Source: a virus
IMG/VR virus record: IMGVR_UViG_3300032893_000221
Span: 1 to 30,406 of that record
Strand: one strand, 5' to 3'
Length of the DNA stretch: 30,406 bases
Positions 1 to 30,406 of the stretch are shown piece by piece. A program made the translations under genes and the position numbers. Below the pieces are notes generated by a model. It was not told the origin of the DNA. It did not search any database and worked only from the letters and a program-made list of their open reading frames with translations. How positions within the stretch are numbered: position 1 is the stretch's first letter; the number at the start of each line of letters is the position of its first letter.

Positions 1-65
1 CCCAAAAACCAGCGGGAACTGCCTCCCGGTAGGGGCTTAAGTGTATTCTACAATGTGGCTGTAAC

Positions 66-671
66 GTGGAAACGAGGGCCTCCGCCGCAGTCGCCAAGCT
101 GATTCGACAGTACGGGCCGACGGTCATCTCAAGGCGCATCGGCTGCACGCTCAAGGGCGCGAATGACCACGCGACGGGCACGACTCCACGCCTCAAGGTC
201 CGCCAGCTCTACCGCGACCACTACGGCATCGCCCTCGAGGACTGGGAACGGCCGGATGGCCCCCCCGAGCCACCACGCTCTCCGCCCGACTGCGGGAGCG
301 CTGTAGCGCGCGTGGAACCCATCGTCGAGGCGCCTGCGCCCCCTCCCTTGCCCGCGGGTCCTACGGCGACCCCCGACGCCTTGCAGACGGTCGTGTCGCT
401 CTTGGCGGAGACTCGGGAGCTCATTGCGGAGGCGAGGCGCGACCTCGATACGCCCTACGCTGCGAAGGCGGCCTTGATTGCGTCCGCGACACGCCTAACC
501 CAGCTCCTCGCCAAGATGACCGGCTCGATGGAGGTCACCCAATCGATGATTGTGCGCTCGTCCTCGTGGGGGCGGATACTCCGCGCGTTCGAAACGGTGT
601 TCTCCCGTCACCCGGAGGCATCGCAGGCGCTGACGGAATTCGCGAAAGAGCTGGCGGAGATGGGAGAGTGA
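66..671 (+). CDS. Probable terminase small subunit
   Basis: This 201-residue protein starts at GTG 66 and ends with a 4-base GTGA overlap into the large terminase. Residues about 8-55 look like a compact helix-turn-helix: an alanine/isoleucine-rich pair of helices, a basic turn, then a segment ending YGIALEDW that resembles the last helix of small regulatory HTH domains. A proline-rich linker (about 65-105) leads to a mostly helical C-terminal half. Small terminases bind the packaging site on phage DNA and deliver it to the large subunit. The assignment rests on the DNA-binding look and the position directly before terL, because the sequence itself is not a clear family match. No good ribosome-binding site precedes GTG 66. 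A transcriptional regulator is the main alternative. Confidence 0.6.
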   Translation: METRASAAVAKLIRQYGPTVISRRIGCTLKGANDHATGTTPRLKVRQLYRDHYGIALEDWERPDGPPEPPRSPPDCGSAVARVEPIVEAPAPPPLPAGPTATPDALQTVVSLLAETRELIAEARRDLDTPYAAKAALIASATRLTQLLAKMTGSMEVTQSMIVRSSSWGRILRAFETVFSRHPEASQALTEFAKELAEMGE

Positions 672-2365
672 AACCCCGCGCCTCCCGCGCCGCTTCGATG
701 GGACGCGACCTTGGACGAATCGCGGAACACGTGGTCGCACGCCACAATGCCCTCGCGTGGCCGTCTCCGAAGTGGGCGCACGACCCCGTGGGGTTCATGC
801 GGGCGTTCCTCGCCTTCGACCCATGGGACCGCCAAATCGAGATTGCAGAGCTCGTGCGGGACAATCCCCTCGTCGCCATTGCGACGGGCCACCGCATCGG
901 AAAGACGCAACTCGAAGGCGCCCTCGCCGTTTGGTTCTATTGCTGCTTTCGGGATGCGCGCGTCATCCTCCTCGGCCCCACAACGGACCAAATCGATGCT
1001 GCGGCCTATCGCAGCACGCGTCAGATTCTTTTGCAGAGTGGCCGATGCGTGCAGTGTGCAAGGGAGAACCCCGACGGCCCAAAACCGTGTCCCCACTCCG
1101 CACTCATCACCGCAGAGATTCACTCGAGTTCCCACCACGGCATTCGATCGACGAACGACCTCAGGGAGATTCGTGGCGTCAACGTTCGCAGTCCCGAGGC
1201 TGCGCAAGGCATCGCCGGTGAGAATATCTTGATTATCGCCGATGAGGCGAGCGGCGATTACCTCGATAAGATTATGGGCGCCATGACGGGCAATCGCGCG
1301 GGTGGCGCGAGGTTTCTTCTACTTGGCAATCCCATTCGCGCAGAGGGTGAGTTCTTTGAAGCGTTCAACCTGAAGAAGGATTTCTACGTAACGCGGCGGA
1401 TCTCGAGTGAGGAGACCCCCAACGTCAAAGAGGACAGGGTGGTAATCCCGGGTCTGGCAACGCGCGGATGGGTGGCTGAGCAAGAAGCCATCTACGGGCG
1501 AGACTCCCCATTCTTCAAGATGCGCATTCTCGGAGAACACGTATTCGCCTCCGAGGGGCAAATCTTCCCCTACGCGATGCTCGAAGAATCCTCGCAACGG
1601 TGGAAGGCCCTCCGCCACCCCGATACCGGGAACCATCTCGCTACGCCCTCCGGACCCCTCGTCATCTCGTGCGACCCCGCCGAGTCCGCCATGGGCGACG
1701 ACGCGGTGTTCATGGTCCGCCGTGGTCACGATGTCCTGGAGCTCTATCCGCGCCGTGGCATCAACGCTGACGGCCACGTCCTCGAGGTGATGGGAATTGC
1801 AAACCGTTACCGCCATCCCGGCGAGATGGTGACCTTCGTCCTCGATGCAGAGGGTGACGTCGGCGCGAGGGTCAAAGGGGCGTTCATCGCCTACATCGAA
1901 GCGCGCCGCCATGACCGGGTGAACGAGTGGCTGGCCATGCGGTACATCCGCACGAGCAAGAAGGCGGAGAGAGACCCCGACCGCTACCTGATGGTCCGCG
2001 ACGAGCTCGCGGCCGCGTGTCGGGATTGGTTCGAGGGAGGCGGCTGCATCCCCGACGACGCTAAGCTGAAAATCGAGCTCTCCAGGTTTGCATGGCTCCC
2101 CCACGTCAGCGGCCGGGCGAAATGCACCTCGAAGGATGGCCCCGGCGGCCTTAGGTCCCAACTCGGGCGCTCCCCCGGGCGCGCGGACGTTCTCATGCTC
2201 TCGACGTGGGTACGCCCCGATGTGCCCCTCCCCATCGAGCGGGCGCCATCCCCTGCGACCACTCCCCAGCAAGCCCTCGCCCAACTCCAGCAGCCGCAAC
2301 CGGGCAATCGCGCGGCGGCATGGGACCCGTACGCGGCTCTCAGGCAGTTCTACAACCCTCGGTAG
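668..2365 (+). CDS. Terminase large subunit (packaging ATPase/nuclease)
   Basis: This is the DNA-packaging motor, 565 residues from GTG 668. That start gives a 4-base overlap with the upstream stop and follows a purine-rich GGAGATGGGAGA site; the frame is open further upstream, but only over the end of the previous gene. The ATPase domain shows a Walker A GHRIGKT at residues 74-80, a Walker B hydrophobic strand ending in D192-E193, and a coupling-type LLLGNP segment soon after. The C-terminal RNase H-like nuclease domain has plausible metal-binding aspartates at D336 (SCDPAES), D393 (VLDAEGD) and D507 (GRADVLML). Large terminases translocate DNA into the prohead and cut the concatemer. Position matches Mu gp28. 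Confidence is high because both motif sets are in the expected order and spacing. Confidence 0.95.
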   Translation: MKPRASRAASMGRDLGRIAEHVVARHNALAWPSPKWAHDPVGFMRAFLAFDPWDRQIEIAELVRDNPLVAIATGHRIGKTQLEGALAVWFYCCFRDARVILLGPTTDQIDAAAYRSTRQILLQSGRCVQCARENPDGPKPCPHSALITAEIHSSSHHGIRSTNDLREIRGVNVRSPEAAQGIAGENILIIADEASGDYLDKIMGAMTGNRAGGARFLLLGNPIRAEGEFFEAFNLKKDFYVTRRISSEETPNVKEDRVVIPGLATRGWVAEQEAIYGRDSPFFKMRILGEHVFASEGQIFPYAMLEESSQRWKALRHPDTGNHLATPSGPLVISCDPAESAMGDDAVFMVRRGHDVLELYPRRGINADGHVLEVMGIANRYRHPGEMVTFVLDAEGDVGARVKGAFIAYIEARRHDRVNEWLAMRYIRTSKKAERDPDRYLMVRDELAAACRDWFEGGGCIPDDAKLKIELSRFAWLPHVSGRAKCTSKDGPGGLRSQLGRSPGRADVLMLSTWVRPDVPLPIERAPSPATTPQQALAQLQQPQPGNRAAAWDPYAALRQFYNPR

Positions 2366-2389
2366 ACCTCCTGTCACACCGCGATAGGT

Positions 2390-3826
2390 GTGGCCTCCCT
2401 CCGCGAACATGTAGCGGCGCTCTTAGGTGTTTCGACCTACCAGCCCCCATCGAGTGATGTCCCCGGCATAGCGCTCACGAGTGACATCATCGACCGCGTT
2501 CGTAGGTCGATTGGCGGCCAGCTCGAACCGCTACCCATCACCAAACTTCATTGGTTCCTACCGGACCTCGAAGTTTGCCAAACGCAAGCGGACCGCGGCG
2601 ACATGCAACTCGTCGGAATGCTCGGACAGAGTATGAGGCGGGACGGTGTGCTCCGAGGCCTCCTCGACGTCCGCACCTCTATCACATCGCTCCCTCGGAG
2701 GTTTCACGGTGGCACAACGAACCTCGGACGAGAAATCATCGAGGCACTGCAGGCAAAGAATGGGAGCGACCGCAGCGTCTTTGACGAGATGTTCCCGGCG
2801 AATGAGCTTTCTCGCTTCGCAGAGGACGGCATCGTGTGCGGCGTTGGCGTGGGAGAAATGGTCCCCGTCCAGGGCCGAAACTTTCCGGTCTTCGTCCGAA
2901 GGCTTCCGCAAAACCTTTGGTACCTCTGGCAGAGTAACCAATGGTTTTACCGCAGCATCGCGGGCCTGATTCCCATCATCCCGGGGATGCCCGATGCGAA
3001 CGGACATTGCTGGATGTTTTACACGCCGGGCGGCCGCGTCACGCCGTGGAACTATGGCCTTTGGCCGGCGCTTGGGCGCTCCTTCATTGCGAAGGAGCAC
3101 TCCTTCTACGCGCGGCAGAACTACATCGCCAAGCTTGCCAACCCCGCGCGCGTAGCAGAGGTCCCGATTGGAGCTACGGAACCCCAAAAGCAGGGGTTCC
3201 TGCAGAACATCATCGCATGGGGCCTGAACACGGTATTCGAATTGCCCGTGGGCTGGACCGTCAAGCTCCTCGAATCGAACGGGCGTGGCTTCGAGGTCAT
3301 GCAAGCGGACATCGACACTTGCAACAAAGAGTATGCGACCTCTCTTTGCGGCAACACCGTCATGATGGACGGCGGCGTAGGGTTTCAGAACGCCGACATC
3401 TTCCGCATGATGAGCGAGAATCTCATACGGCAGACGGCGGAGTCCCTTTGCCATGTGATCAACACGCAAGGCCTCCCCTATTTCATTGCCAATCGATGGG
3501 GCGACGGCGCCCTCGAGAATGCGATTGCCATCGAGTACGACACGTCCCCGCCGCAGGATAAGAAGGTTCAGGCGGACACGTTCGTGTCCCTGGGCACCGG
3601 CCTCAAGGCCCTGGCAGAGGGCCTTGCCCTCCACAAGCGGACTCTCAACGTCGACGAGATTGCCGCGCGCTTTGGCATTCCTCTCAACGAACAGAACCCC
3701 ATCCTCATGGCGGGCGCCGAAGACCCACCCGAGCTCTCGGCGGACCTCGTGCCTCCCGCGGCCAGTCTGGCGCCAGTGCCGACCGAAAAGAAGCAGCTCA
3801 ATGGCGCAAGCGCCGGAGTGAACTGA
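2390..3826 (+). CDS. Portal protein, Mu gp29-like (DUF935 type)
   Basis: The protein has 478 residues from GTG 2390, 24 bases after terL. Portal proteins form the dodecameric ring at one head vertex through which DNA enters and leaves. The region GVLRGLLDVRTSITSLPRRF (about residues 84-103) looks like the conserved N-terminal part of Mu gp29-type portals, which carry a short segment describing repeated sampling of 'inner' and 'outer' helices followed by a tryptophan-rich core. Length is close to that family. The gene ends TGATG, overlapping the start of the protease by one base, which suggests translational coupling. Identification uses similarity of pattern plus position between terminase and protease; no catalytic motif is expected. 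Confidence 0.85.
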   Translation: MASLREHVAALLGVSTYQPPSSDVPGIALTSDIIDRVRRSIGGQLEPLPITKLHWFLPDLEVCQTQADRGDMQLVGMLGQSMRRDGVLRGLLDVRTSITSLPRRFHGGTTNLGREIIEALQAKNGSDRSVFDEMFPANELSRFAEDGIVCGVGVGEMVPVQGRNFPVFVRRLPQNLWYLWQSNQWFYRSIAGLIPIIPGMPDANGHCWMFYTPGGRVTPWNYGLWPALGRSFIAKEHSFYARQNYIAKLANPARVAEVPIGATEPQKQGFLQNIIAWGLNTVFELPVGWTVKLLESNGRGFEVMQADIDTCNKEYATSLCGNTVMMDGGVGFQNADIFRMMSENLIRQTAESLCHVINTQGLPYFIANRWGDGALENAIAIEYDTSPPQDKKVQADTFVSLGTGLKALAEGLALHKRTLNVDEIAARFGIPLNEQNPILMAGAEDPPELSADLVPPAASLAPVPTEKKQLNGASAGVN

Positions 3827-5367
3827 TGCGCGCGCGATTCGTCACCACCGGTCTACTCGCCCTGAACCCCCGAGCCTTCGGGCAAGAGTACGACCTGAAG
3901 TCTTCGGGCGGCCCAAAGCCTTTCGAGGAAGTGGGCAGCATCGCGGTCATCCACATCACCGGCCCCCTCGAGCAACACCCGTCATGGTGCTGGCAAGACT
4001 ACGAGACCATCGAAGCGCAAGCGAAGGCGGCGTTTGCGAGCTCATGTCGCGCAGTTGCATTGTGCATCAATTCGCCCGGGGGTTCGGCGGCGGGGTGCTT
4101 TGAACTCTCGCGCGCCCTCCGTGCCATGTCCCTCGAAACGAAGAAACCGTTGGGAGTCTTCGTCGATGGGATGGCGGCAAGCGCGGCGTATGCCATTGCA
4201 TGTTCCGCCACGGCGGGCATTCATGCGCCCCCGACGTCTACAGTGGCGAGCCTCGCTGTATACGAGGCCATCATCGATGAGACGGCGCGAGACCAGGCCA
4301 TCGGCGTGCAATTCGTTTTCGTGCCATCGTCGGGTGCGGACCTCAAACTGACAGGTAACCCGCACGTCAAGCCAAGCGATGCGCAACTAGCGCATACGCA
4401 AGGCCAGGTCGACCTTCTAACAGACTACTTCTACACGCTCGTGGAAGAGATGCGCGGAATACCCCAAGAGGACATCCGCGCGCTTCGTGGAGCCACTCTC
4501 CTCGCGTCGCAAGGTGTGGATAGAGGTTTGGTCAATTCTCTTTGTGATTGGACGCAATTCGTTGCACTTCTCGAATCCTATGAAGGACAACCCATCATGA
4601 CCACACAAGCGTCGGCGCAGGCAAAGGCCAAGTCCGAGGGCGACGAGAAGAAAAGCTCCCCGTGGGACGAGGCGCTCGCGACCATCCTCGGTGAAAGCCA
4701 GAGCGGCGGCGAGTACTCCCCCAAGGCGAAGCGAATGCTCGCGGCGCTCATGGAGGACGAGGAGCCCGACGGCGACGAGAAGAAGGACGAGGCCGACGCC
4801 AAAACCGAAGGCAAGGAAGAGGAGATGAAGGCTACGGCCGCCGCCTCCGCATCCGGCGCGCAAGCAACGGCGGCAGCATCGAGCAACGAGCTCACCCTTG
4901 CGCGGCAAGTGCAGGAGCTCCTCGCGAAGGATGCAAAGCGCGACGAAGACGCGAAGCGCGCGGCGCTGCTTGCGAGTCGCCCTGATTTCTCGGCCCACAT
5001 CGTCAAATCCCTCGCCAAGGCCCCCATGCCGGTGGTCGAGGACGCTTGCAAGAACTGGCCTCGCGTGACCGCGACACCCGCGGCAGCGGCGGCAGCGGCG
5101 ACTCCTGGCTCCATTCCGGGGACGACAGATGGCGCCATGGCTGGGATTCGCCCCGAGCAACAGGCGCTCCTTGCCAGGATGGGCACGCGCGGTGCCAAGG
5201 CAGCCTCTGCTCGCGTCGAAGGCACGAACCTCGTCCTCGAGGACATGAGCCCCGAGGCTGCATCGAAGCGGCTCGCAGAGCTCCAAGCGCAGGGCGTTCA
5301 CCCGATGGGAGTGCCGTACGACATGGCGCGCATCGGGCAAACCGAATTCAAGGTCGCGGCGAAGTAG
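3826..5367 (+). CDS. Head maturation protease, S49/SppA-ClpP fold, fused to scaffold
   Basis: The gene has 513 residues and begins at ATG 3826 inside the portal stop (TGATG). Residues about 35-250 are an S49-type protease: an INSPGGS oxyanion segment (81-87), the nucleophile motif GMAASAAY with serine 119, and K174 in DLKLTGNPH as a candidate general base. From about residue 258 the protein becomes highly charged and Ala/Glu/Lys rich, as expected for a scaffolding region that shapes the prohead and is then degraded. This layout is the one known from lambda C/Nu3 and Mu I/Z. An internal start with its own ribosome site allows the scaffold to be made alone (next entry). It sits in the normal place before the capsid gene. 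Confidence 0.92.
   Translation: MRARFVTTGLLALNPRAFGQEYDLKSSGGPKPFEEVGSIAVIHITGPLEQHPSWCWQDYETIEAQAKAAFASSCRAVALCINSPGGSAAGCFELSRALRAMSLETKKPLGVFVDGMAASAAYAIACSATAGIHAPPTSTVASLAVYEAIIDETARDQAIGVQFVFVPSSGADLKLTGNPHVKPSDAQLAHTQGQVDLLTDYFYTLVEEMRGIPQEDIRALRGATLLASQGVDRGLVNSLCDWTQFVALLESYEGQPIMTTQASAQAKAKSEGDEKKSSPWDEALATILGESQSGGEYSPKAKRMLAALMEDEEPDGDEKKDEADAKTEGKEEEMKATAAASASGAQATAAASSNELTLARQVQELLAKDAKRDEDAKRAALLASRPDFSAHIVKSLAKAPMPVVEDACKNWPRVTATPAAAAAAATPGSIPGTTDGAMAGIRPEQQALLARMGTRGAKAASARVEGTNLVLEDMSPEAASKRLAELQAQGVHPMGVPYDMARIGQTEFKVAAK
4597..5367 (+). CDS. Nested scaffold protein from internal start
   Basis: An in-frame ATG at 4597 (residue 258 of the protease) is preceded by AAGGA at 4583-4587 with a 9-base gap, a good ribosome-binding site. 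It would give a 256-residue protein equal to the charged C-terminal half: an acidic/lysine-rich stretch to about residue 90, an Ala/Ser linker, a basic helical region, a second alanine run and a conserved-looking end. In lambda (Nu3) and Mu (Z) the scaffold is made the same way, from a start inside the protease gene, so that many scaffold copies accompany few proteases. What is seen is the start and its ribosome site; that it is used is inferred. Confidence 0.65.
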   Translation: MTTQASAQAKAKSEGDEKKSSPWDEALATILGESQSGGEYSPKAKRMLAALMEDEEPDGDEKKDEADAKTEGKEEEMKATAAASASGAQATAAASSNELTLARQVQELLAKDAKRDEDAKRAALLASRPDFSAHIVKSLAKAPMPVVEDACKNWPRVTATPAAAAAAATPGSIPGTTDGAMAGIRPEQQALLARMGTRGAKAASARVEGTNLVLEDMSPEAASKRLAELQAQGVHPMGVPYDMARIGQTEFKVAAK

Positions 5368-5388
5368 CAACCAAGGGGACCCACGAAC

Positions 5389-5829
5389 ATGTCCGCACTT
5401 ACATCGAATCGGTCTACTTGGAAGCGGGCGCTTCCGACGGTGTCGCTTCCGCTGCCCACTGGGTACAACGCCTACGAAGGTGGCATGGCGTGTCTCGACA
5501 CTGCCAACCCGGGCGCTGTCTACCCGGGGTATGTGGTCTCCACCACGTTGATTCCTATCGGTAAGTTCACCCAACAGCTGCTGAATACCAGTGGCGCCAA
5601 CGTGAACGTATCGGTGGAGCTCAACGTCGAGATTTGGTGCCGCAACTGGGATTCTGTCACCGGCGCCGGCGCCGTCACCATCTCGAATCAGCTCCAGGAA
5701 GTCTACATCGCCTCGGACCATGAGGTGACCACCACGTCGAGCGGAAACTCGAAGGCGGGTCGCGTCTGGGATGTGAACGGCGATGGCATTTGGGTGCAGT
5801 CGCCCTTCCTTGGGCAGTCGTCGTCCTGA
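5389..5829 (+). CDS. Probable capsid decoration/cement protein
   Basis: This is a small 146-residue protein. Its ATG at 5389 follows an AAGGGGAC ribosome site, 21 bases after the protease/scaffold stop. It is rich in Thr, Ser, Val and Asn with no charged helices and reads as mostly beta strand. In phages with this gene order, the small gene between the scaffold and the major capsid is usually a decoration (head-stabilising) protein that binds the outside of the expanded shell. The section CLDTANPGAVYPGYVV resembles the short beta domains of DUF2190-like cement proteins, but this is a weak resemblance. The role is inferred mainly from position and composition. Confidence 0.55.
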   Translation: MSALTSNRSTWKRALPTVSLPLPTGYNAYEGGMACLDTANPGAVYPGYVVSTTLIPIGKFTQQLLNTSGANVNVSVELNVEIWCRNWDSVTGAGAVTISNQLQEVYIASDHEVTTTSSGNSKAGRVWDVNGDGIWVQSPFLGQSSS

Positions 5830-5832
5830 ACC

Positions 5833-6459
5833 ATGTTTACCGTCGGCGCTCCCATTGACATAGCCACGTGGCCGGTCATGCCGGCTATGCGAACGTGTCG
5901 CGAATGCGGGCCGACGTCGACGTTGCGGTTTCCGAAGAATGGGCACGTGTGCTTGGACTGCATCGGCGGCCAAGCGTGGCTTCGATACCGAGAGAAGCGC
6001 GGCGAGATTCTGGCGAAACAAGCTGCTGAATATGCGGCCGATTCGAGCATAAAAAGAGCGCGGGTCGATGCGTATCGGTGCAGGTATAGAGAGCGTATCA
6101 GCCAGGCCAATTATTATGCGCGAATCAAAAATACGCCGGCATGGCTTCTAAAGGGCGCTGCGCGCAGGGCGAGGGAGCGCGGCATTCCGATCGATATTAC
6201 CGCGGATGACATTCACGTGCCCACGCATTGTCCTGTTTTGGGCATTCCTATCGTCGTTGGAGCCCGCGGGTTGGGCACGCGAGACAATGCGCCGAGTCTA
6301 GATCGCATTGACCCATCAAAGGGTTATGTGCGTGGGAATGTTGCTGTCATCTCGTTTCGTGCGAATCGCATTAAGAATGATTCGACGCTCGAAGAAATTG
6401 AGGCCGTCGCGGCATACGCGCGCAAACATTCACCCCAAGAAAAGGTAATAATATCATGA
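5833..6459 (+). CDS. HNH/His-Me-finger type endonuclease, probable homing endonuclease
   Basis: The reading frame gives 208 residues. A four-cysteine zinc ribbon lies at C22, C25, C40 and C43, followed by a long basic helical region (about 50-118). The C-terminal core carries CPVLGIPI (133-140), SLDRIDPSKGY (155-165), RGNVAVIS (167-174) and RANRIKND (176-183). That C-terminal pattern is recurrent in free-standing phage HNH-like nucleases. The start is uncertain: no good ribosome site precedes ATG 5833, and ATG 5878 or 5887 would keep the zinc ribbon. Bases 6061-6120 are 32/60 G+C, visibly poorer in GC than the structural genes around it. It separates the decoration protein from the capsid gene and overlaps the capsid start by 4 bases. 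Acquired mobile DNA is the best explanation; the exact biochemical activity is inferred. Confidence 0.75.
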   Translation: MFTVGAPIDIATWPVMPAMRTCRECGPTSTLRFPKNGHVCLDCIGGQAWLRYREKRGEILAKQAAEYAADSSIKRARVDAYRCRYRERISQANYYARIKNTPAWLLKGAARRARERGIPIDITADDIHVPTHCPVLGIPIVVGARGLGTRDNAPSLDRIDPSKGYVRGNVAVISFRANRIKNDSTLEEIEAVAAYARKHSPQEKVIIS

Positions 6460-7637
6460 GCGTGGGCGCGCTGACACCATCCTTCTTATTCGAGATCGAG
6501 CGACGGCTTCGCAACATCGAGGAATTCGAGTTCGCTCGAATGCTCACGAGCCGCGTGATTTGGTGGAACAAGGTCACCAAGGTTTCGAACATCGCCGGCA
6601 AGTCCGAGCGCGTGACCTGGTTCCTCTCGTCCGCCAACATTCGGCAGGTGACGCCTGCGGATGGGTCGTTCATCAACGCGGGCGACATCACCTTCGAGCA
6701 GCTCGTAACGCAGACCGCGGAGTATTTCCCAGCGCTGCACACGGACGGCTTCCAGATTGCGAAGCGTGAGGTGATGGCCCTCGACGGTACCGGCCTCGAC
6801 GCCTTGCAAACCATCATGAGCGGATGGGGGGCGCTGAGCGCCTATTACCCGCAACGCCTGATGGCGCAAATCATCTTGAACGGTGCGGCCACGGACGGAA
6901 GCGCGAACGCATACGATGCGACGCCCTATTTCCTCAACTACACGACGACGAGCACGTTCCCAACGGTGAACGGTCACCCGGTCAACCCGTACTTCCCCGG
7001 CTACGGAGGGTATGCGAACTGGTTTACGGGGTCCTCGTCTGGCAATTACCCAGGCGCTCTACCCATCGACGATGGGCAGACCTTCGACACGGCGGTCACG
7101 AATCTCGCGAAGATTGTGTCCTACATCGCGGGAATCTCGATGCCCAACGGCCAAGACCCCAGAATGTTGCAGGCTGCACATATCCTGCACCCGCCGCGCA
7201 TGAAGCTGCGCGTCCAGCAGCTCACGAACGCCAAGTTCTACGGAGCGACGGCGTCGAGCGGCGCGGGCACGCAAGACATGGCGGATGGCGTTCGCACCAT
7301 CTTCGACGTCGGCGCAGGGTGGATGCTCGAAGCCCAGGAGCTTGCCGCGGCGAGGACGTACACCTTCAAGGCGGCCAATGGCTCGACGAAGACGGTGAGC
7401 GGTTCGGACACGACCTTCTACATCATCACGACGGAGAACCTCACAAGTCAGCTTGGCGGTCTCCTACTGACGATGTTCGAGCCGTTTAAGACGACCTTCT
7501 ACTCTGGCGACAGCGGTCCGAGCGCGGGACTCGACGCGATTTTGGATCGTTCGAACGTCCTCGAATACCACCACCAGGGTGTGATGGCCGCGAATTACGG
7601 GCATCCTTACGGTCTTTTCAAGTGCTCGCCGACGTGA
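6456..7637 (+). CDS. Major capsid protein, Mu gpT-like
   Basis: The 393-residue protein starts at ATG 6456 within ATGA, overlapping the end of the endonuclease gene. An AAAGG at 6441-6445 lies 10 bases upstream and is the only visible ribosome site, so it sits inside the endonuclease coding sequence. The protein forms the icosahedral head shell. Position after protease/scaffold, the length, the long N-terminal helix, and segments such as PALHTDGFQIAKREV and LPIDDGQTFDTAVTNL fit the HK97-fold, gpT-type head subunit. It is followed after 15 bases by the connector gene. No other gene in the head block has the right size and position, so the assignment is firm even though fold recognition was not run. 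Confidence 0.85.
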   Translation: MSVGALTPSFLFEIERRLRNIEEFEFARMLTSRVIWWNKVTKVSNIAGKSERVTWFLSSANIRQVTPADGSFINAGDITFEQLVTQTAEYFPALHTDGFQIAKREVMALDGTGLDALQTIMSGWGALSAYYPQRLMAQIILNGAATDGSANAYDATPYFLNYTTTSTFPTVNGHPVNPYFPGYGGYANWFTGSSSGNYPGALPIDDGQTFDTAVTNLAKIVSYIAGISMPNGQDPRMLQAAHILHPPRMKLRVQQLTNAKFYGATASSGAGTQDMADGVRTIFDVGAGWMLEAQELAAARTYTFKAANGSTKTVSGSDTTFYIITTENLTSQLGGLLLTMFEPFKTTFYSGDSGPSAGLDAILDRSNVLEYHHQGVMAANYGHPYGLFKCSPT

Positions 7638-7652
7638 ACGGGGGACGCCTCG

Positions 7653-8435
7653 ATGTCGTTTCCGTACATCGACCTTGCGGGCGTCCAGCTTCGTTCCGTC
7701 CTACGGCCTAGCTACTTCACCGACGTCGAGGCGCTAACGGCGGGGTTCACGGCGCAATCGATTGCGACGAACACCTCGCCCATCAACGCGCAGATGCGAA
7801 AGCGCTACGGGGGCGTCCTCCCGTGGGGCCAATCCGTTCCGCTTCTCGTTCCAGCGGGAACGACGCCTCCGAACGTCCAGCTTGCGGGAAGGCCCACGCT
7901 CGGGTCTTTGCAGATAGCGATTCAAATCACCACCGGCGGGCCTCTGGGAACGGCCATCTTCCAATGGTCGCAGACGGGAGGCGCGCCGTGGACTACAGGC
8001 GTGCTCACGGCGGCGTCCGTGCCTCTCGGGATGACAGGAATGTCCGCCCTCTTTCCCGTCGGTACTTACTCGACCTCGGACGCCTACGCGGCGGCCACGG
8101 TCGTACCCGAAGTGATTCTCCAGTGGCTCACCACGCTCGTGACGATGGATGTTCTCATTCGCCACGGCATCAACCCTAATGACCCCCTGTCCGAGCTCCT
8201 ATCGAAGCGCGTGGACCTTGTCCGCGAGCAGATGCAGGAAGCCGCGAACACGAAAGATGGTCTATGGGATTTGCCGCTCAGCGAAGACCTTGGGAGCGCC
8301 GTCGATACGGGCGGCCCTTTTGGATACAGTGAGCAGTCGCCGTATACCTGGCAGTACCGCCAGGAAAGAGCCGCATACCGAGAGGGCATCACTGGTACTG
8401 GCACGTGCTCACCTAACAAGCTTGTGGGCAGTTAG
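7653..8435 (+). CDS. Head-tail connector, gp36-like (DUF1320) with inserted beta domain
   Basis: The protein has 260 residues. The first 70 and last 110 residues look like the two halves of a Mu gp36-type connector: an N-terminal helix pair with RKRYGGVLPW, and a C-terminal helical half containing RHGINPNDPLSELLSKRVD. Between them, about residues 75-147, sits an extra beta-rich module containing TTGGPLGTAIFQWSQTGG. Typical gp36 proteins are roughly half this length, so the insertion explains the size. The same module occurs in the tail sheath of this window (residues about 108-183 there). Connectors of this type bind below the portal. The next gene begins directly at the base after the stop. 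Confidence 0.65.
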   Translation: MSFPYIDLAGVQLRSVLRPSYFTDVEALTAGFTAQSIATNTSPINAQMRKRYGGVLPWGQSVPLLVPAGTTPPNVQLAGRPTLGSLQIAIQITTGGPLGTAIFQWSQTGGAPWTTGVLTAASVPLGMTGMSALFPVGTYSTSDAYAAATVVPEVILQWLTTLVTMDVLIRHGINPNDPLSELLSKRVDLVREQMQEAANTKDGLWDLPLSEDLGSAVDTGGPFGYSEQSPYTWQYRQERAAYREGITGTGTCSPNKLVGS

Positions 8436-8840
8436 GTGTCCGACTCGGGAATTGCGGAGCTCGATGCCATGATTGCGACCTTGCGGCGCCTATCAGGTCC
8501 CAAAGTCGGCGAGCTCGTGGCGACGAAGGCGGCGCCCAAGGTCGATGCCGCTATCAAGGCGACGGCACGTTCGGGGACAACGCCAGAGGGTACGACGTGG
8601 AAGCCAAAGAAGGATGGTGGCAGACCGCTTGTGAACGCCGCGGCGGCCATCAGTACCAAAGGCCTCGGAAACCTCGTGGTGACCACGCTGACGGCGCCCA
8701 CATCGTTTCACCACAAGGGGCTTGGAGGAAAGCCCACGCGCCAAGTCATCCCCGATAGCGGAACGGTCCCTGATGGCGTAAAGAAAGCCGTCCTATCAGC
8801 GGCGACGGAAGTCTTCTCCGAGCTCACGAGGAGGACGTAA
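8436..8840 (+). CDS. Tail completion / virion morphogenesis protein, gpG-like
   Basis: This 134-residue protein starts at GTG 8436, immediately after the preceding TAG. The N-terminal half is helical; the middle contains a basic, glycine-rich stretch (TPEGTTWKPKKDGGRPLVN) followed by strands, then HHKGLGGKPTRQVIP. The motif of a basic GTxWxP segment with a later HxxG and RQ(V/I)P is characteristic of phage virion morphogenesis proteins such as Mu gpG and P2 gpS, which act at the head-tail junction or in tail completion. In Mu this gene lies before the protease; here it lies after the gp36-like connector, a modest reordering. Confidence 0.7.
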   Translation: MSDSGIAELDAMIATLRRLSGPKVGELVATKAAPKVDAAIKATARSGTTPEGTTWKPKKDGGRPLVNAAAAISTKGLGNLVVTTLTAPTSFHHKGLGGKPTRQVIPDSGTVPDGVKKAVLSAATEVFSELTRRT

Positions 8841-8844
8841 GGCC

Positions 8845-9717
8845 ATGCCCTTCGGGCCCCCTGGATTCACCGGTCCCACGTCCGAAAGCTCGCTCGTGGC
8901 GCTTGCGACGTCCCTACAGGCCTACTTCACGGCCATCGGCAACACGTCCCCCGTGTATCTCGGCCTCAAGTACCGTGACACCTGGGATACGTCGCGCGTC
9001 GTGGTCATCGACGGGGAGTTCGACGGCTCGAACACTCCGAAGGTGCGCTCCGCCGGGAAGTTCGGCGCCCCCTGGCAAAAGAACAGCACGAACCCGCGTG
9101 AGCTCGTCGCATGGTCGCGACCCGTGACGCTTTCGATTCGCGGCGTCGACGCGACGAACCCGGATTCGGAAGCGGCGCAAATTCAAGCGACCGAAAATCT
9201 CATCGAGGCGACGGTGCAGGGCCTACAGAACGCCATGACCGTGGATCCGGTGACGGGCGCCAATGTTGGGGTGGGTCAAGCCAACATCGATTGGGCCGAT
9301 AGCAAGGCCTTATGGGTAGATCCGGGCACCGCGACGCAACAGACATGGGGAAAAGAATTCATTGTAGGGTTTACCTACAAGTGTGTCTTCTTTGACCTCG
9401 CGGACTTCGTGACGGTGCCCTCTCCGAATCTGCAGAAGGGCCCGCTTCTGAACACCATGCAGAGCGGCATCAACGCCTTCGTGAAGTCCGCGGCGTCTGG
9501 CCCTGGCACTGCGGTCATCAGCGGCATGGGCTTCTGCAACCCAGCGCAGGTGGGTCAAAATCTCGTGCTCTCGGGCGCAGCATCGAGCGCCAATAACGGG
9601 GCCTTCCCTATCGTTGCATTCATGACGTTCAACACCCTCGTCATCTCGAACGCGCTCGCCGTGGCGCCCGATGCGAACAACGGTGCAATCGTGTGGAGCG
9701 TTCAGCCTCCCACGTAG
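8845..9717 (+). CDS. Head-tail joining or tail terminator protein with C-terminal beta domain
   Basis: The protein has 290 residues, with ATG 8845 four bases after the previous gene. It sits in the place of Mu gp37/gp38, between gpG and the sheath, where tail-terminator and neck proteins are expected. The first 200 residues mix helices and strands with no recognisable catalytic motif. Residues about 205-290 form a separate beta module (GTAVISGMGFCNPAQVGQ, NNGAFPIV, NGAIVW). This last piece looks like a small Ig-like or fibronectin-like decoration domain of a kind common on phage surface proteins. The family of the N-terminal part is not recognised; the joining role is inferred from gene order. 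Confidence 0.5.
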   Translation: MPFGPPGFTGPTSESSLVALATSLQAYFTAIGNTSPVYLGLKYRDTWDTSRVVVIDGEFDGSNTPKVRSAGKFGAPWQKNSTNPRELVAWSRPVTLSIRGVDATNPDSEAAQIQATENLIEATVQGLQNAMTVDPVTGANVGVGQANIDWADSKALWVDPGTATQQTWGKEFIVGFTYKCVFFDLADFVTVPSPNLQKGPLLNTMQSGINAFVKSAASGPGTAVISGMGFCNPAQVGQNLVLSGAASSANNGAFPIVAFMTFNTLVISNALAVAPDANNGAIVWSVQPPT

Positions 9718-9755
9718 ACCTTTGGTCCTAATGGCCAAGCCATAGAGGGCTTGAC

Positions 9756-11246
9756 ATGGGAATCCCTGCAGTCACGGTTAAGAAGAACCTCATAGGTGGT
9801 TCCCCAGCACTCCAGAGCACGCAAGGCATTCTTGCTGTCATCGCATCGGCGTCGACGGGCTCGGCCCTTCCGCCCACGATGCTTACGAACCAGACGCTCG
9901 CGACATCGACGTTTGGTTATGGGATGCTCCCCGAGTGCGCCGTATACGATATCAACGTCAGCGGTCTTCCCGTTGTGGCGTTGGCGGTCAACCCATCCGT
10001 TGCGGGCTCGTACTACCAAAGCACGTTCGTAAAGAACATCAGCGGGACGTCTACCTCCGTCGTTACGACAGGAGCGACGAATCCCTACCTGCACTATGAG
10101 GTGCAAATCAACATCGTCACCGGTGGGACCATCGGGACGGCTGGCATCACCTACACGTGGTCTGTCGACGGCGGCAACGTAGTCAGCCCCGTGACGGCCC
10201 TCGGGACGTCGTCCACGCTGTCGATTCCCAACACGGGCGTGAGCTTCGCCCTTGCGGCGGGCACGCTCACGGCGGGAGACAACTGGACCATCTACACGGA
10301 GCGCCCGCTTCTCAATAACGCGGACATTTCGACTGCGGTCGCGACCCTTGGCAACACGAAGCTGCCGTGGGAAGGCGTCCTCATCGATTGCCAGTACGGG
10401 ACCGGCACCGTGTCGCTTATCGATACGTGGCTCGCCGGGCGCGAGGCCAACGGACAATTCAACTTCGCCATCATCAACACCCGCTTCCTACTGGAGCCGA
10501 CGCCCACGGCGGAAGCTCCTTCCGTGTATGCTGCATCCATTACGGCGCAGTCAAATCAGGATTCCTCGAACCGGCTCTGTCTCTGCGCAGATGGGGGACT
10601 TCTAACGAGCCTCATCACGGGCTACACGACGAAGTTCCCCACGTCGCTTGCGCTTGCAGGGCAGACGATGGCGGTCACGCCGAACATCGGCACCGACCCG
10701 GCTTATGTGGGCCTTGGTCCCGTGGAAGGCTTCCAGATTAGCGCGAACGGGAACCCCAACGATTGGGATGAGTTCCTCTATCAGAGCCTCGACTCTGCGC
10801 GCCTAACGACGCTTCGCACCTTCGCAACGGGCGGGCCTACTGGCACATTCATCACGGACGCCAACGTGCTCATCTCTACGGGCTCGAATGTCTACTGGCT
10901 CCAATTGCTGCGCGTCCTAAACAAGGCGTGCTCGATTGCCTGGCAGATTCTCAATACGCAGCTCTCTCGCGGCGTGGCGACGGTCTACAACGCGACGACG
11001 GGCGCGGTGAACATCAAAGAGACAGCCGCGCAGACCATCGAGAATCTGGTCAACCCGGCGCTCCAGAGTGGCCTTTCGGGTCAGGTGACGGCGGTTCAAT
11101 TCCTACTGAATCGCGACGACAACTTGACCACGCCTAAGGCGCCCATCAACGCGCAGGTGGCGGTGGTCCCGCTGGTGTACCTCAAGAACATAATTGTTAC
11201 GGCCAGTCTCGTCCGAACCATCTCGGCCCCGGCGACGGGCGCATAG
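9756..11246 (+). CDS. Contractile tail sheath protein
   Basis: The protein has 496 residues. It is the polymer that surrounds the tail tube and contracts on infection, so its presence makes this a myovirus. The C-terminal region contains the typical sheath ending, with an inter-subunit strand near APINAQVAVVPLVYLKNIIV, after a domain with ALQSGLSGQVTAVQF. The N-terminal part contains an inserted beta module at about 108-183 (IVTGGTIGTAGITYTWSVDGG) homologous to that in the connector at 7653. Mu gpL is about 495 residues, so total length is normal. It is followed after 9 bases by the tail tube, the standard pair. Confidence 0.88.
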   Translation: MGIPAVTVKKNLIGGSPALQSTQGILAVIASASTGSALPPTMLTNQTLATSTFGYGMLPECAVYDINVSGLPVVALAVNPSVAGSYYQSTFVKNISGTSTSVVTTGATNPYLHYEVQINIVTGGTIGTAGITYTWSVDGGNVVSPVTALGTSSTLSIPNTGVSFALAAGTLTAGDNWTIYTERPLLNNADISTAVATLGNTKLPWEGVLIDCQYGTGTVSLIDTWLAGREANGQFNFAIINTRFLLEPTPTAEAPSVYAASITAQSNQDSSNRLCLCADGGLLTSLITGYTTKFPTSLALAGQTMAVTPNIGTDPAYVGLGPVEGFQISANGNPNDWDEFLYQSLDSARLTTLRTFATGGPTGTFITDANVLISTGSNVYWLQLLRVLNKACSIAWQILNTQLSRGVATVYNATTGAVNIKETAAQTIENLVNPALQSGLSGQVTAVQFLLNRDDNLTTPKAPINAQVAVVPLVYLKNIIVTASLVRTISAPATGA

Positions 11247-11255
11247 GAGTCGATT

Positions 11256-11777
11256 ATGGGTGCAGGCGCTGACGAGATTTTCCGTATCGGTGGCTTTATG
11301 CTCTCGCGCACGAGCGTCAAAACGCTTGTCGACGGCGTGCCGTACACCGGTATCGTCGAGGTGAACGGCGAAGAGGCGCGCGAAGGCGAAATCGTCCACG
11401 GCCAACGCACCGACGGTACACCCTTGGGCCTCACGTCAGGCCTCTATATGCCGGGGCCGTTGACGTTCAAAACGTACATCGATTCAGGCGAGCAGATGTT
11501 GCAGCAACTGTCCGTCCTCGGCCTTGGCAGCTTTGGCAACTACCTGTTCACGTTCATCCTGGAGATTTTCGAGAACCCACTTCTGCCTGCGATGACCTTG
11601 ACGTGGAATAAGGTCAAAATCGAGAAGCGGAAATTCGCACTGCCGACAGATACCACCGCACTCATGTACGAATTTGAGTGCAAGCACCTTGGAATGCAGG
11701 GTGTGGGCGCTGGCGTGGGCCTCTTTGGTCTACCGAGCCAGCTTGCCAACGTTTCGAGCATCACGAACGGACTCTAA
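11256..11777 (+). CDS. Tail tube protein
   Basis: The protein has 173 residues and starts at ATG 11256, with AGGAG overlapping the sheath stop region. It is beta-rich with motifs such as GQRTDGTPLGLTSGLYMPG and LTWNKVKIEKRKF, consistent with the beta-barrel of stacked-ring tail tubes (Mu gpM class). The tube is the DNA channel inside the sheath. Position right after the sheath and before the chaperone pair is the conserved order. The following 112 bases are non-coding and unusually structured (see separate entry). Confidence 0.8.
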   Translation: MGAGADEIFRIGGFMLSRTSVKTLVDGVPYTGIVEVNGEEAREGEIVHGQRTDGTPLGLTSGLYMPGPLTFKTYIDSGEQMLQQLSVLGLGSFGNYLFTFILEIFENPLLPAMTLTWNKVKIEKRKFALPTDTTALMYEFECKHLGMQGVGAGVGLFGLPSQLANVSSITNGL

Positions 11778-11857
11778 CGGGACTTCGGAGCGAGAGGGGT
11801 TGGCCGACTCCTCGCCTCCCGGCCGTGGCGGGCGGCCGTCAGCTCCGGAGAGTCCCG
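11778..11857 (+). promoter_or_regulatory. Branched RNA/DNA structure in tube-chaperone gap
   Basis: The gap after the tail tube contains a long inverted repeat. CGGGACT (11778-11784) pairs with AGTCCCG (11851-11857), and CGGAGC (11786-11791) with GCTCCG (11842-11847), interrupted by a T and a GAG bulge. Inside are a second hairpin CGGCCG/CGGCCG (11820-11825 with 11833-11838, 7-nt loop) and a possible GAGG/CCTC pair. No T-run follows, so it is not a standard terminator. An intercistronic processing or mRNA-stability element, or a partial attenuator adjusting tube versus chaperone levels, would fit. The function is unknown. Confidence 0.55.
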
Positions 11858-11889
11858 CCAACTAATTTGGACACGAGGAGGAGGACATC

Positions 11890-12330
11890 ATGGGACTGGA
11901 CGAGGGACGGCAAAGCCGTCTTGCGGAACTTCGCGCGTTGGACGCGGAACGTGAGGCAAAGGCGCAAGAGGCGGCAGAAGAGCGAGAGCTTGAAGCGAGA
12001 GAGCTCGCCTTCTCTCTTGAGCAGAAGGGCCTAAAAGAGGGCCACGACTTCAAGGTGCTCGTGAGCGCCATCGGAGGCGTATTCGCCATCCGAAAGCCTG
12101 ATGGGAAGGCGATTCGCAATTGGGAGCTCGCGTCAGAAAAGCAGAAACTCTCCCTCGAATGGCAAATTGGTCTCCTTCGAAACTACATCGTCGAGCCCGA
12201 TGAGAAGTCCCCCACGAAAGGCATCCAGTGGGCGCAGCTTTCTGCGCAGCGCCCCGGGCTTTGCTGGAAGGCGTCGACGGCGTTCGTGGAACTGATGGGC
12301 GTCGATGTCGAGGAGCGCCAAAAAAAATAA
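11890..12330 (+). CDS. Tail assembly chaperone, upstream frame (lambda G / Mu gp41-like)
   Basis: The protein has 146 residues from ATG 11890, with GAGGAGGAGGAC just upstream, a very strong ribosome site. Residues 5-50 are a charged Ala/Glu/Arg helix. The rest is a compact mixed domain (DFKVLVSAIGGVFAIRKP, LSLEWQIGLLRNY). Tail assembly chaperones coat the tape measure protein during tail polymerisation and are absent from the finished particle. The gene ends with a run of eight A's followed at once by TAA, and a second frame (12327-12569) lies in the -1 register, as in lambda G/GT. It precedes the tape measure gene, as expected. Confidence 0.72.
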   Translation: MGLDEGRQSRLAELRALDAEREAKAQEAAEERELEARELAFSLEQKGLKEGHDFKVLVSAIGGVFAIRKPDGKAIRNWELASEKQKLSLEWQIGLLRNYIVEPDEKSPTKGIQWAQLSAQRPGLCWKASTAFVELMGVDVEERQKK

Positions 12331-12366
12331 TCGCGCAGTGGAAGGAATCCCGTAGCGCTCCACTGC
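12321..12366 (+). promoter_or_regulatory. Programmed -1 ribosomal frameshift signal
   Basis: The upstream gene reads CAA AAA AAA TAA, so the heptamer A AAA AAA (12321-12327) is in the canonical register with the stop immediately after. Seven bases later an 8-bp perfect stem, GCAGTGGA (12335-12342) with TCCACTGC (12359-12366), closes a 16-base loop. Slippery heptamer, short spacer and stem-loop are the three known parts of such signals. All are visible directly; usage is inferred. Confidence 0.8.
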
Positions 12367-12569
12367 TAGCGGCAAAAGCGTTGCGGGCTTTCTGGCATGT
12401 GTCGCCCACGGACAGGGCCTCCGAAGAAATGCATGACCTTGCAACCGTGGGGGCGCTTCGCATCAACGAGCTGGTAGCTCACTCGGTGGGCATGGTGGAA
12501 AAGCCCATGACCATCCAGCTCCTCGCCGGCCCCACGGGGGTGACGCCCTACGAGCTTCCCAAAGAGTGA
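12327..12569 (+). CDS. Tail assembly chaperone, -1 frame extension (GT-type fusion)
   Basis: This frame supplies the C-terminal 80 residues of a 226-residue fusion when ribosomes slip back one base at the A-run. After the shift the protein continues IIAQWKES and ends LPKE at 12569. The frame is open upstream only inside the previous gene (from a GTG at 12228) and has no good ribosome site of its own, so independent translation is unlikely. The extension is mostly helical and ends in a Pro/Gly segment, similar in size to the T part of lambda GT. The fusion is expected at low ratio and bridges tape measure to tube subunits. Confidence 0.75.
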   Translation: MIAQWKESRSAPLLAAKALRAFWHVSPTDRASEEMHDLATVGALRINELVAHSVGMVEKPMTIQLLAGPTGVTPYELPKE

Positions 12570-12604
12570 ACCTCATGACGATTGCCCATAAATAAGAGGC
12601 TCGC

Positions 12605-14620
12605 ATGGCGGACAACACGGCGACATTTGCACTTCGCATCGATGCCGATGGTGAGCCTGCGGCGGAAGCGGCGGCGGAACTTGAGAGGTTCCGAGGCGCC
12701 ATCGAAAAGAGTCAGCAAGCGGTCAACGATTACCGAAAATCGCTCCGTATGCTCAAAGGCACTTCCGACGAGGTACGAGATGCGCGCGAAAAGTTGAAAG
12801 CGGCCATCGCCCTCGAGCAAGGGAAGATTGCGCAGAACAATCTCGCCATCCTGAAGCTTGGAGGCTCCTATGAAAAGCTTGCCCGTGCTGCGCGCAAGAA
12901 CCGTGATGCCACCGAAGCCAACAAGCACGCGATTGCGGCCATAGGCGGCCCCGTGAAGGTCATGGCCGAGCGTTTCGACAGCGTTAAGGCGATGCTCCCC
13001 GCCCTCGCCACGGGATGGGGCGCATTCGCCGCAGCCATTGCCGTCAGCGTCACGGCTATCGGCCTCGCCACGGCGGCCATCGGGGGTCTTCTCGTCAAAT
13101 TCAACGAATGGCTTGCGACGACGGCGGACGCGAACCGAAATCTGCGCCTCACGCGCGAGGCCTTCGCAGGCAACACGAAGAATGCGGAGGCGTGGGGCCA
13201 CATCATCGATTGGGCGAGCGAAAAGACGGCCCTCACCACTGCGCAACTGAATCAACTTGTCATCGCGACCGAGAAGACGTTCCGAGGCTTCCGCCTTTCG
13301 GGCCAAGGGATGGTCGATGCCTTCAAGGCCACGAGCATGGCGGCAGGGGCGGGGCGCGAGGACGTGGCGGACTTCTTCAAGGAGCTCCTCGAGCGAGGGA
13401 AGCTCAGCGGGCGCTCGTTCATCGCCTTTCCGGACCTTGCACGCTTTCGCAACGCAGGCATCGACGTAACGAAGGTTTACAAGGAGCTTGGCATCTCCTC
13501 TGCGCAAGGCCTCCGAGGGAGCCTTGTGTCGACGGACAAGCTCGCCGCGGCGCTGGCCAAAGTGGCGGACAATCGGTTTGCCGAAATCAACGCTAAGAAG
13601 ATGCTTTCATTGGGAAATCAATGGGACAGACTGAAGGACAATTTCACCCGTTTCACGAATGACCTTTCGGCGGAGGGGGGAGCGCTGGAGCCGCTGCTCA
13701 AGGCCCTGAAACAGGTAGCCGACCTCTTCGACCTGACCACGGAGAGCGGCCAAGAGCTCAAGAGAGTCATTACGGCTTACGGAGGGGCCATCTCCACGGC
13801 CATTGTGGCGAATTTGCCGGCCATCAAATCGTTCGTGGTCGAGGGAATTCGTATTGCGGGCCTTTTCCTCGAGGCGACCGCCGCCGTCGTGCGCTTTTCG
13901 CAGTCGGGAACGGGGCTTTTCCTCATCCAATCCACCCTTACGGCCCTTGCAGCGACGATGGCGGGGATTGTCATTGTAGGCGCTGCCGTCGCTGCAGCAT
14001 TCGTGGCCATCGGCGCCGCCATTGTCGGCCTTGGGAAGCTGGTAGAGGTGACCGTTGACCCCTTCTTTGCACTCACGCGAATGGACTGGGCAAGCATCGG
14101 AACCGCCATCGTCGACGGCATCAAATCGGGCCTCGAGGCGGCCATCGGCGGCCTAAAGGCAGCCGTTGCCGACATGGGCGAGGGCATCAAATCCACGTTC
14201 AAGGAGATTCTAGGCATCTCGAGTCCCTCGAAGGCTTTTGCAAGGTACGGCCTACAATCCGGGCAGGGCTACCAGCAGGGCATCAAGGCGGCATCGGGCC
14301 CCGTCGCCTCATCGTCGGCCGCCATGGCCACTACAGCGACTTCGGCCGTCGCCTCGACGTCATCCCCATCGGCCACGGCAGCGGCCGCGCAGGCGCCTCC
14401 CTCGTCGTCGCAATCGGCCCCCTCCCAAGCGGCGTCTTCTGGGCGCACCGTCACCGTGGGCACGATCGAGAACCACTTCCACATCTCGGGCGGCAACGCC
14501 GAAGAGGTAAAGGCGGCGCTCTCGTCGCACTCGTTCCTCGAGGACTTCGGGACGACGATTCGCCAGCTCCTACAGTCGCAAGGCTACCCCACGGGAACTC
14601 CCGCCACTTCAGGAGGCTAG
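12605..14620 (+). CDS. Tape measure protein
   Basis: The protein has 671 residues from ATG 12605. The first 115 residues are a charged coiled-coil-like helix. A long hydrophobic segment (about 133-164) and another (about 438-480) follow, with alternating helices between them, then the GISSPSKAF segment seen near the ends of many tape measure proteins. A Ser/Ala/Pro low-complexity linker at about 566-615 leads to a short C-terminal beta/helix piece. Tape measures fill the tail lumen, set its length, and insert into the host membrane during DNA ejection. Position after the chaperone pair is diagnostic. The protein is fairly short, suggesting a tail of modest length. An AGGAGG at its end serves the next gene. 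Confidence 0.88.
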   Translation: MADNTATFALRIDADGEPAAEAAAELERFRGAIEKSQQAVNDYRKSLRMLKGTSDEVRDAREKLKAAIALEQGKIAQNNLAILKLGGSYEKLARAARKNRDATEANKHAIAAIGGPVKVMAERFDSVKAMLPALATGWGAFAAAIAVSVTAIGLATAAIGGLLVKFNEWLATTADANRNLRLTREAFAGNTKNAEAWGHIIDWASEKTALTTAQLNQLVIATEKTFRGFRLSGQGMVDAFKATSMAAGAGREDVADFFKELLERGKLSGRSFIAFPDLARFRNAGIDVTKVYKELGISSAQGLRGSLVSTDKLAAALAKVADNRFAEINAKKMLSLGNQWDRLKDNFTRFTNDLSAEGGALEPLLKALKQVADLFDLTTESGQELKRVITAYGGAISTAIVANLPAIKSFVVEGIRIAGLFLEATAAVVRFSQSGTGLFLIQSTLTALAATMAGIVIVGAAVAAAFVAIGAAIVGLGKLVEVTVDPFFALTRMDWASIGTAIVDGIKSGLEAAIGGLKAAVADMGEGIKSTFKEILGISSPSKAFARYGLQSGQGYQQGIKAASGPVASSSAAMATTATSAVASTSSPSATAAAAQAPPSSSQSAPSQAASSGRTVTVGTIENHFHISGGNAEEVKAALSSHSFLEDFGTTIRQLLQSQGYPTGTPATSGG

Positions 14621-14621
14621 G

Positions 14622-15290
14622 ATGGGCGAAATCCTTCCCGCAATTGCCCCCGGCATCGGTGACGGGAACTTTCCCTATCCGGCCCTGAACCAGGTTGACC
14701 TCCCGGGGGCCAGCTCGATTACCCAAGAGGGCCCCTATATCAACGGCGTCCACATGCCCGGCCAGTGGCTGCTTACGCGAGCGGTGCGGGAATTCGGGTG
14801 GCAACAGCAACGGCAGAACTTCATGACGGGCGCCGTGCTCGTTCCCATCGGCGACCCCCTGGCGCCTATCGAGTACGAGGTGCGGATTTGGGAGGATGGA
14901 ACCATGGGGCTTTTTCGCGCCATGCTCCAAACGCTCCTAAAAAAACCCGTCGTCGCCCTCGGGGCTGCGATTCCCATCTCGGCGGCACTTGGCATCGATG
15001 ACCCACTCCTAAAGGACTTGGGAATTGCGAACGTCGTCGTCGCCTTCGTCGACATTCCGAAGAACCCGCTCGTTTCATCCGGCGGCAAAGGCCCATGGGT
15101 AGGCCGCGTCGGGTTCATCGAATACCGCCAACCCTTGCCGGCGCTCCCGTTGCCTGACCAGACCATCCCCAGTCCTGGCGCCCTCACGCCCCCCGCATCG
15201 AGCAACCTCGCCACGGCGCAAGCGAGCGTCACTGCGGGCGCCAGCGCGCTTCAGAGCACGGCCGCGCGAGCCTTCGTGCCCCCGCGATGA
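14622..15290 (+). CDS. Baseplate/tail protein after tape measure (Mu gp43 position)
   Basis: The protein has 222 residues; ATG 14622 is preceded by AGGAGG at 14611-14616. The core includes FGWQQQRQNFMTGAVLVPIG followed by an IEYEVRIWEDGTM strand pair and a helix. This 'aromatic-G-W, then TGAxxxPxG, then xVxIW' pattern resembles a group of uncharacterised baseplate proteins found next to tape measure genes in myoviruses. The C-terminal 50 residues are Pro/Ala/Ser-rich. Its place corresponds to Mu gp43 (gpN), historically called a DNA circularisation protein, but a structural role at the baseplate/tube junction is more likely. The gene overlaps the next by ATGA. Confidence 0.55.
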   Translation: MGEILPAIAPGIGDGNFPYPALNQVDLPGASSITQEGPYINGVHMPGQWLLTRAVREFGWQQQRQNFMTGAVLVPIGDPLAPIEYEVRIWEDGTMGLFRAMLQTLLKKPVVALGAAIPISAALGIDDPLLKDLGIANVVVAFVDIPKNPLVSSGGKGPWVGRVGFIEYRQPLPALPLPDQTIPSPGALTPPASSNLATAQASVTAGASALQSTAARAFVPPR

Positions 15291-16561
15291 CTACGCCGCT
15301 CACGCTCGCGCCCCTCGTGGGCCTCCCTTACCAAGTGGTGAAGGCCCGACTGCTCACCCTATCGACGGGCGCTTGGATTCTTGACGTCGAGTTGAGCGCC
15401 GACGCCATCTCCCAACAGGGGATGCCCTCTGGCAAATGCACATGCATCATCGGAGGCGCCCCCTTCGTCGGCACCATCGACGCGGCATCGAGCGGCCAGT
15501 TTGGCCCCACGGGCTTCGTGCGCGTCGTCGCCGGTGGGAACGGGTGGAGCAAGTCCGCTCCCGCCCAAGACTGGCACGCGGACAACGGCGTTCTTTCGAC
15601 GATTGTCTATGAAGCGACGGCGCTCGCCGTGGGCGAAACGCTGGTGGACCTCTCGCCTTCGATTCTCGGCGTGGACGTCGTTTATAATGGCAATGACCCG
15701 GCCGTCGCAGTGTTCGGGGACGCGGCGTGGTTCGTCGACCCGACGGGCATGACCTTCGTAGGCCCGCGACCTCCCGCCATTGCAGACCCGACGCTGTCGA
15801 TTCGCGATTGGGACCCCATACGACAGACCGTACATTTCTCGTGCGAGGCACCACTTTTCCCAAATACCACGCTTATCGATACGCGGTTCAAGGCACCGCT
15901 GACGGTGTGGAACGTCGAGCAAATCTTCGACGGGGACGGGTCGCACGGGTGGGCATGGACGGGAGCGGCGGATACGCCGTTCATCATCGAGGAATTGAAG
16001 GCGGCCACACTCCAGTGGACGCGCGCGAGCTTCCTGCGCGTCTACCGGTATCGCCTTGTAGTCTACCTGGGGACTGGACCCGGCGGCGGCCCTCCGAGAA
16101 TGGCACTCCAAGCCGTCACCCCATCGTCCGGCGTACCGAACATCGTCCCGATTGCCCCCTGGAGCGGCGTGGCGGGCGTCGTGTCGGAGCTCGCGCCCTC
16201 GCAAGAAGTGCTCGTCACCTTCGAGAACGCCGACCCGACCCTTCCGCGCGTCGTTGGCTACAGCCTGGTGTCACCGACCGGGCTTGGCGTCGGCCTTCCC
16301 CTCACGACGAGCATGGACGCCCAAACGGAGCTCGACGTGGGGCCCACGTGCCCGGTGGTCAAGGTGGGCGGCGGGACGGATTTTGTCGTGCAAGAGACGC
16401 CCTACAATGCGCTTCTCGCGGCCCTCACGACCTTTGCGGCGGCATTGGCCTCTGGGGCATCTTCGCCCCCGCTGACACCCGTGGGAACGGCGGGCACGGC
16501 ATTGCAAACCGCACTCGGGGCCCTGCCGCCGCCGGCAACCGTGAAAACGAAAGTGGGGTGA
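15287..16561 (+). CDS. Baseplate hub/spike protein (gp44-45 / gpV-like)
   Basis: The protein has 424 residues. The first two thirds form a mixed domain without a recognised motif. Residues about 306-325 contain EVLVTFENADPTLPRVVGY, very close to the OB-fold signature of central spike proteins ('EVLVxFExGDPxxPxVxG'). After this a short beta region and an Ala/Pro-rich end follow. Spike and hub proteins sit at the tail tip and puncture the outer membrane. In Mu, hub (gp44) and spike (gp45) are separate; here one protein of intermediate length occupies the slot, so it may combine functions or the hub could be the upstream gene. The OB signature supports the call; the fusion is inferred. Confidence 0.65.
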   Translation: MTTPLTLAPLVGLPYQVVKARLLTLSTGAWILDVELSADAISQQGMPSGKCTCIIGGAPFVGTIDAASSGQFGPTGFVRVVAGGNGWSKSAPAQDWHADNGVLSTIVYEATALAVGETLVDLSPSILGVDVVYNGNDPAVAVFGDAAWFVDPTGMTFVGPRPPAIADPTLSIRDWDPIRQTVHFSCEAPLFPNTTLIDTRFKAPLTVWNVEQIFDGDGSHGWAWTGAADTPFIIEELKAATLQWTRASFLRVYRYRLVVYLGTGPGGGPPRMALQAVTPSSGVPNIVPIAPWSGVAGVVSELAPSQEVLVTFENADPTLPRVVGYSLVSPTGLGVGLPLTTSMDAQTELDVGPTCPVVKVGGGTDFVVQETPYNALLAALTTFAAALASGASSPPLTPVGTAGTALQTALGALPPPATVKTKVG

Positions 16562-16564
16562 GCC

Positions 16565-17026
16565 ATGACGCAACCCGTTCAAAATACCGGTAGCTTTTCC
16601 TTTCCTGGCCAATTCCCGGTGACCGCGCCCGATTTGGCCGTGGCGGGGAGCCCCTCGAATCCGAGCGCCGGCGGCATCGTTGATATGTCGCTCCTCGCAA
16701 CGGAAACCATCAGCGAACTCCAAAACTTGCAGCAAGACTTGACGAATCGCCTTATCGAGATGCCAGGCTCCAACTTGGACTTTGGGACTCCTAACACGCG
16801 AGGCATCGGCATTATGGCCTATCTATCCGCAGCATCTGGGGTTCTCGTGGGGTTACCAAGGCGGATTGACCATGAATTTGAGCAAGACCCGCGCGTCATC
16901 TCATCGCTTACCACGCTCGTTACTCAGCCCGATGGCTCGAAGCTCGTGAGCACGCAAATCACTGCTGTTTCCGGTGTATTTGGCCTCGCGTGGGGCTGGA
17001 GCCAAGCGGGCGTAGTCCCACTATAG
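16565..17026 (+). CDS. Baseplate wedge protein, gp25/W-like (Mu gp46)
   Basis: The protein has 153 residues, with ATG 16565 three bases past the hub stop. The second half carries the short conserved pattern of gp25/gpW wedge proteins: LPRRIDHEFEQDPRVISS, then strands. The ordering hub, gp25-like, baseplate J, tail protein I is a standard baseplate block in P2- and Mu-like phages and in other contractile injection systems. These proteins clamp the sheath base to the wedge. The N-terminal 60 residues are low complexity (Gly/Ser/Pro) and not typical, so the assignment leans on the C-terminal half and on gene order. Confidence 0.65.
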   Translation: MTQPVQNTGSFSFPGQFPVTAPDLAVAGSPSNPSAGGIVDMSLLATETISELQNLQQDLTNRLIEMPGSNLDFGTPNTRGIGIMAYLSAASGVLVGLPRRIDHEFEQDPRVISSLTTLVTQPDGSKLVSTQITAVSGVFGLAWGWSQAGVVPL

Positions 17027-17032
17027 CTCCTG

Positions 17033-17048
17033 ACCGTTGCGCAACGGT
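17033..17048. repeat. 16-bp perfect palindrome before baseplate J gene
   Basis: ACCGTTGCGCAACGGT is its own reverse complement and fills most of the 25-base gap between the gp25-like and J-like genes, ending three bases before ATG 17052. As RNA it could form a 6-bp stem with a GCGC loop over the space where a ribosome site should be; no good AGGAG-like site is visible here. A role in lowering J translation or as a protein-binding site is conceivable but unproven. Confidence 0.5.
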
Positions 17049-17051
17049 TGA

Positions 17052-18302
17052 ATGGCTCTCACCGTTCAACAATTGCTCTCGCCCATCACTCCTGCGCAGG
17101 TGCGCGCGAGTATGGTGACGGTTCTGCAGTCGCTTGGGCTCCAGCCCCAGAACTGGGCCACGGGCGGGGTTGCATCGAGCACGCTTACTGCCGCGGCAAC
17201 CATTCTAGGGTCGCTATCGACACAACTATCAAACGCCATTGCCCAACAGTGGAACCCCACGGCAAGCGGCGGTGGCCTACAGCTACTGAGTCAGTACTTC
17301 TATGGTCTCACCCCTCCGCAGCCCACGTTTGCGACTGGCAATGTCGTTCTCAGTAACACGGGGGGAGGCGTCTACACCTATGGTCCTGGGCAAGCGACGT
17401 TTGGGTCGACCATCGCCAATGCGAACGGGCTCTATCCGCAATACACGAATATATCGTCCTTCACTCTGTTAGCGGGTTCCCTCTCGACTCCCACCACGCT
17501 GACAGTCCCCGTGCAGTGCACAACCATCGGTACGGCGGGGAACTCGGCGCCCGGGTTCGTCACGTTGCTTGTGACGCAGATGCTCGGGGTCACCTGCAAT
17601 AACCCCGCTTCGATCCTTGGAATCGACGGCCTGACAGACCCCGCCCTAAGAGCGCTGAATACGAACTCTCTTGGCGTTCGCGGGTCCGCCTATGGCCCCC
17701 GTTCCGCGTACGCCTATGCCATCTCCGTGGCCGTCAACTCCGTGACGGGCCTGCCGGTCAACGTCAATCGGCAGAGCATCTCGATTGCAAGCCACACGGG
17801 AGAGGTGACCATCTACGTGGCATCCCCCGCTGGTCCCGTTTCCACCACGGACCTTCAGGGTATCTCGAATTCCATCGAGGCCCTTGCGCGCCCCCAGGGC
17901 GTCACCGTCCTCCCGGGCCTTCCTGGGTACCCAAGTGCCCCCGCGAGCGCGACCACCGTGGCTTACGGACCGACGATAACGGCAAGCATCGTCTCGCCCA
18001 GCGGGACGTCGGCGGCCGCGTTCATCACGGCCATCAACGAAGCCTTGTCGACGTGGTTCGAGGGTCCCCAAAACCCCATCGGAGGCCTCACGGCGACGGA
18101 CGACGCCCATCCGGCGGGCTTCACTGGAATCTTTGCGACCGGGGTCGACGGCATCATCGGAGCCGCAGTGTCGGCGCTGGTGCCAGGGGCCTACCTCGTT
18201 TCGACCTCGGGAGTCATCGACCTCGCATTGACAACGGGACAGGTTGCCGTGTGGACGCCGCCGAATCCCGCGCTGGTAGTCAACGTCCAGTATTCGAACT
18301 AA
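17052..18302 (+). CDS. Baseplate J-like wedge protein (Mu gp47)
   Basis: The protein has 416 residues. It shows the baseplate J layout: N-terminal helical domain, then a beta region (ATGNVVLSNTGGG, TLTVPVQCTTIGTAGNSAPG), followed by a central stretch with GIDGLTDPALRALNTNSLGVRG, which corresponds to the 'G.DxEsDexLR.R' segment of the family, and a C-terminal mixed domain (PQGVTVLPG, AAFITAINEALSTWF). J-type proteins form the wedge arms that couple sheath to fibres. The length is normal for the family. The ribosome site is weak and a palindrome lies just upstream. Confidence 0.82.
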   Translation: MALTVQQLLSPITPAQVRASMVTVLQSLGLQPQNWATGGVASSTLTAAATILGSLSTQLSNAIAQQWNPTASGGGLQLLSQYFYGLTPPQPTFATGNVVLSNTGGGVYTYGPGQATFGSTIANANGLYPQYTNISSFTLLAGSLSTPTTLTVPVQCTTIGTAGNSAPGFVTLLVTQMLGVTCNNPASILGIDGLTDPALRALNTNSLGVRGSAYGPRSAYAYAISVAVNSVTGLPVNVNRQSISIASHTGEVTIYVASPAGPVSTTDLQGISNSIEALARPQGVTVLPGLPGYPSAPASATTVAYGPTITASIVSPSGTSAAAFITAINEALSTWFEGPQNPIGGLTATDDAHPAGFTGIFATGVDGIIGAAVSALVPGAYLVSTSGVIDLALTTGQVAVWTPPNPALVVNVQYSN

Positions 18303-18305
18303 CCG

Positions 18306-19145
18306 ATGGCTATTGGACCCTCCCTCCGCGCGACCCTCGCAACGTACGTGCCCACGTGGCTCGGAAACGTGCCTGGGCTTCGCAATCTATACTCACTCCT
18401 TTGGACCTTTGCTCTCATCGGCGACTGCTACCGAGAGATTGCCTTAGAAGGTCAGTTTGCGGCCTACCCCGGCGTGGGAACCGTGACGGCGCTCCCGTAC
18501 ATCGGAGCGAGTCGAGGGCGAGTGCAGGGGCCGGGCGAATCGGACGCCGCATTTGCTGCGCGCTGCCTCTCGTGGCTCACCGATGTGGCCGAGATGGGCA
18601 ACTCGGAAGGCCTCGTAAAAGAGGTGCAGGCCTATCTGGTGGGACAGGGAAGCCTTGGGGCCGGGGTCTATCCCGTCGTCGCATTCGTAGATAGGCATGG
18701 CAACAAGACCACTGCGAATGCCGACCGCAGCATCACGGAGAGCTCCGTATCGTGGACATGGGACACGGTGGACGGATGGGTCGATGAATTTGGGTTCCAC
18801 GGTCTCGCGGAGATTGCCACCTATTGGTCTGATGGGTGGCTCCTTATCCAAGACCCGTACACACATTACACCGGTTTCAGCGATGCCAATTGGCTTGCGG
18901 CGTGGAACTCGGGAGACCAAACCGTCGATTCGTTGACACCTCAGGGCATCGTCTCTGCGGTACAAGGCATCGTCGACACGTGGAAGGGCGGTCACACGTA
19001 CGTGCGGTGCATCGTGTGGTGCGCGAGCCCTGGCTCTTTCTCGCCACCGGGCACGTACGGCAATTGGTCCAGCAATCAAAGTGGGACGCAAGCGGCCACG
19101 AGGAACGGCGCGCTTTCCTACTGGCAACCTGTTGGAGGGGCCTGA
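18306..19145 (+). CDS. Tail protein I / gp48-like baseplate protein
   Basis: The protein has 279 residues, with ATG 18306 four bases after J. It holds the position of P2 gpI or Mu gp48, always directly downstream of J, and it is of suitable length. These proteins complete the baseplate periphery and carry the fibres. The N-terminal half (GVGTVTALPYIGASRGRVQG, FAARCLSWLTDVAEMG) is helical; the second half is Trp-rich and beta (DTVDGWVDEFGFHG, WSDGWLLIQDPYTHYTG) ending in a Gly/Ser-rich tail. No direct motif is diagnostic, so the call is based on synteny. The Trp-rich half could be an attachment or carbohydrate-facing module. Confidence 0.55.
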   Translation: MAIGPSLRATLATYVPTWLGNVPGLRNLYSLLWTFALIGDCYREIALEGQFAAYPGVGTVTALPYIGASRGRVQGPGESDAAFAARCLSWLTDVAEMGNSEGLVKEVQAYLVGQGSLGAGVYPVVAFVDRHGNKTTANADRSITESSVSWTWDTVDGWVDEFGFHGLAEIATYWSDGWLLIQDPYTHYTGFSDANWLAAWNSGDQTVDSLTPQGIVSAVQGIVDTWKGGHTYVRCIVWCASPGSFSPPGTYGNWSSNQSGTQAATRNGALSYWQPVGGA

Positions 19146-19148
19146 CAA

Positions 19149-20381
19149 ATGCCGTCTGCTTATGCTGGAAATCCATCGAACTACCCCGCGAGCGTCAACA
19201 TTCTCTCCGGGGGCGATGCTCCGAATACGGCGAACTTCAATACGGCCTATGAGGGCACACTTGACCGGACGGCGTTTCTGCGCGCGAGGACCGCGAATGC
19301 CGTGCAGAATTGGTACCCATCGATTCTTCCCGCTTCGTTTCCGGCAAACTCCTCGGACAACGCGGGAACGGTCGTCTACGGAGCCGCGTGGAATCCAAAG
19401 ACGGCGCAATGGCTTGTGCTCACGAGTAACGACAACGCGAGCGGTAACAACAAGAGAGTATCTGCGTATCTCACCTATGGCGAAGACCCTGCAAGTGCGG
19501 GCATCCCAAACGGACATTTTGGGACGAGCGCGGTAGCCCAAGACGGGTCGGTGGTTGTTGACCCGAATAATACGTCTGGGTTTCTTGCTGCCCTGACGTA
19601 CACAAGCGGCTCATCGCTGGTTTTCAAGTGCGTGGGCACGACGTGGACGCAAGTGCATACGTTCTCCTCCGATGGCAGCGTGGCCATGTGCAGTTTCGGA
19701 GGCTACGGGATTTTCTTTACCGTAGGTATCACCGTTCCTGCGAACGGAGATGTAATCATCTCCTCCACTGCCGACAGCGGCTCGACGTGGTCCACGTATA
19801 CGTACACACTTTCTTTATCTGCAAGCTATGTCTCCGCAGTCGAAATCAAGGCCAGTGCAAGCCTTGTCATAGCGGTGCCTATTTCCTATAGCGGCAGCTC
19901 TGGCCTCAATGACTACTTTACAAGCCCCGACGGAGTTACCTGGACCCATAGGACATTCTCGTTCCTGGGTTCGCATGACCTCATCGTAGGAATTTCCTGG
20001 CAACCACTGGCGGCCGTATGGGTCGTGGCCGTCCAGACTTCCGTTCTCTCTGGCACGACGACGGCCTTCTACTCGTCTCCCGATGGGGTGACGTGGAATC
20101 TCATCACCGCGGGCCCCGCCGTGACTCTCTCGGACATTGAGAGCGTGGGCCCCGTCCTCGTGTGCGCGCTCCAGCAACCCGCGAATGCGACTCCGTGCAA
20201 CATCATGTCCAGCGAAGATGTGGGAGCTACTTGGTATTTGAACCAAGGAACGCTTCCCGGAATGGCATCGACGGGCACGTCAAATCCGGCGGTCGTTACG
20301 AACGGGAATCAAATATTCGCGTTCAACGCAAATAATCTTCGTTTTTCGAATGTGGCCGGGCTCCCGGCTTCTCACCTCTGA
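19149..20381 (+). CDS. Tail fibre / receptor-binding protein with Asp-box propeller
   Basis: The protein has 410 residues. It contains several Asp-box (BNR) motifs of the form Ser-x-Asp-x-Gly-x-x-Trp: STADSGSTW, SPDGVTW (twice), and a degenerate SSEDVGATW, spaced as in beta-propellers. Sialidases, plant-type lectins and phage tip proteins use such propellers, and here it follows the baseplate, so receptor recognition is the likely role. No sialidase catalytic residues can be assigned with confidence, so enzyme activity is not claimed. The first 45 residues look like a short attachment segment. Confidence 0.65.
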   Translation: MPSAYAGNPSNYPASVNILSGGDAPNTANFNTAYEGTLDRTAFLRARTANAVQNWYPSILPASFPANSSDNAGTVVYGAAWNPKTAQWLVLTSNDNASGNNKRVSAYLTYGEDPASAGIPNGHFGTSAVAQDGSVVVDPNNTSGFLAALTYTSGSSLVFKCVGTTWTQVHTFSSDGSVAMCSFGGYGIFFTVGITVPANGDVIISSTADSGSTWSTYTYTLSLSASYVSAVEIKASASLVIAVPISYSGSSGLNDYFTSPDGVTWTHRTFSFLGSHDLIVGISWQPLAAVWVVAVQTSVLSGTTTAFYSSPDGVTWNLITAGPAVTLSDIESVGPVLVCALQQPANATPCNIMSSEDVGATWYLNQGTLPGMASTGTSNPAVVTNGNQIFAFNANNLRFSNVAGLPASHL

Positions 20382-20390
20382 GGTCCGCCC

Positions 20391-21500
20391 GTGACGCAAC
20401 CTCTTCCGACAGCTCTAGACCAACTCCTCGTCAAAGCCGTTCAAGACAACGGCACGCTCGTGCCTACCCGTCAGGCCATCAACTTCACGGGCGTCGGCGC
20501 TGTCGTAACGGACGACGCTGCGAATAACCGCACGAACGTCTCTATCGCGGGCGGGACGAGCACGCGGACGAGCATCTCGATCGCCGGCGGTTCCCTCGGG
20601 ACGACGACGACGACGACGCTGACGGCCTTGCAGTCGGCCTTCAACATCATCGAGCTTACAGGGGCCATTTTAGGAAACATCTACGTCCAGGTCGTCGTGA
20701 CGAACGGAGTTTCCTGGACCTTCCGCAACCTCACGACGGGCGTGGGGTACGTCATCCTCCAATCCTCGACGGGGACGAACCAGATTCCCGTGGGGCAAGG
20801 GCAAAGCGTAACGGTCTACTCGGACGGAACGGACTTATGGCTCTCGTGCCCTCCCGCCAGCGGTCTCATCGCACCCATGGTCGCGCCGATTCTCTGGTGG
20901 CCTGGGAACGAAGCGAGCGGCGGGACGCTCCACAATTACGGAACGACGGCATCGTCTGACTTTGGGACGCTCACGAACTTTTACACCAACGTGGCGGGCG
21001 CTCCCGCGGGAGAGCTGTGCGTCGAGATGATTGGCGGAGGGGCCAGCGGGCCGACGACGACGCCCACGGCGAGCGACCTTGTCCTATGTTGTTGGGTCCA
21101 GCTCGGGCTTACAAGCTCCACTTACAACATCCTTTCCTGGAATGTCAGTAGCTCCGACGTCACATATCTGCAGGTTGCGAGCGGGGTGCCGAAGTTCACC
21201 GTGGCCGGACAGGGCACGGTCACTGCCACGAACGACCAAATTCTCAACCCAGGTACCTGGCACCACGTCATGGGCCGGTACAATCACTCCAACGGCCAGA
21301 TGCTCATCTACATCGACGGCAATTACACGGGCGCAACTCCGGGCGGCGGGGGAACTCCAACGTGGAGTGGCGGCGGGTGGCATCTGGGGACTCCTGGAGG
21401 CTCTGGCCCATACGGCAAGATTCAGGACGTGCGCGTCTACGACACCTTGAACGCTCCTTCGAGCGACCAATTCTATCGGCGCGGAATGCGCTGGAACTGA
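20391..21500 (+). CDS. Tail fibre protein with C-terminal LamG/ConA-like lectin domain
   Basis: The protein has 369 residues from GTG 20391. The N-terminal section TRQAINFTGVGAVVTDDAA is a motif seen at the start of many phage fibre domains, followed by a threonine-rich run (GTTTTTTLTAL, encoded by an ACG repeat at about 20600-20616). The middle is beta strand. Residues about 220-360 match the LamG/concanavalin fold pattern: DLVLCCWVQL, then WHHVMGRYN, and LIYIDGNYTG, then WHLGTPGG and IQDVRVYD. Such domains bind sugars or proteins. The gene lies between two other fibre-type genes, suggesting a compound receptor-binding apparatus. Confidence 0.72.
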   Translation: MTQPLPTALDQLLVKAVQDNGTLVPTRQAINFTGVGAVVTDDAANNRTNVSIAGGTSTRTSISIAGGSLGTTTTTTLTALQSAFNIIELTGAILGNIYVQVVVTNGVSWTFRNLTTGVGYVILQSSTGTNQIPVGQGQSVTVYSDGTDLWLSCPPASGLIAPMVAPILWWPGNEASGGTLHNYGTTASSDFGTLTNFYTNVAGAPAGELCVEMIGGGASGPTTTPTASDLVLCCWVQLGLTSSTYNILSWNVSSSDVTYLQVASGVPKFTVAGQGTVTATNDQILNPGTWHHVMGRYNHSNGQMLIYIDGNYTGATPGGGGTPTWSGGGWHLGTPGGSGPYGKIQDVRVYDTLNAPSSDQFYRRGMRWN

Positions 21501-21509
21501 GGGATTCCA

Positions 21510-22424
21510 ATGGCGCTCACGACGACTACAGCATCGTTCACACAACCGGCAGCGGGCAACACCGTCACGGTCACGGTTGCCCTTCTGAGTGCGCTCTCAG
21601 TTGGCGCCATCGTTACGATTCCCAACGTAGGAAACTACGTGGTCCAGGCGGTGACGAATCCCAGCACGGTCACGCTGCAGGTGACTGGGGATGCGTTCAA
21701 CGCGATTTCGGGCACGGTGGTCGCCTCTGGGAGCACCATCAACCCCGTCGGCACGGGAGGGCAAATCAACGCCGCGGAAGCGGAGATGGTGACGAACCAG
21801 GGGTCGTCGATTGCGAACCTTGTTGCCATCGCGGTAACGCTCGTCAGCGTCCTCGCGGTGCTTGGGGCCATTAACACCTATGTGAGTCACATCCCTTCGC
21901 AGGGCGCTGCGCCCATGGACGGCGCGCTTCCTGTCACGGTCGCTAGCAACGATACGATTCAGACGGCGATCAAAAACAGCGTCGCGGCGATTCCGGCGCA
22001 GGGCGCGGCCGTCACATCGGCGTCGTTGCCGGTCAACGTGGCATCCGACCAAATCGTGCCCGTGGGCGCCAAATACACGGCCGCGGGAACGTTCTCACCG
22101 GCGCTCGTCTTCACTGGATATCAGCCCTCGACTAGCGGCACGCTCCTCAAAGACGCTGGCGGAGTCATTCATGCGGTTGACATGGAGAACCTCACCGGTT
22201 CGTCCAAATACCTCTTCCTATGGGACCAATCGGCCTGCAATACCGATGCGGGCGCCAAGGTGATTCTAACGGTATTGAACAACACCGTGAGGACCGTTGG
22301 AACTGAGTTTTTCACTGCTCCAGGAATGCAATTTACGAGCGGGATATGCATTGCATTCTCGAGCAGTATCACATCATTCACGGGAGCAAATACGCAGCTG
22401 AACCTCAATGTAACAGGAGAGTGA
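21510..22424 (+). CDS. Repeat-containing fibre/tail tip protein
   Basis: The protein has 304 residues, with ATG 21510 nine bases after the previous stop. It starts with a beta domain (about 1-75, VTVTVALLSALSVG, VTIPNVGNYVV). A hydrophobic helix (about 100-120) then precedes two copies of a roughly 30-residue repeat of the form IPxQGAA-(4)-LPVxVAS, and a C-terminal beta domain (about 175-304). The repeats are typical of slender phage fibre shafts. No enzyme motif is visible. The C-terminal domain (SPALVFTGYQPSTSGTLLKD, YLFLWDQSACNTDAGAK) resembles small structural domains commonly placed at the end of tail fibre gene clusters. The exact role is not known. Confidence 0.55.
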   Translation: MALTTTTASFTQPAAGNTVTVTVALLSALSVGAIVTIPNVGNYVVQAVTNPSTVTLQVTGDAFNAISGTVVASGSTINPVGTGGQINAAEAEMVTNQGSSIANLVAIAVTLVSVLAVLGAINTYVSHIPSQGAAPMDGALPVTVASNDTIQTAIKNSVAAIPAQGAAVTSASLPVNVASDQIVPVGAKYTAAGTFSPALVFTGYQPSTSGTLLKDAGGVIHAVDMENLTGSSKYLFLWDQSACNTDAGAKVILTVLNNTVRTVGTEFFTAPGMQFTSGICIAFSSSITSFTGANTQLNLNVTGE

Positions 22425-22425
22425 G

Positions 22426-22668
22426 ATGGCCCTCGTAACTCGCCCAGAGCTACAGCAAAAGTCGGAGGCGGCGAACGCTGCGGCGATAGCATCTGCGCTT
22501 TCTGCAATTGCATCGGCCGTACCGGCGGCGGTAGCCAGCGGCGCCTTTTCTGCCAGCGTGAATGTCGCCCTCACTGCGAATGAACTGCAGGCCGTTAATT
22601 ACAAGCTTACCGACATGGGACATCTTCCGCTCACCGGCACGACTCCCGCCTTCACATTCAGCTGGTGA
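22426..22668 (+). CDS. Small hypothetical protein of the fibre cluster
   Basis: This is an 80-residue protein; ATG 22426 is preceded by AGGAGAG overlapping the previous stop, a strong start. It has an Ala-rich helix (residues 15-45) and a short C-terminal beta part ending PAFTFSW. It is not recognised. Position after the fibres and the lack of charged interface residues would be compatible with a fibre-tip or fibre assembly protein, but this is a guess. Confidence 0.6.
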   Translation: MALVTRPELQQKSEAANAAAIASALSAIASAVPAAVASGAFSASVNVALTANELQAVNYKLTDMGHLPLTGTTPAFTFSW

Positions 22669-22671
22669 CGC

Positions 22672-22905
22672 GTGGACGTTCCTATCCTCATCGCCCTCGG
22701 AGGCCTCGCGGCTACTATCATCGGGGCAACGTTCACCCTCGGGCGCAGTCTCGGAAAGATAGAGTCATCGCTCTTATCGATTGAGGATGGCCAGGACGAG
22801 ATGCGATTGCAGGTCGCAGACCTTCGGAGCAAGCACGACTCCACGCGAGCCAAAGCGCAAGAGGCCCTTGTGCGCGCGGAAATGCTGAGTGAGCACGACG
22901 AATGA
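22672..22905 (+). CDS. Small single-pass membrane protein with coiled coil (lysis-type)
   Basis: The protein has 77 residues from GTG 22672. An N-terminal hydrophobic helix (about 3-23, VPILIALGGLAATIIGATFTL) is followed by a long polar, heptad-like helix (RSLGKIESSLLSIEDGQDEMRLQV) to the end. That topology, N-terminal membrane anchor plus periplasmic or cytoplasmic coiled coil, is seen in i-spanin-like and small accessory lysis proteins. It lies in a block with another multi-span protein and ends with a 4-base ATGA overlap into the next gene. A lysis role is inferred only from topology and neighbourhood. Confidence 0.6.
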   Translation: MDVPILIALGGLAATIIGATFTLGRSLGKIESSLLSIEDGQDEMRLQVADLRSKHDSTRAKAQEALVRAEMLSEHDE

Positions 22906-23144
22906 CGAAGGACGAGTGCAAGGCCCTTTCGATTCTTGCTCAGCGCGCGAATACCGCGGAAAGCAACCGCGAGGGCATGTGGCTCGATTTCGTGCGGTCC
23001 GCTTGCGATTCGATAGGTGCGGCCGCGGTGGCCAATTGCGTCAAAGAGTGGATGCAGGCGCATACGAGGAAACAAGAGGGACACGATGACAACAAAGAAT
23101 TGGGTGACAGTCATTCTCGGGTCGTTTCTGGCGGGCGCGGGTAA
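22902..23144 (+). CDS. Small hypothetical protein in lysis block
   Basis: The protein has 80 residues, with ATG 22902 inside the previous stop. The first 55 residues are helical (CKALSILAQRANTAESNREG, FVRSACDSIGAAAVANCV) with three cysteines; the rest is polar and overlaps the start of the membrane protein at 23086 by 59 bases. The long overlap means the last 20 residues may be unconstrained. No function is recognised; no signal peptide or membrane segment is visible. Confidence 0.5.
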   Translation: MTKDECKALSILAQRANTAESNREGMWLDFVRSACDSIGAAAVANCVKEWMQAHTRKQEGHDDNKELGDSHSRVVSGGRG

Positions 23145-23574
23145 TTGGGCGGGGGCTCACGTATCGAACGGAGTCCCTACGGGCGGAGAGCAACTCCGAG
23201 CCTTTCTAGTTGGGGCCTCGATTGCGGGGTTCCTCGCGGTGTTTCACCTTTTCCAAACGGCCCCGGCGGACGTGCCGAAACTGGAACGCCTTGCCAAGAT
23301 TGTGTCCAAGGGGGGCCTCGTGCTTTGGCTTGCCCTCGCGTCGACGGCCGTCTCCGCGTCAGGGTGTAGCGTCCCCCCCGCGGTGACTGGAGGCATCGTC
23401 GCCGGGGTGGATTTCGGCGTGTGCGTCTTGAACGTGGCGGCGCAAGACGTGGGGCAACCGATGGCGACAGTTATCAACGATGCCATCACCAAATGCGGGG
23501 GTGACGCGTTGCAGGTCGCGCGCGTTCTCGATGCCCACCAGCGGGCCATGGACGCCAGCCTGAGGGCGAGGTGA
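23086..23574 (+). CDS. Multi-span membrane protein (holin-like) with internal lipobox
   Basis: ATG 23086 follows AAGAGGG and gives 162 residues; the frame extends upstream without a better start. Two hydrophobic segments (about 6-26 and 37-58) have the spacing of a small holin. A third (about 77-92) ends in SASGC, a lipobox-like site with Cys94, followed by a helical domain with two further cysteines and a C-terminal amphipathic helix. A holin would make membrane lesions for endolysin release. The lipobox suggests the C-terminal half also works as a lipoprotein, perhaps from an internal start at GTG 23320. The gene overlaps the metallopeptidase start. Confidence 0.55.
   Translation: MTTKNWVTVILGSFLAGAGNWAGAHVSNGVPTGGEQLRAFLVGASIAGFLAVFHLFQTAPADVPKLERLAKIVSKGGLVLWLALASTAVSASGCSVPPAVTGGIVAGVDFGVCVLNVAAQDVGQPMATVINDAITKCGGDALQVARVLDAHQRAMDASLRAR
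23320..23574 (+). CDS. Candidate nested lipoprotein (outer spanin-like)
   Basis: GTG 23320 is in frame with the holin-like gene and lies four bases after AAGGGGGG (23308-23315). Translation from it gives 84 residues starting VLWLALASTAVSASGC, a short hydrophobic signal with a lipobox cysteine at residue 16. The mature part is an approximately 68-residue helical protein with two further cysteines. Phage lysis cassettes often include small outer-membrane lipoproteins; the n-region here lacks a positive charge, which weakens the case. The start and the lipobox are seen; separate expression is a hypothesis. Confidence 0.35.
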   Translation: MLWLALASTAVSASGCSVPPAVTGGIVAGVDFGVCVLNVAAQDVGQPMATVINDAITKCGGDALQVARVLDAHQRAMDASLRAR

Positions 23575-24296
23575 TGGACTTCTACATCATCGACCAATCG
23601 AGCGCCGCCACGGCGGATCCGACCTTCGGCGGGCCCCTTACGCTGCCCCTGCTTACCCAGATGGCGGCATCCCTCGAGATTCAACTTAACCGGGACCTCG
23701 CGCCCTACTGGGGAGGCGCCTACCGCGTCACGACGGGCCCTGAGGGGCAAGCGGCACCGGGGGCTATCGTCTGCGCCATCCTGGACGCGCTCCTTCAGGA
23801 GCCGGGAGCAGTCGCCTTCCACGATGTCGATGGGAACGCTCTTCCCGTCGTCTTCGTCGCGCGGTCGATGTGCAATGGCATCATCACGGGCAGTGTCGCC
23901 CTCTCGTCGGCTCTCAGCCATGAGATGTGTGAGACGGCCGGGGACCCCGCTTGCAACCTTTGGGCGGACGATGGCGTGGGCAACGAGTGGGCGCGGGAAC
24001 TTTGCGACGCGGTCGAATCGAACTCGTATGACATCGACGGCGTAGCAGTGAGCGACTTTCTGTTGCCGGGGTTCTTCGCGGCGAACGCGATGGCCCCCCT
24101 AAGCTTCATGGGCTCGCTTGCGCTGACGGGCAATACTCCGCCGGCACCTTTCGGGGTGGCCCTCGGGGGCTATCAAATCAAGCGCGCGAGCGGCGGCGGC
24201 ACGTCGCAAGTCACGGGTGCTGTCCGGCCCGCGATGGCTGCGAAGAAAGCCCATTGGAGCTCGCGGACGTATCGGCGGGGGGCTCGCGTCGGATAG
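23571..24296 (+). CDS. Phage-type HExxE metallopeptidase
   Basis: The protein has 241 residues, with GTG 23571 or, more likely, ATG 23574 in TGATG overlapping the previous stop. Residues 116-126 read SHEMCETAGDP, matching a recurrent phage/bacterial family whose core is SHELLEMLxDP: His117, Glu118 and Glu121 as zinc-ligand/catalytic candidates, followed by a conserved DP. Further family features follow, with ELCDAVES then GVAVSDFLLPGFF and a late GGYQIKR. No export signal is evident. The substrate is unknown; possible roles are virion-associated peptidoglycan or protein cleavage, or processing. It is the last gene before the strong terminator, next to the lysis proteins rather than the head genes. 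Confidence 0.7.
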   Translation: MMDFYIIDQSSAATADPTFGGPLTLPLLTQMAASLEIQLNRDLAPYWGGAYRVTTGPEGQAAPGAIVCAILDALLQEPGAVAFHDVDGNALPVVFVARSMCNGIITGSVALSSALSHEMCETAGDPACNLWADDGVGNEWARELCDAVESNSYDIDGVAVSDFLLPGFFAANAMAPLSFMGSLALTGNTPPAPFGVALGGYQIKRASGGGTSQVTGAVRPAMAAKKAHWSSRTYRRGARVG

Positions 24297-24363
24297 GGCT
24301 TGCTTTCGATTCCAGGACGGATACTATCGCCTCCGTTCACGGCACTCCGTTCCTGTTTCTGAT

Positions 24364-24401
24364 GCCGTCCCGGTCCGCACCCGGGGCGGCTTCTTTCTTT
24401 T
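24364..24401 (+). terminator. Intrinsic terminator after late operon
   Basis: GCCGTCCCGG (24364-24373) pairs with CCGGGGCGGC (24381-24390), a 10-bp stem with one G-T pair and a 7-base loop, followed by TTCTTTCTTTT (24391-24401). It lies 68 bases after the metallopeptidase stop and before the convergent gene ending at 24407, and would end the + strand late transcript. Confidence 0.85.
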
Positions 24402-24406
24402 GTGCG

Positions 24407-24796
24407 CTAGGCGTGCGCGGCTGCGCCGTTGACGCCCACGAGACCAAAGCGCCCGCGGCCGATGCGTTCCACCGGCGGCTTCTCCTTCTTGAGAAGGCCA
24501 TGCAGTGCCTGGCGCACGCTCCCGGGTTTCGCCCCGAGGCTGCTCGCAATCGAGTTCACGTCATGTTGCCCGGCGCGAATGGCGTCGAGTACGCGGCCTG
24601 ACACGGCGCCGGGCGCCTGACGGCTTTTTGGTGCCGTGCGCGCCTTGTGATGCTTGCGCGAGGGCGTTGCCTTTGCGGGCTGCGAGGGTTTCGGCAGCGC
24701 CGTCAGCGCAGGGCGCTTCTCGATGCGCAGCACTAGGGCAATGCAGTGCTTTGCCTTCATAACCATTGCCGGCTCGTCTTCAAATTCAAAATCCAT
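24407..24796 (-). CDS. Winged-helix DNA-binding protein
   Basis: The protein has 129 residues. The frame is open upstream to 25012, but ATG 24796 is preceded on the minus strand by GGAGGACTCACAA, a clear ribosome site, while the upstream extension would run through the lysozyme start. The C-terminal half (about 68-122) reads GRVLDAIRAGQHDVNSIASS, then GSVRQALHGLLKKEK, then RIGRGRFGLV: helix, helix-turn-helix and a wing, the pattern of a winged-helix domain. The N-terminal half has a short beta piece and a basic Lys/Pro/Ala linker. It is probably a transcription regulator. Its gene is divergent from lysozyme and convergent with the late operon. Confidence 0.75.
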   Translation of the reverse strand: MDFEFEDEPAMVMKAKHCIALVLRIEKRPALTALPKPSQPAKATPSRKHHKARTAPKSRQAPGAVSGRVLDAIRAGQHDVNSIASSLGAKPGSVRQALHGLLKKEKPPVERIGRGRFGLVGVNGAAAHA

Positions 24797-24830
24797 TTGT
24801 GAGTCCTCCAAAGTTGCAGAATGCACGTGA

Positions 24831-24924
24831 ACCATAGAACACCGCGCCCCAACGTTGGCGATAGGGCTTTCGCCCGTCGCCTCAAGGCCTGCGAGTAGGC
24901 CCCCATTCCACGACCATAGAGCAC
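24831..24924. repeat. Duplicated 12-bp motif in divergent intergenic region
   Basis: ACCATAGAACAC (24831-24842) and ACCATAGAGCAC (24913-24924) differ at one base and lie 82 bp apart in the 154-bp region between the winged-helix gene and lysozyme. CACGTG occurs beside both (24824-24829 and 24922-24927). On the minus strand TTGATA (24942-24937) and TATGGT (24918-24913), 18 bases apart, make a plausible promoter reading toward the winged-helix gene. The repeat could be an operator pair. Confidence 0.45.
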
Positions 24925-24950
24925 GTGTCAGCGGCATATCAAGTGGAGCC

Positions 24951-25415
24951 ATGCAGATCTCGCCCAATGGCATCGCCCTAATCCGAAGTTTCGAAGGCTG
25001 CCGTCTCACCATCTACAAAGACCAGGGTGGGGCCGACACTATTGGTATTGGCCATCTCCTGACGCCCCTCGAGAAGGCGACGGACCGCTTTGCCGACGGC
25101 ATCACGCAAGAAGAGGCGGACGCGCTGCTACGGGCGGACCTCGCATGGGTCGAAGGACAGATTGCGAAGCTCGTGAAAGTCGACCTATCGCAAAACGAAT
25201 ACGACGCCCTCGTGTCGCTCTGTTTCAACTGCGGCGATGGGCCACTCGTGGGGACCCTTGGCAAGTTGCTCAATGTGGGGCGGAAGGACCGGGTGCCGTT
25301 CGAGATGACTCGATGGTGCCATGGGGCTGGCGGGGTCATTCTGCCGGTGCTCGTGAGGCGGAGGGCGGCGGAGGCGAAGCTTTGGGAAACGCCGGATTCG
25401 CCTGCAGTGGCTTAG
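24951..25415 (+). CDS. Endolysin, T4-type lysozyme (GH24)
   Basis: The protein has 154 residues from ATG 24951, preceded by GTGGAGCC; upstream in-frame codons overlap the divergent gene's promoter region. The catalytic signature of phage muramidases is intact: E15 in FEGCR, D24 after eight residues (YKD) and T30 after five more, in TIGIGH. The later section NEYDALVSLCFNCGDGPLVG is the conserved helix-and-loop of the family. It cleaves the glycan of peptidoglycan. No signal peptide is visible, so a holin would be needed for release. The gene is separated from the other lysis genes by a terminator and a regulator gene. Its stop overlaps, tail to tail, the stop of the minus-strand gene at 25412. 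Confidence 0.92.
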   Translation: MQISPNGIALIRSFEGCRLTIYKDQGGADTIGIGHLLTPLEKATDRFADGITQEEADALLRADLAWVEGQIAKLVKVDLSQNEYDALVSLCFNCGDGPLVGTLGKLLNVGRKDRVPFEMTRWCHGAGGVILPVLVRRRAAEAKLWETPDSPAVA

Positions 25416-25588
25416 GCCCTAGCAAGTGTGGAAGCTACGATTTGTGTGACATCTCCTCCGCCTCGCGTAGGACAGCCTCCGCCCGCCCCCCAGCACTGCT
25501 TTAGGCGCCACCCCTTGAAGCCAAAGCACCACCACTGCAGATACCGCCCCTTCCCGCGCTCCTTGCCTTCGCGCACGATGTAGGTCAC
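25412..25588 (-). CDS. Small Trp/Cys-containing hypothetical protein
   Basis: The protein has 58 residues. GTG 25588 follows AAGGAGAAGAAGAC on the minus strand and overlaps the stop of the preceding gene by 4 bases, which fixes the start. The sequence opens VTYIVREGKERGKGRYLQWW and is rich in Gly, Trp and Cys. It is not a known family to me; the YIVREG...GRYL start resembles the neighbouring 71-residue protein's GDYLVG region in style. It is the last cistron of the minus-strand operon, and its TAA overlaps the lysozyme TAG. Confidence 0.55.
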   Translation of the reverse strand: MTYIVREGKERGKGRYLQWWCFGFKGWRLKQCWGAGGGCPTRGGGDVTQIVASTLARA

Positions 25589-25800
25589 GTCTTCTTCTCC
25601 TTCCGAATCAGACGCACGACGCGGCCGCCCATGATCAGCTGCGCCCACGCGCGCGCGTCTGTCTCATTGCGAAAACGGCGGGCCTGGCATCTAGATGGCG
25701 AGAAGATGTACGCGACGTCATGCCTGCGGCAGCAATTCGCATCCCCAACCAAGTAATCGCCGTGCCGCATGACGACCCACCCGGTGATGACACTGCTCAC
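25585..25800 (-). CDS. Small hypothetical protein
   Basis: The protein has 71 residues from GTG 25800, with AGGGGGAGAC directly before the start. The body (GDYLVGDANCC, VAYIFSPSRCQARRFRNETDA, MGGRVVRLIRK) has the look of a small phage protein with a beta hairpin, an acidic helix and a final GGxVVRxxRK strand. Function is unknown. It overlaps both neighbours by 4 bases. An internal ATG (residue 11) is a possible alternative start. Confidence 0.6.
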   Translation of the reverse strand: MSSVITGWVVMRHGDYLVGDANCCRRHDVAYIFSPSRCQARRFRNETDARAWAQLIMGGRVVRLIRKEKKT

Positions 25801-26041
25801 GTCTCCCCCTCACTCTTCTCATCGAGCATCCGGAGCACGCGATTGAGAGCGCAGACCCAGCCGTCGACGTCGGGCACTCATCGCGCTCCCACCGCAGCTT
25901 CTCCAACTCTCCGGCATCTCCGGATGGTTGCGCCTCGCGTTCGGCTAGGAGACGAATTACGCGGCCAATTATCGGCTCCTCGCTGTTGAATTGAGCGAGG
26001 TAGTCGGCCCGAATGCGCGCGAAGGAGTCGGGGGCGGTCAT
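25797..26041 (-). pseudogene. Frameshifted or split small gene in minus operon
   Basis: From ATG 26041 the protein runs MTAPDSFARIRADYL to ELEKLRWERDE and then continues in an unlikely frame that reads far into the next gene. In the -1 register from about 25877 the reading VPDVDGWVCALNRVLRMLDE to SEGET ends at TGA 25799-25797, which forms a GTGA overlap with the next start at 25800. Joined, this would be about 81 residues with a helix-rich C-terminus. Both ends keep the operon's 4-base overlaps, so a single-base loss or sequence error is the likely cause. A separate 26-residue ORF starting GTG 25877 is the alternative. No slippery site is evident at the junction. Confidence 0.55.
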
Positions 26042-26415
26042 GGCCAATCTTCCGTCGCAACTTGCCCGATGCGATGCCCGCACGCTGCGTATCGACAACG
26101 GCCCACAACCTTCGATGGTTCCGTATTCGCGCCGCACACGTGGCACTTGCCAGCGGCGATATCTGCGTCCGCCTTGGCAATCACGCCGTCTATTGTGCGC
26201 TCCCATTCCTCTTTCTCTTCCTTCGTCAGAAGAGATTGCTTGGGGCATATTGTCGACGCGAGCCCCCTTCCAACATCTAGGCATGGCCACCGATAGGGAC
26301 CCGGTGCAGAGTCGTCGCGCACCGAAAGATATGGCACTCCAGCTTCACATGTATCGTGCTGAATGCCGTTGAAGTGGCGGCATTGCTCGCGAAATTGGCC
26401 GAGATACCTGGTCAT
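26038..26415 (-). CDS. Cysteine-rich, possible zinc-binding protein
   Basis: The protein has 125 residues, with ATGA overlap at both ends. The N-terminal half has scattered Cys and His (QCRHFNGIQHDTCEAG, PCLDVGRG, ICPKQ) and a central charged helix (LTKEEKEEWERTIDGVI). The C-terminal part has CHVCG, then RCRYAACGHRIG, a four-cysteine arrangement that would suit a zinc knuckle. It is unknown otherwise. Small zinc-binding proteins are common in phage early operons and often bind nucleic acid, but nothing here proves it. Confidence 0.65.
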   Translation of the reverse strand: MTRYLGQFREQCRHFNGIQHDTCEAGVPYLSVRDDSAPGPYRWPCLDVGRGLASTICPKQSLLTKEEKEEWERTIDGVIAKADADIAAGKCHVCGANTEPSKVVGRCRYAACGHRIGQVATEDWP

Positions 26416-26753
26416 GGCCTTCCCGTTTCCGCGGTTGCGCTTCGCTCTCCCACCAGCCGCCTTACCTTCTCAAGAATCGTCCCACCCTCCACGCCCGCGA
26501 GCGCCGCGTCGATTGCGGCGAGACCGGCCGACATCGCGTCGCGCTGTTCACGGAGGATGCGAGCGTTATCCTTCAAGACACGGTATTCGGCCACCAGGGC
26601 CTCGACATGCCGAACGACGTGCTTGGGGCTGTCCAACTGCAGGCAATGAACCGCCGAGGCAATGTACGTAATGGCTTCCACAAAGTCGGAGTGGTCGACG
26701 TCGACGTCATGGGATACTGGAGTCATTCGCTGAAAGAGCCGCGCAAGCATCAC
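26412..26753 (-). CDS. Small helical hypothetical protein
   Basis: The protein has 113 residues from GTG 26753, which overlaps the upstream stop as GTGA (an ATG follows directly at 26750). The protein is a long, mostly helical chain (DSPKHVVRHVEALVAEYRVL, ILREQRDAMSAGLAAIDAAL, LEKVRRLVGE) that could form coiled coils. No motif is recognised. Position immediately downstream of the recombinase-like gene suggests a DNA metabolism accessory, but this is weak. Confidence 0.6.
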   Translation of the reverse strand: MMLARLFQRMTPVSHDVDVDHSDFVEAITYIASAVHCLQLDSPKHVVRHVEALVAEYRVLKDNARILREQRDAMSAGLAAIDAALAGVEGGTILEKVRRLVGERSATAETGRP

Positions 26754-27568
26754 GCTTGCCCTTTGCCCGTGAGTGACTTGTCCAGCTCCTTCGCTTTCGC
26801 GGCCGTGTCATCGGGCTCGGGAAACGCATCGTCGATGGTGATGTTCTTGGAGGTGATGGCGGTCCCCAGGCCAATAAGGACTTCCAGTTCCTCGAGACCC
26901 ACGTCCTGGATGCCCTTCACGTTGAGCCGCGCCCAAATCCGCTCCACTGGTACGCCTATTTTCTGCAGGCGCCCCACCACATCTTGGCGGCGTGCCGCGA
27001 GCGTCTTCGCGTCACCCACGGCGACCTGTTTCACTTTCGCGAAAAGCTCGTCCACTAGGGCCCTCGGGACCACCTGAAAGACGGCGTTCCGCCGGGCGAT
27101 TGCCGCCGCGGCCGCCCCCGTCGTCGCAATCATGTCGTCGCCAAACCGGTTCCCCTTTTTCCCGGTGATGCGCCGTTTTACCTCGATGACCACGCGGACG
27201 TTGTTCTCCATGTCCCACGCCACGCCCTGGGCAGAGATGAACTTTTCCTCAGCGTCCAGGACTCGAGAAGCGACGTGCATGTTCTTGAACGTCGACTGGA
27301 TGATTTCGGAGAACCGCACCGAGGGCCCCGTGATGATTTTCCCATCGCGCGGTACTCCGTACATGCATGATGCCGCCACCTCTTGGTTCAACGTGGCCAG
27401 CGTCAAGGCCTCTTGCTGAAACTGCTTTACCGAGCGTCGAAACCGATGGGCGACCTCCATCTGAGACATAAGCTCGCTTTTATTGAGCGTCGCGATGGCC
27501 TCGCTATCGCCGTGGTAAATCTCGATTTCGCCCTCGATGGGTTCGTCGCTCGCGGTCTGCACACTCAT
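26750..27568 (-). CDS. Probable single-strand annealing/recombination protein
   Basis: The protein has 272 residues; ATG 27568 is preceded by AGGA eight bases upstream. It lies directly downstream of a RecE-like exonuclease, the place where phages encode a RecT/Red-beta/ERF-type annealing partner. Features include RFRRSVKQFQQEALTLATLN, a central PRDGKIITGPSVRFSEIIQS region, then a GKKGNRFGDDMIATTGAAAAAIARRNAVFQVVP section with a glycine/alanine hinge, and a C-terminal helical part with an acidic end. I do not recognise a direct RecT or Red-beta signature, so the annealing role is inferred from gene pairing. The protein is a common phage early-operon family without a firm name. Confidence 0.5.
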   Translation of the reverse strand: MSVQTASDEPIEGEIEIYHGDSEAIATLNKSELMSQMEVAHRFRRSVKQFQQEALTLATLNQEVAASCMYGVPRDGKIITGPSVRFSEIIQSTFKNMHVASRVLDAEEKFISAQGVAWDMENNVRVVIEVKRRITGKKGNRFGDDMIATTGAAAAAIARRNAVFQVVPRALVDELFAKVKQVAVGDAKTLAARRQDVVGRLQKIGVPVERIWARLNVKGIQDVGLEELEVLIGLGTAITSKNITIDDAFPEPDDTAAKAKELDKSLTGKGQA

Positions 27569-27581
27569 GGGTAATTCCTAT

Positions 27582-28424
27582 TCATGCCGCCCATGGCGGA
27601 AGGCTGACGGTAGTTATGGTCATCGGATATCCGGGGAATGTGTCCGCCGTAATGCAGTAATCGAGCTCGGCCATCGCGGCGGATATGGCCTCACGCCCTC
27701 GCACGGTCGCCTCGAGGTCCAGCGTGTAGACTGCAATCAAATAAGGCGGCGTCCGCTCGATAACGACGAAGACGAAGTGCTCTATCGGGTGACCGCACGC
27801 CGCAAACCCGTCGCCGTAGAAAGCCCGTTGCCGGTGGTATCCGAACTTGGCAACGGAGCGCGCGAACGCCTCGGGTCTCGCATCCTCCGTGGTCTTCAGG
27901 TCCACCAGCATTCGGCGGGACTCGACGTAGTAGTCACCCCGTGCCTTGCAGCGAAGGCCCGTGCTCTCGTGGCGCCAAAGTGCCGTGACCTCCGAGGCGC
28001 CCCCCTTGAGCATCTCCGAGGCGAGCGGGTGCGCCCGAATGGCGCCGGACATTCCCAAGAGGTGGGCAGCGTCGGTAGCGCTCAAGAGGCGCTTGCCATC
28101 GTTCGAGGCCCGCCAAGCATCGCGCGCTGCACGGTTATCCGTCTTTCGGCAATCCCCGAATTTGGGTTCGACGACGTACGTCCGCGCGAACACTTCCGGT
28201 TCCAAGATGGCGCAATGTGTTGCGGTGCCGAACTCGAGAGTTGATGTCGATTCCTCTTCCACGCCATTCGTCCAAGCGCGATAGAGCTGCGGGGCCCGTG
28301 AGAACTTTTCGAGCGCCGTTCGGCTGATGATGCCCAACGCCCGCTCATGATAAACCTCTGCAGGCAGCCCATAGTGGAGCCCATCGGGAAGGTCCGATAG
28401 CCGGACCGGATTCGCTGTGGTCAC
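27582..28424 (-). CDS. RecE-like PD-(D/E)XK exonuclease
   Basis: The protein has 280 residues. GTG 28424 gives a 4-base GTGA overlap with the upstream stop and has GGGAG eight bases before it; a more upstream GTG at 28439 is possible. The nuclease core is visible: FGTATHCAILEP (H70), GLRCKARGDYY (D164), MLVDLKTTE (D175, K177) and FGYHRQRAFYGDG (Y196, Q199), matching the order H, D, D-x-K, Y/Q of exodeoxyribonuclease VIII-type and lambda-exo-like enzymes. It resects double-strand ends to give 3' single strands for annealing. The protein next to it (26750-27568) is its probable partner. Confidence 0.85.
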   Translation of the reverse strand: MTTANPVRLSDLPDGLHYGLPAEVYHERALGIISRTALEKFSRAPQLYRAWTNGVEEESTSTLEFGTATHCAILEPEVFARTYVVEPKFGDCRKTDNRAARDAWRASNDGKRLLSATDAAHLLGMSGAIRAHPLASEMLKGGASEVTALWRHESTGLRCKARGDYYVESRRMLVDLKTTEDARPEAFARSVAKFGYHRQRAFYGDGFAACGHPIEHFVFVVIERTPPYLIAVYTLDLEATVRGREAISAAMAELDYCITADTFPGYPMTITTVSLPPWAA

Positions 28425-28702
28425 TCCGCAATCTCCCACTGGTTCGATGAATACGTCCCATCCCCGAGATGCTTCGCGGAGAGCATCGGCGCGCGCCAGA
28501 GCCGCACGACACCGTCAATCTTCTCCTTGCGGTAAACCCATCGGTCACCGTCGCAGCTATATGTGAATTGTGGAGCCGGGGCGGGCGGGGCCATGAAGGC
28601 ATGGACTTCGCTCATCACCCGTCGGATCGCCTGGCCGTAGTGACTGTCTCCTTCGGTGTCCGAGAGTTCCGCGCAGAGAGCGAGCGCTTCAGTGAGCATC
28701 AT
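28421..28702 (-). CDS. Small hypothetical protein
   Basis: The protein has 93 residues, with ATG 28702 in ATGA overlap with the upstream cistron and GTGA overlap with the exonuclease. An N-terminal helical half (LTEALALCAELSDTEG, IRRVMSEVHAFM) is followed by a proline-rich break and a beta part (FTYSCDGDRWVYRKEKI, RLWRAPMLSAKHLG). No family is recognised. It is the second cistron of the operon, likely co-expressed with the recombination genes. Confidence 0.55.
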   Translation of the reverse strand: MMLTEALALCAELSDTEGDSHYGQAIRRVMSEVHAFMAPPAPAPQFTYSCDGDRWVYRKEKIDGVVRLWRAPMLSAKHLGDGTYSSNQWEIAE

Positions 28703-29151
28703 TCTGCCGCCCCCCTCTCGTGCTCACCCATCTCGCGGACGGTTGCCCGTATCGCTTCCTCGGCGTTCGCTTCGCTGGCATCAGCGGCGGCGCGCATCGC
28801 CTTCACTTCGGTCGCCATTGAGGCGAGCAATTTGAGATTCGCTGCGACCAACACATCAAAGCGGCTCTTTGCCTGCATAGCCGTGTTGCCAACGACACAC
28901 GACCAACGCTCTGCAAAGTCATCCAATTCTTCGAGGTGCCTCTCGACGAGGCGCTTGGCGTCGTCCGCAAGAAAGCCCTCCTGCATCGCGCGGTCGGAAA
29001 GCGCCCGCCACTCCTCGCGCTCGCTAAGCACGTCCTCCGCAGCATGCCGACTGGCGCTGCCCACGTCCTCTCCCGCGTCGAGGTGGCGCGCAAGTGCGTC
29101 ACGGTATGTCGCTACGTCGAGGGGCACATCGCTGGCAGGGATCGGCGGCAT
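28699..29151 (-). CDS. Coiled-coil hypothetical protein, first gene of minus operon
   Basis: The protein has 150 residues. ATG 29151 is preceded on the minus strand by AAGGAG six bases away, an excellent start, and a stable hairpin lies just upstream of it. The chain is almost all helix with acidic character (EREEWRALSDRAMQ, RLVERHLEELDDF, ASEANAEEAIRATVREMG). No catalytic motif is visible. As the first gene after the divergent promoter region it is expressed early. Function is unknown. Confidence 0.6.
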   Translation of the reverse strand: MPPIPASDVPLDVATYRDALARHLDAGEDVGSASRHAAEDVLSEREEWRALSDRAMQEGFLADDAKRLVERHLEELDDFAERWSCVVGNTAMQAKSRFDVLVAANLKLLASMATEVKAMRAAADASEANAEEAIRATVREMGEHERGAAE

Positions 29152-29162
29152 GGCACTCCTTG

Positions 29163-29183
29163 GCGAGGGGGTTGCTCCCTCGC
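29163..29183 (-). promoter_or_regulatory. 5' UTR hairpin upstream of first minus-operon gene
   Basis: GCGAGGG (29163-29169) and CCCTCGC (29177-29183) form a perfect 7-bp stem with a 7-base loop, ending seven bases before the AAGGAG ribosome site of the gene starting at 29151. No T-run follows in either direction, so it is not a terminator. It could stabilise the message or affect translation start. Confidence 0.45.
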
Positions 29184-29198
29184 GGCATCACTGTTGTG

Positions 29199-29265
29199 CT
29201 GTCATTCGACAGGCGCGTCAAGCCAAAAGTGTTCACTTGACAGCCCAGCCATTGTGCTCCACCAT
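29199..29265. promoter_or_regulatory. Candidate divergent promoter/operator region
   Basis: Inverted repeats cluster here: CTGTCATTCGACAG (29199-29212), GTCAAG/CTTGAC (29217-29222 with 29236-29241), and AAGTGTTCACTT (29227-29238). TTGACA at 29237-29242 is a consensus -35 for + transcription with a weak CACCAT (29260-29265) 17 bases on; TTGACG on the minus strand (29221-29216) is the candidate -35 for the divergent operon. The repeats overlap both -35 elements, as expected for repressor sites. Confidence 0.45.
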
Positions 29266-29563
29266 GACGATTATGTCGTACCCGAATGAGGGCGTCCGAT
29301 TGTTTCGCGAGGCCCTGGAACGCCGTGGCGAGCGGCCGGCCGATGCCGCGCGCGCCCTCAAGGTAGACGATGGCACGATGAGCAACTGGACGTCGGGCAG
29401 ACGCAAGCCGGGCCGATTTTATGCGGGCCGCATCTGCGAGATGTACGGCACTCCGACAATGGCCTGGGATGAGCCGTGCCGAGCCCCAGACCCCGCGCCC
29501 TCATCCCCGCGCATCACGGACACCGAGCGGCAAATCCCTGCAGTGAAAGCCACCGGGAGCTGA
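29264..29563 (+). CDS. Cro/CI-type HTH repressor
   Basis: The protein has 99 residues from ATG 29264, or 96 from ATG 29273; neither has a strong ribosome site. Residues about 10-60 are a helix-turn-helix of the XRE/Cro class: GVRLFREALERRGERPADA, then a turn and recognition helix LKVDDGTMSNWTSGRRKP, then YAGRICEMYG. The C-terminal 35 residues are polar and Pro-rich with no peptidase domain, so it is shorter than CI with an autocleavage domain and may act as Cro or a short repressor. It is divergent from the recombination operon across the repeat-rich region. If transcription starts near 29273, translation could be leaderless, as for lambda cI. Confidence 0.75.
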   Translation: MTIMSYPNEGVRLFREALERRGERPADAARALKVDDGTMSNWTSGRRKPGRFYAGRICEMYGTPTMAWDEPCRAPDPAPSSPRITDTERQIPAVKATGS

Positions 29564-29670
29564 CGATAAGCACGTCGCCACGCGTAAGCGTGCAGCGGCC
29601 ACGTGCAGTCTGCAACGTTCCGCCTTTATCGATGTACGCGTCTAGGCGCTGCGACCGAAACGGAGATTCA
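29564..29670. other. Non-coding gap between repressor and repeat-protein gene
   Basis: These 107 bases contain a short hairpin CACGC-GTAA-GCGTG (29579-29592) without a following T-run. The GGAG ribosome site of the next gene lies at 29662-29665. No convincing promoter or operator is seen. Confidence 0.4.
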
Positions 29671-30406
29671 GTGAATACCGAGAACGCGATGGATCAAGAA
29701 AATACCAAGGCGCGAATCATCGAAGAGCGGCTCGCGCGGCTCGCGGAGCTGCAGTTGCTGCATGGTAAGCACAAAAAGCAGACGCCAGAGAACGCGGCGA
29801 AAATGTGTGCCATGGAAGCGGCGGCGTACATTGCAGGCGAGCCGTGGTCCGATCATCCGCAATGCGTGTGCCCGGTGATTGCGAGCTTTATGCGCAATTG
29901 GAACGATGGGATTTTGAGCGATGAGGACCGGACACGTCTTCTCCGTCCGCTCATCCCGCTCACGATTGGGACGCGGGGCGATGATGCGCTGCTCCTGCGC
30001 CGCATGTGGCTCATCATCGATTGGGATATCCGGACGCGGACATCTGCGATGTTGCGCCTTGCGGGCCTTGTGTCGGAGGCATCAGCCTTAGAGGGCCTCT
30101 CCGAGATCCGCTCGCAAGCTGACTTGAAGACGGCTCGTGAGGCTGCGCAGACGGCACAAAAATCTGCGGATGCCGCGAGGGCTGCCGCGAGGGCTGCCGC
30201 GAGGGCTGCCGCGAGGGATGCCGCGAGGGATGCCGCGTGGGATGCCGCGTGGGATGCCGCGAGGGCTGCCGCGTGGGATGCCGCGAGGGCTGCCGCGAGG
30301 GATGCCGCGTGGGATGCCGCGAGGGATGCCGCGTGGGATGCCGCGAGGGATGCCGCGAGGGATGCCGCGTGGGATGCCGCGAGGGCTGTCGCGAGGGATG
30401 CCGCGT
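29671..30406 (+). CDS. DAAR/DAAW repeat protein, incomplete at window end
   Basis: GTG 29671 is preceded by GGAG with a five-base gap. At least 245 residues are visible; the gene leaves the window. Residues about 10-40 are a helical leader, and 40-135 form a globular part with [20 protein letters not shown], then [21 protein letters not shown] and [16 protein letters not shown], a pattern seen in a family of phage and actinobacterial proteins of unknown function that end in alanine-rich repeats. From about residue 167 the protein is a chain of tetrapeptides DAAR, AAAR and DAAW, about 20 copies to the end. Such repeats would form a long alpha helix with a stripe of Arg/Trp. No function is claimed. 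Confidence 0.7.
30169..30406 (+). repeat. Tandem 12-bp coding repeat array (19 full units plus part)
   Basis: Nineteen complete 12-bp units and ten bases of a twentieth run to the window edge. The unit is G(A/C)TGCCGCG(A/T)GG. Only the second base (Asp or Ala) and the tenth base (Arg or Trp) vary, apart from one C to T at the fifth base of the unit 30385-30396 (Ala to Val). Units with TGG occur at 30229, 30241, 30265, 30301, 30325 and 30361. The absence of silent changes suggests recent expansion or gene conversion. Confidence 0.95.

Follow-up and report, generated by a model that had tools for sequence, protein, structure and literature searches.

Promiscuous Ig-like domains of tailed phages were reportedly described by Fraser et al. 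in 2006. The available text of PMC9022992 assigns Ig-like domains to five classes of phage protein: tail fibre, baseplate, tail tube, major capsid and Hoc. For tail sheath proteins of types 2 and 3, the accessible part of PMC9230969 presents added beta-sandwich domains, for which adhesion or cementing is proposed. A smaller element, the Asp-box, is given in the excerpts of PMC2716378 as (S/t)-X-(D/n)-X-G-X-(T/s)-(W/f/y), the D/n and the aromatic being kept in all known structures.

Here we describe a beta module of about 90 residues that occurs twice in one viral stretch (IMG/VR record IMGVR_UViG_3300032893_000221, 30,406 nucleotides analysed as a whole and called the window), once in a gene for an adaptor-like head-tail connector and once in the tail sheath gene (Table 1). 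As far as the available text of PMC9022992 describes them, the promiscuous Ig-like domains share several properties with the module: both are small beta domains of several virion protein classes, exchanged among phages and absent from homologues. In contrast to those domains, the module is also present in a head-tail adaptor and in the sheath, outside the five classes listed there. PMC9230969, in its accessible part, treats sheath proteins, whereas here one sequence family was traced into connector, capsid, baseplate and bacterial proteins.

Table 1. Coordinates of the two module copies, their host genes and neighbouring features in the window
Feature	Position	Strand	Remarks
Capsid-like ORF upstream of connector	6456..7637	+	named capsid by place alone
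Head-tail connector (adaptor-like) gene with module	7653..8435	+	ORF, 260 aa
Beta module, connector copy	7842..8108	+	about 89 residues, about residues 64-152
Degenerate Asp-box hairpin SQTGGAPW, connector copy	7968..7991	+	Thr in place of Asp; sequence, family consensus
Junction of first and second module half, connector copy	7992..8015	+	comparison with L005/L108, L109, L096, L075/L110
Possible tail completion gene	8436..8840	+	phrog_26 E 0.012, sole basis
Tail sheath gene with module	9756..11246	+	ORF, 496 aa
Beta module, sheath copy	10041..10307	+	about 89 residues, about residues 96-184
Asp-box-like hairpin SVDGGNVV, sheath copy	10161..10184	+	aromatic residue lost; sequence

The two copies in the window are homologous

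The initial annotation had pointed to the same beta module in a connector and a sheath, and both ORFs contain the stretches that it described. Pairwise comparison gave significant similarity. BLASTP with the full proteins aligned connector residues 87-152 with sheath residues 115-184 (27.3 bits, E 4e-4), and the segments alone gave 25.8 bits and E 1e-5. The Smith-Waterman score of the two segments was 79; none of 5000 shuffles reached it (mean 34.0, sd 6.3, maximum 75). An HMM was then built from 38 non-redundant sheath modules of other phages, leaving out the window and its nearest relatives (L001-L005, L012, L024, L036, L042 and L094), with the more distant relative L075 kept. It matched the window connector with 53.3 bits (iE 1.3e-14) over profile positions 7-93, second half included, and the window sheath with 71.0 bits (iE 4e-20), compared to a best iE of 3.3 among 10020 reversed ORFs. 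The converse search was weaker, an HMM of five connector modules finding the window sheath at iE 5.6e-4. The two copies are therefore homologous and represent a shared module in two unrelated structural proteins. At the DNA level they resemble each other no more than expected by chance, since 23 of 200 codon shuffles did at least as well, and the window ORFs of at least 50 codons contain no third copy (next match iE 9.8).

The module is somewhat longer than the residues first proposed (75-147 of the connector, 108-183 of the sheath), because a first strand, PPNVQLA in the connector and SVVTTG in the sheath, belongs to it. HMM alignment ranges in the stop-to-stop ORFs were 69-157 for the connector (iE 1.1e-24, with a model that includes the connector copy itself) and 104-192 for the sheath. 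Measured against empty connectors, with ends placed by eye, the insertion covers about 7830-8102 (connector residues 60-150).

Structure models, in which the module was modelled as part of its host protein, show six or more strands in it. For the sheath copy these lie at residues 102-104, 115-122, 132-136, 154-157, 162-166 and 176-182 (protein numbering). The strand order agrees between the sheath model and that of the connector relative L005 where resolved. As pLDDT falls below 50 for the inner array in the L005 model and Foldseek found no match below E 0.25, the predicted fold of the connector module is that of the outer strands alone.

The host proteins

Both hosts had been taken for otherwise ordinary structural proteins. 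The sheath protein matched DUF2586 (E 3.1e-8, 33.6 bits against a curated cut-off of 26.4) and phrog_907 (tail sheath, E 5.7e-11). Its model (pLDDT 85.5) aligned over 327 residues with the pyocin chain 3j9q_A (Z 27.1), and the 50 structure matches listed are chains of contractile tails or injection systems, many titled sheath (Z 20.0-27.9). Profile and predicted fold thus agree on a DUF2586/phrog_907 tail sheath. In every one of the 70 sampled loci that have both genes, the sheath carries the module; this copy is old and long-standing in the phage lineage.

The connector is less simple. Its gene lies between the capsid-like ORF, for which Pfam and PHROG gave no family match, and the weak tail-completion match. 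The connector itself matched no adaptor family of Pfam or PHROG (PF07030 and phrog_195 both absent), nor was it found by a local adaptor HMM (E 1.5). Its relative L005, 67% identical over the flanks, gave a partial model that aligned best with the JBD30 connector 8rka_B (Z 11.3, 110 aligned, rmsd 3.2); T7-type adaptors came lower in the ranking. The next 15 rows are phage tail, adaptor and neck entries (Z 5.2-7.7), although helical models can reach such Z scores through arrangement alone, and Foldseek with the same model gave nothing significant (best E 0.25). The modelled fold of L005 thus points to an adaptor-type protein where the profiles do not, and the window connector is named adaptor-like here, not assigned to PF07030.

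Downstream, the product of 8845-9717 carries a small C-terminal domain, which searches encountered only in this gene among near relatives and their duplicate contigs (11 ORFs).

Among named phages, the sheath protein matched three records, and no relative of the whole connector was found at E 1. Searched as isolated modules, as had been suggested, the sheath copy remained unmatched at E 10 and the connector copy gave one weak record.

Filled and empty connectors, and further hosts of the module

To see the module against relatives devoid of it, 88 connector-like ORFs (duplicate contigs included) were compared. The module is present in 25 of them and the other 63 are empty, their flanks joining across 4-12 residues; the flank-to-flank distance is 91-103 residues with a single module, 174 with a split one and 233-279 with half-module arrays. 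Counted as distinct flanks (68), 53 are empty, 11 hold a single module, 3 an array and 1 a split module. Seen against its empty relatives, the module is thus an insertion in the connector. In the connector tree, the filled connectors form one side of a 98/99 branch, explained by a single empty/filled change. Movement among connectors is therefore not frequent, and this one change could be a loss; we infer a gain.

Taking other phages into account, the virion proteins that carry members of the family are of at least four kinds, namely sheath, head-tail adaptor, major capsid and baseplate J. Sheaths make up 73 of the 113 module ORFs found with search patterns taken from connector and sheath sequences, and a stricter DNA pattern search brought no additional loci. 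Against the Riverbug major head protein, the capsid protein of L027 gives two separate matches, and the unmatched stretch between them is the module; L045 and L070 align to the empty Riverbug protein in the same way, and L194, with weak capsid matches only, also carries the module. In capsids as in connectors, the module is thus present or absent at one place. It is internal in L195 (Baseplate_J, E 8.9e-14) and near the N-terminus in L061 (phrog_1608 tail protein) and Mx4_p64 (hypothetical protein of a baseplate gene run). In the adaptor L081 (PF07030, E 3e-10) it stands ahead of the profile-matched part, not inside it. Among sheaths, L063 has a second copy in a different loop and L059 has tandem copies. 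Some labels were given by reading, without a family match ('lipoprotein-like' for L097; 'baseplate-type' for Mx4_p64, L044, L067 and L072), and the identities of L009, L048 and L085, which had no Pfam family at 0.01, are likewise our reading. The module is also found in a bacterial FliD. A weak structure match of the L005 model to 9gsx_X (Z 3.7) would hint at a possible link to a flagellar FlgK domain; PF21158 was unmatched in 28 genomes from the phylum of the Myxococcales genome, and no flagellar chain appeared among the best 60 of 63 PDB matches at E 10.

Like the promiscuous domains, the module occurs in several non-homologous virion proteins and is absent from homologues. Judged from sequence comparison, it appears to work as the Ig-like phage domains do, but without a match to their Pfam families: at E 0.1, none of 30 module rows matched Big_1, Big_2, I-set or FN3. 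Ig-named families were matched weakly by one row each of the 30 (Ig_GpJ_C 0.014, Big_7 0.017, Ig_TMEM131L_3 0.081). The best Pfam E-value of the scan, 3.6e-5, was to Lipocalin_4 (PF13648) in 2 of the 30 rows; this family matched neither the window connector nor any of 20 rescanned rows, window sheath module included. One of 30 rows partially matched phrog_17982 (function not known) at E 0.01, the sheath module aligning with profile positions 19-58 of 390 (E 8.8e-5). The insert is of beta type and about 90 residues long, and no mobility family (intein, homing endonuclease, retroelement) was found among the matches of the connector and the module rows. Titles and abstract openings, with most subscription papers beyond reach, yielded no publication naming the module and no paper on DUF2586 in phages.

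Origin of the copies

A module tree was built on 92 columns and 70 rows (21 of 67 inner branches open). Connector modules formed a group (97/95) with two modules from capsids and one member of the tandem pair in the L059 sheath; the connector and sheath copies of the window thus have different closest relatives and fall in different well supported clades. The innermost L005 copy fell outside the connector group. AU tests rejected the grouping of connector and own-lineage sheath modules as one clade, at a modest p-AU of 0.025, and likewise a single clade of all sheath modules (p 0.006). The connector copy was probably acquired independently of the sheath copy. Recent copying between the two window genes is disfavoured by tree position, AU test and absent DNA similarity. 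A point against a travelling module is that no recombination junction or DNA-level donor was found and that the window copies are unlike in their DNA. Of the mobile decoration domain initially suggested, insertion and wide distribution among virion proteins are retained, and a single module recently copied from one window gene to the other is not.

The proximity of the two modules, about 2 kb apart, would suit a duplication within the phage lineage: part of the sheath gene would have been copied into that of the connector, making wider mobility unnecessary. Where a filled connector occurs together with a sheath ORF (21 loci), the sheath indeed always has the module, but so it does at all 49 loci with an empty connector, so that this co-occurrence says little. 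Since the connector modules share their clade with capsid modules and with one copy of L059 rather than with their own sheaths, a joint clade is rejected and DNA similarity is no greater than chance, we consider such a duplication improbable. Still less credible is that a short beta-hairpin motif (Asp-box, GTxxF-WS-DGG) arose convergently, instead of the whole domain being inherited from a common ancestor. The family consensus, roughly PPxVxLxG...xVxIxITTGGxxGTAxFxYSxDGGxTW...xVxLxxTGLxLxFxxGTYxxxDxY, does include such a hairpin, its S-x-D-G-G-x-T being similar to the Asp-box/BNR hairpin (PF02012), which 7 of 30 module rows touched (best E 0.012, all below the cut-off where shown). This is the strongest shared block, a hairpin found in different folds according to the excerpts of PMC2716378, and most of the PDB matches listed for the family profile are short Asp-box stretches in sialidases and Ycf48-type proteins. 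However, the cross-match of the connector extends through the second half of the profile and the strand order is the same in both models. Unlike Asp-box proteins, the module has one box in a larger domain and no propeller repeat. Other members keep the motif, but the two window copies lack different defining residues, SQTGGAPW the D/n and SVDGGNVV the aromatic; what is conserved is thus not the motif as such.

Half-module arrays

Three connectors carry repeated module halves in the order A-A-A-B-B(-B): L005/L108 and L109 have three A then three B halves, and L096 reads A1-A2-A3-B-B. In L075/L110, an unrelated domain occupies the loop between the halves. The corresponding point of the window connector is thus one that holds repeated half modules or a foreign domain in other phages. 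Tentatively, the module might be a landing site for itself, repeated insertion between its halves giving modules nested in modules; the arrays of L005/L108 and L109 might then, with the same reserve, be read as A1-A2-A3-B3-B2-B1. Under nested pairing, the identity tables of A and B halves show the highest correlation (r 0.41) among 72 within-locus pairings. This signal sits in the last eight B residues; without them the pairing ranks 23 of 72 (r -0.06), and outer and inner B halves hardly differ any more in their identity to single modules (56.7% versus 55.0%). For this reason, and because L096 has three A and two B halves, nested pairing is not taken as established and nesting is left as a possibility. 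Separate tandem duplication of the halves is an equally good reading.

DISCUSSION

We propose that the module belongs to a promiscuous phage family of beta domains of about 90 residues, with an old copy in the sheath and a second one gained separately in the connector; this is, in our view, probably correct. The sheath copy would be a long-standing part of the tail sheath in this lineage, and the second would have entered a loop between two helices of the adaptor-like connector. The module may settle in loops whose chain ends lie close, so that the host fold still assembles, and may spread through ordinary recombination between phage genomes rather than by moving itself. In this it resembles an accessory part that travels between virion proteins and can be added while the host protein stays intact. 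By analogy with phage Ig-like domains, it would face outwards from the virion and could bind host surface glycans weakly or stiffen neighbouring subunits.

Instead of such an adhesive display domain, the module could be a structural brace needed for assembly, making contacts between neighbouring sheath or adaptor subunits. Its constancy in the 70 sampled sheaths suggests importance there, and cementing is among the roles proposed for added sheath domains in the accessible part of PMC9230969. Yet 63 of 88 homologous connectors and the Riverbug capsid protein do without it, and its presence in capsid and baseplate proteins and in a bacterial FliD is easier to reconcile with a role independent of context. 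In the sheath, too, the module is likely an addition, since 327 of the 496 sheath residues are matched by the short pyocin sheath chain 3j9q_A, which has 385. A brace is therefore the less probable function, though a serious contender.

Promiscuous beta domains of phages are already known; among the 30 rows scanned, no Pfam family covers the whole module. It links proteins seldom discussed jointly: sheath, head-tail adaptor, major capsid, baseplate J and a bacterial FliD. Filled and empty connectors and capsids provide natural before-after pairs for the tolerance and the benefit of an insert. The half-module arrays offer a test case for the multiplication of discontinuous domains; if nesting were true, recursion would build them into a collar around the neck ring that grows in size.

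The connector and the sheath carry homologous modules

The window, an entire IMG/VR virus record of 30,406 bases that may itself be a fragment, contains a structural gene run of Mu type (table below). The connector gave no adaptor match in Pfam or PHROGs. A 208-aa ORF between two head-region genes may, judging by its motif, encode a free-standing HNH endonuclease. The product of the gene of no assigned role ends in 76 residues forming a small separate domain (NNGxFPI...DANNGxIxW); an HMM of this domain matched 11 ORFs, duplicates included, all of them the equivalent gene in near relatives.

Coordinates of the features discussed, in the window and in other loci
Sequence	Positions	Strand	Feature	Remark
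Window	566-2365		Terminase	
Window	2390-3826		Portal	Mu-type
Window	5833-6459		ORF, possible HNH endonuclease	
Window	7653-8435		Connector	
Window	8436-8840		Possible tail completion gene	
Window	8845-9717		Gene of no assigned role	C-terminal domain at ~9487-9714
Window	9756-11246		Tail sheath	DUF2586 and phrog_907 matches
Window	11256-11777		ORF in tube-gene place	Placement only; no match
Window	12605-14620		Tape measure gene	
L075	8130-9161	-	Connector with split module	Same gene in L110
L078	2371-4704	-	ORF with module and repeats	
L097	3664-7467	+	1268-aa protein	
L185	169-2508	-	FliD	

The initial annotation had proposed that connector and sheath share a beta module, and this similarity is real: BLASTP gave E 4e-4 with the whole proteins and 1e-5 with the segments, and the pairwise alignment of the two segments scored 79, against a maximum of 75 among 5000 shuffles. 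A profile of 38 sheath modules, from which the window and its ten closest loci were left out and the more distant relative L075 kept in, recognized both window proteins, the connector with 53.3 bits and the sheath with 71.0 bits; in the reversed-ORF control of the module profile search, the best iE was 3.3 (n=10020). The converse profile, made from five connector modules, matched the window sheath weakly (5.6e-4), six other sheaths at 1e-15 or below and three capsid modules at 2e-18 or below.

Structure prediction agrees with the proposed relationship, since in models of the whole proteins the strand order, where resolved, is the same in the window sheath and in the connector of locus L005: a short strand, a VxIxI strand, a GTAxFxWS strand, then three second-half strands. 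The model of the sheath is of good quality (pLDDT 85.5, pTM 0.86) and matched solved contractile-tail chains, including the short pyocin sheath 3j9q_A (327 residues aligned, Z 27.1). Judged from its end points only, the latter alignment would be compatible with the module having been added to the sheath. According to PMC11915804, domain III of the Mu sheath points outward and is where phages diverge. For the L005 connector, only a partial model was obtained (mean pLDDT 57, with values <50 at residues 118-214, 225-294 and 391-443); most outer strands and the remaining parts of the flanks score higher. It matched the JBD30 connector at Z 11.3, ahead of a row of T7-type adaptors, and a plain Foldseek search with it gave no significant match.

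Distribution of the module family

A motif-derived DNA pattern matched 87 IMG/VR stretches, and the module profile, run on 96 sequences (some duplicates), matched 113 ORFs at iE <0.05. Seventy-three of these were also recognized by a sheath profile derived from the region behind the module, 13 of them with at least two module matches; the remaining 40 do not equal the number of non-sheath proteins, because several are truncated sheath starts. Such counts characterize the sample rather than nature at large, since the searches were seeded by patterns from the module family itself. Other hosts are capsid proteins (L027 and L045, with phrog_247 major head protein matches, and L070, which aligns to them), an L194 protein with weak capsid matches below cut-offs, an adaptor carrying the module outside the profile-matched part (L081, PF07030, E 3e-10), a baseplate J protein that holds the module in its interior (L195, Baseplate_J, E 8.9e-14), a tail protein of phrog_1608 in which it sits near the N-terminus (L061), connectors, and several tail-region ORFs of no assigned role. 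One ORF of L078 carries a single module copy followed by a lengthy series of 'WKSTDSGATWALIQQLGTQT' repeats that are nearly identical.

Of 57 genomes sampled from the phylum to which a Myxococcales query genome belongs, 7 matched the module, the query itself counted. Four of the five match ORFs examined as loci outside the query genome (G032 left out) are sheath-like, and these loci are probably prophages. The fifth is a bacterial FliD (flagellar cap, L185), in which the module lies between FliD_N and FliD_C (iE 1.4e-6 in its own genome); flagellar proteins may also be a home of the module. The query genome encodes on its chromosome a protein with two tandem modules (L097), which we read as lipoprotein-like.

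Ancestry and insertion of the copies

In all 70 sampled loci pairing a connector with a sheath ORF of >250 residues (some of them duplicate contigs), a module is present in the sheath, beside 21 filled connectors and 49 empty ones, in which a short junction joins the flanks. The sheath copy is therefore old in the family. In 18 more loci, no sheath ORF >250 residues lay within reach; a sheath fragment of 201 aa gave no module match in the profile search. In the module tree, built from 70 rows and 92 columns and leaving 21 of its 67 inner branches open, the modules of the five single-copy connectors group with two capsid modules and one sheath copy of L059 (97/95), the innermost L005 copy falls outside this connector group, and the window sheath module groups with six other sheaths (99/94). 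Constraining connector and own-lineage sheath modules together cost 37 log units (p-AU 0.025), and constraining all sheath modules together cost 41 (p-AU 0.006).

Scanning with the connector alignment yielded two genome loci and 109 relatives in IMG/VR, from which the 80 best loci were retained. Among 88 connector-like ORFs, duplicate contigs included, 25 contain the module and 63 are empty, with 4-12 residues between their N- and C-flanks and no module match at iE 0.01. The flanks are separated by 91-103 residues around a single module, by 174 in the split connectors of L075 and L110, and by 233-279 in half-module arrays. The 68 distinct flanks comprise 53 empty, 11 single, 3 arrays and 1 split. 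In the flank tree, a branch supported at 98/99 has all filled connectors on the same side, so that a single gain, or a single loss, suffices; three changes are required for the array state. With the capsids of L027, L045 and L070, the major head protein of the Thermus phage Riverbug aligns end to end, module excepted. Some sheaths hold more than one copy: that of L059 has two in tandem, and that of L063 an extra one in a second loop.

The arrays of L005 (same protein in contig L108), L109 and L096, the last from an Acidobacteriaceae genome, carry the first half (A) three times over; behind it, the second half (B) occurs three times in L005, three times in L109 and twice in L096. Compared with single modules, the outer halves reach 56% (A) and 60% (B) and the inner halves less, 43% (A) and 47% (B); the gap for B lies almost wholly within the last eight residues. 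This pattern of sequence similarity would fit nesting and, equally well, separate duplication of the halves. In the split connectors, a GGTGYT-type domain that matched tail fibre, baseplate and head closure PHROG families sits at the junction of the halves.

Possible mechanism and role

The best reading is that of a compact domain that would be passed between phages by recombination, loops tolerating its presence. By analogy, it may provide weak adhesion or act as a cement; such roles are proposed in PMC9022992 and PMC9230969 for Ig-like domains and for added domains of the sheath. An excerpt of PMC9022992 describes the Ig-like domains of tail tube proteins as non-essential, some mutants without one being less infective. 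Because the module is constant in the sheath and not in connectors, its role may differ between host proteins.

What the first reader, a model, noticed from the sequence alone, without database searches (positions are those of the whole stretch)
30169..30406. Near-identical 12-bp array encoding DAAR/DAAW tetrapeptides
Directly seen: 19 full units, only two variable positions, both changing the amino acid, no silent substitutions, and six scattered Arg-to-Trp changes of a single base. The four-residue period places Arg/Trp on a rotating face of a helix. The N-terminal domain before it looks conserved. Inference: a rapidly evolving length-variable (VNTR) protein, perhaps a spacer or binding fibre, with Trp positions selected or left by mutation.
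Basis: partly seen in the sequence, partly recalled or inferred. Interest (0 to 1): 0.7.

Follow-up and report, generated by a model that had tools for sequence, protein, structure and literature searches.

The report
Phage protein with composition-locked repeat arm
A family of early genes in mostly uncultivated bacterial viruses carries a stretchable tail of near-identical 12-letter repeats in which only two letters are free to vary, both changing the amino acid, and the comparison suggests that evolution fixes what the tail is made of but not its order or length.

Summary
The array is real (30169-30406, 19 full 12-bp units plus 10 nt) and runs into the end of a linear IMG/VR contig.

The protein belongs to an uncharacterised phage family (phrog_3416/13065, no Pfam hit; at least 351 relatives in IMG/VR). 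Complete members read: conserved domain, XAAZ array of about 1-37 units, conserved C-terminal cap. It lies among recombination and repressor genes, so it is not a tail fibre.

Main result: in 60 of 60 arrays, diversity sits at two nucleotides, X2 (Asp/Ala) and Z1 (Trp/Arg/Gly), at 0.47 and 0.61 against 0.01-0.03 at the silent Ala third positions. Silent choices are homogenised within arrays (Arg all AGG or all CGG in 42 of 43) but differ between arrays (at least 43 changes on a tree). This fits rapid concerted turnover plus selection on composition, and argues against neutral slippage, a diversity-generating retroelement or hypermutation. A 9-bp version shows the same two toggles. Near-identical phages differ by up to 39 units.

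AlphaFold2 predicts a helical hairpin, here and on an unrelated domain (DUF7666) with the same array. Biochemical function is unproven.

The parts
29671..30168 (+). N-terminal part of the array gene: GTG start at 29671 (or ATG at 29689), conserved all-helical domain of phrog_3416/13065 type, then a helical Ala-rich lead-in (about 30103-30168)
   Evidence: homology to 351 IMG/VR relatives; PHROGs matches; no Pfam match
30169..30406 (+). 12-bp XAAZ array, 19 full units plus 10 nt, cut off by the contig end
   Evidence: TRF and unit table; the C-terminal cap found in complete relatives is missing because the record stops here
29264..29563 (+). small helix-turn-helix regulator gene just upstream (context)
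   Evidence: PF13560 HTH_31, E=1.3e-6
27582..28439 (-). PDDEXK-like gene (DUF3799), divergent from the array gene (context)
   Evidence: PF12684, E=2.6e-27
2390..3826 (+). Mu-type portal gene; shows the record is a Mu-like-portal tailed phage (context)
   Evidence: PF06074, E=5.1e-27

Best explanation
The gene encodes an early (non-structural) accessory protein of a tailed phage with a Mu-like portal. A conserved all-helical N-terminal domain and, in complete relatives, a conserved C-terminal cap helix are joined by an Ala-rich XAAZ array that folds as a helical arm, predicted to be a hairpin whose length scales with unit number. The array turns over quickly by unequal recombination and unit-to-unit conversion, which homogenises every selectively neutral nucleotide. 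Selection on the amino-acid make-up of the arm (acidic or neutral at X; Arg, Trp and usually Gly at Z) keeps exactly two nucleotides per unit polymorphic, so composition is held while order and length are free. Shown: the array, the family, the two-site diversity, the silent homogenisation, the length variation, the early-module neighbours. Predicted: the hairpin. Inferred: the turnover mechanism and selection on composition. Least certain: the biochemical role; my best guess is a host-interaction or counter-defence protein whose arm is a length-tunable, low-specificity binding or oligomerisation surface (about 0.25).
For: Within-array heterozygosity 0.466 (X2) and 0.615 (Z1) against 0.014 and 0.029 at the two silent Ala third positions, in 60 of 60 arrays. 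Arg codons are AGG only in 29, CGG only in 13 and mixed in 1 of 43 arrays. Ala codons differ between arrays, at least 43 changes on an 82-row N-terminal tree. 9-bp version L125: 28 units, only the two toggles vary. Arrays with Ser or Asn at X carry Glu at Z, and acidic and basic fractions correlate across arrays, rho 0.41, p 0.0016. L129/L132 differ by one X2 toggle in 8,390 bp; L171/L179 differ by 39 units. Block duplication signal p=1e-8. First unit more diverged than inner ones. Hairpin predicted for two unrelated N-terminal domains. Early-module neighbours.
Against: Selection is inferred from sequence only. Most arrays come from metagenome assemblies in which repeat order and length can be wrong; L282 is one clear exception. 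Antiparallel pairing of charge or size in the predicted hairpin was not detectable, and AlphaFold2 may favour hairpins for such sequences. X2 has no synonymous control of its own. The pooled spread of net charge per array (sd 3.6) is not tighter than the independent expectation (3.0), so selection on exact charge balance is not shown. Some members lack the array or have few units (L167, L176, L183), so it is not strictly required.
Confidence: 0.62

Rival explanations
1. Neutral low-complexity expansion by replication slippage in a GC-rich genome; the variable residues are left by mutation without selection.
For: Near-identical units, length variation and block duplications.
Against: Silent and amino-acid-changing sites in one unit share the same turnover, yet only the two changing sites stay polymorphic, in 60 of 60 arrays; the silent Arg codon choice is homogenised. 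The same palette recurs with a different period.
Confidence: 0.12
2. Targeted diversification (a diversity-generating retroelement acting on adenines, or another mutator) rewrites X2 and Z1.
For: In the window the two main variable bases are adenines in the majority unit; one toggle is the only difference in 8.4 kb between L129 and L132.
Against: Gly and Val at X are rare although A-to-N mutagenesis would give them. Arg codons AGG and CGG do not mix within arrays (1 of 43), as a mutator at Z1 would cause. The retroelement itself (reverse transcriptase, template repeat) was not specifically searched for.
Confidence: 0.06
3. The array is a DNA element (recombination hotspot, binding site) and the protein reading is secondary.
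For: Near-perfect tandem DNA near recombination genes.
Against: The DNA unit is not conserved: all four Ala codons occur at both Ala positions, and the period can be 9 bp instead of 12, while peptide chemistry and reading frame are kept and a conserved cap follows in frame.
Confidence: 0.03
4. The protein is an Imm5-like immunity or antitoxin protein, the array being the Ala-rich helical part of that fold.
For: Family B proteins with the same array match PF21805 Imm5_like across the array; Imm5 is a proposed immunity family of polymorphic toxin systems (PMC3482391).
Against: No Imm5 or Imm5_like match in any of 28 family A members at E 0.1; N-terminal domains A and B are unrelated by profile comparison; no toxin gene was identified next to it.
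Confidence: 0.15
5. A tail-fibre or other virion spacer.
For: Long helical repeats are known in fibres (general knowledge).
Against: Early, recombination and lysogeny neighbours in the window and relatives; no structural family among the top 25 neighbour families.
Confidence: 0.04

Closest known systems
PHROGs phrog_3416 and phrog_13065 (phage families of unknown function)
   Same: The N-terminal domain matches, and phrog_3416 also spans the array.
   Different: No function, structure or repeat behaviour is recorded there; the repeat dynamics are described here.
Imm5_like (PF21805) and Imm5 (PF14423) putative immunity proteins
   Same: Family B proteins carry the same XAAZ array inside the region matched by Imm5_like.
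   Different: Family A, to which the window belongs, has no match.
DUF7666 (PF24703)
   Same: DUF7666 proteins carry the same C-terminal array, also predicted as a helical hairpin.
   Different: The DUF7666 domain is mostly beta strands and unrelated to the family A domain.
Actinobacterial chromosomal homologues (Cryobacterium, Kribbella, Isoptericola and others)
   Same: Related N-terminal domain, about 40-53% identity over about 75-120 residues.
   Different: No array in those read; a non-repetitive C-terminal half instead.
VNTR and concerted-evolution protein arrays (general kind)
   Same: Length variation, homogenised units, a diverged first unit.
   Different: Only two nucleotides per unit escape homogenisation, both changing the amino acid, in independent arrays and with another period.

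Membership tests
phrog_3416/13065 phage family (family A) | N-terminal domain with GxH...CxxE...SDxPxC...WND...DW signature | tested here: met
   alignments A1 and A2; PHROGs 13065 E=1.6e-4 and 3416 E=0.0077 for the window N-terminus alone, 4.7e-8 for the whole protein with 3416
phrog_3416/13065 phage family (family A) | C-terminal cap helix after the array | not testable with these tools
   the record ends inside the array; the cap is present in complete relatives
Imm5 / Imm5_like | match to PF14423 or PF21805 | tested here: not met
   no match in the window protein (E up to 1) or 28 family A members (E up to 0.1)
DUF7666 | match to PF24703 | tested here: not met
   profile comparison of A2 with A5 gives probability 0.2%
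Diversity-generating retroelement target | adenine-specific, all-substitution variability | tested here: not met
   Val and Gly rare at X; Arg codons AGG and CGG not mixed within arrays
Diversity-generating retroelement target | reverse transcriptase and template repeat nearby | not tested
   no dedicated search was made; no reverse transcriptase among the 25 commonest neighbour families
VNTR protein | copy number differs between near-identical genomes | tested here: met
   L171/L179 differ by 39 units with flanks 99.4-99.8% identical; both are assemblies, at least partly metagenomic
Tail fibre / virion protein | location in the structural module | tested here: not met
Known anti-phage defence system | PADLOC model match | tested here: not met
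   no hit for 9 array proteins

The most novel reading that the evidence does not exclude
Phages carry an undescribed repeat module that arises on, or moves between, unrelated protein domains (family A, DUF7666, Imm5-like and others) and with different periods (12, 9 and probably 6 bp). In it concerted evolution erases neutral variation while selection preserves a fixed amino-acid palette (acid, neutral, Arg, aromatic) in free order: a protein segment whose phenotype is its composition and length rather than its sequence.
Probability: 0.4. Interest if true: 0.78.

Novelty: new variant of a known kind. Interest (0 to 1): 0.63.

Why it matters
Tandem-repeat proteins are common, but here the usual ambiguity between mutation, homogenisation and selection is eased by a natural control: silent sites and interchangeable Arg codons inside the same 12-bp unit. 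Dozens of arrays, re-homogenised many times, suggest that composition can be a selected trait independent of order, something usually argued for disordered proteins and here applying to a predicted helical arm. The family is large in environmental phages (at least 351 records) but was found in only 1 of 50,697 phage records, has no assigned function, and its arrays break assemblies, so it is probably under-counted. The sharing of the array with Imm5-like and DUF7666 proteins gives a testable route to function.

Tried and rejected
Close relatives by single-protein back-translation in IMG/VR and tblastn in isolated phages with the window protein: nothing; solved by searching for the array pattern first and then with the N-terminal alignment. 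The genome scan with the broad alignment failed for lack of conserved stretches; a narrower alignment worked. PDB fold search of the family A model and PDB sequence search with the N-terminal profile: nothing; fold hits of the family B model were all non-significant. BFVD gave only proteins without assigned function. NCBIfam gave only sub-threshold noise. Antiparallel complementarity of charges or sizes in the predicted hairpin: null. Autocorrelation of unit types at lags 1-6: null. Conserved neighbours of the actinobacterial homologues: none found. Literature searches for the peptide, DUF7666 and alanine-rich phage repeats: nothing relevant. DNA mimicry was considered and rejected: the window array has about as many Asp as Arg (14 against 13).

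Full report
What is in the window. The window is the complete record of a linear IMG/VR virus contig of 30,406 bp. It has a Mu-type portal gene (PF06074), a DUF2586 gene and a phage lysozyme; near the right end lie a PDDEXK-like DUF3799 gene on the minus strand and a small HTH gene on the plus strand. The last gene starts at 29671 (GTG) or 29689 (ATG) and runs off the contig. From 30169 to the last base it consists of 12-bp units reading GMT GYC GCG WGG: 19 full units and 10 nt of a twentieth. Position 2 is A 13/C 6 (Asp/Ala), position 10 is A 13/T 6 (Arg/Trp), and position 5 is T once (Ala to Val). There is no silent change.

Family. The protein alone finds nothing close. Searching IMG/VR for the degenerate array pattern returned at least 120 stretches, capped. 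Translation showed 45 proteins with an N-terminal domain related to the window's (37-60% identity over 68-138 residues), here called family A. A second group of 44 carries the same array on other N-termini; representatives match DUF7666 (PF24703) and/or Imm5_like (PF21805). The family A N-terminal domain has no Pfam hit and matches only PHROGs families of unknown function. An alignment of N-termini alone, which does not select for arrays, then found 351 relatives in IMG/VR, of which the best 80 were kept. Nearly all have an Ala-rich repeat array; complete members end in a conserved cap of the type aLkPTvxxLQxSAxxLxxRMI. Eighteen of the 80 contigs end inside or just after the array region, as the window does, so the break is probably caused by the repeat defeating assembly.

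Two-site diversity. For 60 arrays of at least 10 units retrieved through the N-terminus (window included), the mean within-array heterozygosity at the 12 positions is 0.075, 0.466, 0.061 | 0.015, 0.019, 0.014 | 0.011, 0.009, 0.029 | 0.615, 0.098, 0.039. Only the second base of codon X and the first base of codon Z are polymorphic as a rule; in 60 of 60 arrays their mean exceeds that of the Ala third positions. Those third positions differ between arrays: 17 combinations of X third base and Ala codons among the 60, and at least 43 changes of the Ala-codon pair on an 82-row N-terminal tree (the tree is poorly resolved, so the count is approximate). At Z, Arg can be AGG or CGG, each one base from TGG and GGG. 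Of 43 arrays with at least four Arg units, 29 use only AGG, 13 only CGG and one mixes them. A mutator acting on that base would mix the two; turnover homogenises them because the difference is silent. So the residues are maintained and the silent states are not, which points to selection on the protein. Arrays with Ser or Asn at X carry acidic Glu at Z (L124, L126, L192). A 9-bp relative, L125, has 28 units of GMC GCC WGG with A 12/C 16 and T 14/A 14 at the same two positions and seven invariant positions. L197 looks like a 6-bp version (GMC CKC, D/A and L/R), but only 24 codons are visible.

Turnover. L129 and L132 differ at one base in 8,390 bp, an A/C toggle at X2 of one unit. L171 and L179 are 99.4-99.8% identical on both sides of the array, yet L179's array is 156 residues (39 units) longer. 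Pairs with about 85-90% identical N-terminal DNA have quite different arrays. Longest repeated unit-words are longer than in shuffled arrays (3.87 against 2.67, p=1e-8), a sign of block duplication; there is mild order preference (Trp-Asp enriched, Trp-Trp depleted) but no lag autocorrelation. The first unit is more diverged at otherwise constant positions (5.0% against 1.8% inside), as expected at the edge of an array under concerted evolution. Against metagenome artefacts: L282 lies about 480 kb into a contig of a species-representative genome and has 18 units with X2 9/9 and Z1 T9/G6/A3; several other records (L078, L138, L139, L181) carry identifiers that, to my knowledge, IMG uses for genomes rather than metagenomes.

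Structure. AlphaFold2 on L012 with 27 relatives gives pLDDT 88.8: an all-helical N-terminal domain, then helix 133-184, a low-confidence turn within the array, and helix 192-241, which holds the rest of the array and the cap. A DUF7666 protein with the same kind of array gives pLDDT 81.7, with helices 120-155 and 160-205. The two N-terminal domains are unrelated by profile comparison (probability 0.2%). The hairpin is thus predicted in two unrelated contexts, but the method may favour such a solution, and a pairing test was null. No PDB fold matches the family A model.

Context and function. Neighbours of family A genes in other phages include exonucleases, RusA resolvases, Mu Gam-like, integrase, repressor, RecT-like and SSB proteins; no structural family is among the top 25. 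This places the gene in the early/lysogeny module and speaks against a fibre. Related N-terminal domains without the array occur in actinobacterial chromosomes and in Methylobacterium, where a non-repetitive segment precedes a similar cap (L207, L209). The biochemical role is open. The best guess, at about 0.25, is a host-interaction or counter-defence protein whose helical arm is a low-specificity, length-tunable surface; the Imm5-like relatives of the array are the main hint.

Novelty. No paper in the library describes the peptide or the pattern. The ingredients (tandem repeats, concerted evolution, Ala-rich helices) are known; the combination, with a built-in neutral control that points to selection on composition, is a new variant.

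Noticed in passing
L125, 3' end of the locus: A 9-bp (three-residue) version of the array, GMC GCC WGG, 28 units, with the same two toggling nucleotides and seven invariant ones.
   Followed up: yes
L197, 3' end of the locus: What looks like a 6-bp version (GMC CKC: Asp/Ala and Leu/Arg), cut by the contig end.
   Followed up: partly
L122-L201: 18 of 80 relatives' contigs end at the array, so such genes are probably systematically truncated in metagenome assemblies.
   Followed up: partly
L213-L281: A conserved, array-free actinobacterial chromosomal family (GKHRxPxxGACFMExASxLAGExWSDHPACTHP) related to the N-terminal domain, mostly Cryobacterium, Kribbella and Isoptericola; no conserved neighbours found.
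   Followed up: partly
L167: A family A member without an array, ending instead in what looks like a transmembrane helix.
   Followed up: no
L170: A member whose array region is non-repetitive or decayed but which keeps the cap.
   Followed up: no
L107, L109, L110: The same array sits inside or behind further, mutually unrelated proteins, including ones with sizeable domains after it.
   Followed up: no
window 29853-30406, minus strand: Long open frames also run through the array on the minus strand because the repeat has no stop codons; conservation supports only the plus-strand frame.
   Followed up: partly
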